64,000 nt of DNA, taken from the NCBI GenBank assembly GCA_913047695.1, contig CAJWUI010000002.1, forward strand, positions 1 through 64,000, given 5' to 3'. Positions within the stretch are counted from its first letter, which is position 1, and each line of letters begins with the position of its first letter. Shown in pieces: positions 1 through 64,000 of this stretch. The translations under genes and the position numbers were made by a program. The stretch is from an uncultured Bacteroidota bacterium. GTDB lineage: Bacteria; Bacteroidota; Bacteroidia; Flavobacteriales; Flavobacteriaceae. Under the pieces are notes generated by a model. It ran no database searches. It was not told where the DNA came from and saw only the letters and a list, made by a program, of their open reading frames with translations.

Positions 1-19
1 TTATTCAAAAATCAACAAC

Positions 20-1063
20 TTAAATCATCGGCATATCCTCTTCATTAAGTTCAGGGACTTCTAATCCTCTTAAATAAGTCAAACTTACATTTATAGATGA
101 GTGTCCCATTGCCTTTTGAAGTTTAGTAACACTTTCTGTTTTAGTAAATAAAGCTATGGCAGCAGAATGCCTAAAGGAATATAATGTAATGTTATTTTCT
201 ATAGAATGATTTTTTTTAAATCGGCTCCAAAGTTTTTTAAAATAATCTTTATTGTATGGCAAAGAACAATTAGAAAATATATTGTAATTGGGATTTGAAG
301 GATTAAGATTTTCTACTATAATTTTTGGCACAGGGACTATTCTATTTTTCTTTGATTTTACTCTTGAACCATCAACGGATACAAATTTAAAATCACTTGT
401 AAAATCTCCCCATTTGAGTAATCTAACTTCTCTATGAGGTCTTAGTAAACAGCAGTAAGTAAAAAGACAGCACAGATATAGATTAAAATTAAATTGCTTT
501 ACGGATTGTATTAACTCAGGCAAATTTTTAATTGGTTTATGTAGTTTTTCTTCTTGTTTTATCGATTTAGGATACTGTAAATTTTCTTTTGGCATTTTTA
601 ATTTTATTGCTTGGTTAATTATTACTATTAGATGTTTTCTAATGGTGTTATAGGAAGTGCCATAATAGTTTTTTAAAACAGTCTGCAAGTGATTACTTGT
701 TAATTCTTCTTCATGCTTTACAATTTCTATTAGTTTTTTGGTAACAAGTTTTAAAGTGGACTTATAGGAATCCGAAAGCTCTGATTTTAGTTTAATCTCT
801 AAGGCATTTTGAATAAACCACCTAGCATTATTTTGTTTTACTATAAAAGTAGGCTCTTTAAGTTTATTGCCATTATAGATGTATTTATAGATTTCTGCTG
901 CAAGAATTTTAGCTTTTGCTCTTCTTTGAGAAAAGGGAAAACTATTTGGTTTTAAATCAATACCAATTTTATCTCCACTATAGAGTCTAAATCTTTTATG
1001 GTTAAGATAGAAAGTAATAAAGTAGTTTCCTTTGTTATCAAGGCAAACTTTTGGATAGTTCAT
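20..1063 (-). CDS. Tyrosine-type site-specific recombinase/integrase
   Basis: C-terminal recombinase motifs: LLRPHREVRLLKWGDF (box I Arg), LYSFRHSAA, MGHSSINVSLTYLRG (GH..Y); lies next to a tRNA. Confidence 0.9.
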   Translation of the reverse strand: MNYPKVCLDNKGNYFITFYLNHKRFRLYSGDKIGIDLKPNSFPFSQRRAKAKILAAEIYKYIYNGNKLKEPTFIVKQNNARWFIQNALEIKLKSELSDSYKSTLKLVTKKLIEIVKHEEELTSNHLQTVLKNYYGTSYNTIRKHLIVIINQAIKLKMPKENLQYPKSIKQEEKLHKPIKNLPELIQSVKQFNFNLYLCCLFTYCCLLRPHREVRLLKWGDFTSDFKFVSVDGSRVKSKKNRIVPVPKIIVENLNPSNPNYNIFSNCSLPYNKDYFKKLWSRFKKNHSIENNITLYSFRHSAAIALFTKTESVTKLQKAMGHSSINVSLTYLRGLEVPELNEEDMPMI

Positions 1064-1110
1064 CTGACAGTTAATTTACAGTAGACAATTAAGTCTTATT
1101 GTAAACCAAC

Positions 1111-1183
1111 GTAATTATTGGGACTCGAACCCACGACCTCTTGACTGCCAGTCAAGCGCTCTAGCCAGCTGAGCTACATCCCC
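1111..1183 (-). tRNA. tRNA-Ala (anticodon GGC), acceptor 3' strand apparently replaced (possible tRNA fragment at an integration junction)
   Basis: Minus strand reads GGGGATGTAGCTCAGCTGGCTAGAGCGCTTGACTGGCAGTCAAGAGGTCGTGGGTTCGAGTCCCA. D, anticodon and T arms are intact, but the next 7 nt (approximately TAATTAC) do not pair with GGGGATG. Confidence 0.75.
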
Positions 1184-1341
1184 AAATTATAACTAATTGA
1201 TTTAAAGTAATTTGTGAAAATCAAACAGTTTTTAAAAGATAGTTAACTAGTAACAAATCTATTAAAATAAGCTTATTTAGGTAAATTTTGACAGTCAATT
1301 TGCATTAAAATGATGATGATATAGCTTTAATATTTCATTAC

Positions 1342-2907
1342 TCACTCTGAAGAACTTCCCCACCAATCTTTATTGGGTTTGTAATCTAATTTTAACTCAT
1401 CATTTCTTCTTTTTTCAACTTTTTCCTTAATCCTGATTTTGTGAAGGTTCAACCATTTAGTTTCCTTTTTTTTATTGTAGATTGGATCAACCTCAGGTAT
1501 TTTTGCATTCGTTGAGATAAGCCACTCTTCAAGAGTTTTTTTCAATTTGGAAGCTATTTTTGGATACTTGCTCAAGACGTCAAACTTTTCACCAATATCA
1601 TTCTTAAGGTCATATAATTCATTTTTACCATCCTCGAAATATTTTATTAATTTCCAATTTCCTAAGCGAATGGCTGCGCTTGGATCTCCACCTTGATTTC
1701 CATAATGCGGATAGTGCCAAAAAATAGGACGTTTATCAAAAGGGTCTCCTTTAATTAAAGGGACCAAACTTTTTCCATCTACCTTAGTAGGATTTTCTAT
1801 TCCTGCTAATTCCAATAATGTGGGAAATAAATCTGCTCCCATAACAGGAGTATCTATTTTTCTTCCATGAATATTTAAATGAGGTATCTTTATGAAGAAA
1901 GGTATTTTAGTACCTGCCTCCCATTGATAACCTTTTCCACCTCTGAGCGGAAGGTTGCTTGTTGAAAAGTCATCTCCAGAAGAAACTCCGCCATTGTCAG
2001 ATACAAAAACCACTATGGTATTTTTATCTAATTTCAGTTCATCCAAAGTTCTTAGTACAATACCAACTGCATCATCGGTCTGCTCAACTAATCCTGCATA
2101 AACAGGGTTATCTTGTTTAATTCTCATTGGAAGTCTTTTTTCCATGAAAAATCCCTCCTTAAGTATACCTTGATTTTCTGCTTTTTCTCTGTATTTTTCC
2201 CACTTTTCCCTGGTGGCCTGAATAGGTGAATGAACTGCATAAAAACTTAAATAAGCAAAGAATGGATTTTCTCTATTTTCTTTGATAAAATCAGCAGTCT
2301 CCCGAGCAAGCTTTACAGAAAGTGGAAGTCCTTTTTCTTCATCTTTATCAACTAGAAAGGGATTATTGAATGGTGAGAAAAATCCACCTGAATATGGGCC
2401 TCCTGCGTAATAGCCACCCTTATTTATTTCAAATCCATGATCTGTAGGTAAAGACTTTTCTTCCTTAGATCCTAAATGCCATTTCCCAGCAAAAAAAGTT
2501 TTGTAATTATTTGACAAAAACACCTCAGGCAGGGTTATCATTTCAAACGGAAGATGATTGACATAACTACTAGGTAAAAGTTTTGTTTCGCGACCATTAC
2601 TTCGCCAATCTATTCCACTTTTAGCACCAATCCAGTCTGTGATACCGTGGATAGTTGGATAAAAACCGGTTAACAAACTCGCTCTTGACGGGCTACATAC
2701 AGATGCATTAGCATAGCCTTGTTTAAATAAAGTTCCTTCTTCAGCAATTCTATCTATGTTAGGGGTTTCATAAAAGGTACTTCCCATAACACTTAAGTCA
2801 TAGTAACCCAAATCATCAACAACTATAAATAAAAAGTTGGGTTTCGAATCGGATTTTTTACAAGCAAAAATCAAAAAGATAGAAGTAAATAAAAATATTT
2901 TTTTCAT
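1342..2907 (-). CDS. Sulfatase (S1 family, Cys-type), predicted lipoprotein
   Basis: Active-site signature CSPSRASLLTG; N-terminal FLFIVVDDLGYYDLSVMG metal site; lipobox-like N-terminus (LIFACKK). Confidence 0.93.
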   Translation of the reverse strand: MKKIFLFTSIFLIFACKKSDSKPNFLFIVVDDLGYYDLSVMGSTFYETPNIDRIAEEGTLFKQGYANASVCSPSRASLLTGFYPTIHGITDWIGAKSGIDWRSNGRETKLLPSSYVNHLPFEMITLPEVFLSNNYKTFFAGKWHLGSKEEKSLPTDHGFEINKGGYYAGGPYSGGFFSPFNNPFLVDKDEEKGLPLSVKLARETADFIKENRENPFFAYLSFYAVHSPIQATREKWEKYREKAENQGILKEGFFMEKRLPMRIKQDNPVYAGLVEQTDDAVGIVLRTLDELKLDKNTIVVFVSDNGGVSSGDDFSTSNLPLRGGKGYQWEAGTKIPFFIKIPHLNIHGRKIDTPVMGADLFPTLLELAGIENPTKVDGKSLVPLIKGDPFDKRPIFWHYPHYGNQGGDPSAAIRLGNWKLIKYFEDGKNELYDLKNDIGEKFDVLSKYPKIASKLKKTLEEWLISTNAKIPEVDPIYNKKKETKWLNLHKIRIKEKVEKRRNDELKLDYKPNKDWWGSSSE

Positions 2908-3140
2908 CTATTATTAAAATAAACGTTTGATAAATTCATTCGAAATTTAAATGTTCTTAAAAATTTAATTATTCAATTTCTAAGTTAGTAAGGTTTTATT
3001 TTATCTATGTATCGTTTTTTGTAGATTTATTTTGTGGAGAAGAGTGAAAACAAAAATGGATAATCTTATTAATTATTTTGTCTCTAGCAATAGGTGTCAC
3101 ATTATTAAATGAATATATAAGCTAGTTGATTTACGTTTGA

Positions 3141-3830
3141 TTAAGTGGTGATTAGATTTTTAAGCGTTGACAAACTACTTTTATAGCGCTGTAAAAATAT
3201 CAACTTACTATTCATAAATCTAAGTTTGGAAACTAATAATGACTTTAAAGTACTGTCTTTTTGGACGATGTTAGTGAAAAGTTTTATTTTTTCAAACTCT
3301 GAAATTTTCATTTTGCTAATTTTAATAATAATCTGAGGGTGATTGTACTGAATATATTTGAGTATTTCTCTTTGAACAACTATTTCATCTTCCATATTAG
3401 CCACAACTCCATATTTAGTTCCATTGTAAAATGATTCTATTGCAACTTTTATCTTACTATTTCTAATAAATTTTAGGCCTCCGTCATATTTGAGAGAAGT
3501 ATAAATTTCTTCACTAGGGCTAAAGCCACGATAATCAGTTGAAGCAATTAACAGATCGTTATATGTAAAAGAGATATTTGCAACTTTGTCATCAATAATT
3601 CTGACTAAATTTTCTTTGTCAAATCTAAAAACGCTATCTCTATTTTTAATAGTATTTTCAATTACTTCCAGTTCAGTTGACAATTCCGTAAGCACCTCTT
3701 TTTCTCTGTCAATATTATCAAGAGATGTCTGGTATTTGTCAAACCAAAAAGAAACTGAAATACCAAGTACTATGACAGAAAATTCAATAACATATTTAAA
3801 AATAATTTTCTTCATTGAACTCAAGTTCAC
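3141..3830 (-). CDS. DUF6090-like protein with one N-terminal TM segment
   Basis: N-terminal KYVIEFSVIVLGISVSFWFDKY followed by a helical soluble region; typical flavobacterial DUF6090 layout. Confidence 0.6.
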   Translation of the reverse strand: MNLSSMKKIIFKYVIEFSVIVLGISVSFWFDKYQTSLDNIDREKEVLTELSTELEVIENTIKNRDSVFRFDKENLVRIIDDKVANISFTYNDLLIASTDYRGFSPSEEIYTSLKYDGGLKFIRNSKIKVAIESFYNGTKYGVVANMEDEIVVQREILKYIQYNHPQIIIKISKMKISEFEKIKLFTNIVQKDSTLKSLLVSKLRFMNSKLIFLQRYKSSLSTLKNLITT

Positions 3831-3871
3831 TAAAACTAAACTAACAAAAAATTTAAAGGTTTTTTAAGAAA

Positions 3872-4291
3872 TTATATGAGAGTTGAATTCAACTTGATCT
3901 CACAATTCAAAACCCCAGATACTGGGCAATTATTTTTTGCTTCTTCAGCCAGTTCAGCAAATTTTTCCTGATTAATTCTAGGGACATTTCCGCTTAAGAA
4001 CAATTCAATTAATTTTATTACTCCATCTTGAAAAGTTAATAGTGCTTTTGTATTTAGTTGTTTAGGATAAATATCCGCTTCATTCAAAACAAAGGCTAAT
4101 TTCATATTAAAACAACCTGCAAGTGCAGAAGCTATAAGCTCTTCTGGATTAGTTCCTAGTTTACCATTTTCGTTCTCAAACCTAGTTTTAAAGCTATATG
4201 GCATATCTTTAAATGCACCACTTTGAACATTTAGATGACCAGTACCTTCGCTCCCCCCGCCTTCCCATATTGCGTTTACTTCTCTTTTCAT
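3872..4291 (-). CDS. OsmC family peroxiredoxin
   Basis: Motifs NPEELIASALAGCFNMKLAFVL and NCPVSGVLN with two conserved Cys. Confidence 0.88.
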   Translation of the reverse strand: MKREVNAIWEGGGSEGTGHLNVQSGAFKDMPYSFKTRFENENGKLGTNPEELIASALAGCFNMKLAFVLNEADIYPKQLNTKALLTFQDGVIKLIELFLSGNVPRINQEKFAELAEEAKNNCPVSGVLNCEIKLNSTLI

Positions 4292-4791
4292 CCTTTTTGT
4301 TTTATTATTGGCATGCTCTTAGCTTGATACCAGTATATGACTTTACCTTCGTAAATTTGATACCACTCCATTGTAATTGAACCGTCTTTATTCCGGAATT
4401 GTGCGTTTATCCACTCGCCTTTCTGATTTCTGATTGTTGGGTCCTCTGCCTTTATAGCTTTAACACTAAATGCAGAAATGGTTTCCCATCCCCATCCATA
4501 TGTTTTTTGAGTTTCCTTGTATTGTTTTTCTATTTTTTTTACAAAAGCCTTTGGTCCAGTAACTTGAGTTCCATCATCAAATCTCATAAAAGCGTCATCA
4601 GCGACATAAGTCTTTAACGTCTCGTAGTCTCTTTCAGCCCAGGCTTTATCTATTCTTTTAAAAATGTCAACAGTTACTTCTGAACCCATAGCTATCGTCT
4701 GTCCTTTGGCAGGTCCAAACCCGTTGCTATTTTGAGCGCAACAAAAAAAAGCGATTTGTAAAAAAACAACTGAGAATAATAGTTTTTTCAT
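4288..4791 (-). CDS. Secreted NTF2/SnoaL-like protein
   Basis: Signal peptide; IDKAWAERDYETLKTYVADDAFMRFDDGTQVTGPKAFVKKIE is NTF2-like. Confidence 0.7.
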   Translation of the reverse strand: MKKLLFSVVFLQIAFFCCAQNSNGFGPAKGQTIAMGSEVTVDIFKRIDKAWAERDYETLKTYVADDAFMRFDDGTQVTGPKAFVKKIEKQYKETQKTYGWGWETISAFSVKAIKAEDPTIRNQKGEWINAQFRNKDGSITMEWYQIYEGKVIYWYQAKSMPIIKQKG

Positions 4792-5136
4792 TTATTTCGA
4801 TTTATAATTAATAATTAGCAATATACTATATTGCAGAAAATAAACCATAGAATGAAGGCTTTTGGATTAATGTGTAAAGATTGAATATTAATGTCTCTAA
4901 TGTAAAAATGTCTTAGGTTTAAACAGAAAAATTGATACAATTAATTAAATCACTAGAATGTAATGAGTTATTTGAAAAAAATACAGCTCATAAAATTTTA
5001 TTCTATTGAATTACAGAACTTTACCATTGGAGATCTCTATTATGCTATAAGATATTCCATTAGCTTATATTTTTTTAGAATAAATACATGTGTAAATTTG
5101 CGTATATTCTTTTTTGAATAAGTTGGTTTATGGTTT

Positions 5137-5172
5137 TAAGAGCTCTAATTATAGGGCTCTTTATTTTTTGTA
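5137..5172 (+). terminator. Intrinsic terminator-like hairpin with no obvious upstream gene on the same strand
   Basis: AAGAGC...GCTCTT stem followed by TATTTTTTG. Confidence 0.45.
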
Positions 5173-5269
5173 CAGATTCTAGCAAACTCAATGTTAATTT
5201 AATAAGCTTAATTATTTAAATAAACAGTTTCTTATTTAGAATTAGTTTAATTATGTATTAGTTCAGTTA

Positions 5270-5302
5270 TTTGGAAGTATGCGAATCCTTAATTTATATT
5301 TG
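5270..5302 (+). promoter_or_regulatory. Bacteroidota-type promoter for the 44-aa Cys-rich ORF
   Basis: TTTG (5270-5273), 21 nt spacer, TATATTTG (5295-5302), matching the TAnnTTTG consensus. Confidence 0.55.
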
Positions 5303-5318
5303 TTAAAAATATATAGGT

Positions 5319-5453
5319 ATGGAAATTTTAAAAATAAGTAACAGTTGTATTAATTGTGATAATCTAAATCACGAACTCAAAAGGTGTGGTATACACGAGG
5401 TTGAAGTAAGTGAAAAATACACATGTGAAGAATTTAGAACGGATTCTGCATAA
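5319..5453 (+). CDS. 44-aa Cys-rich small protein, putative metal-binding knuckle
   Basis: MEILKISNSCINCDNLNHELKRCGIHEVEVSEKYTCEEFRTDSA*; CxxC...CxxH...C pattern; own promoter and terminator. Not in the supplied ORF track. Confidence 0.7.
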   Translation: MEILKISNSCINCDNLNHELKRCGIHEVEVSEKYTCEEFRTDSA

Positions 5454-5484
5454 CTTTCTTTGTCTCACCTTTAAAAATTAGAAA

Positions 5485-5509
5485 AAGAGCCTCTTAGGCT
5501 CTTTTTTTT
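5485..5509 (+). terminator. Intrinsic terminator
   Basis: AAGAGCC-TCTTA-GGCTC followed by a run of T. Confidence 0.85.
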
Positions 5510-5633
5510 GTCAAACAATAATAAATTAGGTTAAATTATTCAAAGTTGAACATATTAGGCTATTTTTTGATGATTAAATTCTACGAAACATAGTATCTAA
5601 AAATTAAATTATATAAACCAAAAAAATTAGATT

Positions 5634-6013
5634 ATGAAAATTATAAATGAATTTAAAGAATTTGCTTTAAGAGGCAATATGATCAAAATGGCAGTTGGAA
5701 TAGTTATAGGTGCGTCATTTAATTCAGTTGTTTATTCACTTGTAAAAAATATTTTATTACCACCACTTTCTAGGCTATCACAGGGATAAATTTTCAAGAA
5801 AAAAAAATAATTTTAAGAAAAGCAACCGATAGCTATAGTGAAGTATCTATTGAATATGGATTATTTATAAATAATATCGTTGATTTTGCCATTGTTGGAT
5901 TCACCATATTTTTAGTAATTAAATTATTTAATTCCTTAAGAAAAAAGTCTGAAGATATTTTAGATAAATCAGTTGAAACACCAAAAGAAATTATTTTATT
6001 GACTGAGATTTAG
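5634..6013 (+). pseudogene. mscL: Large-conductance mechanosensitive channel MscL, frameshifted by one base
   Basis: Frame 1: MKIINEFKEFALRGNMIKMAVGIVIGASFNSVVYSLVKNILLPPLSRLSQG*. The shifted frame continues INFQEKKIILRKATDSYSEVSIEYGLFINNIVDFAIVGFTIFLVIKLFNSLRKKSEDI.... Adding one G at CAGGG(G)ATA restores a full MscL frame. Confidence 0.9.
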
Positions 6014-6130
6014 AGATCTTTTAAAAAATCTTAAACCAATTTAAAAATCAAAGAACATCACTCAAATTTAACATAAAGCGTGTTCTGAAATCTTTGTATA
6101 TTAAAACATTAATATATAAATCAATTTAAA

Positions 6131-6661
6131 ATGAAAAAGTTTTTAACCTTAATGATATCTATTGGGATTCTTAGTTGTGCTAATAATAAGACAGAACAGG
6201 TTTCCACAATTAAAATAAAAGATGAGAAGGCTCAGAAAATTTCTGAAATGATGCAGAGTTATGTAAATAATAATTTTGATTCAAGTATTATTTCTGAAGA
6301 TGCTAAAATTAAATTTAACCAGCTAGAAATGACTAAAACTGATTTTGAAAATTTGGTAGTCACTCATCATGCCATGTTTAGTGAGATTAGTTTTCCTGAA
6401 GGTTGGATGGAGACTGTGAATTATACAGGTGCTGATGTTAAAAATGCAGGAGGCAAGTATGCTGATGATTACGGAAGTACTTGGACAAGTCATTGGAGTG
6501 ACTGGACTGCAGTATCAAAAATTTCTGGCGATACAATATCCAATCACTGCTTTTTTGGTTACAAATGGGAGAATGACAAAATTGTGGAAGTAAGTGCTAT
6601 TTTTCCAGACGAGGCTTTTAATAAGGAACTCTCAATGTTCATGGAAGCCAATAAAAAGTAG
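6131..6661 (+). CDS. NTF2/SnoaL-like lipoprotein
   Basis: Lipobox GILSCANN; NTF2-like fold features (TSHWSDW..., HCFFGYKWENDKIVEVS). Confidence 0.65.
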   Translation: MKKFLTLMISIGILSCANNKTEQVSTIKIKDEKAQKISEMMQSYVNNNFDSSIISEDAKIKFNQLEMTKTDFENLVVTHHAMFSEISFPEGWMETVNYTGADVKNAGGKYADDYGSTWTSHWSDWTAVSKISGDTISNHCFFGYKWENDKIVEVSAIFPDEAFNKELSMFMEANKK

Positions 6662-6749
6662 ACTTAAATTTTTTTAGTTTGAATTCTTTTTTTGGTGTGG
6701 TAACAATTATCAAATTTTACGAGACTTCTGAAAAATAAATTTTAAAAAA

Positions 6750-7787
6750 ATGAAAAGACAATTTATATTTCTTTTCATAGTCATAGTTAATCAAGCCAAT
6801 TGTCAAAATAAATTTGATAGTTTATATTTAAACTCTTCGAGAGAGAGCATTAATAAAATAAAGTTAGAATTTAATGATGATTATGGTAACAAAACTTTTT
6901 TACCCTTAACTGTTATAAAAGGGAAAGATAAAGGAATAGTATTTACCATTTTAGCTGGAGTTCATGGGGCGGAATATGCTCCTATTATAGCGACACAAAA
7001 ACTAATTAAAAAATTAGAAGTAAATAGGTTATCAGGTACTATAATTATACTTCCCATAACAAATATTGGGGCATTTTATTCGAGTACTCCATATGTAAAC
7101 CCAATTGATAATTTAAACATAAATAGAATTTTTCCAGGTAATAAAAATGGAAGTGTTTCAGAAAAAATAGCCCACTTTATATCAACAAAGATTATACCTC
7201 TAAGTGACGTTTTTCTTGACGCTCACAGTGGTGACGCCAATGAAGATCTTTTACCTTTCGTATGTTATTATGACAATCAAAACCACCCTTTTCAAACTAA
7301 AATGGCGAAAGAGTTGTCTGAATATAGCGGCTTTGAAAATGTAATATCTTATCCATATACAATTAAAGATAGCGAACCTGCACTCTATGCATTTAAGCAA
7401 GCTTCTCAAGTTGGGAAAATCGCATTAAGTTTTGAAAGCGGTAAACTTGGATATCTTCAACCAAAAGCTATTGACAGAATTTTAAGAGGTTATAATAGAA
7501 TATTCGATAAATTAAAAATGTATGAATACAATGATCCTGTGGAGAAAACAAAATTCAAAAGGTTGAATAGCCCATATTATATCAAATCTAAATTTCAAGG
7601 TATCTTATACACAGGATTTAAGGCTGGGGAAAAAGTACCTAAAAATAGTGAATTGGGTTTTATTACAGATGAGTTTGGTGAAATTATTGAAAAATACTTT
7701 GCATCAAAATCAGGAACTATTCTGTATATGAAGGGTACTCCTCCTGTGAATATTGGGGATACTGTATTTAGCATAAGTCCTAACTAA
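6750..7787 (+). CDS. Succinylglutamate desuccinylase/aspartoacylase family deacylase (M14-like), secreted
   Basis: TILAGVHGAEYAPIIATQKLI (zinc-binding HGxE), NINRIFPG, DAHSGD motifs. Confidence 0.88.
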   Translation: MKRQFIFLFIVIVNQANCQNKFDSLYLNSSRESINKIKLEFNDDYGNKTFLPLTVIKGKDKGIVFTILAGVHGAEYAPIIATQKLIKKLEVNRLSGTIIILPITNIGAFYSSTPYVNPIDNLNINRIFPGNKNGSVSEKIAHFISTKIIPLSDVFLDAHSGDANEDLLPFVCYYDNQNHPFQTKMAKELSEYSGFENVISYPYTIKDSEPALYAFKQASQVGKIALSFESGKLGYLQPKAIDRILRGYNRIFDKLKMYEYNDPVEKTKFKRLNSPYYIKSKFQGILYTGFKAGEKVPKNSELGFITDEFGEIIEKYFASKSGTILYMKGTPPVNIGDTVFSISPN

Positions 7788-7806
7788 TTAAAAATTTTTT
7801 TGGTCA

Positions 7807-8316
7807 ATGAAAATAAAAAATAGTAAACTAGAGGACTTGGACACCATTTTTAAATTATATGAAATAGCCACAGAATTTATGAAATCAAAAGCGCAAGTAG
7901 CCTGGCCAAAATTTGAAAAAAAAATGGTAATAGCTGAGATAAAAAATAAATCACAATGGAAATTAATAATTGATGAACAAGTTGCTTGCGTTTGGGCAAC
8001 TACTTTAAAAGATGAATTGATTTGGGGAGAAAATAATGAGCCCTCGCTTTATATTCATCGTATTGCATCGAATCCCTCATTTCGGGGGCACAGATTAGTT
8101 GGAAAAATTTTAGACTGGAGTAACAAATATTGTGTCGAAAACAAACTTAAGTTTGTGAGGATGGATACCGTAGGTTCAAATAAAGGGCTAATAAAACACT
8201 ACAGAAGTTTTGGCTTTGATTTTTTGGGTATGAAAAAACTAAAAGACACAACAAATTTACCAGAGCACTATAAAGAGGATGATGTTTGTTTGTTTCAAAA
8301 AGAGCTTCAACAGTAA
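7807..8316 (+). CDS. GNAT family N-acetyltransferase
   Basis: LYIHRIASNPSFRGHRLVGKILDWSNKYCVENKLKFVRMDTVGSNKGLIKHYRSFGF. Confidence 0.85.
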   Translation: MKIKNSKLEDLDTIFKLYEIATEFMKSKAQVAWPKFEKKMVIAEIKNKSQWKLIIDEQVACVWATTLKDELIWGENNEPSLYIHRIASNPSFRGHRLVGKILDWSNKYCVENKLKFVRMDTVGSNKGLIKHYRSFGFDFLGMKKLKDTTNLPEHYKEDDVCLFQKELQQ

Positions 8317-8429
8317 ATCACCTTTTTTTAATAACTTTTTATCAAATGTATTTAGAAAATAGAGGAATCATCATCGTGTTCTATAGAATCCAATTCTGTA
8401 TATTGTATATCAATATAAACTAATTTAAT

Positions 8430-9074
8430 ATGAGAAATCTATTTTTAATTAATCTTTTTCTTTTTGGACTATTTGCCTGTAATAATATCCCAGCAACAGT
8501 CGAGAAAGAAATGACAAAAGATAATGGGGAACCAGATTTACCCCATACTTCTGCTGAATGGAAAATATGGGCGTTAAGTACTGCAGCACCATCGTTCATA
8601 GCTGCGAATTGCACTGTAATTGATTCTGATGGCAAAACTATTTTAAGAGAAGGTACAAATGGTTGGACCGCAATGGCAGGAAATCCTAGAGGAATGTCTG
8701 ATCCCGAAAATGGATGGAAAGATCCTCATGAAGCAATGCCGATGGTTATGGATGCTCAAGGCATGAAATGGGCCATGGCTTTTATGACAGGGCAAAAGCC
8801 AGAACTAGATCGAGATGGCTGGATGTACATGCTTCATGGAGACATGGGTGAAGATAATACAAAGCAATTAGTACTTAATAAGGAGGATGCTGCAGAAGGA
8901 CATTGGATTGTATCAGGCCCTCACTTAATGCTTATGCCTAAAGACCCTTCATCTCTAAAAGGTTTAACAACAGACTTTAATTCCGGAGGACCATACATTA
9001 TGTTCGAAGGAACGGGATATGATCATGTTATGATTCCAATTGAAGGATATTATAACTATCAACCTCAAAAATAA
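8430..9074 (+). CDS. Hypothetical lipoprotein
   Basis: Lipobox LFACNN; full-length ORF followed by a strong terminator. Confidence 0.6.
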   Translation: MRNLFLINLFLFGLFACNNIPATVEKEMTKDNGEPDLPHTSAEWKIWALSTAAPSFIAANCTVIDSDGKTILREGTNGWTAMAGNPRGMSDPENGWKDPHEAMPMVMDAQGMKWAMAFMTGQKPELDRDGWMYMLHGDMGEDNTKQLVLNKEDAAEGHWIVSGPHLMLMPKDPSSLKGLTTDFNSGGPYIMFEGTGYDHVMIPIEGYYNYQPQK

Positions 9075-9080
9075 TTAGTC

Positions 9081-9107
9081 AAAACCCTCCTAAATGGAGG
9101 GTTTTTT
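9081..9107 (+). terminator. Intrinsic terminator
   Basis: AACCCTCC-TAAAT-GGAGGGTTTTTT. Confidence 0.9.
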
Positions 9108-9182
9108 AGTTTTTAAAATATCCTCTTCATAAATTTTATTACTTCTTTGTATATTGCTTATTAAAAACACAAATCAATTAAA

Positions 9183-10082
9183 ATGAAAAATTATATTTTT
9201 ATTTTCTTTATACTTATATCCATATCCTTTTTTTCTTGTCAAAATGATGGAGGAGTTTGGCTTGGTGAAGGAGATAGTTACGGAAAATCTTACACATTTG
9301 GAACACAAGCTGAAATTGACAACTTGCAGGATTTAGCTAAAGCATACTCAGATTTAGATCTTGAAAAATCATTTCCATATTATGCTGATGAATTTTTAAC
9401 TGATAAGTTTAAAGAAAATCAAGCCAAATGGGCAGATGCAATGGAAAGCTTATCTATGGTTCCATATAAAATAATTCCTTTACATCAGAAAGATGGTGAT
9501 TTCAAGCAAGTTTTAGCTTGGTCCAAAGAAGAAAGAATTTTTAAAAATGGATCTTATCAAAAATTAGATTTAATGGAACAATTTGTTCTTGACAATGCTG
9601 GGAAGGTTAAAGGATTTAAACAATGGGTAGCAATAGACTCTGCAAATTACGGATTCCCATATGGAGGTAAATTCTTTGGCAGAAAAGAAAGTGAGAATAC
9701 TGGAAGACCTTTTGTTTTTTCTAATAGAAATGAAACAAAGATTATAGAGCAAATGGTTGAAAGTTATAATAAAATGGATGCAGAGGGTATGAAGGTAGCT
9801 TTTGCAGACGAATTTGTTTTTAACGATTATAGAGGACAAAAGGCAACATATAAGAAATCAGATCTAGAAAATTTTTTCAAACCCTTTAGATCTGTAAATT
9901 GGAAACTCAATGCAATAATTCCAATTAAAATTGCAAATACAGATGCTGCAAGTGGTGTAATTGTCAGAGGGACAGAGTCAAGAGTTTTTAAAAATGGGAG
10001 AAAATGGAAAAAAGAACTAATGGAAATTTATTATTTCGATCTAGAAGGTAAAATTTCCTCCATGGAACAATTTGCTAAATAA
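9183..10082 (+). CDS. Secreted protein with two NTF2/SnoaL-like domains
   Basis: Signal peptide/lipobox SFFSCQND; duplicated 'Y.dlDleksfpyyadEF' and 'YNKMDAEGMKVAFADEF' halves. Confidence 0.65.
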   Translation: MKNYIFIFFILISISFFSCQNDGGVWLGEGDSYGKSYTFGTQAEIDNLQDLAKAYSDLDLEKSFPYYADEFLTDKFKENQAKWADAMESLSMVPYKIIPLHQKDGDFKQVLAWSKEERIFKNGSYQKLDLMEQFVLDNAGKVKGFKQWVAIDSANYGFPYGGKFFGRKESENTGRPFVFSNRNETKIIEQMVESYNKMDAEGMKVAFADEFVFNDYRGQKATYKKSDLENFFKPFRSVNWKLNAIIPIKIANTDAASGVIVRGTESRVFKNGRKWKKELMEIYYFDLEGKISSMEQFAK

Positions 10083-10150
10083 ATAAGCCTATAGAATAAG
10101 GAGGTTTTTTTTAAACTATATTTTATTAAACAGAATCCATTTTAAAAATA

Positions 10151-10182
10151 CCCTCATAGTTATTACTATGGGGGGTTTTTGT
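10151..10182 (+). terminator. Intrinsic terminator
   Basis: CCCTCATAGT-TATT-ACTATGGGGGG followed by TTTTT. Confidence 0.8.
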
Positions 10183-10209
10183 AATTTTATGGCATAACAA
10201 AAAATTATT

Positions 10210-10659
10210 ATGAGAAAAATCAAATTATTATTAGGTCTATTCATTATTTCTGCTTCCCTAAGTGGGCAAACAAAAAACTTTGGTGACAACATAGAAGAGG
10301 GAAGTCTGATTGAAAATTCTAAAATTCAAAATTTATTTTTGGATAAAGAAAAATTTAATGCAAAACTAAAAGCCAAAGTAATTGATGTTTGCCAAATGAA
10401 AGGGTGTTGGATGAAATTAGATATAGGCAATGAAAAAGAAATTATGGTCAATTTTAAAGACTATTCATTTTTTGTACCAAAAAATATAATTGGCAAAAAT
10501 GTTATAGTTAGTGGCAATGCTTTCAAAAGAAATATATCGATAGAAGAGTTAAAACATTATGCTCGTGATAGGGGAGAATCAGAATCAGCTATAAGTTTAA
10601 TTGTTGAACCCAAAGAAATATATTCCTTGACTGCCAAAGGGGTTGTGCTTTTACCATAA
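10210..10659 (+). CDS. DUF4920 domain-containing protein
   Basis: VIDVCQMKGCWMKLDIG...VNFKDYSFFVPKNIIGKNVIVSGNAFK. Confidence 0.85.
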   Translation: MRKIKLLLGLFIISASLSGQTKNFGDNIEEGSLIENSKIQNLFLDKEKFNAKLKAKVIDVCQMKGCWMKLDIGNEKEIMVNFKDYSFFVPKNIIGKNVIVSGNAFKRNISIEELKHYARDRGESESAISLIVEPKEIYSLTAKGVVLLP

Positions 10660-13117
10660 AAACAAAGAATTGAAAAGAGTTTTACATTATTTGTTTTTTT
10701 TGTTTGCTATATCTAGCTGCACTAAGGAATTTGTTTTAGATATAATAGTAAATCCTCCTGAGGGAGGTTCTGTTTTTCCATCTGATGGTACTTTTAAAAA
10801 TGGGACCACAGTTACTCTTAACGCCACACCAAATAGTGAATATGTTTTTACAGGATGGTCAGGTGATGCAGTTGGGAATAATACCTCTGCTCAAGTGACT
10901 GTAGATGATAATAAAAGCGTAGTTGCAAATTTTAGATTAGTTCAATACGAGTTAATTACAACTGTAAATGGGCAAGGGAGTATAACAGAAACAATTATAA
11001 ATACAGGCAAAACAGATTATGACTCAGGTACTAAAGTAAGACTTGAAGCTGTTCCTGCACAGGGGTATTATTTTAAAGAATGGTCGGGAGATTTACAGGG
11101 AGATACAAACCCTGCTGATCTTATAATAAATAGCGTTAAAAATGTAACGGCAACTTTTGAAAAACTATCTTACGAACTTCGAATACAAACTGTAGGTGAA
11201 GGTACGGTAACCGAAGAAATCATTAGTACTGGAAAATCTACAGATTATCTTTATGGCACTACAGTAAGATTAACACCAACCCCTGAAGAAGGATCTGACT
11301 TTTATGGTTGGGAGGATGAAGAAGTTTTATCCACAGACAATCCTTTTGATATTATCATTTCTGAGCCGAAGTTTATTAAAGCTTTTTTTGAATACGAACT
11401 TTTTAACGAGGTTGTAGGCAAATGGAAAATAAAAAAGAAAAGACAACAACAGCAACAAAAATCAAGAATCTATGACGTTAAAAGTATTGTCTTTAATCAA
11501 GATAAGACTTTTAAGTTAAATTACTCTGCAGGGCAGATAAGCGGGACTTTTTCTGTTGATTCTAATAGTGCCATTACACTTAACGGCAGCGGATCTCTTT
11601 CTAATATCGTAGTAGTTGATAATCAAATTAATTTTAATTTAAATGTGACTTCACTATTTCAATTTGAAGTAACTGGAACAAAAGATCAGGATTATCAGCC
11701 AAACAGAACAGCAATATCAGATCAAAATTTTGAGCAAGCATTAATTGATTTAGGTTATGATGATATTATTGACGGCTATGTAAATGATTCTGAATTGATA
11801 GCTATAAACGATCTTGATTTAAGTGATAGACAGATTACAGATTTTTCGGGATTAGAAGAATTTATAAATCTTGTCACTCTAAATCTATCAGGTAACATTC
11901 TCTCAGACGTACCTCTTGTAAATTTAAATAAACTTACTTCACTTAATTTAAGTAATACGGGACTTACTCAAGTAGATCTTTCTCAAAATAATAATATTAC
12001 TACTTTAGATGTAACAAATAATCCAAATTTAAGTTGTGTTAAGATAAGTTTACAGATATTTCAACAAATACCTTCAGGCTGGATTTATGATGACGTAACA
12101 AGTTTTGGACTTGAAGATTGTCCCAAATTATTACTTATCTCAGGTGAAAAAAGTCAAGTCATTTGTAATGGTCAGCCTATTGATCCAATCGTATTTGAAT
12201 ATGGTGGTGCAGGAGTAAGTGTAAATACAGATACATTGCCTTTAGGATTGAAATCAAATATTGTTGAAGGTGAACTATCAATCTCAGGGATACCAATCCT
12301 TACTGACGAGAATTATACTTTCTCTGTTTTTACTTCAGGGACAAGTACTAATTTTAATCAAGCCTCACAGACTATTTCATTGACTAGAAATGAAAACTCC
12401 TCAGGTATTAGTCTTATTTCAGGCTCTTTCAATCAGACAATAAATGTTTTACAAACCATTCAACCAATAGTTGTATCATATACAGGAGCAGCAACTGGAT
12501 TAAATATCGTTGGCCCCGACGATGAAGGTGAAATAACGCAATTTGGTAATAATTACACCATTAATGCATCTTTCACGGCTGCTGGAACCTATAGTGGAAC
12601 AATAACCACAATAAGTGATGGAGGTTGTCCTGAAGTGGTTCAAGATATTGTCATAACGGTAAATCCAGCACCTGTTACAAATACAGGAGTCACTGATACT
12701 AATAATAATTCAGCTAATGACTCAAATACTAGTGATACATCAACAGGCAGTCAATCTGGAACTTCTTCTACAACAAATGATTCTTCCAGTTCAGCTGAAA
12801 CATTTTCAATAAATGTGAGTGCTGCTAGTTTTAGTGATTATAGTCTGAGTGGAAGAGACAGAAACGGGACAGTATCAGGTAATGATGCCTCAATAACTAT
12901 AAAAGTAGGAGATACAGTAAACTTTAATCTAAGTGTTGCGGGGCATCCGTTTTATATTAAAACAAGTCAGGGTACAGGAACAAATAGCTTAGCAAATAGT
13001 GTATCGAGAAACGGAAGTGAAAGTGGTACAGTTTCTTGGACTCCTAATGCTGTTGGAACTTACTACTATCAATGTTCGCTTCACAACGGAATGTATGGAA
13101 CAATAACAGTAAATTAA
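10643..13117 (+). CDS. Large secreted lipoprotein: divergent InlB B-repeats, lipocalin-like segment, leucine-rich repeats, Ser/Thr linker and C-terminal cupredoxin (plastocyanin-like) domain
   Basis: Repeats 'GGSVFPSDGTFKNGTTVTLNATPNSEYVFTGWSGD' x3; LRRs 'NLVTLNLSGN...'; C-terminal GHPFYI...YYYQCSLHNGMYGTITV (His/Cys/His/Met type-1 Cu ligands). Likely true start is TTG near 10670 (LKRVLHYLFFLFAISSC). Confidence 0.8.
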   Translation: MCFYHKNKELKRVLHYLFFLFAISSCTKEFVLDIIVNPPEGGSVFPSDGTFKNGTTVTLNATPNSEYVFTGWSGDAVGNNTSAQVTVDDNKSVVANFRLVQYELITTVNGQGSITETIINTGKTDYDSGTKVRLEAVPAQGYYFKEWSGDLQGDTNPADLIINSVKNVTATFEKLSYELRIQTVGEGTVTEEIISTGKSTDYLYGTTVRLTPTPEEGSDFYGWEDEEVLSTDNPFDIIISEPKFIKAFFEYELFNEVVGKWKIKKKRQQQQQKSRIYDVKSIVFNQDKTFKLNYSAGQISGTFSVDSNSAITLNGSGSLSNIVVVDNQINFNLNVTSLFQFEVTGTKDQDYQPNRTAISDQNFEQALIDLGYDDIIDGYVNDSELIAINDLDLSDRQITDFSGLEEFINLVTLNLSGNILSDVPLVNLNKLTSLNLSNTGLTQVDLSQNNNITTLDVTNNPNLSCVKISLQIFQQIPSGWIYDDVTSFGLEDCPKLLLISGEKSQVICNGQPIDPIVFEYGGAGVSVNTDTLPLGLKSNIVEGELSISGIPILTDENYTFSVFTSGTSTNFNQASQTISLTRNENSSGISLISGSFNQTINVLQTIQPIVVSYTGAATGLNIVGPDDEGEITQFGNNYTINASFTAAGTYSGTITTISDGGCPEVVQDIVITVNPAPVTNTGVTDTNNNSANDSNTSDTSTGSQSGTSSTTNDSSSSAETFSINVSAASFSDYSLSGRDRNGTVSGNDASITIKVGDTVNFNLSVAGHPFYIKTSQGTGTNSLANSVSRNGSESGTVSWTPNAVGTYYYQCSLHNGMYGTITVN

Positions 13118-13126
13118 TTCAGATAA

Positions 13127-13897
13127 ATGAAAAGTTTTTTCATTTATCTATATATTCTATTTGGCTACACTTTAACTTTTTCTCAATCTGATAAAACTTT
13201 TTTTATTAGAGGGAACTTGAATATCAATAACAATGGGATTGATTGGGTTCCTCTTTTTTCTAGAGATAAGCCATCGCTTATTTCAAATTTTTCAATCGCA
13301 GGAGAGCGACTTTCAATTAGTCCACTAATTAGGTATGAGTTAGATGGTTTTCAACCTTGGGGTTTCGATATATGGTGGGATTATAAAATAAAAAAATCAG
13401 GAAAATTCAATTTTTCTATTGGAGGAGTTTTCCCTGGAATAGTAAACCAGAAAATAACGGTTCAAGATGATAATTTACCAACAACTATTCTTCAACCTTG
13501 GTCTTCTGCTATTGTAAAACCTAGCATCTCTTATTTTTTTAATAATAACTTTGGATTAAACCTTTCTTACTTTGAAATAATACCATTAAAGCTTGTAAAT
13601 GCAAATCAAATTGAATCAGGGAGGGTGATTATTTTATCACCACTCATAAAGTCCTTTATGATTAAAAAGTCTGTTTATGTAAGATGGGAGCCTCTCCTTT
13701 ATGCTTTACAAATTGAAGATACCGAAACTGGTTTTTTTTCAGCTCAGACAATAAATTTTGGTATTATTAATTTTCCGTTCTCTATAAGCACAGTCATGAA
13801 TAAACCTATTTACTTTGGTGCCTTAACGGGAAAAAAATTTGATTGGAATATTGGTTTAAATTATTCCTTTGAGTTAAAACTTGTAAAGGCAAAATAA
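13127..13897 (+). CDS. Predicted outer-membrane beta-barrel-like protein
   Basis: Signal peptide, aromatic beta-strand pattern, C-terminal ...KKFDWNIGLNYSF; paralog of the 21575-22375 minus-strand frame. Confidence 0.55.
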   Translation: MKSFFIYLYILFGYTLTFSQSDKTFFIRGNLNINNNGIDWVPLFSRDKPSLISNFSIAGERLSISPLIRYELDGFQPWGFDIWWDYKIKKSGKFNFSIGGVFPGIVNQKITVQDDNLPTTILQPWSSAIVKPSISYFFNNNFGLNLSYFEIIPLKLVNANQIESGRVIILSPLIKSFMIKKSVYVRWEPLLYALQIEDTETGFFSAQTINFGIINFPFSISTVMNKPIYFGALTGKKFDWNIGLNYSFELKLVKAK

Positions 13898-13964
13898 TTA
13901 TACTTTCCGCATATAAACTTGCTAATTTGTATATTAGACATTATTAATTATAAAATCAATTTAG

Positions 13965-14399
13965 ATGATCCCAATTAAACATTTAATGCATATAAATTCT
14001 TCTGTTGAAGATGTTTTTAGTGCGTTATCAAATGTAGAAAAAATGAAAAAATGGTATACAACCAATATTGAAGGTATTTTTGCAAAAAACGAGGTTGTAA
14101 CTTTTGAATTTGTAAATCTAGCTACTTTTAAATTTAAGATTATTCATTTTGAGTCAAATAAATCAATTCATATTGAATGTGTGGATTCTGAGTGGGATAA
14201 TATAGGTCATAAAATGAAATATGATTTGGATGAGAATAATGGGAAAACAAGAGTCAGATATTCTTATGAAGGATTCGAAGAAATGGATGATGCATATGCA
14301 AATATGAATTATAGTTCTGGGAAATATTTGGAGAGCTTAAGACAATTTTGTCAGACTGGAATAGGTGAAGCATTTGGATCAGGAACATACAGGGGCTAA
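13965..14399 (+). CDS. SRPBCC/AHSA1-like START domain protein
   Basis: IKHLMHINSSVEDVFSALSNVEKMKKWYTTNIEG...VRYSYEGFEEMDDAYANM. Confidence 0.75.
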   Translation: MIPIKHLMHINSSVEDVFSALSNVEKMKKWYTTNIEGIFAKNEVVTFEFVNLATFKFKIIHFESNKSIHIECVDSEWDNIGHKMKYDLDENNGKTRVRYSYEGFEEMDDAYANMNYSSGKYLESLRQFCQTGIGEAFGSGTYRG

Positions 14400-14460
14400 T
14401 ATTTAAAAACTTTATCTATATTAGAACTATTATAAATCATAAATCATAAATCAATTTAAA

Positions 14461-15138
14461 ATGAAAAAAACTATTTTTTTACTTACCTTATTATTTAGTT
14501 TTAGCCTTGTAGCACAAAGATCACTTCGTGTTTTCAACCTTAATGTTAAAAGAGGTTACGAATCGAGTGTGGTAGAAACTTTTTCAGATTTTTCAAATGG
14601 TGAAAAATGGAAATCAGGGGGTGTTATGCTTCAATCCGTTAGATTTAAAAATGGGGTAACACATAGAATTGTGGTTTGGGGAGATCCTGAAAATTGGGGA
14701 ACAGAAAGAGAAAGGTCTGATGATGAATGGGATCTTTATTTAGAAAGAATGAATAACTTCACTTACCCAAATACAGCCGATAGTTCCATGGGATCTATAT
14801 TAGCATTTACAGAAGGAGATTGGGAAAAAAATCTTTCAGCAAGAGTATATGATGTTAAAGTTCATGAACCAGATAAATTTAAAAAAGCATGGGATAAAAA
14901 CGCAAAAGCAGCTGAAAAGATTCTTGGAGATAGAAGAATAGGGTTAGTAAGCTATGAAGTTGGTGGGACACCTGGGGCTACCCATGGCCTTGTTATATAT
15001 GGCAAAAATCCAAATGATGTTCAAGTAACCTTACGTAAAATTCAAAAAACAAAAGCTTTCCAAGAATATATTTCATCTAGAGGCAAAGTAGATTATATTC
15101 AGTCTTACACAACCTATACAGTAAAACGATTCCAATAA
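14461..15138 (+). CDS. Hypothetical secreted protein
   Basis: Signal peptide; full-length ORF followed by terminator. Confidence 0.6.
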   Translation: MKKTIFLLTLLFSFSLVAQRSLRVFNLNVKRGYESSVVETFSDFSNGEKWKSGGVMLQSVRFKNGVTHRIVVWGDPENWGTERERSDDEWDLYLERMNNFTYPNTADSSMGSILAFTEGDWEKNLSARVYDVKVHEPDKFKKAWDKNAKAAEKILGDRRIGLVSYEVGGTPGATHGLVIYGKNPNDVQVTLRKIQKTKAFQEYISSRGKVDYIQSYTTYTVKRFQ

Positions 15139-15158
15139 AAAAAGTTTTTTAAATGGTA

Positions 15159-15184
15159 GCCCCTCAAACTTGAGGGGTTTTTCC
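15159..15184 (+). terminator. Intrinsic terminator
   Basis: CCCCTCA-AACT-TGAGGGGTTTTT. Confidence 0.9.
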
Positions 15185-15241
15185 ATTTAGATATCTTATA
15201 ACTCGCCCCTTTTAGACTATCTTTAAATAAAATACATAAAC

Positions 15242-15763
15242 ATGAAAAAAATAATTTGCTTAATTTTTTTGGTTCCATCAATTTTTTATTCTCAAGATTG
15301 GGTAACCCCCATAATTAAGGGGTATGGTAAAATAAAATACTCAAAAAATATAGCAGTTCAGCCAGACATCAACCTTCAATACAAAGCGGTTTACAAAATT
15401 ACAAAAACCGAAAAAAGAGAAGGGATTAACAAAGGATTAAATGGTATTGCACATGCTATAAATATGCTTGGGTGTAGAAAAATCAAAAAAGAAAATGTTA
15501 ATATTGTAGCAACTATTCAAGGACAAGCAACCACAATAGTTCTCTCTGATGAGGCATATGCGAAGAAATTTGGCACAAAGAATCCGAATACAAAGGTAAT
15601 AGAGCTTCTATCTCAATACGGAGTAAAATTATTCGTATGTTCTCAGGCAACAGCATACAAGAAAATTAAACCATCTGATATAAATCAAAATATCACAGAA
15701 GCTCTTTCTGGCTCTAGTGTTCTTTTGAACTATCAGTTAAATGGGTATGCATTAATGCAATGA
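15242..15763 (+). CDS. Secreted DsrE/DsrF-like protein
   Basis: HAINMLGCRKIKKENVNIVATIQGQATTIVLSDEAYAKKFG...VIELLSQYGVKLFVCSQA. Confidence 0.7.
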   Translation: MKKIICLIFLVPSIFYSQDWVTPIIKGYGKIKYSKNIAVQPDINLQYKAVYKITKTEKREGINKGLNGIAHAINMLGCRKIKKENVNIVATIQGQATTIVLSDEAYAKKFGTKNPNTKVIELLSQYGVKLFVCSQATAYKKIKPSDINQNITEALSGSSVLLNYQLNGYALMQ

Positions 15764-15811
15764 TATCTTTTTTTTGATTTAGTTTTACAGCTAGAACTCA
15801 AAGAATAATTT

Positions 15812-17071
15812 ATGAAAAGTGGACAACTTCATTTGCCAAAATACTCCCTTTTCATATACTTATTTAGTTTTTTAGCTGTAGCAATATTTAACTATTCTTG
15901 CGAAGATAAAAGTTTAGTGGAATCGGAGAATACAGAATTTAATGTTGTTGAATTTGAACCTGTCTTTGTAAAAAAAATTCTTAAAACCCCTATTTACGCG
16001 CATTATATGCCTTGGTTTCAAACACCGTACGTAACTGGTTATTGGGGGCCCCATTGGACAATGGCAAATAAAAATCCTGATGAAAAAATTAACGAAAGAA
16101 GATCTATAGCTTCTCATTATTACCCTCTAATTGGACCTTACGACAGTAATGACAGTGATTATCTTGAATATGCATTGATTTGTATGAAGTTGTCAGGGAT
16201 CGATGGAGTTTTAATTGATTTCTATGGCCAATCTAAATTCAATGATTACCCTCAACTACTTACTGCTTCAAATGCAGTTATAGAAATGTGTGAAAAAGTA
16301 GGATTAGAATTTGCCATAGTTTATGAGGACAGAACAATAAAAAATATTCTTGATCAAGGAGATGGAAATAAAATAGCTTTAGCTAAAGAAGATTTGCTTT
16401 ACATTGAAAAAAATTATTTTACAAAAAACCATTATATAAAAATTAAAAATAAACCAATTCTTTTAAACTTTGGTCCGATTACATTAACATCAAATAAAGA
16501 TTGGGAAAATGTATTTTCTGAAATTATAACAGATTTTTATTTTTTCCCACTAGCTTATCATCCACAATATTATGATTTGAATACAATTGTCGATGGTGTT
16601 TATTCTTGGGTTGGAGAGGCTCAAAGTGATGATTTTTATAATTACGGTAAACAATTCGATTACTTGGGAGGATCAGGAATTTTTGAATTCAGAGAATTCT
16701 ATGAAGAAGGTGGTTGGGATAATACTGGGCAAAGTGATATTTTACCTAGGGAAGGTAATTTATTAAGAGAAACACTCCAAAAATCAATAACCTCGAGTGT
16801 AGATTTTATTCAACTTATAACTTGGAATGATTGGGGTGAGGGAACAGCCATTGAGCCTTCAGTTGAATATCAGTTTGAACCCTTATCAATTATTCAAGAG
16901 TTTGTCGGGACATCATTTAAAAAGGATGATCTAGATCTTTCAATAAGTTTATATTTAAAGCGCAAGGAGTATAAAAACAATAGCCTTATTAATAAAAAAC
17001 TTGATCAAGTATTTTATTATTTAGTTTCACTCCAAACTTCAAAAGCTAAAGAAATATTAGATGATCTTTAG
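15812..17071 (+). CDS. Glycoside hydrolase family 99-like/GH71-like lipoprotein
   Basis: YAHYMPWFQTPYVTGYWGPHW...IDGVLIDFYG...LAFAIVYEDRT...WNDWGEGTAIEPS. Confidence 0.8.
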   Translation: MKSGQLHLPKYSLFIYLFSFLAVAIFNYSCEDKSLVESENTEFNVVEFEPVFVKKILKTPIYAHYMPWFQTPYVTGYWGPHWTMANKNPDEKINERRSIASHYYPLIGPYDSNDSDYLEYALICMKLSGIDGVLIDFYGQSKFNDYPQLLTASNAVIEMCEKVGLEFAIVYEDRTIKNILDQGDGNKIALAKEDLLYIEKNYFTKNHYIKIKNKPILLNFGPITLTSNKDWENVFSEIITDFYFFPLAYHPQYYDLNTIVDGVYSWVGEAQSDDFYNYGKQFDYLGGSGIFEFREFYEEGGWDNTGQSDILPREGNLLRETLQKSITSSVDFIQLITWNDWGEGTAIEPSVEYQFEPLSIIQEFVGTSFKKDDLDLSISLYLKRKEYKNNSLINKKLDQVFYYLVSLQTSKAKEILDDL

Positions 17072-17091
17072 TTTGAAACCTCCAAAACCAT

Positions 17092-17496
17092 TTAAATAGT
17101 CCCTTTTTTTGACCCATAATAAAAAAGCCCCATACTTAATAATCCAAGTACTATGACTGGTAGGGGTGCTGTTGGTTGTCCATTTATAACATTTATTAAG
17201 TCAGGAAGTGCAAAAAATCCAGCCAAAGCAAAAAATAAAAGAGAGAGTCTTCTCAAAGTTGCTTCATCATTAAATGAGAGTGACCCATATAAAAAAATAA
17301 TTATACCAATAACCGTAAGTCCTAATACTAAAGCAAATTGCTCAAACATAACTACAGCATCCTTTGACGGCCCTTCTCCGAAGGCGTCTGTCATTAGCAT
17401 TATTTTGAATTCGGGAGAAAATAATGAAATAATTAGTGGCAACACTTGCAAAGCAATTATCAGCATATTTATTTTAAAAATTGTTTTGATTTTCAT
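17092..17496 (-). CDS. Hypothetical membrane protein
   Basis: Four hydrophobic segments; ORF covers the full space. Confidence 0.55.
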   Translation of the reverse strand: MKIKTIFKINMLIIALQVLPLIISLFSPEFKIMLMTDAFGEGPSKDAVVMFEQFALVLGLTVIGIIIFLYGSLSFNDEATLRRLSLLFFALAGFFALPDLINVINGQPTAPLPVIVLGLLSMGLFYYGSKKGTI

Positions 17497-17562
17497 TTCA
17501 ATTTGATTTTTAGTTAGTCTTAACTAATATACAAATTGGCTAGAGAAAAACCTGTCAGAAAT

Positions 17563-17673
17563 TTAGTAACCTTCGTTAGGAATGGGATCGTAAGATTGGT
17601 TTTCTTGGTCTTTTTCACATGAAAATAAAATTAGTAGAAATAAAGTAAGGAAGGCGAATATTGTTTTTTTCAT
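17563..17673 (-). CDS. 36-aa small lipoprotein
   Basis: MKKTIFAFLTLFLLILFSCEKDQENQSYDPIPNEGY*; classic lipobox. Not in the ORF track. Confidence 0.65.
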   Translation of the reverse strand: MKKTIFAFLTLFLLILFSCEKDQENQSYDPIPNEGY

Positions 17674-17765
17674 TTTGTCTCTCTGTATGTTTTAAAAATT
17701 AAACAATGAATAAAAAATTTGGATAAAAATACTAATTTGTTTAAGTTTAGGAAAAATAATTAGGC

Positions 17766-17885
17766 GTGAAATTTAAAAGAAAACAACACATATATTTTGA
17801 TGTCCGTGAACAAAGAGTAAGATTTGACAGGTATTCTTGGATAGAAACCATCAAATGGTATATGGTTAAATTTTTTAGTTTTTAA
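17766..17885 (+). CDS. Possible 39-aa basic/aromatic small protein (GTG start)
   Basis: MKFKRKQHIYFDVREQRVRFDRYSWIETIKWYMVKFFSF*. Confidence 0.35.
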   Translation: MKFKRKQHIYFDVREQRVRFDRYSWIETIKWYMVKFFSF

Positions 17886-18184
17886 AATTTGATTTCTTAA
17901 AACATTAAACAATTGTCTACCACTGGAGATTGTCTCTTTATTTTATAAATAATAACTTTTTAAAAATTATTTTTTTGAAACACTTTTAAAATTGACTTTT
18001 CCAAACTTCGTATCCCTTTTTACTTAAGTGTAAATTATCTTTAAAAAGTAAGACAATCAAATCAAGTGAAGAATCAAAAAGGGTCAATACAACAAGTTCA
18101 GATTAATTTTAATTAGTTGGGGTAACAGAAAATTAAAGCCAAATCTTCATTTTTTGTGCTCGTCAAAATTTTTAACTTTAGAAA

Positions 18185-19195
18185 ATGAAGATAAAATTTG
18201 GTATTGTTGGGCTAGGGCGTATAGGGAAAATTCATTTTGAGAATATTAATTCTTTTATAGAAGATGCGTCGATTGCTGCCGTTTCAAATTTAAATCCAAA
18301 AAATCAAAAATGGATAAAAGACAGATCTGATACTAAAATTTATGATCATTATCATCAAATGGCTAGTGATCCCGAAATTGATGCAATAATTATCTCTTCG
18401 CCAACATCTTTTCACATCGAACACATAAAAATTGCTATTGGTTCTGGTAAAGCAATTTTTTGTGAAAAACCGGTAGACCTTTCATTTAGCAAAGTGAAAT
18501 TAATTAAAGATTTGATAAAAGATTCAAAAGTTCCATTTATGGTTGGGTTTAATAGGCGTTATGATCAAAGCATACAAGAAATAAAAAAATCTATTAAAAA
18601 TGGAACTATTGGGACACCTCAAATTATTGGTATTACAAGTCGCGATCCAGCACCCCCTGATATTAATTATTTAAAAACATCCGGCGGTTTATTTTTAGAT
18701 ATGGCAATACATGATTTTGACATGGCTTGCTTTTTAAATGAAAATTCAGTGAAATCAGTTTATTCTACAGGTAGTGTTTTTGTGGATAAACAGATAAAGA
18801 ATCTAGGAGATGTAGATACTGCTGTAACTACCTTAAATTTTGAAAATGGATCAATTGCAACTATAAATAATAGCAGAAAGGCAGCCTATGGCTATGATCA
18901 AAGAGTCGAAGTTTCTGGAGATCTGGGAATGTGCGCTACTAACAATCAGTTACCAGATAATCATTTTATTGCAGATGAAAATGGAATACACAAACCAAGA
19001 CCAATAGGATTTTTTTTAGAACGTTATGCTGAATCTTACAGGTCAATAATTAAAGAATTTATCACTTGCTTAATAGAAAAAAGGGAGATGCCAAATGGAA
19101 TTATGGCTGGCTTAAATTCATTACATATTTCAATAGCTGCAAAAAAATCTTTAGAAGAAAAAAGAGTTGTTTATCTGGATGAACAATTTAATTAA
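18185..19195 (+). CDS. Gfo/Idh/MocA oxidoreductase, inositol 2-dehydrogenase-like
   Basis: FGIVGLGRIGKIHFENI, FCEKPVDLS, VGFNRRYDQS, LDMAIHDFDMACFL motifs typical of IolG. Confidence 0.88.
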   Translation: MKIKFGIVGLGRIGKIHFENINSFIEDASIAAVSNLNPKNQKWIKDRSDTKIYDHYHQMASDPEIDAIIISSPTSFHIEHIKIAIGSGKAIFCEKPVDLSFSKVKLIKDLIKDSKVPFMVGFNRRYDQSIQEIKKSIKNGTIGTPQIIGITSRDPAPPDINYLKTSGGLFLDMAIHDFDMACFLNENSVKSVYSTGSVFVDKQIKNLGDVDTAVTTLNFENGSIATINNSRKAAYGYDQRVEVSGDLGMCATNNQLPDNHFIADENGIHKPRPIGFFLERYAESYRSIIKEFITCLIEKREMPNGIMAGLNSLHISIAAKKSLEEKRVVYLDEQFN

Positions 19196-19280
19196 AGAAC
19201 ATCTATATTTAAAATTTATGTCTAATATATAAAGTATGCCATATTAGGTATATTTGATTTCATTTAAATCATAAATTTTT

Positions 19281-19754
19281 TTGAAAAAGCTAATAATCCT
19301 GTTTTTATTTTTTTCAATCAATGCTTTCTCGCAATGGGAGTATTCTATTAATAGTTCAAAAAGAATAAGCAAGGCAATTGGACAAATAGAGTTTAACTAT
19401 AAAAAACAAGATAGTCTTTCATTAGTTTTATCTAATTCTAGAAAATTAGGTTTAGATCTCTCATTAACAGGAAATATTTTTGAAAAAAATCAAAAATTTT
19501 ATATTCTATTTGAAATATCTGATAGAAAGTTTAAGCCTTCAAACTCATCAATAGAGAATGAAAATTATCGAATTTTTGAGATGAAGGATTTAGTAACAAG
19601 TGAAAAATATGAGTTAGAAGAATTTTTGAAAATATTAAAGTTAGGTAGATCATTAACCCTCACAATTCGCTTAAAAGATAGAGTAATCCAAGGCTTTAAC
19701 AATCTAAACAGTAGTATTTCACCAATAAATAGTGTAATAGGCGATAAGTTTTAA
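19281..19754 (+). CDS. Hypothetical secreted protein (TTG start)
   Basis: Signal peptide LIILFLFFSINAFSQ. Confidence 0.55.
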   Translation: MKKLIILFLFFSINAFSQWEYSINSSKRISKAIGQIEFNYKKQDSLSLVLSNSRKLGLDLSLTGNIFEKNQKFYILFEISDRKFKPSNSSIENENYRIFEMKDLVTSEKYELEEFLKILKLGRSLTLTIRLKDRVIQGFNNLNSSISPINSVIGDKF

Positions 19755-19952
19755 TTAATCATATTGATAACGATCTCCTTTTTTATCTAAATATTGTTTT
19801 TTATCAGTATAATAAGTAGTACCAGTTTTTTTATCGAAAACAACATTATTATCAATATGTTCAAAACGTTCCACTTGACTTGACCCTAAGATTGCAAACC
19901 CAATAATTAAAGAAGAAATTAGAATTGAAATAGGTATTATATAATCTTTCAT
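19755..19952 (-). CDS. Hypothetical 65-aa membrane-anchored protein
   Basis: N-terminal TM segment; SQVERFEHIDNNVVFDKKTGTTYYTDKKQYLDKKG. Confidence 0.5.
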   Translation of the reverse strand: MKDYIIPISILISSLIIGFAILGSSQVERFEHIDNNVVFDKKTGTTYYTDKKQYLDKKGDRYQYD

Positions 19953-19982
19953 TTAAAATTTTTTATAAAATAAGTTTATAAT

Positions 19983-21503
19983 TTACTTATAAAATCTAAC
20001 AAAATCTATTTCCATGGAGTCTTGAATAAAATCTCCAGGTATATCACCACCTAATGTACCTCCCATTGCAACATTTAAAATTAAGTAATGCGGATTATCA
20101 AATGGTACAGAGCTATTGTTTATTATCTCACAGATAAGTAAATTATCTACATAAATTCTGAGAATTCCAGAAGTCCACTCTAAAGAGTATAGGTGAAATT
20201 CGTCTGTAACATCATTGATACCTAACGAATTGATGTCTTTAGTTAAACCGTAAGAAGCTTGCTGGCTTGAATTGTCAGCCCAATGGAATGTGCCATAAAG
20301 AATTTGTTTATTTGAACCATTTTGTTCCATAATATCTATTTCACCACATTTAGGCCAACCTACACTACCCTCTTGATCTCCGTGATAATTTCCTATTTCC
20401 CCCACATTAGTTCCCATAGTCCATATAGCAGGCCAAGTTCCAACTGATTTGGGAAGTTTTGCTCTTACATCTATTCGGCCGTATTGAAAATCAAACTTAG
20501 AATTTAGTCTAGCTGATGTGTATGATTTTGTTATTCCCTCATAATCGTATATCTCATTTTTTGCAACTATTTTCAATGTCCCATTTGACACATAAGAATT
20601 TTTCATTCTTTTTGTATAATGCTGTTTTTCATTGTTAGCCCATCCACTCTCAAAAATAGGGATTACTTGATGGTGCCATTTATCATCCATAGGTGCACCA
20701 TCATAGTTGAATTCATCATTCCATACTAGTTGGTAACCTGAGTATCTAGTTACTTGTTCACTTATGTCTATATTTGATTGGTCAACAATAATTTGAATAG
20801 GATTAGAAAATTGAATATTATCCATATAATAATTTACTTCTAATTGATTTGAAACCTCATAACCTAAAATAATCGTTATGGTATTATAGATATTGTTTCG
20901 ACCGTTAAACTCGGGGATATTAAAAATTAGCGTTTCCCAACCAGATGTCGTAGTTATCGCAAAAAGATCACCAGTACTTTTTTTCCCTTGAGTACCATTT
21001 GGCAAACCATCTTCTAATTTTAATAGTACCTTGTGCCCTGGTCTAGGAGAGTAAAATTGAAATGAAATTGCTTCTTCCCCTTCGGGAAATTTAATTTCTT
21101 CTTCTAAAACAAAATAAAAACCAGCCCATGATTGAATTCCCGAGGGTTCATTAATTTTAATAACTTTTGAAGAATTATTTATTCTGTCAATATTAGGATT
21201 TTCATCGTATTCTAAGGACAAATTTATTGATCCTATCCCACCAAATCTTCCCCAGTTTCCAGAACTTCTGTTATCGGGTTGTACATTTTGTTCTGAAAAA
21301 TTAACCAGATTATCTTCAAAACTAATTATTCCTTTATTTAAGTTGAAACTTAAAATTTCAGATGCAGTTGAGGTTGAGTTTAGATTATTTTCAGGGAGAG
21401 TTGAAATAATATTTGAACCGCTAGATTCAGTTTCACTACAAGAAAAAAATTGTAAAAGGCAAACAATAAAGAAACAAGGAAAAGACAAGCTAATTTTTTT
21501 CAA
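19983..21503 (-). CDS. GH16 family beta-glucanase (laminarinase-like) lipoprotein with N-terminal carbohydrate-binding-like region
   Basis: Catalytic GEIDIMEQNG; WNDEFNYDGAPMDDKWHHQ; GTFHWADN; lipobox FFSCSE. Confidence 0.92.
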   Translation of the reverse strand: MKKISLSFPCFFIVCLLQFFSCSETESSGSNIISTLPENNLNSTSTASEILSFNLNKGIISFEDNLVNFSEQNVQPDNRSSGNWGRFGGIGSINLSLEYDENPNIDRINNSSKVIKINEPSGIQSWAGFYFVLEEEIKFPEGEEAISFQFYSPRPGHKVLLKLEDGLPNGTQGKKSTGDLFAITTTSGWETLIFNIPEFNGRNNIYNTITIILGYEVSNQLEVNYYMDNIQFSNPIQIIVDQSNIDISEQVTRYSGYQLVWNDEFNYDGAPMDDKWHHQVIPIFESGWANNEKQHYTKRMKNSYVSNGTLKIVAKNEIYDYEGITKSYTSARLNSKFDFQYGRIDVRAKLPKSVGTWPAIWTMGTNVGEIGNYHGDQEGSVGWPKCGEIDIMEQNGSNKQILYGTFHWADNSSQQASYGLTKDINSLGINDVTDEFHLYSLEWTSGILRIYVDNLLICEIINNSSVPFDNPHYLILNVAMGGTLGGDIPGDFIQDSMEIDFVRFYK

Positions 21504-21574
21504 TTAAAATGTGTTTTTGTAAACTTCATTATTTAAACTATAAGATCAAAATTTTTTATAAAAATTTTAAATCC

Positions 21575-22375
21575 CTATTTAATTTTATTTTTACTATATA
21601 TAGATCTAAATGAATAATTAATTCCAATATTCCAATCAAATTTTTTAGCATTAATAGAAGTATTAATACTTTGGTTTAGGGTTGAGGAAAAATAAAAGGG
21701 AATTTTTTTGTGTTTCAGTGCAAACGTGTTTGCAAAATAAAAGCCATTATTTTTATCAATTTGAAGAAAATATATTTCTGGACTGAAACTGATACTCATG
21801 TTATTTGATAATGCTAAGTTATCAATGCCCGTCCTTATTGTAACAAAATTTGCTTGATCACTTTGATCTCTCTTTTCGAGGCCATGACCATTTATATAAA
21901 ATAAAGTAAAATTTATTTTTTTTGAGATTTTATAGTTAATTAAAGAATTTAAAATGAAAAACCTTTGCGGCGTTAAAATATCTAAAGATTCAGAATTTCT
22001 TAAATAATTTAAACTTGTAAATGCATAAACAGGAAAACTTGTACCTACGCGTAGCAAAAATCGATTCTTTTTTATGAGCTTATAATTCCACCCAAATAAA
22101 AATGACCAGGGTCTCATTCCATCAAGGTCAAATCTAAGTTGAGGGTCAAAACTAAAACGTTTACCAGTTACAGATAGATTAATTGTTGCTGCCGGCTTTC
22201 CAAGAGAAAATAGCGGAATAAAGGAAAACCCATTGTTAGTTAAATTTATATTTCCAGAAAATTCTAATTGTTTTATTTCATCTTGATTTTGAGCATTTAA
22301 TTCAACCCCAAATAGGAATACTAAAGAAAAAGCTATATATACAAACCGTAAAAAGAAAAAATCAGTGATTTTAAT
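21575..22375 (-). CDS. Predicted outer-membrane protein, paralog of 13127-13897; 5' end extends beyond the listed ORF but has no ATG/GTG/TTG start
   Basis: In-frame upstream translation I(ATT)KITDFFFLRFVYIAFSLVFLFGVELNAQNQDEIKQLEFSGNINLTNNGFSFIPLFSLGKPAATINLSVTGKRFSFDPQLRFDLDG joins MRPWSFLFGWNY... without a stop. Confidence 0.6.
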   Translation of the reverse strand: MKITDFFFLRFVYIAFSLVFLFGVELNAQNQDEIKQLEFSGNINLTNNGFSFIPLFSLGKPAATINLSVTGKRFSFDPQLRFDLDGMRPWSFLFGWNYKLIKKNRFLLRVGTSFPVYAFTSLNYLRNSESLDILTPQRFFILNSLINYKISKKINFTLFYINGHGLEKRDQSDQANFVTIRTGIDNLALSNNMSISFSPEIYFLQIDKNNGFYFANTFALKHKKIPFYFSSTLNQSINTSINAKKFDWNIGINYSFRSIYSKNKIK

Positions 22376-22504
22376 TTGGGTTTAATTTATTAATTAAATG
22401 TTTAAAAACAGAAAAGCCTTACAAAGAGCAAACTTAACTATTTAATAAAATTACAATATCAAAATATATATTATATATCTTTAAGCAAACCTTAACGATT
22501 TTTT

Positions 22505-22597
22505 ATGGAATGGTATATGAAAAACAGGTGGTGGATTTGGACGATTACTGGGATTTATCTTGCTTATAGAATTGTTGTAGGTATATATTATAGTTAA
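22505..22597 (+). CDS. Possible 30-aa membrane micropeptide
   Basis: MEWYMKNRWWIWTITGIYLAYRIVVGIYYS*. Confidence 0.3.
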   Translation: MEWYMKNRWWIWTITGIYLAYRIVVGIYYS

Positions 22598-22650
22598 ACT
22601 CTTTTGTGAATAAAAATCAACTTTATTTAATAATAAGATAATGAAGTCAT

Positions 22651-23778
22651 ATGTTTAGTTTTTGGGAAAAAACAGAATTATTTCATTATGACCTGATAGT
22701 ACTTGGAGGCGGTATCACAGGGATTTTTTGTGCTCTTCATTTTAAGAAAAATAATCCTAGCGCTTCAATTGCAATTCTTGAGCGTGGATTATTTTCTTCT
22801 GGTGCAAGTACTAAAAACGCTGGATTTGCTTGTTTTGGTTCCCTTTCAGAATTAATTGAAGATGCAACTGAGCTAGGAGAAGAAAAATTATTATCAATTA
22901 TTAAAATGCGCTTGGATGGACTTGCTCTTTTGAGAGAAACTATTGGAGACCATAAAATGGATTTAAGATGGGATGGAGGGTATGAACTTTTTTTTGATAA
23001 AAGTCCAAAAATATTCAATCAGATTGATTATATAAACACATTATTAAAACCTTTTTTTTCAAAGAATGTTTTTACCATTAATAATAAAAAAATAAAAACC
23101 TTCGGATTTAACTCTGCAAGGGTAAATCATCTAGTTCAAAATCCTTTTGAAGGACAACTAAATACTGGAAAAATGATGAGAATTCTTAGATCAAACTTAA
23201 ATCAAAAAGACATTACTCTTTTTTCAAATACAGAATTAACTGAATTTGAATCTAAATCAGAAAAAAACGAGTTATTAATAAGTTTAAAAAATCAAAAATT
23301 CAAACTTAGTTGTAATAAATTAGCAATTTGTAATAATGCATTTGCAACTAAAACCTTATCAAATTTAAAAGTAAAACCAGGTAGAGGATTGATAATTTTA
23401 ACAAAGCCATTTTCAAAACTTGACATAAAAGGATCATTTCATTACGATAGGGGATTTTATTATTTCAGAAATATTCAAAACAGAATATTATTTGGTGGGG
23501 GACGAAATTTGGATTTTAAAAAAGAGGAAACAATTGAATTTGGGATAAACAATAAAATAAGAAATAAACTAATTGCTGACCTAGATCAATTAATTATTCC
23601 AAAACATGAAATTGAGATTGACATGGAGTGGTCTGGAATAATGGCTTTTGGGGAAAGTAAAATTCCAATTATAAAAAGAGAGTCAAATTCAGTAGCAGTT
23701 GGAGTTAAATCCTCTGGAATGGGTGTTGCAATTGGAAGTTATGTAGGGAAAAGTGTAGCAGAACTTTTATTAACTTAA
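22651..23778 (+). CDS. FAD-dependent oxidoreductase (DAO family)
   Basis: YDLIVLGGGITGIFCALHF nucleotide-binding motif; GASTKNAGFACFG; C-terminal GMGVAIGSYVGKSVAELL. Confidence 0.87.
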   Translation: MFSFWEKTELFHYDLIVLGGGITGIFCALHFKKNNPSASIAILERGLFSSGASTKNAGFACFGSLSELIEDATELGEEKLLSIIKMRLDGLALLRETIGDHKMDLRWDGGYELFFDKSPKIFNQIDYINTLLKPFFSKNVFTINNKKIKTFGFNSARVNHLVQNPFEGQLNTGKMMRILRSNLNQKDITLFSNTELTEFESKSEKNELLISLKNQKFKLSCNKLAICNNAFATKTLSNLKVKPGRGLIILTKPFSKLDIKGSFHYDRGFYYFRNIQNRILFGGGRNLDFKKEETIEFGINNKIRNKLIADLDQLIIPKHEIEIDMEWSGIMAFGESKIPIIKRESNSVAVGVKSSGMGVAIGSYVGKSVAELLLT

Positions 23779-23834
23779 AAATATTTGACAACGGGTCTAA
23801 TTAACTATATTTTTAAAGCTGTATAGATTTAGGA

Positions 23835-24158
23835 ATGAAAAAAGTTTTTTTTTATTTTTCATTTTCATATTTGAAGCCCCATTATTACTGGCCTTTGAGG
23901 ATTATTTTTATTCTTTATCTGCTAATAATTTTTACTGGCTTAATTTATGATCTTAATACCCAAAATATAGAATATTATTCGAATATAGATGAATATTTAA
24001 ATATCCTTTTTACTGATCCACTATTTTATTACATATATATTCTGCCATTTTTTGTAGTTTATTTTATTTCAGTTCTATTGGAGTTTTTTATAAGTATTAA
24101 TGTAAATAAGAAAATAACAAAAAAACCACCTCCTAAAAAGAGGCGGTTAAACAAATGA
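23835..24158 (+). CDS. Hypothetical membrane protein
   Basis: Two to three hydrophobic segments. Confidence 0.45.
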   Translation: MKKVFFYFSFSYLKPHYYWPLRIIFILYLLIIFTGLIYDLNTQNIEYYSNIDEYLNILFTDPLFYYIYILPFFVVYFISVLLEFFISINVNKKITKKPPPKKRRLNK

Positions 24159-24445
24159 ATAAATTAACAAAGAATAAATACTAAGCTTTTAACGATGAAT
24201 AAAAAAGCATTTTGTATTTAAAAAAAATGCAACTAAATAGGCTTTACATCTTTTATTTCTCAAAGATAAATGCAATTCATAGAAAATTATATTAAGAAAA
24301 TGTAAAAAATTGACTTTTTATTGAGTATTCAATAATAAAGTGTTTAAAATATGGATTGTATTAAATATTTTGTCTTATTTTATGATATTAATGATAAAAG
24401 TAGCTATCAGTCTCACATAGTCTTATAAATGAACCTATGAATTAA

Positions 24446-25888
24446 GTGTTAAAGATTTTTTTCAAAGATTGTTACTTAAATAAAGTGAAATATTTTTTTT
24501 TACATACCATTTTATTACTGTTTATCTATTGCTCCCCTGATAATCACCCAAATGTAATTTTTATACTTACAGATGACCAAGGATATGGTGATCTAGGAGT
24601 GTATGGAGCTTCTGATATATCGACACCAAATCTAGATCAATTGGCCTCAGGCGGAGCTTATTTTACATCTTATTATGCTACACAACCAGTATGCTCTGCA
24701 TCACGTGCATCAATTTTAACTGGTTGTTATCCAGACAGAATAGGAATTTTCAATGCTTACAGCCCAGGATCAAAAGTGGGTCTCCATCCAAATGAAAAAA
24801 CTGTTGCTGAGTTACTAAAACAAAAAGGATATTCTACAGCAATTTACGGGAAATGGCATCTTGGCGATGCTCCTAAGTTCAATCCCTTAAAACATGGCTT
24901 TGATGAATTCTACGGAATATTGTATTCTAATGACATGTGGCCGAAACATCCTGAACAAGGATCTGTATTTAACTTTCCAGATATTGAGTTATATGAAAAT
25001 GACAAACCAATTAAAGTTTTAAATGATCAAACCTTTTTAACAGAGGTATTGACTGATAAAGCGATTGATTTTATAAAACGAAATAAGGGGAATCCCTTTT
25101 TTCTATACTTGCCTCATCCCCAACCGCATGTTCCTTTATTTGCATCTGACAAATTCATAGGAACACAGAAAAGAGGACTCTATGGTGATGTGATTAATGA
25201 AATTGACTTTTCAGTTGGACGTATTTTAATGACTTTAAAAATGGAAAAACTAGAAGAAAATACAATTATAATTTTTACTTCAGACAATGGGCCATGGCTC
25301 TCTTATGGTGCCCATTCAGGATCTGCAGGTATTTTTAGAGAGGGTAAAGGGACTAATTGGGAAGGTGGTCATCGTGTCCCTGGTATAGTATATTATCCAA
25401 ATAAAATAAAAGCAAATACAAAAATTGATGTACCCGCAATGGGAATTGATTGGTTACCTACAATAGTAGAATTTACCCAGAGTCAATCGCCTAAAAATAA
25501 AATTGATGGAGCTTCACTGGTTCCCTTATTAACAGGAAAGACATATGAATCACCTCATGAAAATTTCTTTTTTTATTACAGGGTTAACGAATTACATGCC
25601 GTAAGACACAAAAATTGGAAATTATATGTTCCTCATACTTATCGTTCACTTAATGGTAGGGTTGGGACAAATGATGGTTTTCCAATTCCATATGAAATGA
25701 ATACTTTGAAATATCCAGCTCTTTTTAACCTAGATAATGACCCTAAAGAGAAGATTGATATAGCTTCAAAACACCCAGAAATTGTTTCAAAAATTTCAAA
25801 AATAGCAGATTCAATCAGAATAGTTCTTGGCGATCGGTTGACAGGAATAAAAGGTAAAGAGGTGCGTCCAGTTGGAGAAATCGATTAA
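24446..25888 (+). CDS. Sulfatase (S1 family, Cys-type), lipoprotein; true start probably GTG at 24485
   Basis: CSASRASILTG signature; VIFILTDDQGYGDLGVYG; in-frame V(GTG)KYFFLHTILLLFIYCS gives a good lipobox. Confidence 0.93.
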   Translation: MLKIFFKDCYLNKVKYFFLHTILLLFIYCSPDNHPNVIFILTDDQGYGDLGVYGASDISTPNLDQLASGGAYFTSYYATQPVCSASRASILTGCYPDRIGIFNAYSPGSKVGLHPNEKTVAELLKQKGYSTAIYGKWHLGDAPKFNPLKHGFDEFYGILYSNDMWPKHPEQGSVFNFPDIELYENDKPIKVLNDQTFLTEVLTDKAIDFIKRNKGNPFFLYLPHPQPHVPLFASDKFIGTQKRGLYGDVINEIDFSVGRILMTLKMEKLEENTIIIFTSDNGPWLSYGAHSGSAGIFREGKGTNWEGGHRVPGIVYYPNKIKANTKIDVPAMGIDWLPTIVEFTQSQSPKNKIDGASLVPLLTGKTYESPHENFFFYYRVNELHAVRHKNWKLYVPHTYRSLNGRVGTNDGFPIPYEMNTLKYPALFNLDNDPKEKIDIASKHPEIVSKISKIADSIRIVLGDRLTGIKGKEVRPVGEID

Positions 25889-27309
25889 TTTTTGCTTCTC
25901 CAAGGGCCATTTATAATTTTGACCTCTTTATTATTTAAAGGAATAATACCGTGTGCTCCAAAATAGTCTCTTTGTGCTTGGATTAAATTACCAATGCTTT
26001 TTTCTTGCGTCGCAGAAATTAAAAAATTCCAGGATGAAGAAATACAAGGAATTGGAATCAGTCTCGCAGCAGCATAGTTTAGCATTGAGTTCCAATTAGT
26101 TTGTGATTCCGACAAATTTTTTTTAAAAACATTCATTTCCAAAATCGAAGCCTTAATTTTAAATTCCTTCTCTAACGTCTTCATTAATCGTGACTTTATA
26201 ATACAACCCTCTGACCACAAATTAGCAATTAAGTCTGGCTTTATATTCCAACCGTGAGCTTGATTGGAATTTTTTATCATTTCAAAGCCTTGGTGATGAT
26301 TAATCAAGCGACACATATCGTAAATGATTTTTAATTTTTTAATTGAAATTGTAGCATCCCCTTTTTTTAGAGTGATGATTTTAGAAAGATTTTCCCGTTT
26401 AGTTTTCATATTAGAAGTAAATCTAGCATGCAATGCTGAGACCATTAAACTATTAGGGTAACCCATTGAGATTCCACTTTCTGAAGCCCAAGCTCCAGTA
26501 CCTTTAGTTGAGGCACTATCAGTTATTTTATTGATAAAAAAATCATTATTTTCTTCATATTTAAGTATTTCCGAAGTAATTCCTAATAGATAACTTTCAC
26601 TTGAACTTTTCTGCCAACTTTCCAATTCTTTTTGGATAGAATTTATTTCACCTTCCAAAGTTTCCATCAAAAGAGAAAAAATTTCAGCAATTAATTGCAT
26701 TTCTGCATATTCAATGCCATTGTGTATTATTTTAACAAAATGTCCGGCACCTCGATCTCCTAAGTAAGAGCAGCATGGCTTTCCTTTAACTCCTTTTGCT
26801 GAAGCTTTCTCTAAGTCCTTAGCTACTATTTTATATGCTTCTTTATCACCACCAATCATTAATGAGGGTCCCTTTAGAGCACCTTTGTCACCACCTGAAA
26901 TACCCATACCTAAAAAATAAATATCTTTCTTTTTAAGTTGTGAATTTACTTTTTCAGTTTCTTTATAATGTGAATTCCCTCCATCTATTATAATGTCACC
27001 TTTTGAAAGTAGTGGGACTAGTTTTTTCAAAAATAATTTAAGTGCTGATCCAGCTGTTATTAATATTATTATTTTTCGAGGACGCTTTATTGAAGAAACA
27101 AAATTAGCAAGTGATTCAAAAGCCAAGGCATTTTTAAGCTCTGGGAATTTCTTTTTTTGTTTAAGTGCTATTTGCTCTTCTTTACCTTTAACATATCTAT
27201 TATATATAGCTAAACTGTATCCATGAGAAGCAAAATTTCTGCTCAGATTAGTACCCATTACACCCATACCAACAATTCCCCATTCTGTTTTTTTACTTTC
27301 CAAGCTCAC
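25885..27309 (-). CDS. gnd: 6-phosphogluconate dehydrogenase (decarboxylating)
   Basis: GIVGMGVMGTNLSRN, IIDGGNSHYKET, FLGMGISGGDKGALKGPSLMIGG, FVKIIHNGIEYAEMQLIAE, DYFGAH. Confidence 0.95.
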   Translation of the reverse strand: MSLESKKTEWGIVGMGVMGTNLSRNFASHGYSLAIYNRYVKGKEEQIALKQKKKFPELKNALAFESLANFVSSIKRPRKIIILITAGSALKLFLKKLVPLLSKGDIIIDGGNSHYKETEKVNSQLKKKDIYFLGMGISGGDKGALKGPSLMIGGDKEAYKIVAKDLEKASAKGVKGKPCCSYLGDRGAGHFVKIIHNGIEYAEMQLIAEIFSLLMETLEGEINSIQKELESWQKSSSESYLLGITSEILKYEENNDFFINKITDSASTKGTGAWASESGISMGYPNSLMVSALHARFTSNMKTKRENLSKIITLKKGDATISIKKLKIIYDMCRLINHHQGFEMIKNSNQAHGWNIKPDLIANLWSEGCIIKSRLMKTLEKEFKIKASILEMNVFKKNLSESQTNWNSMLNYAAARLIPIPCISSSWNFLISATQEKSIGNLIQAQRDYFGAHGIIPLNNKEVKIINGPWRSKN

Positions 27310-27781
27310 GGCGTATTTTTTTTATTTGTTCTTCGATTGTCAAAGAGCTGATTAGATAAAAAGCATTTTTTGGTTTCTCAAATATTTTTATTTGGCTTTC
27401 AAGTAATTCGACAGGCATAAAATGGCTTCTTTTTTGCATTCTTTTTTTTAACTCTTTAATTTCACAATCTAAAACCACCCATAATATATTTTTTTTTGGG
27501 ACAAATTTAACTAACAGTTCACGGTACTTCTCCTTCAATGCTGAGCAAGCCACAATAACACCATTAATATGGCTTTCAAATATTTTCTTAGAAAGTTTAA
27601 TTAACCATGGTTTTCGATCTTTATCATTTAGTGGTATAGATTTTTTCATTTTTTCAATATTATCTAGACTATGAAAATCATCTCCATCAATAAATAATAT
27701 ACCAAGCTTTTCCGATAGTGCTTTCCCAACAGTGCTTTTACCACTCCCACTAACACCAATCAAAATAATTATATTTTTCAC
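27293..27781 (-). CDS. gntK: Gluconokinase (GntK/IdnK family)
   Basis: ILIGVSGSGKSTVGKALSEKLGILFIDGDDFH P-loop; CSALKEKYRE; RSHFMPVELLESQ. Confidence 0.92.
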   Translation of the reverse strand: MKNIIILIGVSGSGKSTVGKALSEKLGILFIDGDDFHSLDNIEKMKKSIPLNDKDRKPWLIKLSKKIFESHINGVIVACSALKEKYRELLVKFVPKKNILWVVLDCEIKELKKRMQKRSHFMPVELLESQIKIFEKPKNAFYLISSLTIEEQIKKIRRELGK

Positions 27782-27843
27782 AAATTAAAGTTATAAAACC
27801 AGTCTTTAAAGTGTTTTTTTTAGATACGTTTAACGTAAAAAAA

Positions 27844-28962
27844 CTACTCCCAAAACTGAGTTTTTTTAGTAACAGAAGCTTTCAAAGCAAGGCTTAAAAT
27901 TTTAGAAACAATCAAATTATTCTCAACACTGTATAAAGAAAAAGGTTCTAGCTTTTTATTATTAAAGACAACCTCATATAGTAATCTAAATGGGTCTTTT
28001 TTATTTTTTGGTATAGGCGAAGGAATATATTTCTGTCCTCCCATGTTTTCATTTTCCATAAATTCCATCTGATCACTATTTTGGCAATCTATAAAGCCCT
28101 TTGTTCCATATAGCTGCATATCTTTTCTATTATGTGACCAATTCCAAGAGGCCTGTATAATAACTTGCAGATTGGTGTATTCCAGTAAAATTGTAGTATC
28201 ATCATCTACTTTTGAGTAAAGTTCAGGCTTAGTTTGTTTGGCAACACAACTAATACTTATTGGAGTTTCGCCGTCTAACAACCAGGTTGTAATATTTGCA
28301 CCGTAACATCCAAAATCTGTAAGGGCTCCAGCTCCGTTTAGAATGGGATCTGTTAACCAAGAAAGAAATTCCGGTGTACAACCAATTTCTCTTGGACCAG
28401 GATGTCCGGTATTGAAAACTATTTTAGTAAGTGATCCAAAACTACCTTGATTCAAAAGGTTTTTAGCTTCATAGGTGGTTTCATACCATGATGTTTCATA
28501 ATTCACTAGCAATGGTGTCCTGTAATTTTCAACAATTTCTGCCATTTCTTTAGCTTCATTATAATTTGTTGCCATTGGTTTTTCTACCATAATTGGGATA
28601 CCCTTAGGAGCAAAATATTTTACTACATCAAGATGCTCTTTAGTTGAATTGAAAGCAGAAATAGCATCTATTTCAACATTTTGTAATAGAGATTCATAAC
28701 TGTCGAAAAATAGACTATCGGGGATATTATAGCGTTTTTTATACCGGTTTATGGATTTAAGATTTGTTTCCACAATACCAACTATTTTTACATCGCTTTG
28801 ATTTCTATTTAAAATCCAATTGACATGATCATGAACTAACCCAATAACAGCTAAACGAAGAACATTTTTTTTTGGATATTCAAAATCAACTGCCATTAAT
28901 GGATGACTTAATATAAGAATTAAAAAAAAGTAGGATAGTTTTAAAAAAAAAGAAACTCGCAT
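27844..28962 (-). CDS. Gfo/Idh/MocA family oxidoreductase, exported
   Basis: LRLAVIGLVHDHV; VEKPMATNYNEA; LTDFGCYGANITTWLL; N-terminal signal. Confidence 0.85.
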   Translation of the reverse strand: MRVSFFLKLSYFFLILILSHPLMAVDFEYPKKNVLRLAVIGLVHDHVNWILNRNQSDVKIVGIVETNLKSINRYKKRYNIPDSLFFDSYESLLQNVEIDAISAFNSTKEHLDVVKYFAPKGIPIMVEKPMATNYNEAKEMAEIVENYRTPLLVNYETSWYETTYEAKNLLNQGSFGSLTKIVFNTGHPGPREIGCTPEFLSWLTDPILNGAGALTDFGCYGANITTWLLDGETPISISCVAKQTKPELYSKVDDDTTILLEYTNLQVIIQASWNWSHNRKDMQLYGTKGFIDCQNSDQMEFMENENMGGQKYIPSPIPKNKKDPFRLLYEVVFNNKKLEPFSLYSVENNLIVSKILSLALKASVTKKTQFWE

Positions 28963-29016
28963 ATTTTTATTAAATTCATTTACGGTAATTTAACCATTAA
29001 AAACTAAGTAAGTACT

Positions 29017-29799
29017 ATGAAAAAAATAATTCTGAGTTTGTTTTTTTTAATAACAAATGTCTACTCAATAAGCGCTCAAAATGAGGCTAAAAAATTACTA
29101 GCAATTTTTGCTCACCCAGATGATGAGCAATCAGTAGCACCCTTACTAGTAAAATTGGTTGAAGAAGGTGTCGAAGTAACTTTAGTTATTGCTACTGACG
29201 GTAGGCTTGGTGTAAATGAATATAATGACAATAAAGCAGGCGACGGTTTAGCAAAGATTAGAAGAAAGGAGATGATGTGTGCTGCTGATATTTTGGGGGT
29301 AAAATTGATTCATTTAGATTATCACGATCAGCTTAAGGCTGCTGAGGGCTTTGATGGGCATGTTCCTCATGCTCAAAAGTTAATTTTAGAATTAAAAAAT
29401 ATTATTGATAAAGTTAAGCCTGACGCAATAATTACTTTTGGGCCTGATGGTAAGACAACTCACATGGATCACAGGTTAGTAGGTGCTTCAGTAACCCAAG
29501 TGTTCCTGTCTCAGAGATGGGGAAAACCTATGAAATTGTATTTCCATGGTATGCCTAGTGATCTGCTGGGTTCTCAAAAAGTTAGGACTTTGAGAGGTCA
29601 GGAAAGATCATTTTTAAATGTGCAGATACCTTTCACTTGGGATCAATATGATAAAGCTTATCAATCTTTGTTATGCCACGAAAGTCAATACCCAGCTGAA
29701 GTTGTTATGAAAATGAAAGAGGATAAAAAATCATTTGGTAATAGGATTTATTTAAGACAATTTATGTCCTCAAAAAAAGTTAAAAATAGATTATTCTGA
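29017..29799 (+). CDS. PIG-L family deacetylase, secreted
   Basis: LLAIFAHPDDEQSVAPLL; ATDGRLG; TFGPDGKTTHMDHR. Confidence 0.92.
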   Translation: MKKIILSLFFLITNVYSISAQNEAKKLLAIFAHPDDEQSVAPLLVKLVEEGVEVTLVIATDGRLGVNEYNDNKAGDGLAKIRRKEMMCAADILGVKLIHLDYHDQLKAAEGFDGHVPHAQKLILELKNIIDKVKPDAIITFGPDGKTTHMDHRLVGASVTQVFLSQRWGKPMKLYFHGMPSDLLGSQKVRTLRGQERSFLNVQIPFTWDQYDKAYQSLLCHESQYPAEVVMKMKEDKKSFGNRIYLRQFMSSKKVKNRLF

Positions 29800-31149
29800 G
29801 TTTCCAACAATTTCAATTCCTTCATATTTTTGATTTTGATTATTTATTTCTTTTGAAGTAACGAGAGTATTCCATAGAAACACTTTTTTTAAAGACTTTG
29901 AATTTTCAATCAGTTCAAAAATTTCTTTATTAACCTTAGTACTATGCAGATTTAAAATTTCTAAATGATCTAGATTTAAAAGTGGTTTTAGCGCATCTGT
30001 TTTCAAATTATTTTTTTGAAGTGATAGACGTGTTAAATTTTTCATTTTGGAGATAAACTTAATATGACTATCCTTTAATCTGCATTCCCCTAGGTTTAAC
30101 CAAGTAATATATGGGGCATATTTCTCTAAAGTTAAAAGGTCTTTTTCTTGAATTTCAGAACCATTAAAACGAATATCTAAAAGTGAATTTTCTGAAGAAA
30201 GTTTTTTACAGCTGAAACCGTGTTTATCTAGTTCATTGAGCTCTGATTCATCAATTGCCGGTAATTTTACTATTTCATACCATGGTTTTTTGCGTAGATC
30301 AATAGAGTAATTTTTAAAAAGTAATGATTGAATTTTAGAATCAGGTTTTATATCAATTAGAGATGTTTTTATAGAAGCTCCTTGATTTATCCACCATTCC
30401 AATAATTTGATTTCATCATAAGTAAGTGGGGTTCCAGTTGGAGGCATAAACTGGTTATTATCTTGAGATCTAGTGACTCTGTTAAAGGCAAGACTTTTTT
30501 TTAGATCATTAGCTACAATCGACGGACCACTTCTACCCCCTTTAAAAAGACTTATTGCAGAACTCATGTTAAGACCTCCCCTTGCAATATTATTATTATG
30601 ACAAGCGATACATTTTGATGAGAAAATAGGATATATTAAGTCTTTATAAACTCCTATTGAATCTAGAGGCAACTCTTCAAATTTTTTTTGTTTTATTTTA
30701 GAAATCAAAACTGTTTTAATTGGCTCAGGGGCATATTCAAATAAATAGCTTTCACCATGTGTAAGATTTCCGCCGAGATGGCCAACAACAATTAAGAATA
30801 CTAAGATTAGAGCATTATTAAATTTCTTTAAAAACTTTGGTATGTTAAGAAATTGAAATATCCATCCCAATCCACTCAAAAAAACCAAAATTAAGCCAGT
30901 TAACTTGTGTAAATATAATTGTTCCTCTATATAATATCCGTTTTGTGACAAAAGCCATCCCATAAGGGCTGAAAAAAAAGCACTTATAAAACTCAAAAAC
31001 CAAATTACACGCAAAACTCTAGTATAACTAAAATTATTTACTTTATTATATGCGCTTAGTATGATAGAAATTATTAAAAAACCAATTGGTAAGTGAACAA
31101 GTAAAGGATGAAACCTGCCAAAAAAATTTGTTATTTCAAATAAATACAT
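29791..31149 (-). CDS. DUF2231 membrane domain + PSCyt1-type c-type cytochrome domain + leucine-rich repeats
   Basis: FGRFHPLLVHLPIGFLI (DUF2231); FSSKCIACHNNNIARGGLNM; FMPPTGTPLTYDEIKLLEWWINQGA; C-terminal LRRs. Confidence 0.85.
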   Translation of the reverse strand: MYLFEITNFFGRFHPLLVHLPIGFLIISIILSAYNKVNNFSYTRVLRVIWFLSFISAFFSALMGWLLSQNGYYIEEQLYLHKLTGLILVFLSGLGWIFQFLNIPKFLKKFNNALILVFLIVVGHLGGNLTHGESYLFEYAPEPIKTVLISKIKQKKFEELPLDSIGVYKDLIYPIFSSKCIACHNNNIARGGLNMSSAISLFKGGRSGPSIVANDLKKSLAFNRVTRSQDNNQFMPPTGTPLTYDEIKLLEWWINQGASIKTSLIDIKPDSKIQSLLFKNYSIDLRKKPWYEIVKLPAIDESELNELDKHGFSCKKLSSENSLLDIRFNGSEIQEKDLLTLEKYAPYITWLNLGECRLKDSHIKFISKMKNLTRLSLQKNNLKTDALKPLLNLDHLEILNLHSTKVNKEIFELIENSKSLKKVFLWNTLVTSKEINNQNQKYEGIEIVGNSE

Positions 31150-31153
31150 AAGA

Positions 31154-32200
31154 TTAAATCCTAGTCAATTTTAGTGGATAGGTTTTTCCAGAATTCCATT
31201 GCGGCACATAAATGTTTTCATCATTATCTACACACACATCATGTGGATTTAAAAAAGTTTTTTGATCGTATATTGGAGGAATTAACGAAGAGCCATCATA
31301 AGTTGGTTTGTTTCCCCCTGGCATTGATACAACAGTATTATTTTTGTCCAAGATTGCCAACATTCCGTCATAAGTCCCCCAATCCCTTGTAACAATTACA
31401 GCAAAATATAAATTACCATTTTTAAGTACAGGTCTACAAATAAAACATGATGGTAGATTTATAGTTTCGATATATTTTCCATCTAACGTAAAACGCTTAA
31501 AACAATTTGCAGTTCGTGAAGTAATCAATAAGCTATTATTCCCGTCACGAGAATCTAGCGTTATTCCATGACAGCAATCAAAATGAATATTTTCTTTTCC
31601 CTTTCCGCCAAAATGTTGAATATAATTCCCATTGGAATCATAGCGGATTATAAAATCAAGACCATATCCATCAGCTACATAAATATCACCATTAGGTGCA
31701 ATGGCGGTTTCGGTTGGTTTAAATTGATCTTCACTCTTGTAATCTGAGATTTCTTTTGGCATCTTAATTTCTAAAAGCTTTTTCCCCTTTAAAGTAGTTT
31801 TACAAACTTTGTGTGTTTCTGGGTCTGTAATAAAAAGAAACTCCTCATCTCCTTCTTTACAAAGAGTTAATCCGTGCGCCCCAGGATACTCTGTCCCCCA
31901 TGAACCTAAAATTTTTCCACCTCTATCATAAATGAGTATATTGTTCTTAGGATGGGTTGTGGTCATAAAGATCCGGCCTTTAAGGTCTATGACCATTTCA
32001 TGACAATCATTGACTGGAAATTTAGAAGGGTCTTGGACCCCCCATTTTTTATCTACTTGATATCTAAAGTCTCCATGACCAATTATTGAGTTTTCTTCAA
32101 TCGTTTTTTTGGTGATGGGGAAGATATTTTCAAAAGGGCAAATTAACACTCCTGTGGCTAAGCCTGTTTTTTTGATAAAATCGCGCCTCTTATTTTTCAC
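31154..32200 (-). CDS. NHL/6-bladed beta-propeller protein with Tat-like signal
   Basis: MKNKRRDFIKKTGLATGVLI; GSWGTEYPGAHGLTL; GNYIQHFGGKGKENIHFDCCHGITLD. Confidence 0.8.
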   Translation of the reverse strand: MKNKRRDFIKKTGLATGVLICPFENIFPITKKTIEENSIIGHGDFRYQVDKKWGVQDPSKFPVNDCHEMVIDLKGRIFMTTTHPKNNILIYDRGGKILGSWGTEYPGAHGLTLCKEGDEEFLFITDPETHKVCKTTLKGKKLLEIKMPKEISDYKSEDQFKPTETAIAPNGDIYVADGYGLDFIIRYDSNGNYIQHFGGKGKENIHFDCCHGITLDSRDGNNSLLITSRTANCFKRFTLDGKYIETINLPSCFICRPVLKNGNLYFAVIVTRDWGTYDGMLAILDKNNTVVSMPGGNKPTYDGSSLIPPIYDQKTFLNPHDVCVDNDENIYVPQWNSGKTYPLKLTRI

Positions 32201-32202
32201 TA

Positions 32203-33645
32203 TTAGCTTAAAATTTCTTTAACAACAGAGCCATGGACATCTGTTAATCTATATCGTCTTCCTTGATGTTTAAATGTTAGTCTTTCATGATCTATACCTA
32301 AAAGATGCATCAAAGTAGCTTGAAAATCATGAACATGAACAGGACGTTCCTTAATATTATATCCAAAATCGTCCGTTGAACCAATTGTGATACCTTTTTG
32401 AATTCCTGCACCTGCCATAAATATTGTAAAACATTTAGGATGATGATCTCTTCCATAATTGGTTTCAGTCAAAGTGCCTTGAGAGTATGATCCTCTTCCA
32501 AATTCACCTCCCCATATCACTAAAGTGTCTTCAAGTAATCCTCTTTGCTTTAAATCTTTAATTAAACCTGCTGTAGGTTGATCAGTATCTTTACACTGAA
32601 CTTTAATTGCATTAGGTAAGTCTCCGTGTTGATCCCAACCTTGATGATATAACTGAACAAACTTTACATCTTTTTCAATTAATTTTCTAGCTAATAAACA
32701 ATTAGCTGCAAAGGTACCTGGATTTCTACTTTCTTTCCCATACAAATCATATATGTAGTCTGGTTCTTTGGAAACATCCATAACTTCAGGAACAGAGGAT
32801 TGCATTCTAAAGGCCATTTCGTATTGAGACATTCTTGACAGGATTTCAGGATCTCCTACATCTTTATGATTTATTTTTTCTAATTTTTTTAAATATTCAA
32901 GTTGCTCTTTTCTTAAATCTGCTGTTACACCAGGGGGATTATCTAAGTAGAGTACAGGGTTTTTCCCAGACCTAAATTGAACACCTTGGTGTTTTGATGG
33001 TAAAAAACCATTCCCCCATAATCGAGAATACAATGGTTGACCAAATTTATCCTTTGTTACTAACACAACAAATTCTGGCAAGTTTTTATTGTCACTTCCT
33101 AATCCGTAACTTATCCATGAACCAATTGAAGGTCTTCCAGGAAGTTCAGATCCAGTTTGAAGAAAAGTAACAGCAGGATCATGATTTATTGCATCAGTGT
33201 ACATTGATTTTATAAAACACAGATCATCAACAATTTGAGATGTATAAGGCATAAGTTCACTCATCCAAGTACCACTTTTTCCAAATTTTTTAAACTTAAA
33301 TATTGATCCGGCTAAGGGGAAACTTGATTGACCTGAGCTCATTCCAGTAAGCCTCTGGCCACCTCTGACACTATCAGGTAGTTCTGTTCCATTCAGTTTA
33401 TTTAGCAGTGGCTTATAGTCAAATAAATCTAATTGAGAAGGAGCTCCACTTTGTAAAAGATAAATAACTCTTTTTGCTTTTGGCGTGAAATGAGGTAATC
33501 TATTATTGACAAAATTATTTTGTGAATATAAATTTGAAGGACTTATCAATGACCCAACAGTTAATGCACCTAATCCTAAGGATGTTTTTGTAAGAAAATC
33601 TCTTCTAGAAAACTTATAATTATGTTTATGATTATTACAATTCAT
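32203..33645 (-). CDS. DUF1501 domain-containing protein (alkaline-phosphatase-superfamily-like), Tat signal
   Basis: FSRRDFLTKTSLGLGALTVG; RVIYLLQSGAPSQLDLFDYKP; FGRGSYSQGTLTETNYGRDHHPKCFTIFMAG. Confidence 0.93.
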   Translation of the reverse strand: MNCNNHKHNYKFSRRDFLTKTSLGLGALTVGSLISPSNLYSQNNFVNNRLPHFTPKAKRVIYLLQSGAPSQLDLFDYKPLLNKLNGTELPDSVRGGQRLTGMSSGQSSFPLAGSIFKFKKFGKSGTWMSELMPYTSQIVDDLCFIKSMYTDAINHDPAVTFLQTGSELPGRPSIGSWISYGLGSDNKNLPEFVVLVTKDKFGQPLYSRLWGNGFLPSKHQGVQFRSGKNPVLYLDNPPGVTADLRKEQLEYLKKLEKINHKDVGDPEILSRMSQYEMAFRMQSSVPEVMDVSKEPDYIYDLYGKESRNPGTFAANCLLARKLIEKDVKFVQLYHQGWDQHGDLPNAIKVQCKDTDQPTAGLIKDLKQRGLLEDTLVIWGGEFGRGSYSQGTLTETNYGRDHHPKCFTIFMAGAGIQKGITIGSTDDFGYNIKERPVHVHDFQATLMHLLGIDHERLTFKHQGRRYRLTDVHGSVVKEILS

Positions 33646-33646
33646 T

Positions 33647-36600
33647 TTATCTTTTTAAATATGTTTCGTCATGATTTAAAATTGTATTTGACACTATAGT
33701 TAATGCAGCAGTTTTATATTTATCAAGGGATCTATCAAATTTTTTATCCCCAATTTTTAGAATCTGATTTGTCATTTTAGGATTTGATTTGTAGAATTTT
33801 AATTGTGATTCATAAAGCTCATTTAGAAGTTTTAATTCCTCTTGCTTAGGGTTCCTAGAGATTGCAAGTCTAAAACCATATTTAATTTGTTCTGAGTAAT
33901 TTCCCCCAACTTCTTTTTGAATTCTTTCTGCCAAAACTCTTGATGCCTCAAAAAATTGAGGATCATTCATTAGAACTAAAGCTTGCAGCGGAGTGTTTGT
34001 TTTTTCTCGTTTAACGGTGCATTCCTCTCGTGATGTTCCATCAAGTGCAATCATAGAGGGTGGTGGGGAAGTTCTTTTAATAAATGTATACATTCCTCTT
34101 CTGTAAAGACTATCACCAGAATCTTTTTTGTAGTTATATAAATCAGCTGAAAAACTATTTTTCTCTAACCATAATCCTTCCGGTTGATATGGTTTTACAC
34201 TAGGGCCACCAACTTTTTTGACAAGTAAACCGCTTGAGGCAAGTGCATTATCTCTAATAATTTCTGCAGGCAACTTATATGTATTGCTTCTAGCGAGCAA
34301 AAAATTATTTGGATCAATTTCATTAAGCTTATCATTACTAGTAGATTTTTGTTTGTACGCGTGAGACATCACCATCAGTTTAATCAATTTTTTTATGTCC
34401 CAGTCGTTATCAATTAGATAAATTGACAACCAATCTAGAAGTTCAGGATGACTAGGGAGCATTCCTTGGACACCAAAATCCTCAGGGGTACGAACCAAGC
34501 CATAACCAAAAATCATTTGCCAGTATCTATTTACAGTAACTCGTGATGTTAAGGGATTTTCCTTTGAAAATAACCATTTTGCTAATCCAAGTCTATTTTT
34601 AGGAAGAGAGGAATCCATTTTAGGTAAATTTTCAGGAACATTTATTCCAACTTTATAGGCAGGTTCTAAATAACTTCCTCTATTTAAAAGATAATTATCC
34701 CTAGGGGTCTTCATTTCTTCCATGACCATTACTTCAATCACTGGCTCCATTATTTTTAGCCAGTTCCCCCTTAGTGCCGAAAGCTCTTTTTTATTTCTTA
34801 ATATTCTAGAATCAGACTCTATCCAATGATTTTTTACAATATTTTTGTCTACATTTTTTTCAGAAATATCATAAGAGTTAAAAATACTTAATGACTCAAG
34901 GGTTGTCAAGTCTTTGGAGAAAAGATAAATATCATCTATTTTCCCTGAAAACAAGCCATTATCACCAGAATGATACATTCCTGATCTTCCAACTCTCAGG
35001 GGTCTGACAACTTTTTTTCTTACATTTATAGTGAATCCAGTTTGGGATTTTTTTCCTACGGGAACAGGGTGAATAGATTTGTACAAATTATCCATTTTCA
35101 CCTCAAGATTAACTTCATTCCCATTGATAAAAATTCGGAGACCACTGGATTTAGCTGAACCATTATATGAAAATGTTATATGATTCCAGGTATCTTTTTC
35201 AATAGCAAGGTCAGATTTTACATGAATCAAATTGGTTGGTAATACATTAATTAGTCTCATATTAATGTAGTTTTCACTGTCTAGATATATATCCCAACCT
35301 CTCCAAAAATCATTTTTCTGTCCGCTTGTTCCCAGAACGTGTTGTGTTTTTTTAGGATTCATATCATTTGTATTTATCCAAAATGAACCTGAAAAAGAGT
35401 CGTTTGTTTCAAAATTTGGAACTTTTTCTAGTTTTAAATAATCTATATCAGTTGAAAATTTTAGAGCCTTACCTTTTATACCTTCTACGATTTCGGCTTT
35501 AGATTCTGATTTAGCAAAATAGTTTTTATCAATTATAAATATATTTTTGTTGTTTGATTTCTTAGATTTTTCAATCCTATCAAGGGGGAAGTGCCCAATT
35601 AAATAATTTGATTTTAAATTTTTTAAAATATCTTTTACATTAGAATTTATTTTTTTAAGATTTTTTACGTAACTGTAAAATTCACTCAGTTCATTTTTTT
35701 GAATATTAATTTCGTTTTCTTTATTGTTTATCTTGACTTTGATTTGATTAATTTCATTTTCTTTCTCTTTACTTGGCATAGGCAAAAGAGGCCCAAAGTC
35801 TCCGTCATCTCCTGTCATTCCCAATTCTTTTACATTATTAAAAAAGGAAGCTAGTTGATAATAATCTTTTTGTGATATTGGATCAAATTTGTGATCGTGA
35901 CATTTAGCGCAAGCAACAGTTAGCCCAAGAAATGCAGTACTAATAGTTTCTGTTCTGTCAAAAACATAGTGAAGTCTCCATTCCTCATCTATGGCACCTC
36001 CCTCAGCTGTCATTGGAGAATTTCGATTAAAGGCTGTTGCTAATTTTTGTTCACGCGTAGGATTTTTAAATAGGTCACCGGCAATTTGCCAAGTCACAAA
36101 TTGATCATAGGGCATATTTTTTTTAAATGAGTTTATAACCCAATCTCTCCATGGCCACATCGTTCTAGCACCATCAGCATGCAATCCATGGGAATCCGCA
36201 TATCTTGAAAGGTCTAACCAGTCTAGAGTTAACATTTCTGCATGGGCAACTGAATTTAAAAATTTATCAACTATTTTTTCATAGGCATTAGGGCTGTTAT
36301 CATTTAAAAAAGCATCAATTTCCTCTATTGATGGAGGAAGGCCCCTGAGATCAAAAGATACTCTCCTAATGAGTCTTTGCTTGGATGCTTTTTCAGAAAA
36401 TTCTAAATTTAATTTATTTAGTTTTTGATAAAGGAAATAATCAATTTCATTTTTAATTTTCGAATTAATACTAATATTTTTTGGAATTTTAGGCAATGTA
36501 GGTGTAATAAATGACCAATGGCTTTTCCATTCGGCTCCCTGTTCTATCCATTTTATTAAGATTGCCTTTTCTCGATGAGAAAGAGAAAGGTTTGACTCAG

Positions 36601-36937
36601 GAGGGGGCATGTGCTTTTCGGGGTCATTACTTAATATTCTATGCACGCTTTCACTTCCTGAAATATTTCCTTTAACAAATGCTCTGTTGTTGCTTGCTAA
36701 CTTTGAAAATGCTATTTTCTCTACGTCCAAACGTAAACCCGCTTTTCTCGTTTTTGCATCAGGGCCGTGGCAGGCATAACATCTATCCGAAAGTATTGGT
36801 TTCACATGGTAATTAAAATCAATATTTTCAGGTAAACTTTCAATTTCTGTTGCAACTTCCTTTGGAATATTAACGGAACATTTTGTTAAAACAAAAACCA
36901 AACACAAATAAAGAGATGCCCTTAAAAACATTTTCAA
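33647..36937 (-). CDS. PSD1/cytochrome-c domain protein: PSCyt1 + DUF1549 + LamG-like + DUF1553
   Basis: VKPILSDRCYACHGPDAKTRKAGLRLD; CAKCHDHKFDPISQKDYYQLA; LamG-like centre; NRYWQMIFGYGLVRTPEDFGVQG; NTPLQALVLMNDPQFFEASRVLAERI. Confidence 0.95.
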   Translation of the reverse strand: MKMFLRASLYLCLVFVLTKCSVNIPKEVATEIESLPENIDFNYHVKPILSDRCYACHGPDAKTRKAGLRLDVEKIAFSKLASNNRAFVKGNISGSESVHRILSNDPEKHMPPPESNLSLSHREKAILIKWIEQGAEWKSHWSFITPTLPKIPKNISINSKIKNEIDYFLYQKLNKLNLEFSEKASKQRLIRRVSFDLRGLPPSIEEIDAFLNDNSPNAYEKIVDKFLNSVAHAEMLTLDWLDLSRYADSHGLHADGARTMWPWRDWVINSFKKNMPYDQFVTWQIAGDLFKNPTREQKLATAFNRNSPMTAEGGAIDEEWRLHYVFDRTETISTAFLGLTVACAKCHDHKFDPISQKDYYQLASFFNNVKELGMTGDDGDFGPLLPMPSKEKENEINQIKVKINNKENEINIQKNELSEFYSYVKNLKKINSNVKDILKNLKSNYLIGHFPLDRIEKSKKSNNKNIFIIDKNYFAKSESKAEIVEGIKGKALKFSTDIDYLKLEKVPNFETNDSFSGSFWINTNDMNPKKTQHVLGTSGQKNDFWRGWDIYLDSENYINMRLINVLPTNLIHVKSDLAIEKDTWNHITFSYNGSAKSSGLRIFINGNEVNLEVKMDNLYKSIHPVPVGKKSQTGFTINVRKKVVRPLRVGRSGMYHSGDNGLFSGKIDDIYLFSKDLTTLESLSIFNSYDISEKNVDKNIVKNHWIESDSRILRNKKELSALRGNWLKIMEPVIEVMVMEEMKTPRDNYLLNRGSYLEPAYKVGINVPENLPKMDSSLPKNRLGLAKWLFSKENPLTSRVTVNRYWQMIFGYGLVRTPEDFGVQGMLPSHPELLDWLSIYLIDNDWDIKKLIKLMVMSHAYKQKSTSNDKLNEIDPNNFLLARSNTYKLPAEIIRDNALASSGLLVKKVGGPSVKPYQPEGLWLEKNSFSADLYNYKKDSGDSLYRRGMYTFIKRTSPPPSMIALDGTSREECTVKREKTNTPLQALVLMNDPQFFEASRVLAERIQKEVGGNYSEQIKYGFRLAISRNPKQEELKLLNELYESQLKFYKSNPKMTNQILKIGDKKFDRSLDKYKTAALTIVSNTILNHDETYLKR

Positions 36938-37016
36938 TCGTTAAAGTTTATCAAACTTATATCCTAAATTAGATCTGAAGATTCTAATATAGAAAATTTA
37001 ATCGAAAAGAAAACCG

Positions 37017-37946
37017 TTAAAGTTCAAATTGTTGGCCAATTCGGGCAATGTTAAAGCCTTGTTTAATAACCCATTTCGTAGAATCACTGTTAGGATCTAA
37101 AAGAGGATTTGTATGGTTCATATGGATAAAATAGATTTTGTTTTTAATTACTTTAGTTTCATTTTCTAAATATTTCATTGTTTCATGAACCAAGGGGTGA
37201 GGTATTTCTGCTATTGGCCTGTAGTCTACTTCTTCAGCACTGAAAAAAGTTGCATCTAAAAATGCGATATCGATTTCCTTTAAAATAGAAATTAAATTTT
37301 TACTCCAAAGTGACCATTTATCAATATCTGGAATAAATAGTACCTTTTTTTTGGGGCCAATAATTTTGTATCCAACAGTTTCTGAAAATTCATCTCTGTG
37401 GGGCACCAGAATAGGAATAATTTTAACTTTATTTAAAACTTGGACATATTTACCTTTATAAAGTTTTTTAAGCACAATATTTTTTTGATCTATTAATTGA
37501 CTCCAAGGACCATTATTTTTTAGAAAATTATACATCCTTGGCATCACGTAAACAGATATACATTTACTTGCGAGGGCTTCTTTACCTAGGTGAAGTAATC
37601 CAGAATAATGACCCATATGCGCATGTGTAAGAAATATTCCACTTGGCGGATTATTCATTAAATCCCATTGTGAAATTATATCTGGTGTCGCTTCAAATAA
37701 AAGGCTTTTATTTGATCCATTCTGATATAACTCAAGCGAAGTTACTTTTCTTTCCTTTTTTTCTTGTGAACTTAAATCTATACAACAACTTTTTTGACAA
37801 CCGATATGGGGAGAACCGCCGTCCTGAACCGTACCTAGTACTTTGAGATATGTTTTATATGAAAATTTTTGTCCATTAGATGATGCTATAAACAAAAAAG
37901 CTATAGACACTTTTAAAAAATAATATATATTTTTTTTGAGAGTCAT
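37017..37946 (-). CDS. MBL-fold metallohydrolase, PqqB-like
   Basis: LGTVQDGGSPHIGCQKSCC; GIFLTHAHMGHYSGLLHLG; PHRDEFSETVGYKI; FLDATFFS. Confidence 0.85.
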   Translation of the reverse strand: MTLKKNIYYFLKVSIAFLFIASSNGQKFSYKTYLKVLGTVQDGGSPHIGCQKSCCIDLSSQEKKERKVTSLELYQNGSNKSLLFEATPDIISQWDLMNNPPSGIFLTHAHMGHYSGLLHLGKEALASKCISVYVMPRMYNFLKNNGPWSQLIDQKNIVLKKLYKGKYVQVLNKVKIIPILVPHRDEFSETVGYKIIGPKKKVLFIPDIDKWSLWSKNLISILKEIDIAFLDATFFSAEEVDYRPIAEIPHPLVHETMKYLENETKVIKNKIYFIHMNHTNPLLDPNSDSTKWVIKQGFNIARIGQQFEL

Positions 37947-38027
37947 AAAACAGTAGGGTATGATTATATTTTCAATTACAAATTAATTATTTTAGAATAA
38001 AATAAAACCAATTAACAATTATATTAA

Positions 38028-38405
38028 ATGAAAAAATTAATAACCTTAATTACTTTATTAATTATAGTTTCATGTGGAACCCAAAAAAAAGCCATTTTAG
38101 ATCCTTACGTAGGTGTTTATGAAATGACTGTATTCGAAGTCCCTCAAATAGGTGATGTTCCATTGAAGTTGATAATCAAAAAGGATAAAGATGGATATAT
38201 ATCTGAACTTGAGACAAATAGCGAAGATCCTGCTGCTTTGGAATATTTGTGGGAAATAATATCTACGGCAATTAATGATGGAATGATTTTTATAGATGCC
38301 ACAATAGCTAATTATGACTTAAACTTTGAATTGAATGTAGATAAAGAAGATATATCAGGATATATGATGGATATGTTTGAAGTGGAGGGTAAAAAGATTA
38401 AATAA
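38028..38405 (+). CDS. Hypothetical lipoprotein
   Basis: Lipobox LLIIVSCGTQKK. Confidence 0.6.
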   Translation: MKKLITLITLLIIVSCGTQKKAILDPYVGVYEMTVFEVPQIGDVPLKLIIKKDKDGYISELETNSEDPAALEYLWEIISTAINDGMIFIDATIANYDLNFELNVDKEDISGYMMDMFEVEGKKIK

Positions 38406-38432
38406 TACGAAAAATAACTTCCTGATTTTTAT

Positions 38433-38540
38433 TCAATCATTTTTCTTCTTTTTTGATAAGCCTCTAATGCCATAATATAACATCCATAAAACAAGAGCAA
38501 TTGCTCCATAAACCAAAATGTTTCTAATGAAATAAGTCAT
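38433..38540 (-). CDS. 35-aa single-TM micropeptide
   Basis: MTYFIRNILVYGAIALVLWMLYYGIRGLSKKKKND*. Not in the ORF track. Confidence 0.5.
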   Translation of the reverse strand: MTYFIRNILVYGAIALVLWMLYYGIRGLSKKKKND

Positions 38541-38544
38541 GAAA

Positions 38545-38634
38545 TTATTTTAAATGGCGCTCTTTTAATTCAATAATAAGAGCTATAACGATACAAAGGC
38601 CGAGGCAACCAAAAAAAATACCACCAACTCCCAT
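38545..38634 (-). CDS. 29-aa single-TM micropeptide
   Basis: MGVGGIFFGCLGLCIVIALIIELKERHLK*. Not in the ORF track. Confidence 0.5.
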   Translation of the reverse strand: MGVGGIFFGCLGLCIVIALIIELKERHLK

Positions 38635-38763
38635 AATTTTTTTTTAAAAGTAAAAATTATTTATAAGAAATAGCTACTTGTAAATTTAATAAAGCTAAAA
38701 TCTAAAAGATTTGACTATTTTTAGTTACAAAGAAATTAATAAGAATAAATTGAATTTAAGAGG

Positions 38764-40158
38764 ATGAAAAATTTGAATCGTAGAAATTTCATAAAAAAAT
38801 CTAGTCTTACGGCAGCCTCACTATATACAGCTGCAAATTTAGCTTGCTCAGAAGAATACGAAAAAACACCCTCTGGTGGTAAGTATATGGGAGATTTTGC
38901 TGCACCCAAACTTGACTTAATACGAATTGCAATCATAGGCGTTGGGGGAAGAGGACTTGGACATGCTAAACAACTCGCTTCGATTGAAGGGACAGAAATT
39001 GTTGCTATATCAGACCTTCACGAATATTTGGTAGATCGTTCAGTAACAGCTTGTATTAATAATGGAAATGGTAGGCACCAAAATATTACAAGATATTATG
39101 GAGATGAAAATCAATGGAAAAAAATATTTGAGGAGGTAAAACCAAATGTGGTAATTATTGCAACCAATTGGCTTAATCATGCTTCAATGGCTATAGAATC
39201 TATGAAAAAAGGGGCTCATTGTTTCGTAGAAGTACCCATTGCTGTCACGCTTGAGGAAATGTGGGATTTAGTAAACACCTCCGAGCAGACGCAAAAGCAT
39301 TGCATGATGATGGAAAATGTAAATTATGGAAGAGAGGAGCTTTTATATCTAAATCTTTGCCGTAAAGGAATAATTGGAGATCTACTTCACGGAGAAGCTG
39401 CATATATTCATGATCTTCGTGACCAAATGAATGATGAAAAAAGAGGAGAAGGCTCGTGGAGACCATTCCACATTGCAAAAAGAAATGGTAATTTATATCC
39501 AACACATGGATTGGGGCCTATTGCTCAATATATGAACTTATCTAGGGGTGAAGACCAATTTAAGACATTAGTCTCATTTTCAACCCCAGCTATTGGCAGA
39601 AACTTGTACGCTGAAAAAAATTACCATGAGAGTCATATTTGGAATACAATGAATTTTAAAGGCGGAGATTTAAATACTTCGATTATCAAAACAAATTTGG
39701 GGAGAACTATTATGGTTCAATGGGATGAGACAAGTCCTAGGCCCTATTCTAGACTTAATCTTATACAAGGAACAAAAGGCACTTTGGCAGGCTATCCGAC
39801 TAGAGTCGCATTAGAGGGTGGTGTTCCTGGAGTAACTGAAAATCATCATAGTTGGGCTGAAAAGGACGAACTAGGTGAACTTTATGATCAGTTTGAACAC
39901 CCTATGTATAAAAGATTAGGTGCATTAGCCAAAAAAATGGGAGGTCATGGCGGGATGGACTTTATGATGCTTTACAGAATAATAGAGTGCCTAAGAGAGG
40001 GACTCCCTTTAGATCAAAATGTATATGAGGGATGTTTTTGGAGTGCTGTTTCTCCTTTAAGTGAGGCCTCAGTTGCTCAAGGTGGAATGCCACAAAAATT
40101 TCCAGATTTCACTAGAGGCGCCTGGAATCAAACAAATCCTTTAGCCATTGTATCTTAA
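38764..40158 (+). CDS. Gfo/Idh/MocA oxidoreductase, GH109-like (alpha-N-acetylgalactosaminidase family), Tat signal
   Basis: NRRNFIKKSSLTAASLYTAAN; IRIAIIGVGGRGLGHAKQLAS; GGHGGMDFMMLYRIIECLREGLPLDQNVYEGCFWSAV. Confidence 0.88.
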   Translation: MKNLNRRNFIKKSSLTAASLYTAANLACSEEYEKTPSGGKYMGDFAAPKLDLIRIAIIGVGGRGLGHAKQLASIEGTEIVAISDLHEYLVDRSVTACINNGNGRHQNITRYYGDENQWKKIFEEVKPNVVIIATNWLNHASMAIESMKKGAHCFVEVPIAVTLEEMWDLVNTSEQTQKHCMMMENVNYGREELLYLNLCRKGIIGDLLHGEAAYIHDLRDQMNDEKRGEGSWRPFHIAKRNGNLYPTHGLGPIAQYMNLSRGEDQFKTLVSFSTPAIGRNLYAEKNYHESHIWNTMNFKGGDLNTSIIKTNLGRTIMVQWDETSPRPYSRLNLIQGTKGTLAGYPTRVALEGGVPGVTENHHSWAEKDELGELYDQFEHPMYKRLGALAKKMGGHGGMDFMMLYRIIECLREGLPLDQNVYEGCFWSAVSPLSEASVAQGGMPQKFPDFTRGAWNQTNPLAIVS

Positions 40159-40172
40159 TCATAGTAAAAAGA

Positions 40173-41231
40173 GTGATTAAAGTTGAAGCACCTGCACGTA
40201 TTTGTTTTTTTGGGGATCATCAAGACTATTTGAATTTACCTGTAATTGCAGGAACAATTAACAGATTTATTCATGTAGAAGGAGAGATAACTAATAAAAA
40301 ATCATATTCTATACATTTAATTGATCTACAAGAATTTAGAACTATAGACCTTAACAAAAGATATAAAAAAATAAAAAATGGAGACTACCTTCTTTCAGTA
40401 TTAGAAGTTTTAAAAAAAGCAGGTTTTTTTTTCAATCAAGGCTACAAGATCAAAATATTTGGAAATATACCCATTAACGCGGGTATATCAAGTTCCTCAG
40501 CTTTTGTGGTTGCATGGATACGGTTTTTAATTGCAACACAAGATCATAAAAATAAAATTACTGATGAGCAAATTGGCAGATGGGCCTATGAGGCAGAATC
40601 TCAATTTTTTAATGAGCCAGGGGGATTGATGGATCAATATACCATAGCCCAGAGAGGACTTTTATACATAGATACAAAAACAACTCAAACAGAAAGATTG
40701 AATCCTGATATCGGAACTTTAGTTATTGCTGAATCTGGAATTGCGAAAAAAACACTAAGTGTTCTTGAAAATGCCAGAGCTTATGGTCAAGCATCAATTA
40801 GTGCAGTAAAGAAAAAGTTTCCAGAGTTTGATATTTACAAAGCAAATGAACTTGATTATAAAAAATATTTAATACATGTTCCCAAAATGTATCAAGATCA
40901 TTGGTATGCCTCAATTTTTAATTACATTCTGACTCAAAAGGCGAAAAAAATACTAAAGTCTGGTCCCTTAGATTTAAAAAAATTAGGGGTTTTGATGGAC
41001 TCTCATCAAAAAATATTACAAGAAAAAATTCAAAATACACCCGATAAAATGAAACTTCAAATGCAAGCTGCACGAAATGCGGGGGCTTTAGGGACAAAAA
41101 TTATTGGTTCAGGGGGTGGTGGATGTATGGTAGCCATTGTATCTCAAGAGTTCAAAGAAAATGTTATTCAAGCCTTTTTAAATAATGGGGTAAAAGCTGC
41201 TTATGAAATTAATTTAATAACTCCAGTATGA
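40173..41231 (+). CDS. GHMP kinase family sugar kinase
   Basis: VEAPARICFFGDHQDYLNLPVIAGTI; NIPINAGISSSSAFVVAW; GSGGGGCMVAIV. Confidence 0.88.
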   Translation: MIKVEAPARICFFGDHQDYLNLPVIAGTINRFIHVEGEITNKKSYSIHLIDLQEFRTIDLNKRYKKIKNGDYLLSVLEVLKKAGFFFNQGYKIKIFGNIPINAGISSSSAFVVAWIRFLIATQDHKNKITDEQIGRWAYEAESQFFNEPGGLMDQYTIAQRGLLYIDTKTTQTERLNPDIGTLVIAESGIAKKTLSVLENARAYGQASISAVKKKFPEFDIYKANELDYKKYLIHVPKMYQDHWYASIFNYILTQKAKKILKSGPLDLKKLGVLMDSHQKILQEKIQNTPDKMKLQMQAARNAGALGTKIIGSGGGGCMVAIVSQEFKENVIQAFLNNGVKAAYEINLITPV

Positions 41232-42067
41232 AAAATGTTATTATTATGGCTGGTGGGGCTTCTAGTAGAATGAAACGATCTCTATCGAAAAGTCATCTAT
41301 CAGAAGATGAAAAGAATCTAGCAGAAAAAGTTCACAAGAGTTTGATCCCCCTTGGGAAAGACAAAAAACCATTACTTTTTTATCTAATATCAAATGCTGT
41401 TGCAGCAGGTATAAACAAAATTTATTTAACTACAAGCCCAGAAAATTTGGCATTTCAAAAATGGTTAGAAACTTGGCAAAAGAATAATTATTTTAAAGAT
41501 GTTAAGATCCAAATTGCAATACAATATCTCAAAGCGGATCATAAAAAACCTTTGGGGACTGCTGACGCCATTGAACAAGCAATAGATCAATATCCTGAAT
41601 TACTAAAAACAACTTTTATTGTCTGTAATGGAGACAATTTGTATTCAAAAGAAGCTTTTCATCAGTTAATAAGGCCAAGAAAGTCTCCCCATGCATTAAT
41701 TAGTTACGCCCGTTCTGGATTGAAATTTAATGATGAACGAATTAAAAAATTCGCAGTAATGGATATTAATGTTTTTGGATATTTAAATCAAATTATTGAA
41801 AAACCAAACGCTGAAACTGTTGAAAGATGTAGGGACGCCTCAGGAGAAATAAGAATAAGTATGAATATTTTTAGTTTTTATGGGCAAAAACTTTATCCGT
41901 ATTTAAAAAACTGCTCCATTCATCCTATTCGCAAAGAAAAAGAGCTCCCTGAAGCTGTGAGATTAATGAATAAGGCACATTCTAATCAAATTATTTGCTA
42001 TTCTATAAATGAAAATATTTTGGATTTAACATCAGCTGAAGATATATCTAGTTTTGACAATCTATAA
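41228..42067 (+). CDS. Sugar nucleotidyltransferase (NTP_transferase family)
   Basis: NVIIMAGGASSRMKR...VHKSLIPLGKDKKPLLFYLI; PLGTADAIEQAI; FIVCNGDNLY. Confidence 0.88.
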   Translation: MKNVIIMAGGASSRMKRSLSKSHLSEDEKNLAEKVHKSLIPLGKDKKPLLFYLISNAVAAGINKIYLTTSPENLAFQKWLETWQKNNYFKDVKIQIAIQYLKADHKKPLGTADAIEQAIDQYPELLKTTFIVCNGDNLYSKEAFHQLIRPRKSPHALISYARSGLKFNDERIKKFAVMDINVFGYLNQIIEKPNAETVERCRDASGEIRISMNIFSFYGQKLYPYLKNCSIHPIRKEKELPEAVRLMNKAHSNQIICYSINENILDLTSAEDISSFDNL

Positions 42068-42111
42068 GCTTATTTAGTTTTACAGGATTATAAGTTTTCT
42101 AAAATTATTTT

Positions 42112-43308
42112 ATGTTAAAAAATCTAATTCTCCGTGTTTCACTTACTGTTACAATTAGTTGTAATAATTCTTCTACTATTTTAGATAAAGTATTAAACAA
42201 AAATATCTATGAGTTACAAAAAGTGTTGAAAAACAAAGAAAAACACGAGCTACAAATTCTTTTAGCTCAAATAAAAAGGGACGACTCAGATAAAGCTGCG
42301 TTTAAAGAGGATACATTTCAACTTGATGAAGGCCGTTATTTTTACCCCGCAAGTACAGCTAAACTTCCAATAGCAATACTTTCACTTCAGAAAATAAAAG
42401 AATTAAGATCAAATGGGCTTCAAATTTCTGGAGATACCCCCTTTTTTATAACTGACAAAAATGGGGAAATTTTGGTCAAAAGGGATTCAACTCATTCACA
42501 AGGAATTCTAACCATAAATCATCTAATAAAAAAGATTTTTTTAGTTAGTGACGATAATGCATATAATTATCTTTTCGATTTCTTAGGCACTGACTATATC
42601 AATAAAGAATTAACTCAAAGAGGTTTAAGTAAAACTAGGCTTTACCATAAATTTCTTTTTGGAGCCGACAATATTAATACTTGGGGATATACTTTTTTAA
42701 ATGAAAATCAAAAAATTATTTACCATCAGCCTTCTAAAAGTGCTTTGGTTGATTTGAAACCAAATAATTTGAATGGTATTTTAAAAGGAATTGGACATAT
42801 AAAATCCGACAGTTTGCTCTTAAAACCAATGAATTTTGAAAGAAAAAATAGAATTTCAATACGTGACCTTGAGGGCATTCTCAAAAGAATAATTTTCCCT
42901 GAAGCTTTTTCTGAAAAAGAACTTTTCAATTTGACTAAAACGGATTATAAATTTTTGAGATATTGGATGAGCAGAACTACATTAGAAAGTAATTATCCTG
43001 ATTATAACGATGACAAACATTGGGATAGTTATTGTAAGTTTTTTATTTATGGAGATCAAAAAGGGGCAATGATACCCGAGATTAGAATATTTAATAAAGT
43101 TGGGCAAGCTTATGGCACTCTAACAGATGTTGCCTACATAAAAGACGAAAAAAATAAAATTGAATTCTTCCTCACGGCAACAATTTTAGTTAATGAGAAT
43201 ATGATTTATAACGACGATATCTATGAATATGATGAAATTGGAATCCCTTTTTTAGCTGCTTTAGGAAGGAGTGTGCATAAAGAAATAATGAAATCTAGTT
43301 TTGATTAG
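42112..43308 (+). CDS. Serine hydrolase (class A beta-lactamase-like fold)
   Basis: YFYPASTAKLPIAILSLQ (SxxK) and FLVSDDNAYNYLFDFLG (SDN-like). Confidence 0.75.
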   Translation: MLKNLILRVSLTVTISCNNSSTILDKVLNKNIYELQKVLKNKEKHELQILLAQIKRDDSDKAAFKEDTFQLDEGRYFYPASTAKLPIAILSLQKIKELRSNGLQISGDTPFFITDKNGEILVKRDSTHSQGILTINHLIKKIFLVSDDNAYNYLFDFLGTDYINKELTQRGLSKTRLYHKFLFGADNINTWGYTFLNENQKIIYHQPSKSALVDLKPNNLNGILKGIGHIKSDSLLLKPMNFERKNRISIRDLEGILKRIIFPEAFSEKELFNLTKTDYKFLRYWMSRTTLESNYPDYNDDKHWDSYCKFFIYGDQKGAMIPEIRIFNKVGQAYGTLTDVAYIKDEKNKIEFFLTATILVNENMIYNDDIYEYDEIGIPFLAALGRSVHKEIMKSSFD

Positions 43309-43417
43309 TTTTATTTCAATTTAATCTATAATTTATGGAATATAATCATTCTGCCCTATTTTTATTTTTTAAATTTTATTATCTCCTTTGTAGTACCTTT
43401 TTATTGAAATAAAACAA

Positions 43418-45688
43418 ATGAAAACTATTAAGGGAAATCTAATTTTAATATTGATATTTTGTTTTGTTTCAAGAGTTCTTAAGGCAAAGAATATCAGACC
43501 TTGCCAACAGTACAACTTCAAGGAATTAAAAAAAACAAACAGTTCTCAACAACAGATTGGTAATTGGTTATTTACAATCATTAAGAGAGACTTAGAGTTT
43601 AATATAGATAGGCAAGAAAAAGTAGTTGTAATGGAAAAATTATTAAACTTGCCTCAATCAGCTATGAATCTTGATGAAGATATAGTCTGGTTTAGTCCTC
43701 GTGGTAAAGGTATTCACCTATATCACAACGATATTATTGGGGTTGGTTTGAACAAGACTGATAACGGAATAAATTTTGTCAGTCTATTTGATTTGGATAA
43801 AGGGATTGAATTACTGAATAGATCTAATACTTCAATATTCAAACTTATGATTTCCATTGGAAAAGACACAATAAGACTTGATAATGAGTCAAGTTGGAAG
43901 AAGACTGAAATTAAATGGGATAAAAATGAAAAATTATCATTGCTTACTTTAAATTTTAAAGACGCAAAGGACTCTAAATTAAATGGTCTATCTGTCGTCT
44001 GTGAGGTCGAATTCCATAATAACCTAACACATTGGGGATTGGAAACAAAACTACCAGAAAAGGGGCTTTCACTTTTGGAAACTGAGTTTCCTTCAATTAA
44101 AGCAGGACCTATTGGACAAGTTCCTGAAGAGAATGTACTTCATTATCCCAAGGCTTCAGGTATTGCATATCAATCACCTTATACAAAAGAGATTAATTAC
44201 AGTGAGGTCTATCCAAATTGGAGAGCTACTTATCAGATGCTTGGGCTATATAATAAGCAAGGTGGACTCTATATTGCCAGTCATGATCCAACTGGAAGTG
44301 TGAAGAAAATATCCACTAGTACTGACCAGGAAAAGGTTAATTTCCAATTCAACTGGCCTGCACCGAATATGGGTATTGACGACAATGGTTATAAACTGCC
44401 TGGAAATGTAGTTCTTGGTTATGTTGAGGGGACATGGTATGAAGCAGCTATGATTTACCAGGCATGGGTTAAACAAGAGGCTCCCTGGTGGCCAAAAGCT
44501 CCGTGTAAGCGTCCCTCTAGAATTCAAGATATAGCTGTCTGGGTACAACATGAATCAGGAGGTGATCTAAAAACTCTTGTAGAAGAAGTCTTAGATTTTG
44601 CTAAATTTATGAGAGTACCGATAGGTTTTCACTGGTATGTATGGCACAAAATTCCTTTTGATAATGATTATCCACATTTTTTTCCAGCAAAAGAGGGTTT
44701 TGTAAAAGCTGTACGTGAGTTAGAAGATGCAGGTGTTCGAGTGATGCCATATATAAATGGGCGTTTGTGGGATGCTGACCTTGACGATTTTAAATCAGAA
44801 GGAATTAAAGCTGTTACTAAGAATGAAAAAGGTGAGCCTTATATCGAAGACTACGGGAATGGTGTTCGCAACGCTGTGATGAATCCTGTCACCGAAATCT
44901 GGCAGAAAAAAATCAAGGAGATTGTTTTAAGGCTGCAAAAAGATTCTGGTACATCAGGTGTTTACTTAGACCAGATTAGTGCTGCCTCACCAAAATTATG
45001 CATGGATAGATCACACGGGCATCCATTGGGAGGTGGTTCATGGTGGCTTAACCAAGGATATTACAAATTACTCTCAGCCATACGGGAAGAAATGCCGGAA
45101 GGAGCTTTTCTTACCAGTGAAGCTATGGCCGAACCTTATAACCATTTATTGGATGGTCTTTTAAGCTGGAATTCTCAATTCCAGAATCAAAAACCGATCT
45201 ATTCTGCCATATACGGGGGTCAGATATCAATCTTCGGTCGCTTCAACCCAGTTGGCCCCGACAAACATAAAGCCCTAATTATGAGAGCAGGTCAGCAATT
45301 AGTTTTTGGTGAACAACTCGGTTGGATTAGTCCAACTATTCTTAAACAGAAAGTGCCTGCCGACTTTCTAAGAAAAATGGCTCAAACTCGATACAAATTG
45401 ATTGATTATTTTGTTGGGGGCCAAATGTTACCACCACCTATAGTGCGTGGAGATATTCCAAACATCACTGCAGATTGGGAGTGGGGAGAAAATAATCCAT
45501 CAGATGTTACCATATCTGCTTTGCAACGTGCTGCTTGGATGTCAGAAGATGGTAGAATTGTAAATATTTTTGTGAACGTATCAGATAAAATCATTGACTT
45601 TAGAATTTCAAATGAAGAAGGAAAAGAAGAAGAAAAAATATTACTTGATGCTTATGGTATAAAGTTTATTAGAGTTGGTAGTGATTAA
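43418..45688 (+). CDS. DUF6259 family putative glycoside hydrolase
   Basis: IGFHWYVWHKIPFDNDYPHFFPAKEGF...VRVMPYINGRLWD...SGVYLDQISAASPKLCMD...FLTSEAMAEPY. Confidence 0.75.
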   Translation: MKTIKGNLILILIFCFVSRVLKAKNIRPCQQYNFKELKKTNSSQQQIGNWLFTIIKRDLEFNIDRQEKVVVMEKLLNLPQSAMNLDEDIVWFSPRGKGIHLYHNDIIGVGLNKTDNGINFVSLFDLDKGIELLNRSNTSIFKLMISIGKDTIRLDNESSWKKTEIKWDKNEKLSLLTLNFKDAKDSKLNGLSVVCEVEFHNNLTHWGLETKLPEKGLSLLETEFPSIKAGPIGQVPEENVLHYPKASGIAYQSPYTKEINYSEVYPNWRATYQMLGLYNKQGGLYIASHDPTGSVKKISTSTDQEKVNFQFNWPAPNMGIDDNGYKLPGNVVLGYVEGTWYEAAMIYQAWVKQEAPWWPKAPCKRPSRIQDIAVWVQHESGGDLKTLVEEVLDFAKFMRVPIGFHWYVWHKIPFDNDYPHFFPAKEGFVKAVRELEDAGVRVMPYINGRLWDADLDDFKSEGIKAVTKNEKGEPYIEDYGNGVRNAVMNPVTEIWQKKIKEIVLRLQKDSGTSGVYLDQISAASPKLCMDRSHGHPLGGGSWWLNQGYYKLLSAIREEMPEGAFLTSEAMAEPYNHLLDGLLSWNSQFQNQKPIYSAIYGGQISIFGRFNPVGPDKHKALIMRAGQQLVFGEQLGWISPTILKQKVPADFLRKMAQTRYKLIDYFVGGQMLPPPIVRGDIPNITADWEWGENNPSDVTISALQRAAWMSEDGRIVNIFVNVSDKIIDFRISNEEGKEEEKILLDAYGIKFIRVGSD

Positions 45689-45807
45689 TAGAATTGATTA
45701 GATTGTATTTTAATTTATTTTTAAAATATAAAAACACACTGCTGATTATAGGTTTGATCTGTAGATTTTTTATGTATTAAAGCCCTTACAACAAGATATT
45801 AATAAAC

Positions 45808-46758
45808 CTAGTTTTTGATTAAACCTAGTTCCTTCAATCTTTGGTTTAAAAATTCGCCTGCTAGAATGTCATCATATTTCTTTAAATTTTTCTTATTGTA
45901 AGTTTGTGGCAAGCAGTTCAATGGCATTTCTGGTATTGGGTGCATAAAAAAGGGGACAGAATATCGAGAACTTCCCCAGAATTCCTTAGCAGGATTTACA
46001 ACTCGATGCAAAGTAGAGGGGAAAAAATTATTTGTTAATCTTGAGAGCATGTCGCCAATATTAATTATCAATTCATCTTTTTCCGCAACAGCCTCTATCC
46101 AGTGATTTTTTCGATTTAGAACTTCTAAACCTCCCCCTTGCGCACCCATTAATAGAGTAATCAAGTTGATATCACTGTGTGCTGCAGCCCGTTCAGCTTC
46201 TTTTGGTTGTTCTTTAATTGGCGGATAATGTATTGCCCTTAAGATTGAATTTCCACCATTAACGAATTTGTCAAAATAAAACTCGTCTATATTTAAAAAA
46301 AGAGCTAAAGCTTGAAGTATTAGTTTCGCAGTTTTTTCTAATTCCAAAAAGGCTAAGTTGCCAACTTGATTAAAGTTTTCTAATTCTTTAACTTTTATAT
46401 TTTCTGCGTAATTTTTTTTGAGATACTTTTTTGTGTTTAAATCCTGACCGAAATGCCAAAATTCCTTCAAATCACCAACCGATCTCCCAGCTGCACTCTC
46501 TTTTCCAAATCCAGTGTACCCTCTTTGACCCCCTCCATCTTTAATTTCGTATGATGATTTGATTTCATCAGATAGATTAAAAAAATTACGAATTTCCTTA
46601 TAAAGATTTTCTTGAAGCGAGCTGCTTAGAAAGTGACCCTTTAAGACAAGAAAACCAATTTCTTGAAATGCAATGCCAATTTTTTTGACAAATGATTTTT
46701 TCGTTTTTGAATTTTTAGAAGTGAAATCTTCTAAGTTTGCTTTAGGAATGTTATTCAT
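45808..46758 (-). CDS. Isopenicillin N synthase-family 2OG-Fe(II) oxygenase
   Basis: IGIAFQEIGFLVLKGH; AHSDINLITLLMGAQGGGLEVL; ELIINIGDMLSRLTNNFFPSTLHRVVNP; SRYSVPFFMHP. Confidence 0.9.
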   Translation of the reverse strand: MNNIPKANLEDFTSKNSKTKKSFVKKIGIAFQEIGFLVLKGHFLSSSLQENLYKEIRNFFNLSDEIKSSYEIKDGGGQRGYTGFGKESAAGRSVGDLKEFWHFGQDLNTKKYLKKNYAENIKVKELENFNQVGNLAFLELEKTAKLILQALALFLNIDEFYFDKFVNGGNSILRAIHYPPIKEQPKEAERAAAHSDINLITLLMGAQGGGLEVLNRKNHWIEAVAEKDELIINIGDMLSRLTNNFFPSTLHRVVNPAKEFWGSSRYSVPFFMHPIPEMPLNCLPQTYNKKNLKKYDDILAGEFLNQRLKELGLIKN

Positions 46759-46761
46759 TTC

Positions 46762-46793
46762 AAAAAAAAAGCGGATCCATCGATCCGCTTTTG
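46762..46793 (-). terminator. Intrinsic terminator immediately upstream of the 2OG oxygenase start codon
   Basis: Minus strand AAGCGGATC-GATG-GATCCGCTT followed by TTTTTTTG; T-run ends at 46762, oxygenase ATG at 46758. Confidence 0.9.
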
Positions 46794-46809
46794 TAATAGA
46801 TAAGGAAAG

Positions 46810-46872
46810 CTAAAACAGGCCGCGATTGGGTACCTGCTGTCTCGAATTCCTTAAATGATTATAATAAGACAT
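46810..46872 (-). CDS. 20-aa small ORF with an extended Shine-Dalgarno sequence (leader peptide candidate)
   Basis: GAAAGGAGGTG-TCT-ATG; MSYYNHLRNSRQQVPNRGLF*; own promoter and terminator. Not in the ORF track. Confidence 0.7.
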   Translation of the reverse strand: MSYYNHLRNSRQQVPNRGLF

Positions 46873-46932
46873 AGACACCTCCTTTCAAATTTGGTTAAAC
46901 ATTGCTGTTGTCACAGCATAAACTACTCACAT

Positions 46933-46964
46933 CAAATATAATTACCACTTTAATGGTTTTCAAA
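46933..46964 (-). promoter_or_regulatory. Bacteroidota consensus promoter for the small ORF unit
   Basis: Minus strand TTTG (46964-46961), 20 nt, TATATTTG (46940-46933), directly after the antiporter stop codon. Confidence 0.75.
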
Positions 46965-48233
46965 TTATTTAACTATTTTTTTCAAGGTTAATCCTTGAAC
47001 CAAAATTGTAAATAAAACGACTCCATAAGTAAGTATTAAAATAAGGTCTTTTCCTGCACCAATGCTATTAGGTAAGTTTAATGCCAATGCTATACTTAGT
47101 CCTCCACGGAGTCCTCCCCATGTTATGATAAGCGCAGTATTTTTTTCAAAACTTTTTTTAATAGAAAGAATTTTTATTGGAACAAATACCCCAATTCCCC
47201 TAGAAACAACAACTATCACAATCATAACAATAACAATAATTAGATAAGAGAAATCAAAATTTTGTAAAATAGGAATCACTTCTAATCCGATTAGGATAAA
47301 TAATATTGCATTTAACGTTTCATCAAGAAGATGCCAAAATTTATAAACGTAGTCACCCATAACTCTTTGTAGTCCCTCAGCCTTTTTGTCACCATCAATA
47401 TTTTGATTAAGAAAAAGGCCCATAACCACGACACCTAATACAGCAGAAAAATGGAATATATGAGAAATTACAGGAACTAGTAATACCATAGAAAGCGTAA
47501 TCAAAACTTCCAATTCAACATGTTCATTTTCTATATATTTAACGAGTTTTAAGCCTAAAAATCCCATTACAGCACCGAGCAATACTCCTCCGATAACTTC
47601 TGTAGCAAATAATGACCCAACGCTTGCAAGGCTTATATTTTCAATACCTTCAGCCTTCATACTTAGAAGAGTCAAAAAAACAACTACTCCGATTCCGTCA
47701 TTGAAAAGTGATTCTCCGGCAATTCTTGTTTCTGTTATTGAGGAGAGATTCATTTTTTTGACCATTGCTAAAACCGCTATGGGGTCTGTAGGAGCTATTA
47801 GAGCACCAAAAAGCAAACAGTCAACATAAGTTAAACCCAGATCAGATAGGCCAAAAAGTGATTGTTGTGTTAACCAAAAAAGACCCGTTCCAACTACAAA
47901 AGTTGAGAAAACAACACCGAAGCTTGCTAACAAAAGTATAGTTAACTTATCTTTTAAAAGTTCATGTACATTTACACTAATTGCACCAGCAAATAATAAA
48001 AAAGGCAACATCACGTCAATCAATAGAACGCTGAAGTCAAATTCTTCAGTTAATGAGGTTGCAAATTTTAATAAGTCTGGTTCAATTAAACCTGCAAATA
48101 AGACAACAGCAGATAAAACGATAGCCAAAACCATTAGACCTATTGTCTGGGGAAGCTTTAAAAGGCGAAGATTTATAATTGAAAAAATTGAGGCAAGTAA
48201 TAGCAATACAGTTGCAAGTTCTAGAAAATTCAT
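46965..48233 (-). CDS. Cation:proton antiporter (NhaP/CPA1-type)
   Basis: FGALIAPTDPIAVLAMVKK; AGESLFNDGIGVVVFLTLL; TWGGLRGGLSIALALNLP. Confidence 0.93.
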   Translation of the reverse strand: MNFLELATVLLLLASIFSIINLRLLKLPQTIGLMVLAIVLSAVVLFAGLIEPDLLKFATSLTEEFDFSVLLIDVMLPFLLFAGAISVNVHELLKDKLTILLLASFGVVFSTFVVGTGLFWLTQQSLFGLSDLGLTYVDCLLFGALIAPTDPIAVLAMVKKMNLSSITETRIAGESLFNDGIGVVVFLTLLSMKAEGIENISLASVGSLFATEVIGGVLLGAVMGFLGLKLVKYIENEHVELEVLITLSMVLLVPVISHIFHFSAVLGVVVMGLFLNQNIDGDKKAEGLQRVMGDYVYKFWHLLDETLNAILFILIGLEVIPILQNFDFSYLIIVIVMIVIVVVSRGIGVFVPIKILSIKKSFEKNTALIITWGGLRGGLSIALALNLPNSIGAGKDLILILTYGVVLFTILVQGLTLKKIVK

Positions 48234-48262
48234 CTCATTTAGTTTTTACTAAAGATAAAAAA

Positions 48263-48850
48263 TTAACCTTTTAAATGGAGTTTAGCAATGTATTTTCCAA
48301 TCATATCAAATTCAAGATTAACAAAACTTCCAATTTTAATTTGTTTAAAATTTGTATGCTCAAATGTGTAAGGTATTATAGCGACTGAAAATCGATTTTC
48401 TTCAGAGTTTACAACTGTAAGACTTACTCCATTAACTGTTATTGATCCTTTTTCAATAGTGATATTGCCGGACTTCTTATTGTATCCAAAGGTAAAAAAC
48501 CAACTTCCGTCTAACGTCTCAGAGGAAATACATTTTGCGATTTGATCTACATGCCCCTGGACAATATGTCCATCTAATCTATCTCCAATTTTCAGAGAAC
48601 GTTCAATGTTAACATAGTCTCCAATTTGCAAAAGACCAAGGTTAGTTTTATCTAAGGTTTCTTTGATAGCAGTAACAGAATAGTACTTCTCCTCACATTT
48701 TTCAACTGTAAGGCAGACACCGTTATGTGAAACACTCTGATCAATTTTTAATTCTTCTGCCAGGTTACATTCAAATTTTATTTGAAGATTTTCTCCTACC
48801 TTATCGAGTTTTTTAACTTTCGCGAATGCTTCAATAATTCCTGTAAACAT
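48263..48850 (-). CDS. ribE: Riboflavin synthase (alpha subunit)
   Basis: MFTGIIEAFAKVKKL; SVSHNGVCLTVEK; LDGHIVQGHVDQ; GSITVNGVSLTVV. Confidence 0.95.
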   Translation of the reverse strand: MFTGIIEAFAKVKKLDKVGENLQIKFECNLAEELKIDQSVSHNGVCLTVEKCEEKYYSVTAIKETLDKTNLGLLQIGDYVNIERSLKIGDRLDGHIVQGHVDQIAKCISSETLDGSWFFTFGYNKKSGNITIEKGSITVNGVSLTVVNSEENRFSVAIIPYTFEHTNFKQIKIGSFVNLEFDMIGKYIAKLHLKG

Positions 48851-48899
48851 TGATATTTAATTACATTTGCATCAAAATTAAAATAAAAAACTAGCACAC

Positions 48900-49916
48900 T
48901 TGTCTGAATCGTCAAAAATTAAAGTCGGAATTTCTGTAGGTGATCCTAATGGAATTGGATTTGAAATAATTTTAAAAACTTTTCAAGAAACAAATCTTTT
49001 CAAGAAATTTATTCCTATTGCTTTTGCACACCCTCAGAATTTTTTTGAGGAAAGTGAGAAGTACAAATTAGATACAAACATTATATGTGTTGAAAATATT
49101 GAGGATGTTAAGGAAAATTTCCTTAATGTTATTGATATTTGGGATCATCCTTTTCCAATTAATTATGGTAAAGATGAATCAACTGCAGGCAATTTTGCTT
49201 TTATTTCTTTAGAAGCTGCAACTAAGGCGTTAAGAAAAAACAAAATAGATATTTTAGTCACAGCACCAATAAACAAAAAAAATATTCAATCGAAGCTTTT
49301 TAAATTTAAAGGTCATACTGATTATTTGGATAAAGAAATTAAAGGAGAGAGTTTAATGTTTATGATATCTGATCAAATAAGGCTTGCGCTAGCCACTGAT
49401 CACATTCCCTTAGCTAAAGTAAATGAATTTGCTACAGAAAAAACAATCATAAAAAAAATTAAAATTCTTGAACATAGCTTAAAAAGTGATTTTAATATTT
49501 CTGAACCAAAAATTGCAATTTTAGCTATTAATCCACATGCAGGGGATTATGGAGTTATTGGAGAAGAAGAGGAGGATTTTTTAAAACCATTGGTAAAAGC
49601 TCAATACGTTAAAGGGATTAGAATCTATGGACCTTTTCCAGCGGATGGATTCTTTGGAAGTCAGTCATACCAAAAATTTGATGCTGTACTTGCTATTTAT
49701 CATGATCAAGGACTGATTCCATTTAAAACATTATCATTTGGGGAAGGTGTAAATTTTACTGCAGGACTCGATAGAGTTAGAACATCTCCTGATCACGGTA
49801 CTGCATATGATATTGCTGGCCAGGGAGAGGCTGATCATAATTCTTTTAAAAATGCACTTCATACAGCAAGAGAAATTTTCTTGAATCGTAAAAAATTTAA
49901 TGACTCTATCAATTAA
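48900..49916 (+). CDS. pdxA: 4-hydroxythreonine-4-phosphate dehydrogenase
   Basis: VGISVGDPNGIGFEIIL; VTAPINKKNIQ; INPHAGDYGVIG; YHDQGLIPFKTLSFGEGVNFTAGL; SPDHGTAYDIAG. Confidence 0.96.
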   Translation: MSESSKIKVGISVGDPNGIGFEIILKTFQETNLFKKFIPIAFAHPQNFFEESEKYKLDTNIICVENIEDVKENFLNVIDIWDHPFPINYGKDESTAGNFAFISLEAATKALRKNKIDILVTAPINKKNIQSKLFKFKGHTDYLDKEIKGESLMFMISDQIRLALATDHIPLAKVNEFATEKTIIKKIKILEHSLKSDFNISEPKIAILAINPHAGDYGVIGEEEEDFLKPLVKAQYVKGIRIYGPFPADGFFGSQSYQKFDAVLAIYHDQGLIPFKTLSFGEGVNFTAGLDRVRTSPDHGTAYDIAGQGEADHNSFKNALHTAREIFLNRKKFNDSIN

Positions 49917-49946
49917 AACTAATTAATTAGAAATATTTAGGAGTAA

Positions 49947-50855
49947 TCAATTTTTGTTTTTAAATATGCTTACAAAAAAACTTCCTAAAAGAGAGTGGAC
50001 AAGACTGGATAATGCAGCTGGTATAGCTACCAAAGGGCTTGTAAAGTTTTCACGAGCAAGTACAACACCTAGTCCTGAGTTTTGCATCCCTACCTCTATT
50101 GAGATCGTTTTTGCAACTTTCCAATTTTTAAATGCAATCCAACTTATTGAAAAACCTATAATGAAACCAGAAAGATGAAGTAAAACTAATGAAACTAAAA
50201 GTTTGAATCCTGATTCCAAAATAATATCTTTTCCCTGCCCTACTATACTGCCTACAATAAGACATATTAGCAGCACAGCTAAAGGTGGAGCATAATGTAA
50301 AACTTTTGAAACATACTTTGATAAGTACTTATTTAAAATTACACCAATTGAAATAGGAATTAAAACAACTTTAAGAGTACTATAAAATAGTCCCGTTGCA
50401 GATATATCGAGATAACTTCCAGAAAGTTTAAGAGTTAAAAAGGGGGTCATAAAAATTGCAATCATCGTTGAGCATGCAGTCATACATACTGAAAGAGCAA
50501 CCTCAGCTTTAGATAAATACGAAATTACATTAGAAGCTGTTCCGCCAGGACAGCATGAAACTAAAATCATACCTACGGCGAAAAGAGGAGGTAAATCAAA
50601 AATCTTAGCAATTCCCCATCCTAAAAAAGGCATAATAAGAAACTGAAGTATTAATCCTGTAATTACCCAATTAGGACTTTTTAATACTTCAACAAAATCA
50701 GAACTTTTTAATGTAAGACCCATCCCAAGCATTATTCCTGCTAAACCAAGTGTTATTAATGATCCACTAAACCACGTTGTCAATGGAGGATGAAATAAAC
50801 CCAAAAAAGCGAAAATTGAAACAATCCATGGGAATGCATTAGTAAATCGAGTCAT
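49947..50855 (-). CDS. Bile acid:sodium symporter family protein
   Basis: LGMGLTLKSSDF; VGMILVSCCPGGTASNVISYLSKAEVALSV; SIEVGMQNSGLGVVLA. Confidence 0.93.
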   Translation of the reverse strand: MTRFTNAFPWIVSIFAFLGLFHPPLTTWFSGSLITLGLAGIMLGMGLTLKSSDFVEVLKSPNWVITGLILQFLIMPFLGWGIAKIFDLPPLFAVGMILVSCCPGGTASNVISYLSKAEVALSVCMTACSTMIAIFMTPFLTLKLSGSYLDISATGLFYSTLKVVLIPISIGVILNKYLSKYVSKVLHYAPPLAVLLICLIVGSIVGQGKDIILESGFKLLVSLVLLHLSGFIIGFSISWIAFKNWKVAKTISIEVGMQNSGLGVVLARENFTSPLVAIPAALSSLVHSLLGSFFVSIFKNKN

Positions 50856-51014
50856 AGCCTTTCAATTAAAAATAATAATAAATGTAGCACTTTGACAGGA
50901 TTTAAATATTCGTAAAAAAGCAATAAATTTTACAATAAAAAGATTCTTTTATATTTTTGCTCCTCTATAATAGTCATGCTTGTTTAGATAATTAAGATAA
51001 TTCGATAAAATTAT

Positions 51015-52541
51015 ATGAAAAATGCCAGTTTATTTGCAAATTTAAAAAGCGACATACCAGCAAGTATTGTAGTATTTTTTGTCGCGCTGCCACTTTGTTT
51101 AGGGATTGCTTTAGCAAGTGGTGCCCCACTATTTTCTGGTCTAATTGCTGGAATAATAGGTGGAATAATTGTAGGTATTATCAGTGGTTCTCAAATAGGA
51201 GTAAGTGGTCCTGCTGCGGGACTTGCGGCTATCGTTTTTACTGCGATTGGAGATCTAGGTGGCTTTCAAAACTTTCTTCTAGCTGTAGTATTAGGTGGAC
51301 TTATTCAATTTGTCTTCGGTATACTTAGAGCAGGAGTTATAGGTTATTATTTCCCTTCATCAGTTATAAGGGGAATGTTAACAGGTATAGGTATCATAAT
51401 TATTATTAAACAAGTAAGACATTTTTTTGGCTATCAAAGTCCTGGAGAAGAATTTCCTGGAATTTTAGAGGCTTTAAATTATATTAATCCTGGAGCAACA
51501 TTAATTGCTATTGTAAGTATGGGAATATTATTGCTTTGGTCAAATATTTTGAGTAAAAAAGGGAAGATTTTTCAATTAATCCAAGGACCACTGGTTGCCG
51601 TTATAATTGGGATTATTTTTGTTGTTTTCACAAAAGGGAATAATTATTGGGCGATTCAGTCAGAACTTTTGGTTTCAGTTCCGGTTCCTGAGGATATTAA
51701 TTCGTTTTTTGGTCAATTTAGTTTTCCAAACTTTCAAGGCATCACAAGAGTTGAAATTTGGATAACAGCATTTACAATAGCCCTTGTTGCAAGTCTAGAG
51801 ACACTTTTATGTGTCGAGGCAACTGACAAATTAGATCCAGATAAACGAATTACACCTACGAACAGAGAACTAATTGCTCAGGGGACAGGGAATTTTATTT
51901 CTGGTTTAATAGGAGGTTTACCGGTAACTCAAGTTATTGTGAGAAGTTCCGCAAATATTCAATCTGGAGGTAAAACAAAAATGTCTGCTATCATTCATGG
52001 ATTCTTTTTGTTAATATCCATTATTCTCATTCCTGCATTACTTAATCAAATTCCATTATCTGTACTAGCAGCTATACTTTTTATAGTGGGATATAAACTT
52101 GCAAAACCAAGCTTATTTGTTACAATGTATAAATTAGGCTGGAAACAACTACTTCCATTTTTGATTACTATTATCGGTATCGTTTTCACGGATCTTTTGA
52201 TTGGGATTGGTTTAGGATTAATTTTAGGAATAGTAATTATAATAATTAATAGTTTCCAAAATTCACACTCAATTTCAACAGAGGGAAAAAATAAAACTAG
52301 AATTACATTAGCAGAAGAGGTTACTTTTTTTAATAAGGCATCAATATTAAAGGAATTAGATAAATTGCCAGAAGCAACATCCCTTGAAATAGACTTAAGA
52401 GGAACGAAATTTATAGATAATGATATAATTGAAATTTTTGAAGATTTTTTAGCAAAACAAAAAAATAAGAATTTTGAATTTAAAATTATATCCAGCAAAG
52501 GGGAATATAAAAACCCAGAAAATTTAGCTGAATTATTTTAA
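51015..52541 (+). CDS. SulP family inorganic anion transporter with C-terminal STAS domain
   Basis: DIPASIVVFFVALPLCLGIALASGAPLFSGLIAGIIGGI; GSQIGVSGPAAGLAAIV; C-terminal STAS-like LEIDLRGTKFIDNDIIE. Confidence 0.93.
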   Translation: MKNASLFANLKSDIPASIVVFFVALPLCLGIALASGAPLFSGLIAGIIGGIIVGIISGSQIGVSGPAAGLAAIVFTAIGDLGGFQNFLLAVVLGGLIQFVFGILRAGVIGYYFPSSVIRGMLTGIGIIIIIKQVRHFFGYQSPGEEFPGILEALNYINPGATLIAIVSMGILLLWSNILSKKGKIFQLIQGPLVAVIIGIIFVVFTKGNNYWAIQSELLVSVPVPEDINSFFGQFSFPNFQGITRVEIWITAFTIALVASLETLLCVEATDKLDPDKRITPTNRELIAQGTGNFISGLIGGLPVTQVIVRSSANIQSGGKTKMSAIIHGFFLLISIILIPALLNQIPLSVLAAILFIVGYKLAKPSLFVTMYKLGWKQLLPFLITIIGIVFTDLLIGIGLGLILGIVIIIINSFQNSHSISTEGKNKTRITLAEEVTFFNKASILKELDKLPEATSLEIDLRGTKFIDNDIIEIFEDFLAKQKNKNFEFKIISSKGEYKNPENLAELF

Positions 52542-52633
52542 GATTAGTGACAAAAAATTTTTAAAAAAGCTTTTATGTATTGTAAATTGAAATACATTTA
52601 TTGTTGTGATATTAAATAACCAAAAAATAATTT

Positions 52634-53260
52634 ATGGAAGCACAAACTAAGGAAACACAAGATAAAATGACACCTGATAAGTCATTAAATGAATTAAAAC
52701 TTGGAAACCAAAGGTTTGTTAATAAAAATCAGCTAAATCGAGATTTATTACAGCAAGTTAAACAAACAAGTACTGGCCAATATCCATTCGCAACAATCCT
52801 CAGCTGCATTGATTCTCGAGTCTCTTCGGAATTAATTTTTGATCAAGGTATCGGTGATATTTTCAGTGTCCGTATTGCTGGAAACTTCATTAACGAGGAT
52901 ATATTGGGGAGCATGGAATTTGCATGTAAGTTAGCTGGGACGAAATTAATATTAGTTTTAGGGCATACAGCTTGTGGAGCAGTGAAAGGCGCATGCGATC
53001 ATGCACGTCTAGGTAACCTGACAGCACTAATTAATAAGATTGAGCCTGCAGTAGAAGCAGTTACTGAGCCAAAAGAAGAAAGCCAAAGAAACTCATCAAA
53101 CATTAATTTTGTTAACAGTGTAGCAGAAAAAAATGTTGAGATGACAATTTCGAATATCCGATCGTCAAGTCCCGTTTTAGCTGAGATGGAAGAGCAGGGA
53201 TCGATCAAAATTATTGGCGGGATGTATGATATTGATACTGGTATAGTTCATTTCATATAA
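52634..53260 (+). CDS. Beta-class carbonic anhydrase
   Basis: ILSCIDSRVSSELIFDQGIGDIFSVRIAGNF; LVLGHTACGAVKGAC (Cys-Asp-Arg ... His..Cys). Confidence 0.95.
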   Translation: MEAQTKETQDKMTPDKSLNELKLGNQRFVNKNQLNRDLLQQVKQTSTGQYPFATILSCIDSRVSSELIFDQGIGDIFSVRIAGNFINEDILGSMEFACKLAGTKLILVLGHTACGAVKGACDHARLGNLTALINKIEPAVEAVTEPKEESQRNSSNINFVNSVAEKNVEMTISNIRSSSPVLAEMEEQGSIKIIGGMYDIDTGIVHFI

Positions 53261-53278
53261 GGTCTCTCTATTTGATAT

Positions 53279-55492
53279 TTGCGAATTTTAAATTCCACAA
53301 TTGACTTTAAGCTTATGCTCAAGTTTCTAAATACTTTAATTTATTTTAAATTAAGTTACTATTCTGCTGCTATTTATTTTGTATTAATTTCTTGTAACAG
53401 AACTGGATATAAAAATACCTATCCAATAACAAAAAAAATTCCTGTCTCGAATAACTATTATGGCACAAAAATAATAGATGATTATCGTTGGCTTGAAGAT
53501 GATAACTCTGATGACACAAAAAAGTGGGTAATTAATCAGAATAATACAACTTTCAAATATTTAGATGAAATTCCTTTTAGAAATGATCTTAAGGTTCGAT
53601 TAGAACAACTTTGGGATTATGAAAAAATCTCAGCACCATTTAAAGAAGGACAATACACTTATTTCTACAAAAACGATGGTCTTCAAAATCAATCTATTCT
53701 TTGCCGAGAAAACAATAAAAATAACGCTGAAGTCTTTTTAAATCCAAACAGTTTTTCTAAAGATGGTACTACCTCTCTATCCACATTAAGCTTCTCTAAA
53801 ACAGGAGATTTAGTTGCATATTCTATAAGTGAAGGAGGAAGCGATTGGAGAAAAATTATAGTGATGAACGCCAGTAATAAAAAAATAATTGAGGATACTT
53901 TAGTAGATGTAAAATTCAGTGGCATACAATGGAAACTTGATGAAGGTTTTTTCTATTCTAGTTATGATAAACCGAAAGGAAGTGAGCTTAGTGACATGAC
54001 CGATCAGCACAAATTATATTATCATAAGTTAGGAACTAAACAATCTGAAGACATATTAGTGTATGGTGGAGAACAGGATCAAAAACACAGATATGTTGGA
54101 GCAAAAGTTTCTGATAATGGGAAGTACCTTTTTATTTCAGCCTCTAAAACAACTTCTGGCAATATCAGTTTTTTAAAGGACTTAAATTTGAATTTGAAAA
54201 CTAGCCCCTTAATCAGAGTAGATGAAAATTATCAAACAGATAGTTATTTATTACACTCAGATGGGGAAAAGCTGTATATAGTTACTAACAGCAATGCACC
54301 AAATCAAAAGCTTATAGTGGTTAATGCCAGAAAACCACAAGAAAAATACTGGAAGGATTTTATACCTGAAGGGAAGTATGTTCTTTCACCAACTGCTGGA
54401 GGTGGATATTTTTTTGCTCGCTATATCGCTGATGTAATAACAAAAGTAATTCAATATGATATGGGTGGTGTAAATATGGGAGAAATAGAGTTACCAGGAT
54501 TAGGAACAGCTTATGGTTGGAGTGGAAAAAAAGACCAAGAAGTTTTATATTTCAGTTTCACAAACTACCATTCCCCTAGCCAAATATATTCTTATAATCC
54601 AAAAACAAAAACATCAATAAAATACTGGGAGCCCCGAATTGATTTTGATTCAAATGATTATAAGTCAGAACAAATTTTTTATAAATCAGAAGATGGAACT
54701 AAAATTCCAATGATTATTACTTACAAAAAAGGTATAAAATTTGATGGCCAAAACCCTACCATTTTATATGGATATGGAGGCTTCAATATAAGTATCCGGC
54801 CTTCTTTTAATATAGCAAATGCTGTTTGGTTAGAACAGGGAGGGATTTATGCTGTTCCAAATATCAGGGGTGGTGGAGAGTATGGGAAAGAATGGCATAA
54901 AGCAGGAACACAACAAAAAAAACAAAATGTATTTGATGACTTCATTGCAGCAGCAGAATTTCTAATAAAAAATAAATTTACCAATCCAGAGTTTCTTGCT
55001 ATTAGGGGAGGTTCAAACGGTGGCTTACTTGTTGGAGCCACGATGACTCAAAGGCCTGAACTAATGAAGGTCGCATTACCTGCAGTAGGAGTTTTAGATA
55101 TGTTACGTTATCACAAGTTTACTGCAGGTGCAGGCTGGGCATACGATTATGGTACTTCCGAAGATTCTAAGGAGATGTTTGATTATTTAAAAAGTTATTC
55201 TCCAGTTCATAATGTAAAAGAGGATACAAATTACCCTGCGACTTTAATTACAACTGGGGATCATGATGACCGTGTGGTTCCTGCACACTCTTTTAAATTT
55301 GCAGCCAAGCTACAAAACAAACAAAATGGAGAAAATCCAGTTTTAATTCGGGTAGAGACCAACGCCGGACATGGAGCTGGAACTCCTGTATCAAAAAGAA
55401 TTGACCAATACGCGGATATCTTTGGATTTACTCTTTTTAATATGGGATTTAAAGCTTTACCCCAAAAGGTCAAAAATAAAGTGAAAGGGTAA
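53279..55492 (+). CDS. Prolyl oligopeptidase family serine peptidase (S9A), lipoprotein
   Basis: IIDDYRWLEDDNSDDTKKW; RGGSNGGLLVGATMTQRPEL; TTGDHDDRVVPAHSFKF; NAGHGAG. Confidence 0.95.
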   Translation: MRILNSTIDFKLMLKFLNTLIYFKLSYYSAAIYFVLISCNRTGYKNTYPITKKIPVSNNYYGTKIIDDYRWLEDDNSDDTKKWVINQNNTTFKYLDEIPFRNDLKVRLEQLWDYEKISAPFKEGQYTYFYKNDGLQNQSILCRENNKNNAEVFLNPNSFSKDGTTSLSTLSFSKTGDLVAYSISEGGSDWRKIIVMNASNKKIIEDTLVDVKFSGIQWKLDEGFFYSSYDKPKGSELSDMTDQHKLYYHKLGTKQSEDILVYGGEQDQKHRYVGAKVSDNGKYLFISASKTTSGNISFLKDLNLNLKTSPLIRVDENYQTDSYLLHSDGEKLYIVTNSNAPNQKLIVVNARKPQEKYWKDFIPEGKYVLSPTAGGGYFFARYIADVITKVIQYDMGGVNMGEIELPGLGTAYGWSGKKDQEVLYFSFTNYHSPSQIYSYNPKTKTSIKYWEPRIDFDSNDYKSEQIFYKSEDGTKIPMIITYKKGIKFDGQNPTILYGYGGFNISIRPSFNIANAVWLEQGGIYAVPNIRGGGEYGKEWHKAGTQQKKQNVFDDFIAAAEFLIKNKFTNPEFLAIRGGSNGGLLVGATMTQRPELMKVALPAVGVLDMLRYHKFTAGAGWAYDYGTSEDSKEMFDYLKSYSPVHNVKEDTNYPATLITTGDHDDRVVPAHSFKFAAKLQNKQNGENPVLIRVETNAGHGAGTPVSKRIDQYADIFGFTLFNMGFKALPQKVKNKVKG

Positions 55493-55505
55493 AATTTAAT
55501 TCACT

Positions 55506-55985
55506 ATGATACGTGAGGCAAAATCTAAAGACGCAAAAGCCATAGCTTCAATTTATAACCACTATATTTTAAATTCTTCAATAAGTTTTGAAGAAAACCC
55601 CGTAGATGAAAATATTATAATTGAAAGGATAAATTATAATGAAAAGAATAAGTGGTGGATTTATGAATCTGCTGATGAATTATTAGGTTATGCATATTCC
55701 ACTAACTGGAAATCTAGATCAGCATACCGCCATACGGTCGAAAGCAGTATTTATTTAAAGCCAAACAATTTCCGAAATGGAATAGGAACAGCACTTTATA
55801 CAAAACTTTTAGAATCATTGAAAAAAGAGGGATTTAGAAGGGTTTTGGCTGGAATTTCTTTGCCTAATGAATCAAGTGTTCTGTTTCACGAGAATTTTGG
55901 ATTTAAAAAAGTAGGACAACTTGAGTCAGTGGGATATAAGTTCAAAAAGTGGATAGATATTGGTTATTGGGAGCTTAAAATTTAG
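55506..55985 (+). CDS. GNAT N-acetyltransferase (phosphinothricin acetyltransferase-like)
   Basis: IASIYNHYILNSSISFEENPV; SSIYLKPNNFRNGIGTALYTKLLESLKKEGF; GFKKVGQLESVGYKFKKWIDIGYWELK. Confidence 0.88.
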   Translation: MIREAKSKDAKAIASIYNHYILNSSISFEENPVDENIIIERINYNEKNKWWIYESADELLGYAYSTNWKSRSAYRHTVESSIYLKPNNFRNGIGTALYTKLLESLKKEGFRRVLAGISLPNESSVLFHENFGFKKVGQLESVGYKFKKWIDIGYWELKI

Positions 55986-55990
55986 AAATA

Positions 55991-57331
55991 CTAATTTTGC
56001 ATTTCAAACTCCTCCATGAATTTTGTTGTATACTTTCCATTTAAATAGGCAGGATTATTCATTAATTTTAAATGAAACGGAATAGTTGTTTTTACACCTT
56101 CTATAATAAATTCCTCCAGAGCACGCTTCATTTTATGGATTGCACCCTCTCTTGTTTGAGCTGTGGTGATTAGTTTAGCGATCATTGAGTCATAGTGAGG
56201 GGGAATTACATAACCACTATAAACATGAGTATCCAGTCTTACCCCATGTCCTCCAGGGAAATGCATTGTGCTTATCATTCCAGGACTTGGTCTAAAATCA
56301 TTAAACGGGTCTTCTGCATTAATTCGACATTCTATAGAATGGAGTTTAGGGAAATAATTTTTACCTGAAATTTTTTCACCTGCTGCAACCTTTATTTGCT
56401 CACATATCAGATCAAAATCTATCACTTGCTCAGTAACAGGATGTTCTACTTGAATTCTTGTATTCATTTCCATGAAGTAGAAATCCTTATTTTTATCTAC
56501 TAGAAATTCAATTGTACCTGCTCCTTCATATTTTATAAATTCAGTTGCTTTTACTGCAGCCTCACCCATTTTGTTTCTTAGCGTAGAAGTCATAAATGGG
56601 GAAGGAGTTTCTTCAGTCAATTTTTGATGACGTCGCTGTATTGAGCAATCCCTTTCAGAAAGATGACAGGCTTTCCCACTTGAATCTCCAACTACTTGGA
56701 TCTCAATATGACGAGGTTCTTCGATTAGCTTTTCAATGTACATACCGTCATTACCAAATGAAGCAGCAGCCTCTTGTCTTGAACTATTCCATGCTTTTTC
56801 AAGGTCCTGTGATTTCCATATTGCTCGCATTCCTTTCCCGCCACCCCCGGCGGTTGCTTTTAACATTACCGGATAGCCTATTTCAGATGCTATTTGTTCA
56901 GCTTCTTTAAAACTTCCAATTATACCTTTTGAACCTGGAATAGTCGGGATTCCAGCTTCTTGCATGGTTTTTTTCGCTGAAGCTTTATCTCCCATTTTAC
57001 TTATCATAGATGGAGAAGCACCAATAAATTTAATTTTATGTTCCTCACATATTTCAGAGAATTTTGCATTTTCAGATAAAAAGCCATAACCAGGATGTAT
57101 AGCATCTGCATTTGTTATTTCGGCTGCAGCAATAATATTTGAAATTTTTAAGTAAGATTCGTTACTAGCGGCTGGCCCAATACAAACGGCCTCGTCCGCA
57201 AATCGAACATGTAGGCTATCAGCATCAGCTTTTGAATAAACAGCAACTGTTTTTATACCCATTTCTTTGCAAGTACGAATAATTCTCATGGCAATTTCAC
57301 CCCTGTTTGCAATTAGAATTTTATTGAACAT
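55991..57331 (-). CDS. accC: Acetyl-CoA carboxylase biotin carboxylase subunit
   Basis: [51 protein letters not shown]. Confidence 0.97.
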
Positions 57332-57340
57332 TTTTAATAT

Positions 57341-57838
57341 TTAAAGGGGTTTGATTAAAAATAACGGTTGATCAAATTCAACAGGAGAAGCGTCGTCAAT
57401 AAGGATTTTGACAATCGTACCACCTAATTCAGATTCAATCTCATTAAAAAGTTTCATAGCTTCAATAACACAAAGAACATCTCCTTCCTTAATTGTGTCT
57501 CCAACTTCAACAAATGGAGGTTTTTCAGGGGCTGATTTTCTATAAAAAGTTCCAATAATAGGAGATTTAATTGTAATTAATTCGTCATCTTCAGATGTAG
57601 ACTTATTTTTTTTATTTTCGTCACCTTTATTATCTTTTGAGGGTACTTCTAATGATTGAGAAGTAGAAGGTGATATTGGTAATGGGTTTACATTTTGCAA
57701 AAATTTAACAGGTTCCGCACCATTAGAGCTTCCTCCAGTTTTGATTGTTATTTTAATATCCTCCATTTCAAGTTTTACCTCTTGTGCACCAGATTTGGCT
57801 ACAAATTTTATTAGGTTTTGAATGTCTTTTATGTCCAT
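57341..57838 (-). CDS. accB: Acetyl-CoA carboxylase biotin carboxyl carrier protein
   Basis: C-terminal [25 protein letters not shown] biotinylation motif. Confidence 0.96.
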
Positions 57839-57853
57839 TTTATTGATTTTAAT

Positions 57854-58858
57854 TTAATATGCCCACGTAAGGTAAGCTGCCCCCCATGTAAAGCCGCCAC
57901 CAAAGGCTGCAAAAACTAGCTTATCTCCTGTTTTTAATTTATTTTCATAATCTTTTAATAATAGCGGTAATGTTGCCGCGGTAGTGTTTCCATAATATTC
58001 AATATTCATCATCACTTTGCTCGGATTTAGGTCCAGACGCTGTGTTGTTGCATCAACAATTCTTTTATTTGCTTGATGCGGAACAAGATAATCAATACTC
58101 TCGTTATCAAGTTCGTTTCTTTTCATGATTTCTTTTGTGACGTTGGACATTTCTGAGACGGCATACCTGAAGACGGTTTTGCCATCTTGATGAATGTTGT
58201 GCCATCCTTTATCTAAGGTGTCTTTTGATGTAGGATGCAGTGAGCCTCCTGCTTTTATTTTTAAAGACATTCTATCTGAACCATCACTTCTAAAGTATTC
58301 ATCTTCCCAGCCATTTTCATTTAAGCTAGGTTCAAATAAAACGGCCCCCCCTCCATCACCAAATATTATACAAGTTGTACGATCTGTGTAATCAACGATG
58401 GAGGACATTTTATCAGCACCAATCAGTAATACTTTTTTATATCGCCCTGAACTCACATATGCAGCTGCAACACTCATTCCATAAAGGAAACCAGAACAAG
58501 CAGCGTTTAAATCATATGCAAAAGCATTCCTAGCTCCTATTGACGAGGCAACGTAAGGTGCAGTTGCTGCTACGTGTAAATCTGGTGTAATTGTTGCAAC
58601 AATCACAAGATCAATAGTATTCACGTTAGTATTTTTCTTTTTTAATAGATCTTTAGCTGCTTCTATTGCAAGATATGATGTTGCTTTATTATTATCCAAA
58701 AGGATTCTACGCTCTTTTATACCTGTTCTACTTTGAATCCATTCATCACTAGTATCAACCATGGTCTCTAATTTATGATTAGAAAGGATTGTTTCAGGCG
58801 TGTATCCTCCGACAGCAGTTATGGCTGCTTTGAGAACTTTTTTTCCCTTCAGGTGCAT
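57854..58858 (-). CDS. fabH: Beta-ketoacyl-ACP synthase III
   Basis: TSDEWIQSRTGIKERRI; AYDLNAACSGFLYGMSVA; VPHQANKRIVDA; YGNTTAATLPLLL. Confidence 0.97.
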   Translation of the reverse strand: MHLKGKKVLKAAITAVGGYTPETILSNHKLETMVDTSDEWIQSRTGIKERRILLDNNKATSYLAIEAAKDLLKKKNTNVNTIDLVIVATITPDLHVAATAPYVASSIGARNAFAYDLNAACSGFLYGMSVAAAYVSSGRYKKVLLIGADKMSSIVDYTDRTTCIIFGDGGGAVLFEPSLNENGWEDEYFRSDGSDRMSLKIKAGGSLHPTSKDTLDKGWHNIHQDGKTVFRYAVSEMSNVTKEIMKRNELDNESIDYLVPHQANKRIVDATTQRLDLNPSKVMMNIEYYGNTTAATLPLLLKDYENKLKTGDKLVFAAFGGGFTWGAAYLTWAY

Positions 58859-58978
58859 TTAGTTGTTTGCTTTTAAAGCGAAATTAAGATTAAGATAATG
58901 GTTTTTTAATGCAATCAAAATAATACGATCAAAAAGATTTTTGATAAATCAACTAAGATATTGTTTAACTATTTCTGA

Positions 58979-59176
58979 TTATGCAGTCTCTGTTTCAGTA
59001 GCATCAATAAGTACTTTACCTCTGTAATAAAGCTTGCCTTCATGCCAATGAGCTCTATGATAAAGATGCGCTTCACCTGTTTTCGAACATGTTGAAATTT
59101 GTTGATTAGCAGCTTTATAGTGAGTCCTTCGTTTGTCTCTTCTTGTCTTGGAAATTTTTCTTTTTGGATGTGCCAT
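58979..59176 (-). CDS. rpmF: 50S ribosomal protein L32
   Basis: [57 protein letters not shown]. Confidence 0.97.
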
Positions 59177-59183
59177 GGTTTTT

Positions 59184-59753
59184 TTATTGTAATAAACTAT
59201 TTAATTTCTCCCAGCGTGGGTCTTTATGAGTAGCAGATTTTCTGTTTTGTGGGTCCAGTTGTTCTAACTTACTTAAAATATCATTTTTTAATGTTCCATT
59301 TTTAATACCAGGATGTACTCTTTTTAAAGGAAGTGATAAAACAACCATTTCATAAAAATGTTGCGCTACATTAATCTGGTAACTACCTTCCGGAATCATC
59401 AAAATTTCATCTGGGTCGTTATCACTAGGAGTACCAAACTTGACAATCATATCAAAATTTGTTTTTACAGCATGGTTGAATAATTCTGTCGAAACATCGC
59501 ATGATAGTAATACATTCCCTCTGACATCAAAATGTAATTCAAAGAATGAAGCTTTTTTGTCCAGAGTTAATTTACCTTCTAATTCCGTTTTGTGAAAATC
59601 ATCAAACCCAAAGTATTGAAAGAACTTGTTCTCTATAGCAAATGAAAAATTATGTTTACCTTCTTTTAACCCTACAAAAGGTATTGTGAATTCCTTCAAC
59701 TCCATTTGCAATATTTTTACAACAAATTTATTAAATTTTTTAACTAATAGCAT
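59184..59753 (-). CDS. DUF177 (YceD) domain-containing protein
   Basis: Position directly upstream of rpm[23 protein letters not shown]...[10 protein letters not shown]. Confidence 0.9.
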
Positions 59754-59783
59754 TAAAATTTGTTTCGTTAAAATGACGGTTAA

Positions 59784-60773
59784 TTAAACTAATTTGTTAT
59801 TAATTAAGTATTCAGCTATTTGAATTGTATTAGTAGCAGCTCCTTTTCTGAGATTATCTGAAACAATCCAAAGATTTAATCCATTTTCTACAGATTCATC
59901 CCTCCTAATACGGCCTACAAAAACTTCATCTTTTCCCTCCACATTAATTGGCATAGGATAAAAATTTCTGTTAGGGTCATCAAAAACTTCTACTCCATTT
60001 GTTTCACCTAAAATTGATTTAATTTTTTTAATGTCATAGTTTGATTCAAATTCAATATTTACTGACTCACTATGACCTCCAATTACTGGAATTCGGATTG
60101 CTGTTGCTGTAATTCCTATTGAAAAGTCATCTAGAATTTTATGAGTTTCATGGACTAATTTCATTTCCTCTTTTGTGTAGTTATTATCCAGAAAAACATC
60201 ACATTGTGGGAGGGCATTTTTATGTATTTGATATGGGTAAGCTTTTTCTCCTATTTTACCATTTATCTCATTTTCAAGTTGTTTTACTGCTTTTACTCCC
60301 GTCCCTGTAATTGATTGATATGTAGAGATAACTAATCGTTTAATTTTGAAAGCTTTATGTAAAGGAGCTATCGCCATCACCATTTGAATAGTTGAACAGT
60401 TTGGATTAGCAATTATTTTATCTGTTGAAGTTAATTTGGATGCATTGATTTCTGGAATAACAAGTTTTATGTTTTTTTTCATTCTCCAAGCCGATGAATT
60501 ATCAATCACAGTTGTTCCATTTTCTGCAAATTTTGGCACCCATTCTAGGGAGGTGTTTCCACCAGCAGAGAATAAAGCTATATCTGGGGAAGCATTGATT
60601 GCCTCTTCTAATCCAATAATCTTCAAATTTTCCCCTTTAAATAAAATAGTTTTACCTATTGATTTTTCTGATGCGACGGGTATTAATTCGCTGATTGGAA
60701 TTTTACGTTCTGTTAAAACTTCTAACATAACTTTTCCCACCATACCTGTTACCCCTACAATAGCTATTCTCAT
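59784..60773 (-). CDS. asd: Aspartate-semialdehyde dehydrogenase
   Basis: RIAIVGVTGMVGKVMLEVLTER; IANPNCSTIQMVMA; YQSITGTGVKAV; RIPVIGGHSESVNIEF. Confidence 0.96.
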   Translation of the reverse strand: MRIAIVGVTGMVGKVMLEVLTERKIPISELIPVASEKSIGKTILFKGENLKIIGLEEAINASPDIALFSAGGNTSLEWVPKFAENGTTVIDNSSAWRMKKNIKLVIPEINASKLTSTDKIIANPNCSTIQMVMAIAPLHKAFKIKRLVISTYQSITGTGVKAVKQLENEINGKIGEKAYPYQIHKNALPQCDVFLDNNYTKEEMKLVHETHKILDDFSIGITATAIRIPVIGGHSESVNIEFESNYDIKKIKSILGETNGVEVFDDPNRNFYPMPINVEGKDEVFVGRIRRDESVENGLNLWIVSDNLRKGAATNTIQIAEYLINNKLV

Positions 60774-60871
60774 TTTTTAAATTTTGTTAAAATTACTACT
60801 TAAAGGGTTTTGGACAACATCCATGTGCATTTATAACAAATAATATTGTTTTGTTATTAGATGAATATTTT

Positions 60872-61960
60872 TTATTCGTAGATTACTCTTTTTACTCTAG
60901 GGCCTATAGCAGTTAGCAATTCATAGCTTATAGTATCAGCAGTTTGAGCCAGATCTGAAATAGAATTTTCTTTTCCAAATACGTAAACTATGTCTCCTTC
61001 ATCACAAGAAATTTTGGATACATCTACCATAAACATATCCATACAAACATTTCCAACAATAGGTGCAATTTTTCCATTTATCGAAACGGTTCCTTTATGA
61101 TTTCCAAGTTGTCTACTTATTCCATCTGCATGACCTAGCGGTATAGTTGCAATCTTTGTTTCTTTTGACACCTTCCACCCAAAATCATAACCCACATATT
61201 CTCCTTTTTTGACAAGGTGGATTTGGCTGATTGATGAAATTAATTCAGCCACTGGCTTAAGTTTTTTATCCCATTCTGATCGGTTTGCAAAACCATGCAG
61301 TGCTATGCCACATCTTACAGCATCAAATTGATATTCAGGAAAATTAAATAATCCTGAGCTATTTAATAAATGGAACTTTGGAGTTGTTTTAGAAATTTTA
61401 AGATGTTTACCCCTAAGTTTTAAAAATGATTCAATTTGATGTTTATTTAATTTAATTTTTTTTTTAGCCTGAGATACAGCAAGGTGTGAATAAACACTTT
61501 TAAGTGTAAACGTGTCATCTTTAAGTTGATTTATAATCCAATCACAACAACTTGGATTAAAACCTAACCTATTAAGGCCAGTGTTATACTTAATATGAAT
61601 TGGAAAATTTCTTAGTTTCTTTAGTATTAATTTTTTTCGAAATTCTTTCAATAAGTTAACACTGTATAAGCAGGCTTCTAATTTATTGTCAATGATATCC
61701 TCAATTCCATAGGCCTGAGGATAAAAGACCATAATTCTTGATTTGATCCCAATTTTTCTTAGAGTCTTTCCTTCATTCGAGTAGGCGACCGCAAATATAT
61801 TAACTCCTAATTTTTCCAATCTTTTTGCAATTGCAGGTAGAGCACTTCCATAAGCCGAGGCTTTTACAACAGCTATAAGATTAGTTTCAGAGTTTAAATT
61901 TCCTTGAAGAAATTTATAATTGTGCTCCAAATTTGATAAATAAATGTTGAGTTGATTCAA
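60872..61960 (-). CDS. alr: Alanine racemase
   Basis: LIAVVKASAYGSALPAIA; HIKYNTGLNRLGF; IPLGHADGISR; GNVCMDMFMVDV. Confidence 0.95.
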   Translation of the reverse strand: MNQLNIYLSNLEHNYKFLQGNLNSETNLIAVVKASAYGSALPAIAKRLEKLGVNIFAVAYSNEGKTLRKIGIKSRIMVFYPQAYGIEDIIDNKLEACLYSVNLLKEFRKKLILKKLRNFPIHIKYNTGLNRLGFNPSCCDWIINQLKDDTFTLKSVYSHLAVSQAKKKIKLNKHQIESFLKLRGKHLKISKTTPKFHLLNSSGLFNFPEYQFDAVRCGIALHGFANRSEWDKKLKPVAELISSISQIHLVKKGEYVGYDFGWKVSKETKIATIPLGHADGISRQLGNHKGTVSINGKIAPIVGNVCMDMFMVDVSKISCDEGDIVYVFGKENSISDLAQTADTISYELLTAIGPRVKRVIYE

Positions 61961-61965
61961 GGCTA

Positions 61966-62547
61966 TTATTTTATTTTTTTAATCTTTTGAAATTCTGCTC
62001 TCGAAAGAGGTATGTAACTTTCCTTTTCACCTAAGTGAATTAATGATTTATTTTTAGATATCCTATGACTATGGTTCGCTAAATTTCCACTTTTAGCACA
62101 TATAGCGTGAACTTTAGTTACATATTCTGCTGTTGCCATTAGGTGAGGCATAGGTCCAAATGGATTACCTTTATAATCCATATCTAAACCAGCTACAATC
62201 ACTCGAATACCTTCATTAGCTAAATCATTACAAACTTTAATTATTCCATTATCGAAAAATTGAGCTTCATCGATACCAACAACATCCGAGCCTTCAGCTT
62301 TAATTTTGATATCAGATGATTTTGAAACGGATTTTGATTTAATTTGATTTTTATCATGCGATGAAACCAAATTAGTATTAAAACGAGAATCAACAATTGG
62401 TTTAAAAACTTTAACTTTTTTTTTTGCATATTTTGCTCTTTTTAATCTTCTAATTAGCTCCTCCGTTTTACCAGAAAACATTGAGCCACAGATTATCTCA
62501 ATCCAGCCAAATTGTTCATGGGTCTTTAAGGTATTTTCTAAAAACAT
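61966..62547 (-). CDS. tdk: Thymidine kinase
   Basis: IEIICGSMFSGKTEELIRRLKRAKYA; GIDEAQFFD; VIVAGLDMDYKGNPFG. Confidence 0.96.
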   Translation of the reverse strand: MFLENTLKTHEQFGWIEIICGSMFSGKTEELIRRLKRAKYAKKKVKVFKPIVDSRFNTNLVSSHDKNQIKSKSVSKSSDIKIKAEGSDVVGIDEAQFFDNGIIKVCNDLANEGIRVIVAGLDMDYKGNPFGPMPHLMATAEYVTKVHAICAKSGNLANHSHRISKNKSLIHLGEKESYIPLSRAEFQKIKKIK

Positions 62548-62635
62548 TTTGTAATTTTCATTATTAATCTTGGACTTAATATAAATTGATTATCCAAAGG
62601 TATTAAATAAAGGTGGCTTCAAAATATTAAATCGG

Positions 62636-63313
62636 ATGACTGAAAAAATTAAAACAGCTTTAGTTCAGTGGGCAAGAAATATTATTAAAGATCAATCTAA
62701 TTGGGATGAAGAGAAAACACATGACACAATTCAAAAAATTTATGAGCTTTCTATTTTTCAAAAAATGCTAATTGATCAAGAGGAGGTTGATCAAAACCTT
62801 TGGGAAAGACATCAAAAAAACCTTGATGAGGTAATCAATTCTATTACCGTAGATACAAATAAAGAAAAGACAAAAGACGACAACATGGAGGTACCTCCAA
62901 TGATGGAGACAATTAAAAATATGGTTACTGAAATGCCCGAACCTGAAACATATGAAAAGCTTTTTGAAACCGTTGAAACTCCGCCAACTTTTTTACCAAA
63001 AACTAACGAAAGCGTCAAGCATAAGTTAGATACTGAAAAAGATAATTCAAATGATAAGAAAAATATTAATGACCAATTCTCAAAAAAACTAAGCGTTGAC
63101 AATAATGAAAGATTAGCCTTTATTAAACATCTTTTTGATGGTGATAAAAATAATTACGAGAGAGTTCTAAATCAAACACTAACATTAGGTTCATGGTCAG
63201 AAGTATCCAATTTAATAATCTCTAAAGTGAAAATTGAATATAATAATTGGAAAGGAAAAGAAGATATTGCAGATCGTTTTTTAGCTGTTTTACAGAAAAG
63301 CTTTGAATCATGA
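62636..63313 (+). CDS. Conserved hypothetical protein
   Basis: Full-length ORF directly upstream of rsmI; charged low-complexity centre. Confidence 0.65.
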   Translation: MTEKIKTALVQWARNIIKDQSNWDEEKTHDTIQKIYELSIFQKMLIDQEEVDQNLWERHQKNLDEVINSITVDTNKEKTKDDNMEVPPMMETIKNMVTEMPEPETYEKLFETVETPPTFLPKTNESVKHKLDTEKDNSNDKKNINDQFSKKLSVDNNERLAFIKHLFDGDKNNYERVLNQTLTLGSWSEVSNLIISKVKIEYNNWKGKEDIADRFLAVLQKSFES

Positions 63314-63346
63314 AATATTCTAAATTAATATAATAATAATACCAAC

Positions 63347-64000
63347 TTGCTTTATTTAATACCAACTCCTATTGGTAATTTAGAGGATATTACATTAAGA
63401 GCTTTACGTTTGTTAAAGGAAGCAGATCTAATTTTAGTTGAAGACACTAGGGTCAGTTCAGTTCTCTTAAATTGTTATGATATATCCAAACGTGTTGAAA
63501 GTTATCATCTCAAAAACGAGCATTACAAAACTTCAAGAATTATAGAAAAACTCAAAACTGGAATAACCATTGCAATGATTTCTGATGCTGGCACACCGGC
63601 TGTATCAGACCCTGGGTATTTGTTAGTCCGCCATGCTTTAGAAGCAGGGATAAAAGTAAAATGCTTACCTGGTCCAACTGCATTAATTCCAGCAATAGTT
63701 CAAAGTGGACTTCCATGCGATCGTTTTATTTTTGAAGGATTTCTACCTCACAAAAAAGGTCGAATTAATAGGTTAAAAATTATGGCTAAAGAATCAAGAA
63801 CTCTTGTTTTTTATGAATCCCCTCATAAACTTTTAAAGCTATTTGAACAGATGATTCCTTTTTTTGGGAGTGAGCGAAGATTAGCTGTAATTAAAGAAAT
63901 TTCAAAAATATATGAAGAGACATTTAGAGGAACTTTAGAAGAAGTTAAATTATTTTTTGAAGCTAATCATCCTAAAGGTGAATTTGTAATTGTTGTTGAA
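63347..64000 (+). CDS. rsmI: 16S rRNA (cytidine1402-2'-O)-methyltransferase, truncated by window end (probable TTG start)
   Basis: LLYLIPTPIGNLEDITLRALRLLKEADLILVEDTR...AMISDAGTPAVSDPGYLLVRHAL...LPGPTALIPAIVQSGLP...FYESPHKL. Absent from the ORF track because it runs off the edge. Confidence 0.93.
   Translation, partial: MLYLIPTPIGNLEDITLRALRLLKEADLILVEDTRVSSVLLNCYDISKRVESYHLKNEHYKTSRIIEKLKTGITIAMISDAGTPAVSDPGYLLVRHALEAGIKVKCLPGPTALIPAIVQSGLPCDRFIFEGFLPHKKGRINRLKIMAKESRTLVFYESPHKLLKLFEQMIPFFGSERRLAVIKEISKIYEETFRGTLEEVKLFFEANHPKGEFVIVVE

Follow-up and report, generated by a model that had tools for sequence, protein, structure and literature searches.

In the Bacteroidia the anti-Shine–Dalgarno (anti-SD) sequence of the ribosome is buried by bS21, bS18 and bS6 (PMC9976891). 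In Flavobacterium johnsoniae, ribosomes whose anti-SD is free, because they lack bS21, read strong Shine–Dalgarno (SD) sequences such as that of rpsU, and genome scans of the Flavobacteriales have typically found rpsU to be the sole gene with an exceptionally strong SD (PMC9976891). Two other described systems are relevant here, namely type I toxin mRNAs such as aapA3, which are small mRNAs with an SD masked by a distant anti-SD and with alternative helices involving the ORF (PMC6733600), and the sRNA Rfp18 of Flavobacterium psychrophilum, an autonomous, structured small transcript with several stem-loops (PMC9723704). The unit of about 165 nt described here lies on the minus strand, at 46964–46762, of a 64,000-nt stretch of DNA from an uncultured member of the Flavobacteriaceae (the window). 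Like rpsU of this bacterial order, which otherwise avoids SDs, it has an exceptionally strong SD that is directed at the same 16S tail, and for both the presumed readers are ribosomes whose anti-SD is free. Unlike rpsU, it encodes a peptide of about 20 aa, its pairing is stronger and extends to as many as 14 nt (up to 13 bp has been reported for rpsU), its SD is set within a structured RNA that has a 16S-tail mimic in cis, and it is retained where the rpsU SD has been lost. We describe the unit as an extended-SD gene that also has masking in cis, and what it shares with rpsU is the extended SD and not the gene; its product in the window's genome is a 20-aa peptide and not bS21, and rpsU sits elsewhere in that genome. 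The small size, the masked SD and the alternative helices recall aapA3, masking of the SD by an intramolecular anti-SD being in this case a matter of prediction and conservation. However, the anti-SD of the unit is a copy of the 16S tail, and SDs are not normally used by its host. Rfp18, for its part, came to light among transcripts that lack coding potential (PMC9723704), a comparison made by description and not by sequence. When models of the unit were run against the large genus g156, presumed from its size to be Flavobacterium, and against other families, the weak matches were terminators only, with no full match in g156, and gave no support to homology with Rfp18.

When relatives were searched at the DNA level, 34 of 38 genomes of the same genus gave a strong match (E of 1e-17 or better) and another genus gave one weaker match; with a covariance model, run on a sample of 400 genomes, small-genome Flavobacteriaceae of at least eight more genera also proved to carry the unit. 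A degenerate pattern matched 78 stretches in named genomes of GTDB, most of them MAGs or single cells of marine origin, with MS024-2A and Candidatus Arcticimaribacter among the carriers; four copies forming a divergent group, with peptides beginning MSI, came from genomes labelled Cryomorphaceae, Crocinitomicaceae or Flavobacteriales. The comparative set assembled in this way holds 84 distinct copies (some counts below are on 83), across which the SD, the ORF and the stem-loops are kept, as the proposed check for conservation in relatives called for. A unit shared by 34 of 38 genomes of its genus and by several other genera is not a product of chance, and on these comparisons it is a conserved gene of a clade of small-genome marine flavobacteria. 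Order-wide and class-wide model searches recovered no copy outside this clade, the weak matches being terminators; those in G806 and G826 were dismissed as chance terminators that follow coding sequence and have no SD. Viral contigs and phage collections yielded no match to the unit. The initial annotation, which was made from the sequence alone, could name no known family for the peptide; in Rfam 15 nothing reached the gathering threshold and the best permissive matches fell far below it, so that no known RNA family matches the unit; our literature searches found no description of the element.

Direct reading of the strand placed every element listed by the initial annotation at the coordinates first given. 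The promoter (46933..46964) was proposed as TTTG (46964–46961), 20 nt and a −7 box, TATATTTG (46940–46933). Of this proposal the −7 box is upheld, TAnnTTTG being retained in 71 of 83 copies, whereas the −33 TTTG is not conserved among the copies. Stem-loop 1, GCUGU-GACA-ACAGC (GCTGTGACAACAGC as DNA; 46904..46917), has outer pairs that vary in a compensatory manner as GC, AU or UA around an invariant GACA loop, and in all 84 copies 23 or 24 nt separate this loop from the SD, a fixed spacing that suggests docking on the 30S platform. A candidate pseudoknot between the GACA loop and UGUC beside the SD was discarded, as it is lost in copies with GGUGCU. The extended SD, GAAAGGAGGTGT (46875..46886), is followed by an ORF of 20 codons, MSYYNHLRNSRQQVPNRGLF, with a TAG stop (46810..46872), and stem-loop 2 occupies the 3' half of the ORF (46815..46840) with partly covarying pairs of the ACAGC..GCTGT family. 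The unit ends in an intrinsic terminator (46762..46791; hairpin 46791–46768) with an invariant GAUG loop and a T-run; the hairpin is as first described, except that its stem, given as 9 bp, has 10 bp when A-U pairs are counted. Compensatory changes affect 7 of the 10 pairs and 99.8% of cells are paired, so that, with the −7 box, the claim that the unit is self-contained is borne out. The 5' end and the linkers of the RNA are poorly conserved.

The 16S 3' end was not found in the window's own assembly; it is GGAACACCTCCTTTCTA in G001, which belongs to the same genus, and in G379 and G360, from two further genera that carry the unit. Because the tail of these relatives ends in this way, the SD of the window is a contiguous Watson–Crick complement of 12 nt; its contiguity had been noted correctly and its length put at 11 nt. 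Among the 84 copies the Watson–Crick match to the tail is 14 nt in 48, 12–13 nt in 27 and 9–11 nt in 9, with 5–7 nt between AGGAGG and ATG. The predicted pairing energy has a median of −22.5 kcal/mol (range −17.0 to −22.7; −20.6 in the window), and all 84 copies, with the SD at a normal distance from the ORF, pair more strongly than −13 kcal/mol. An SD of this kind is near the limit of what base pairing can achieve. By comparison, the SD of rpsU in the same clade is weaker, with a median of −19.9 kcal/mol; in the window's genome rpsU has a degenerate SD, AAAAGTAGGT, at −6.7 kcal/mol (G000:C5:40491-40649, L166), and the unit is the only match there to AAAGGAGGTG...ATG. In genera g109 and g93, which differ in this from most of the clade, the rpsU SD is absent, at about −2 kcal/mol (L168, L174, L179, L180), and the unit keeps its own. 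The unit's SD in genus g109 (L057, L059) reads GAGAGGAGG in place of GAAAGGAGG; a search for the 16S tail of g109 found none. The rpsU gene of G379 (L172) also has GAGAGGAGG, though the G379 16S tail is canonical. Two assemblies each contain two rpsU genes (L165 and L181 in G013, L174 and L180 in G369), which may be paralogues or contamination.

The ORF is 60, 63 or 57 nt long in 83 of 84 copies, and the spacers after the stop codon vary over all lengths. Its frame contains a stop in none of 83 copies, while the other two frames contain stops in 79 and 83. Over the whole ORF the omega-like ratio is 0.45, falling to 0.30 from codon 10 to the end, as against 1.4 and 1.9 in the shifted frames, values to be read with the caveat that overlapping RNA structure shapes the same sites and that pairwise counts are phylogenetically non-independent. 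Codons 2–6, with an omega-like ratio of 4.4, show no conservation at the protein level; a proline near residue 15 is conserved with all four of its codons in use. On this comparative evidence the ORF is coding and specifies a peptide of about 20 aa under selection, with a low nonsynonymous rate in its C-terminal half, and the small ORF first reported stands confirmed. In one copy (L082) the stop codon has been lost (TAA to CAA), and the ORF runs through the cis-anti-SD to 25 codons.

The central feature of the unit was absent from the initial annotation. RNAalifold, given no hint of it, formed a pairing between GAAAGGA and UCCUUAUC, immediately 3' of the stop codon. The segment after the stop is similar to the 16S tail, of which L095 and L142 have an exact copy, CTCCTTTCTA. 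In the window the segment is UCCUUAUCUA (46797..46806), and sequence comparison and folding models together give good support to its being a 16S-tail mimic, or cis-anti-SD, able either to mask the SD (helix A) or to pair with the ORF at codons 7–9, TTAAGGAAT (46846..46854), which supply the 5' arm of helix B. In helix A 94.4% of cells are paired; the pairs are mostly invariant, with one changed on both sides, and the partners have changed together in genus g93, as have both flanks in L061 (ATCAT..AAGGAGG with CCTTCTT..ATGAT). Its energy is −13.5 kcal/mol with own partners and −12.3 with swapped ones, and given this small gap and the invariant pairs the conservation of helix A could partly reflect other constraints. 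In helix B, which extends stem-loop 2, 87.6% of cells are paired and both sides change, and swapping partners between groups weakens it from −12.4 to −9.5 kcal/mol. By these counts both helices are conserved, with clear covariation for helix B. The partition function at 10 °C puts state A at about 0.29 and state B at about 0.61; in the TMED179 group helix A is minor (0.07–0.09). It is thus well supported by alignment and modelling that the mimic can alternate between the SD, which would then be masked, and codons 7–9, in mutually exclusive helices of similar stability. In either state of the predicted ensemble the SD core stays largely paired (unpaired about 0.25), so helix B may not fully expose the SD.

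Our current working hypothesis, which we consider probable, is that the unit is an autonomous, single-copy mRNA of about 165 nt for a peptide of about 20 aa, with an extended SD that it can mask itself, and that it is read by ribosomes with a free anti-SD; of the three options offered by the initial annotation, a small protein made by such ribosomes appears to be the best. Translation would start by pairing of the extended SD with 9–14 nt of the 16S 3' tail. In the OFF state the mimic would lie on the SD and mask the initiation site, and in the ON state it would be moved off the SD and onto codons 7–9. Since ribosomes of the Bacteroidia bury the anti-SD under bS21, bS18 and bS6, productive initiation would fall mainly to those in which it is free, either immature or lacking bS21, and these would also have to outcompete the cis mimic, displacing it or starting with the mimic parked on codons 7–9. 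Stem-loop 1, fixed upstream, may serve 30S docking or sensing. A ribosome positioned at the stop codon should, given the size of its footprint, cover the mimic. A more tentative extension, which we regard as possible, is that this micro-mRNA is a second dedicated client of free-anti-SD ribosomes and that, with its own copy of the 16S tail as competitor, it is translated only if such ribosomes are numerous enough to displace the mimic and so acts as a sensor of ribosome composition; that the unit persists where the rpsU SD is lost leaves any coupling to the level of bS21 a presumption. That the peptide acts on, or reports, the ribosome population with a free anti-SD is a guess.

The surroundings of the unit bear on other explanations. 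Its usual upstream neighbour is a gene for an NhaP-type antiporter; where that gene has been lost, riboflavin synthase can immediately precede the unit. In 49 of 84 copies, the window included, a 2OG-Fe(II) oxygenase gene begins shortly after the terminator. In the window (46758–46770) the oxygenase ATG is 3 nt past the T-run, and in L015 it is immediately past; at such a distance the gene must be leaderless, have its promoter inside the element or depend on read-through. This arrangement is what would be expected if the ORF were the leader peptide of an attenuator controlling the oxygenase, yet more than 30 copies lack the oxygenase downstream or have another gene in its place, several groups have a convergent gene on that side, the MSI group combines such a gene with a divergent one upstream, and no antiterminator pairing was seen. 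Synteny contradicts oxygenase attenuation as a general explanation, and we find this reading scarcely credible. The more general proposal of a regulated leader peptide is likewise contradicted by neighbours that differ or are convergent in many genomes, so that the first interpretation survives as regards the unit, the extended SD, the ORF and the lack of a known family, and not as regards the leader peptide. With neighbours that come and go the unit is better described as an autonomous small mRNA than as an attenuator, and with flanking genes that are variable, divergent or convergent the RNA needs a promoter and a terminator of its own, both of which it has.

The small, presumably stable transcript with its invariant GACA and GAUG loops and its own terminator would also suit a dual-function or purely regulatory sRNA that pairs with mRNAs in trans, the ORF being secondary, and Rfp18 demonstrates that flavobacteria use such sRNAs. 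Against this, selection has acted on the frame, the stop and the C-terminal residues of the ORF, the poorly conserved 5' end and linkers offer no obvious unstructured seed, and model searches of the order and class find only look-alike terminators outside the clade; we judge a trans-acting sRNA unlikely. An RNA decoy that titrates free-anti-SD ribosomes, in which the peptide sequence would be irrelevant, is favoured by an SD stronger than that of rpsU and by the tolerance of amino-acid change in codons 2–6. This option of the initial annotation is weakened, since the peptide itself is under selection, with purifying selection on its C-terminal half, and an element that hides its own SD is not what a decoy would be expected to be; we think it distinctly improbable. 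More doubtful still is a type I toxin mRNA, in which sequestration of the SD would restrain peptide synthesis and the block would be lifted by processing of the RNA or loss of an antisense RNA. The long-range masking of the SD and the alternative fold with the ORF follow the logic of aapA3 (PMC6733600), but the peptides are mostly hydrophilic (mean GRAVY −0.52) and not hydrophobic and membrane-spanning, 83 of 83 copies lack an antisense TAnnTTTG (the one promoter motif looked for), and most of the clade keeps the unit at a single chromosomal site, with no sign of mobility or multiple copies. It is the mostly hydrophilic peptide and the absence of a visible antisense promoter that lead us not to class the unit with type I toxins.

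As an mRNA read by free-anti-SD ribosomes, the reading we prefer, the unit would offer a naturally occurring case in which to test for a regulon of specialised bacterial ribosomes, as well as an example of an mRNA in which a 16S-tail mimic is a possible translational switch. It gives a whole clade a second exceptionally strong SD, stronger than that of rpsU and kept where the latter has decayed.

One copy is decaying (L063; G351, 1501–1651): stem-loop 1, the SD (AAAGGAAG), the mimic and the terminator are altered and the 21-codon ORF is still open. In G130, of the same genus, the copy is intact.
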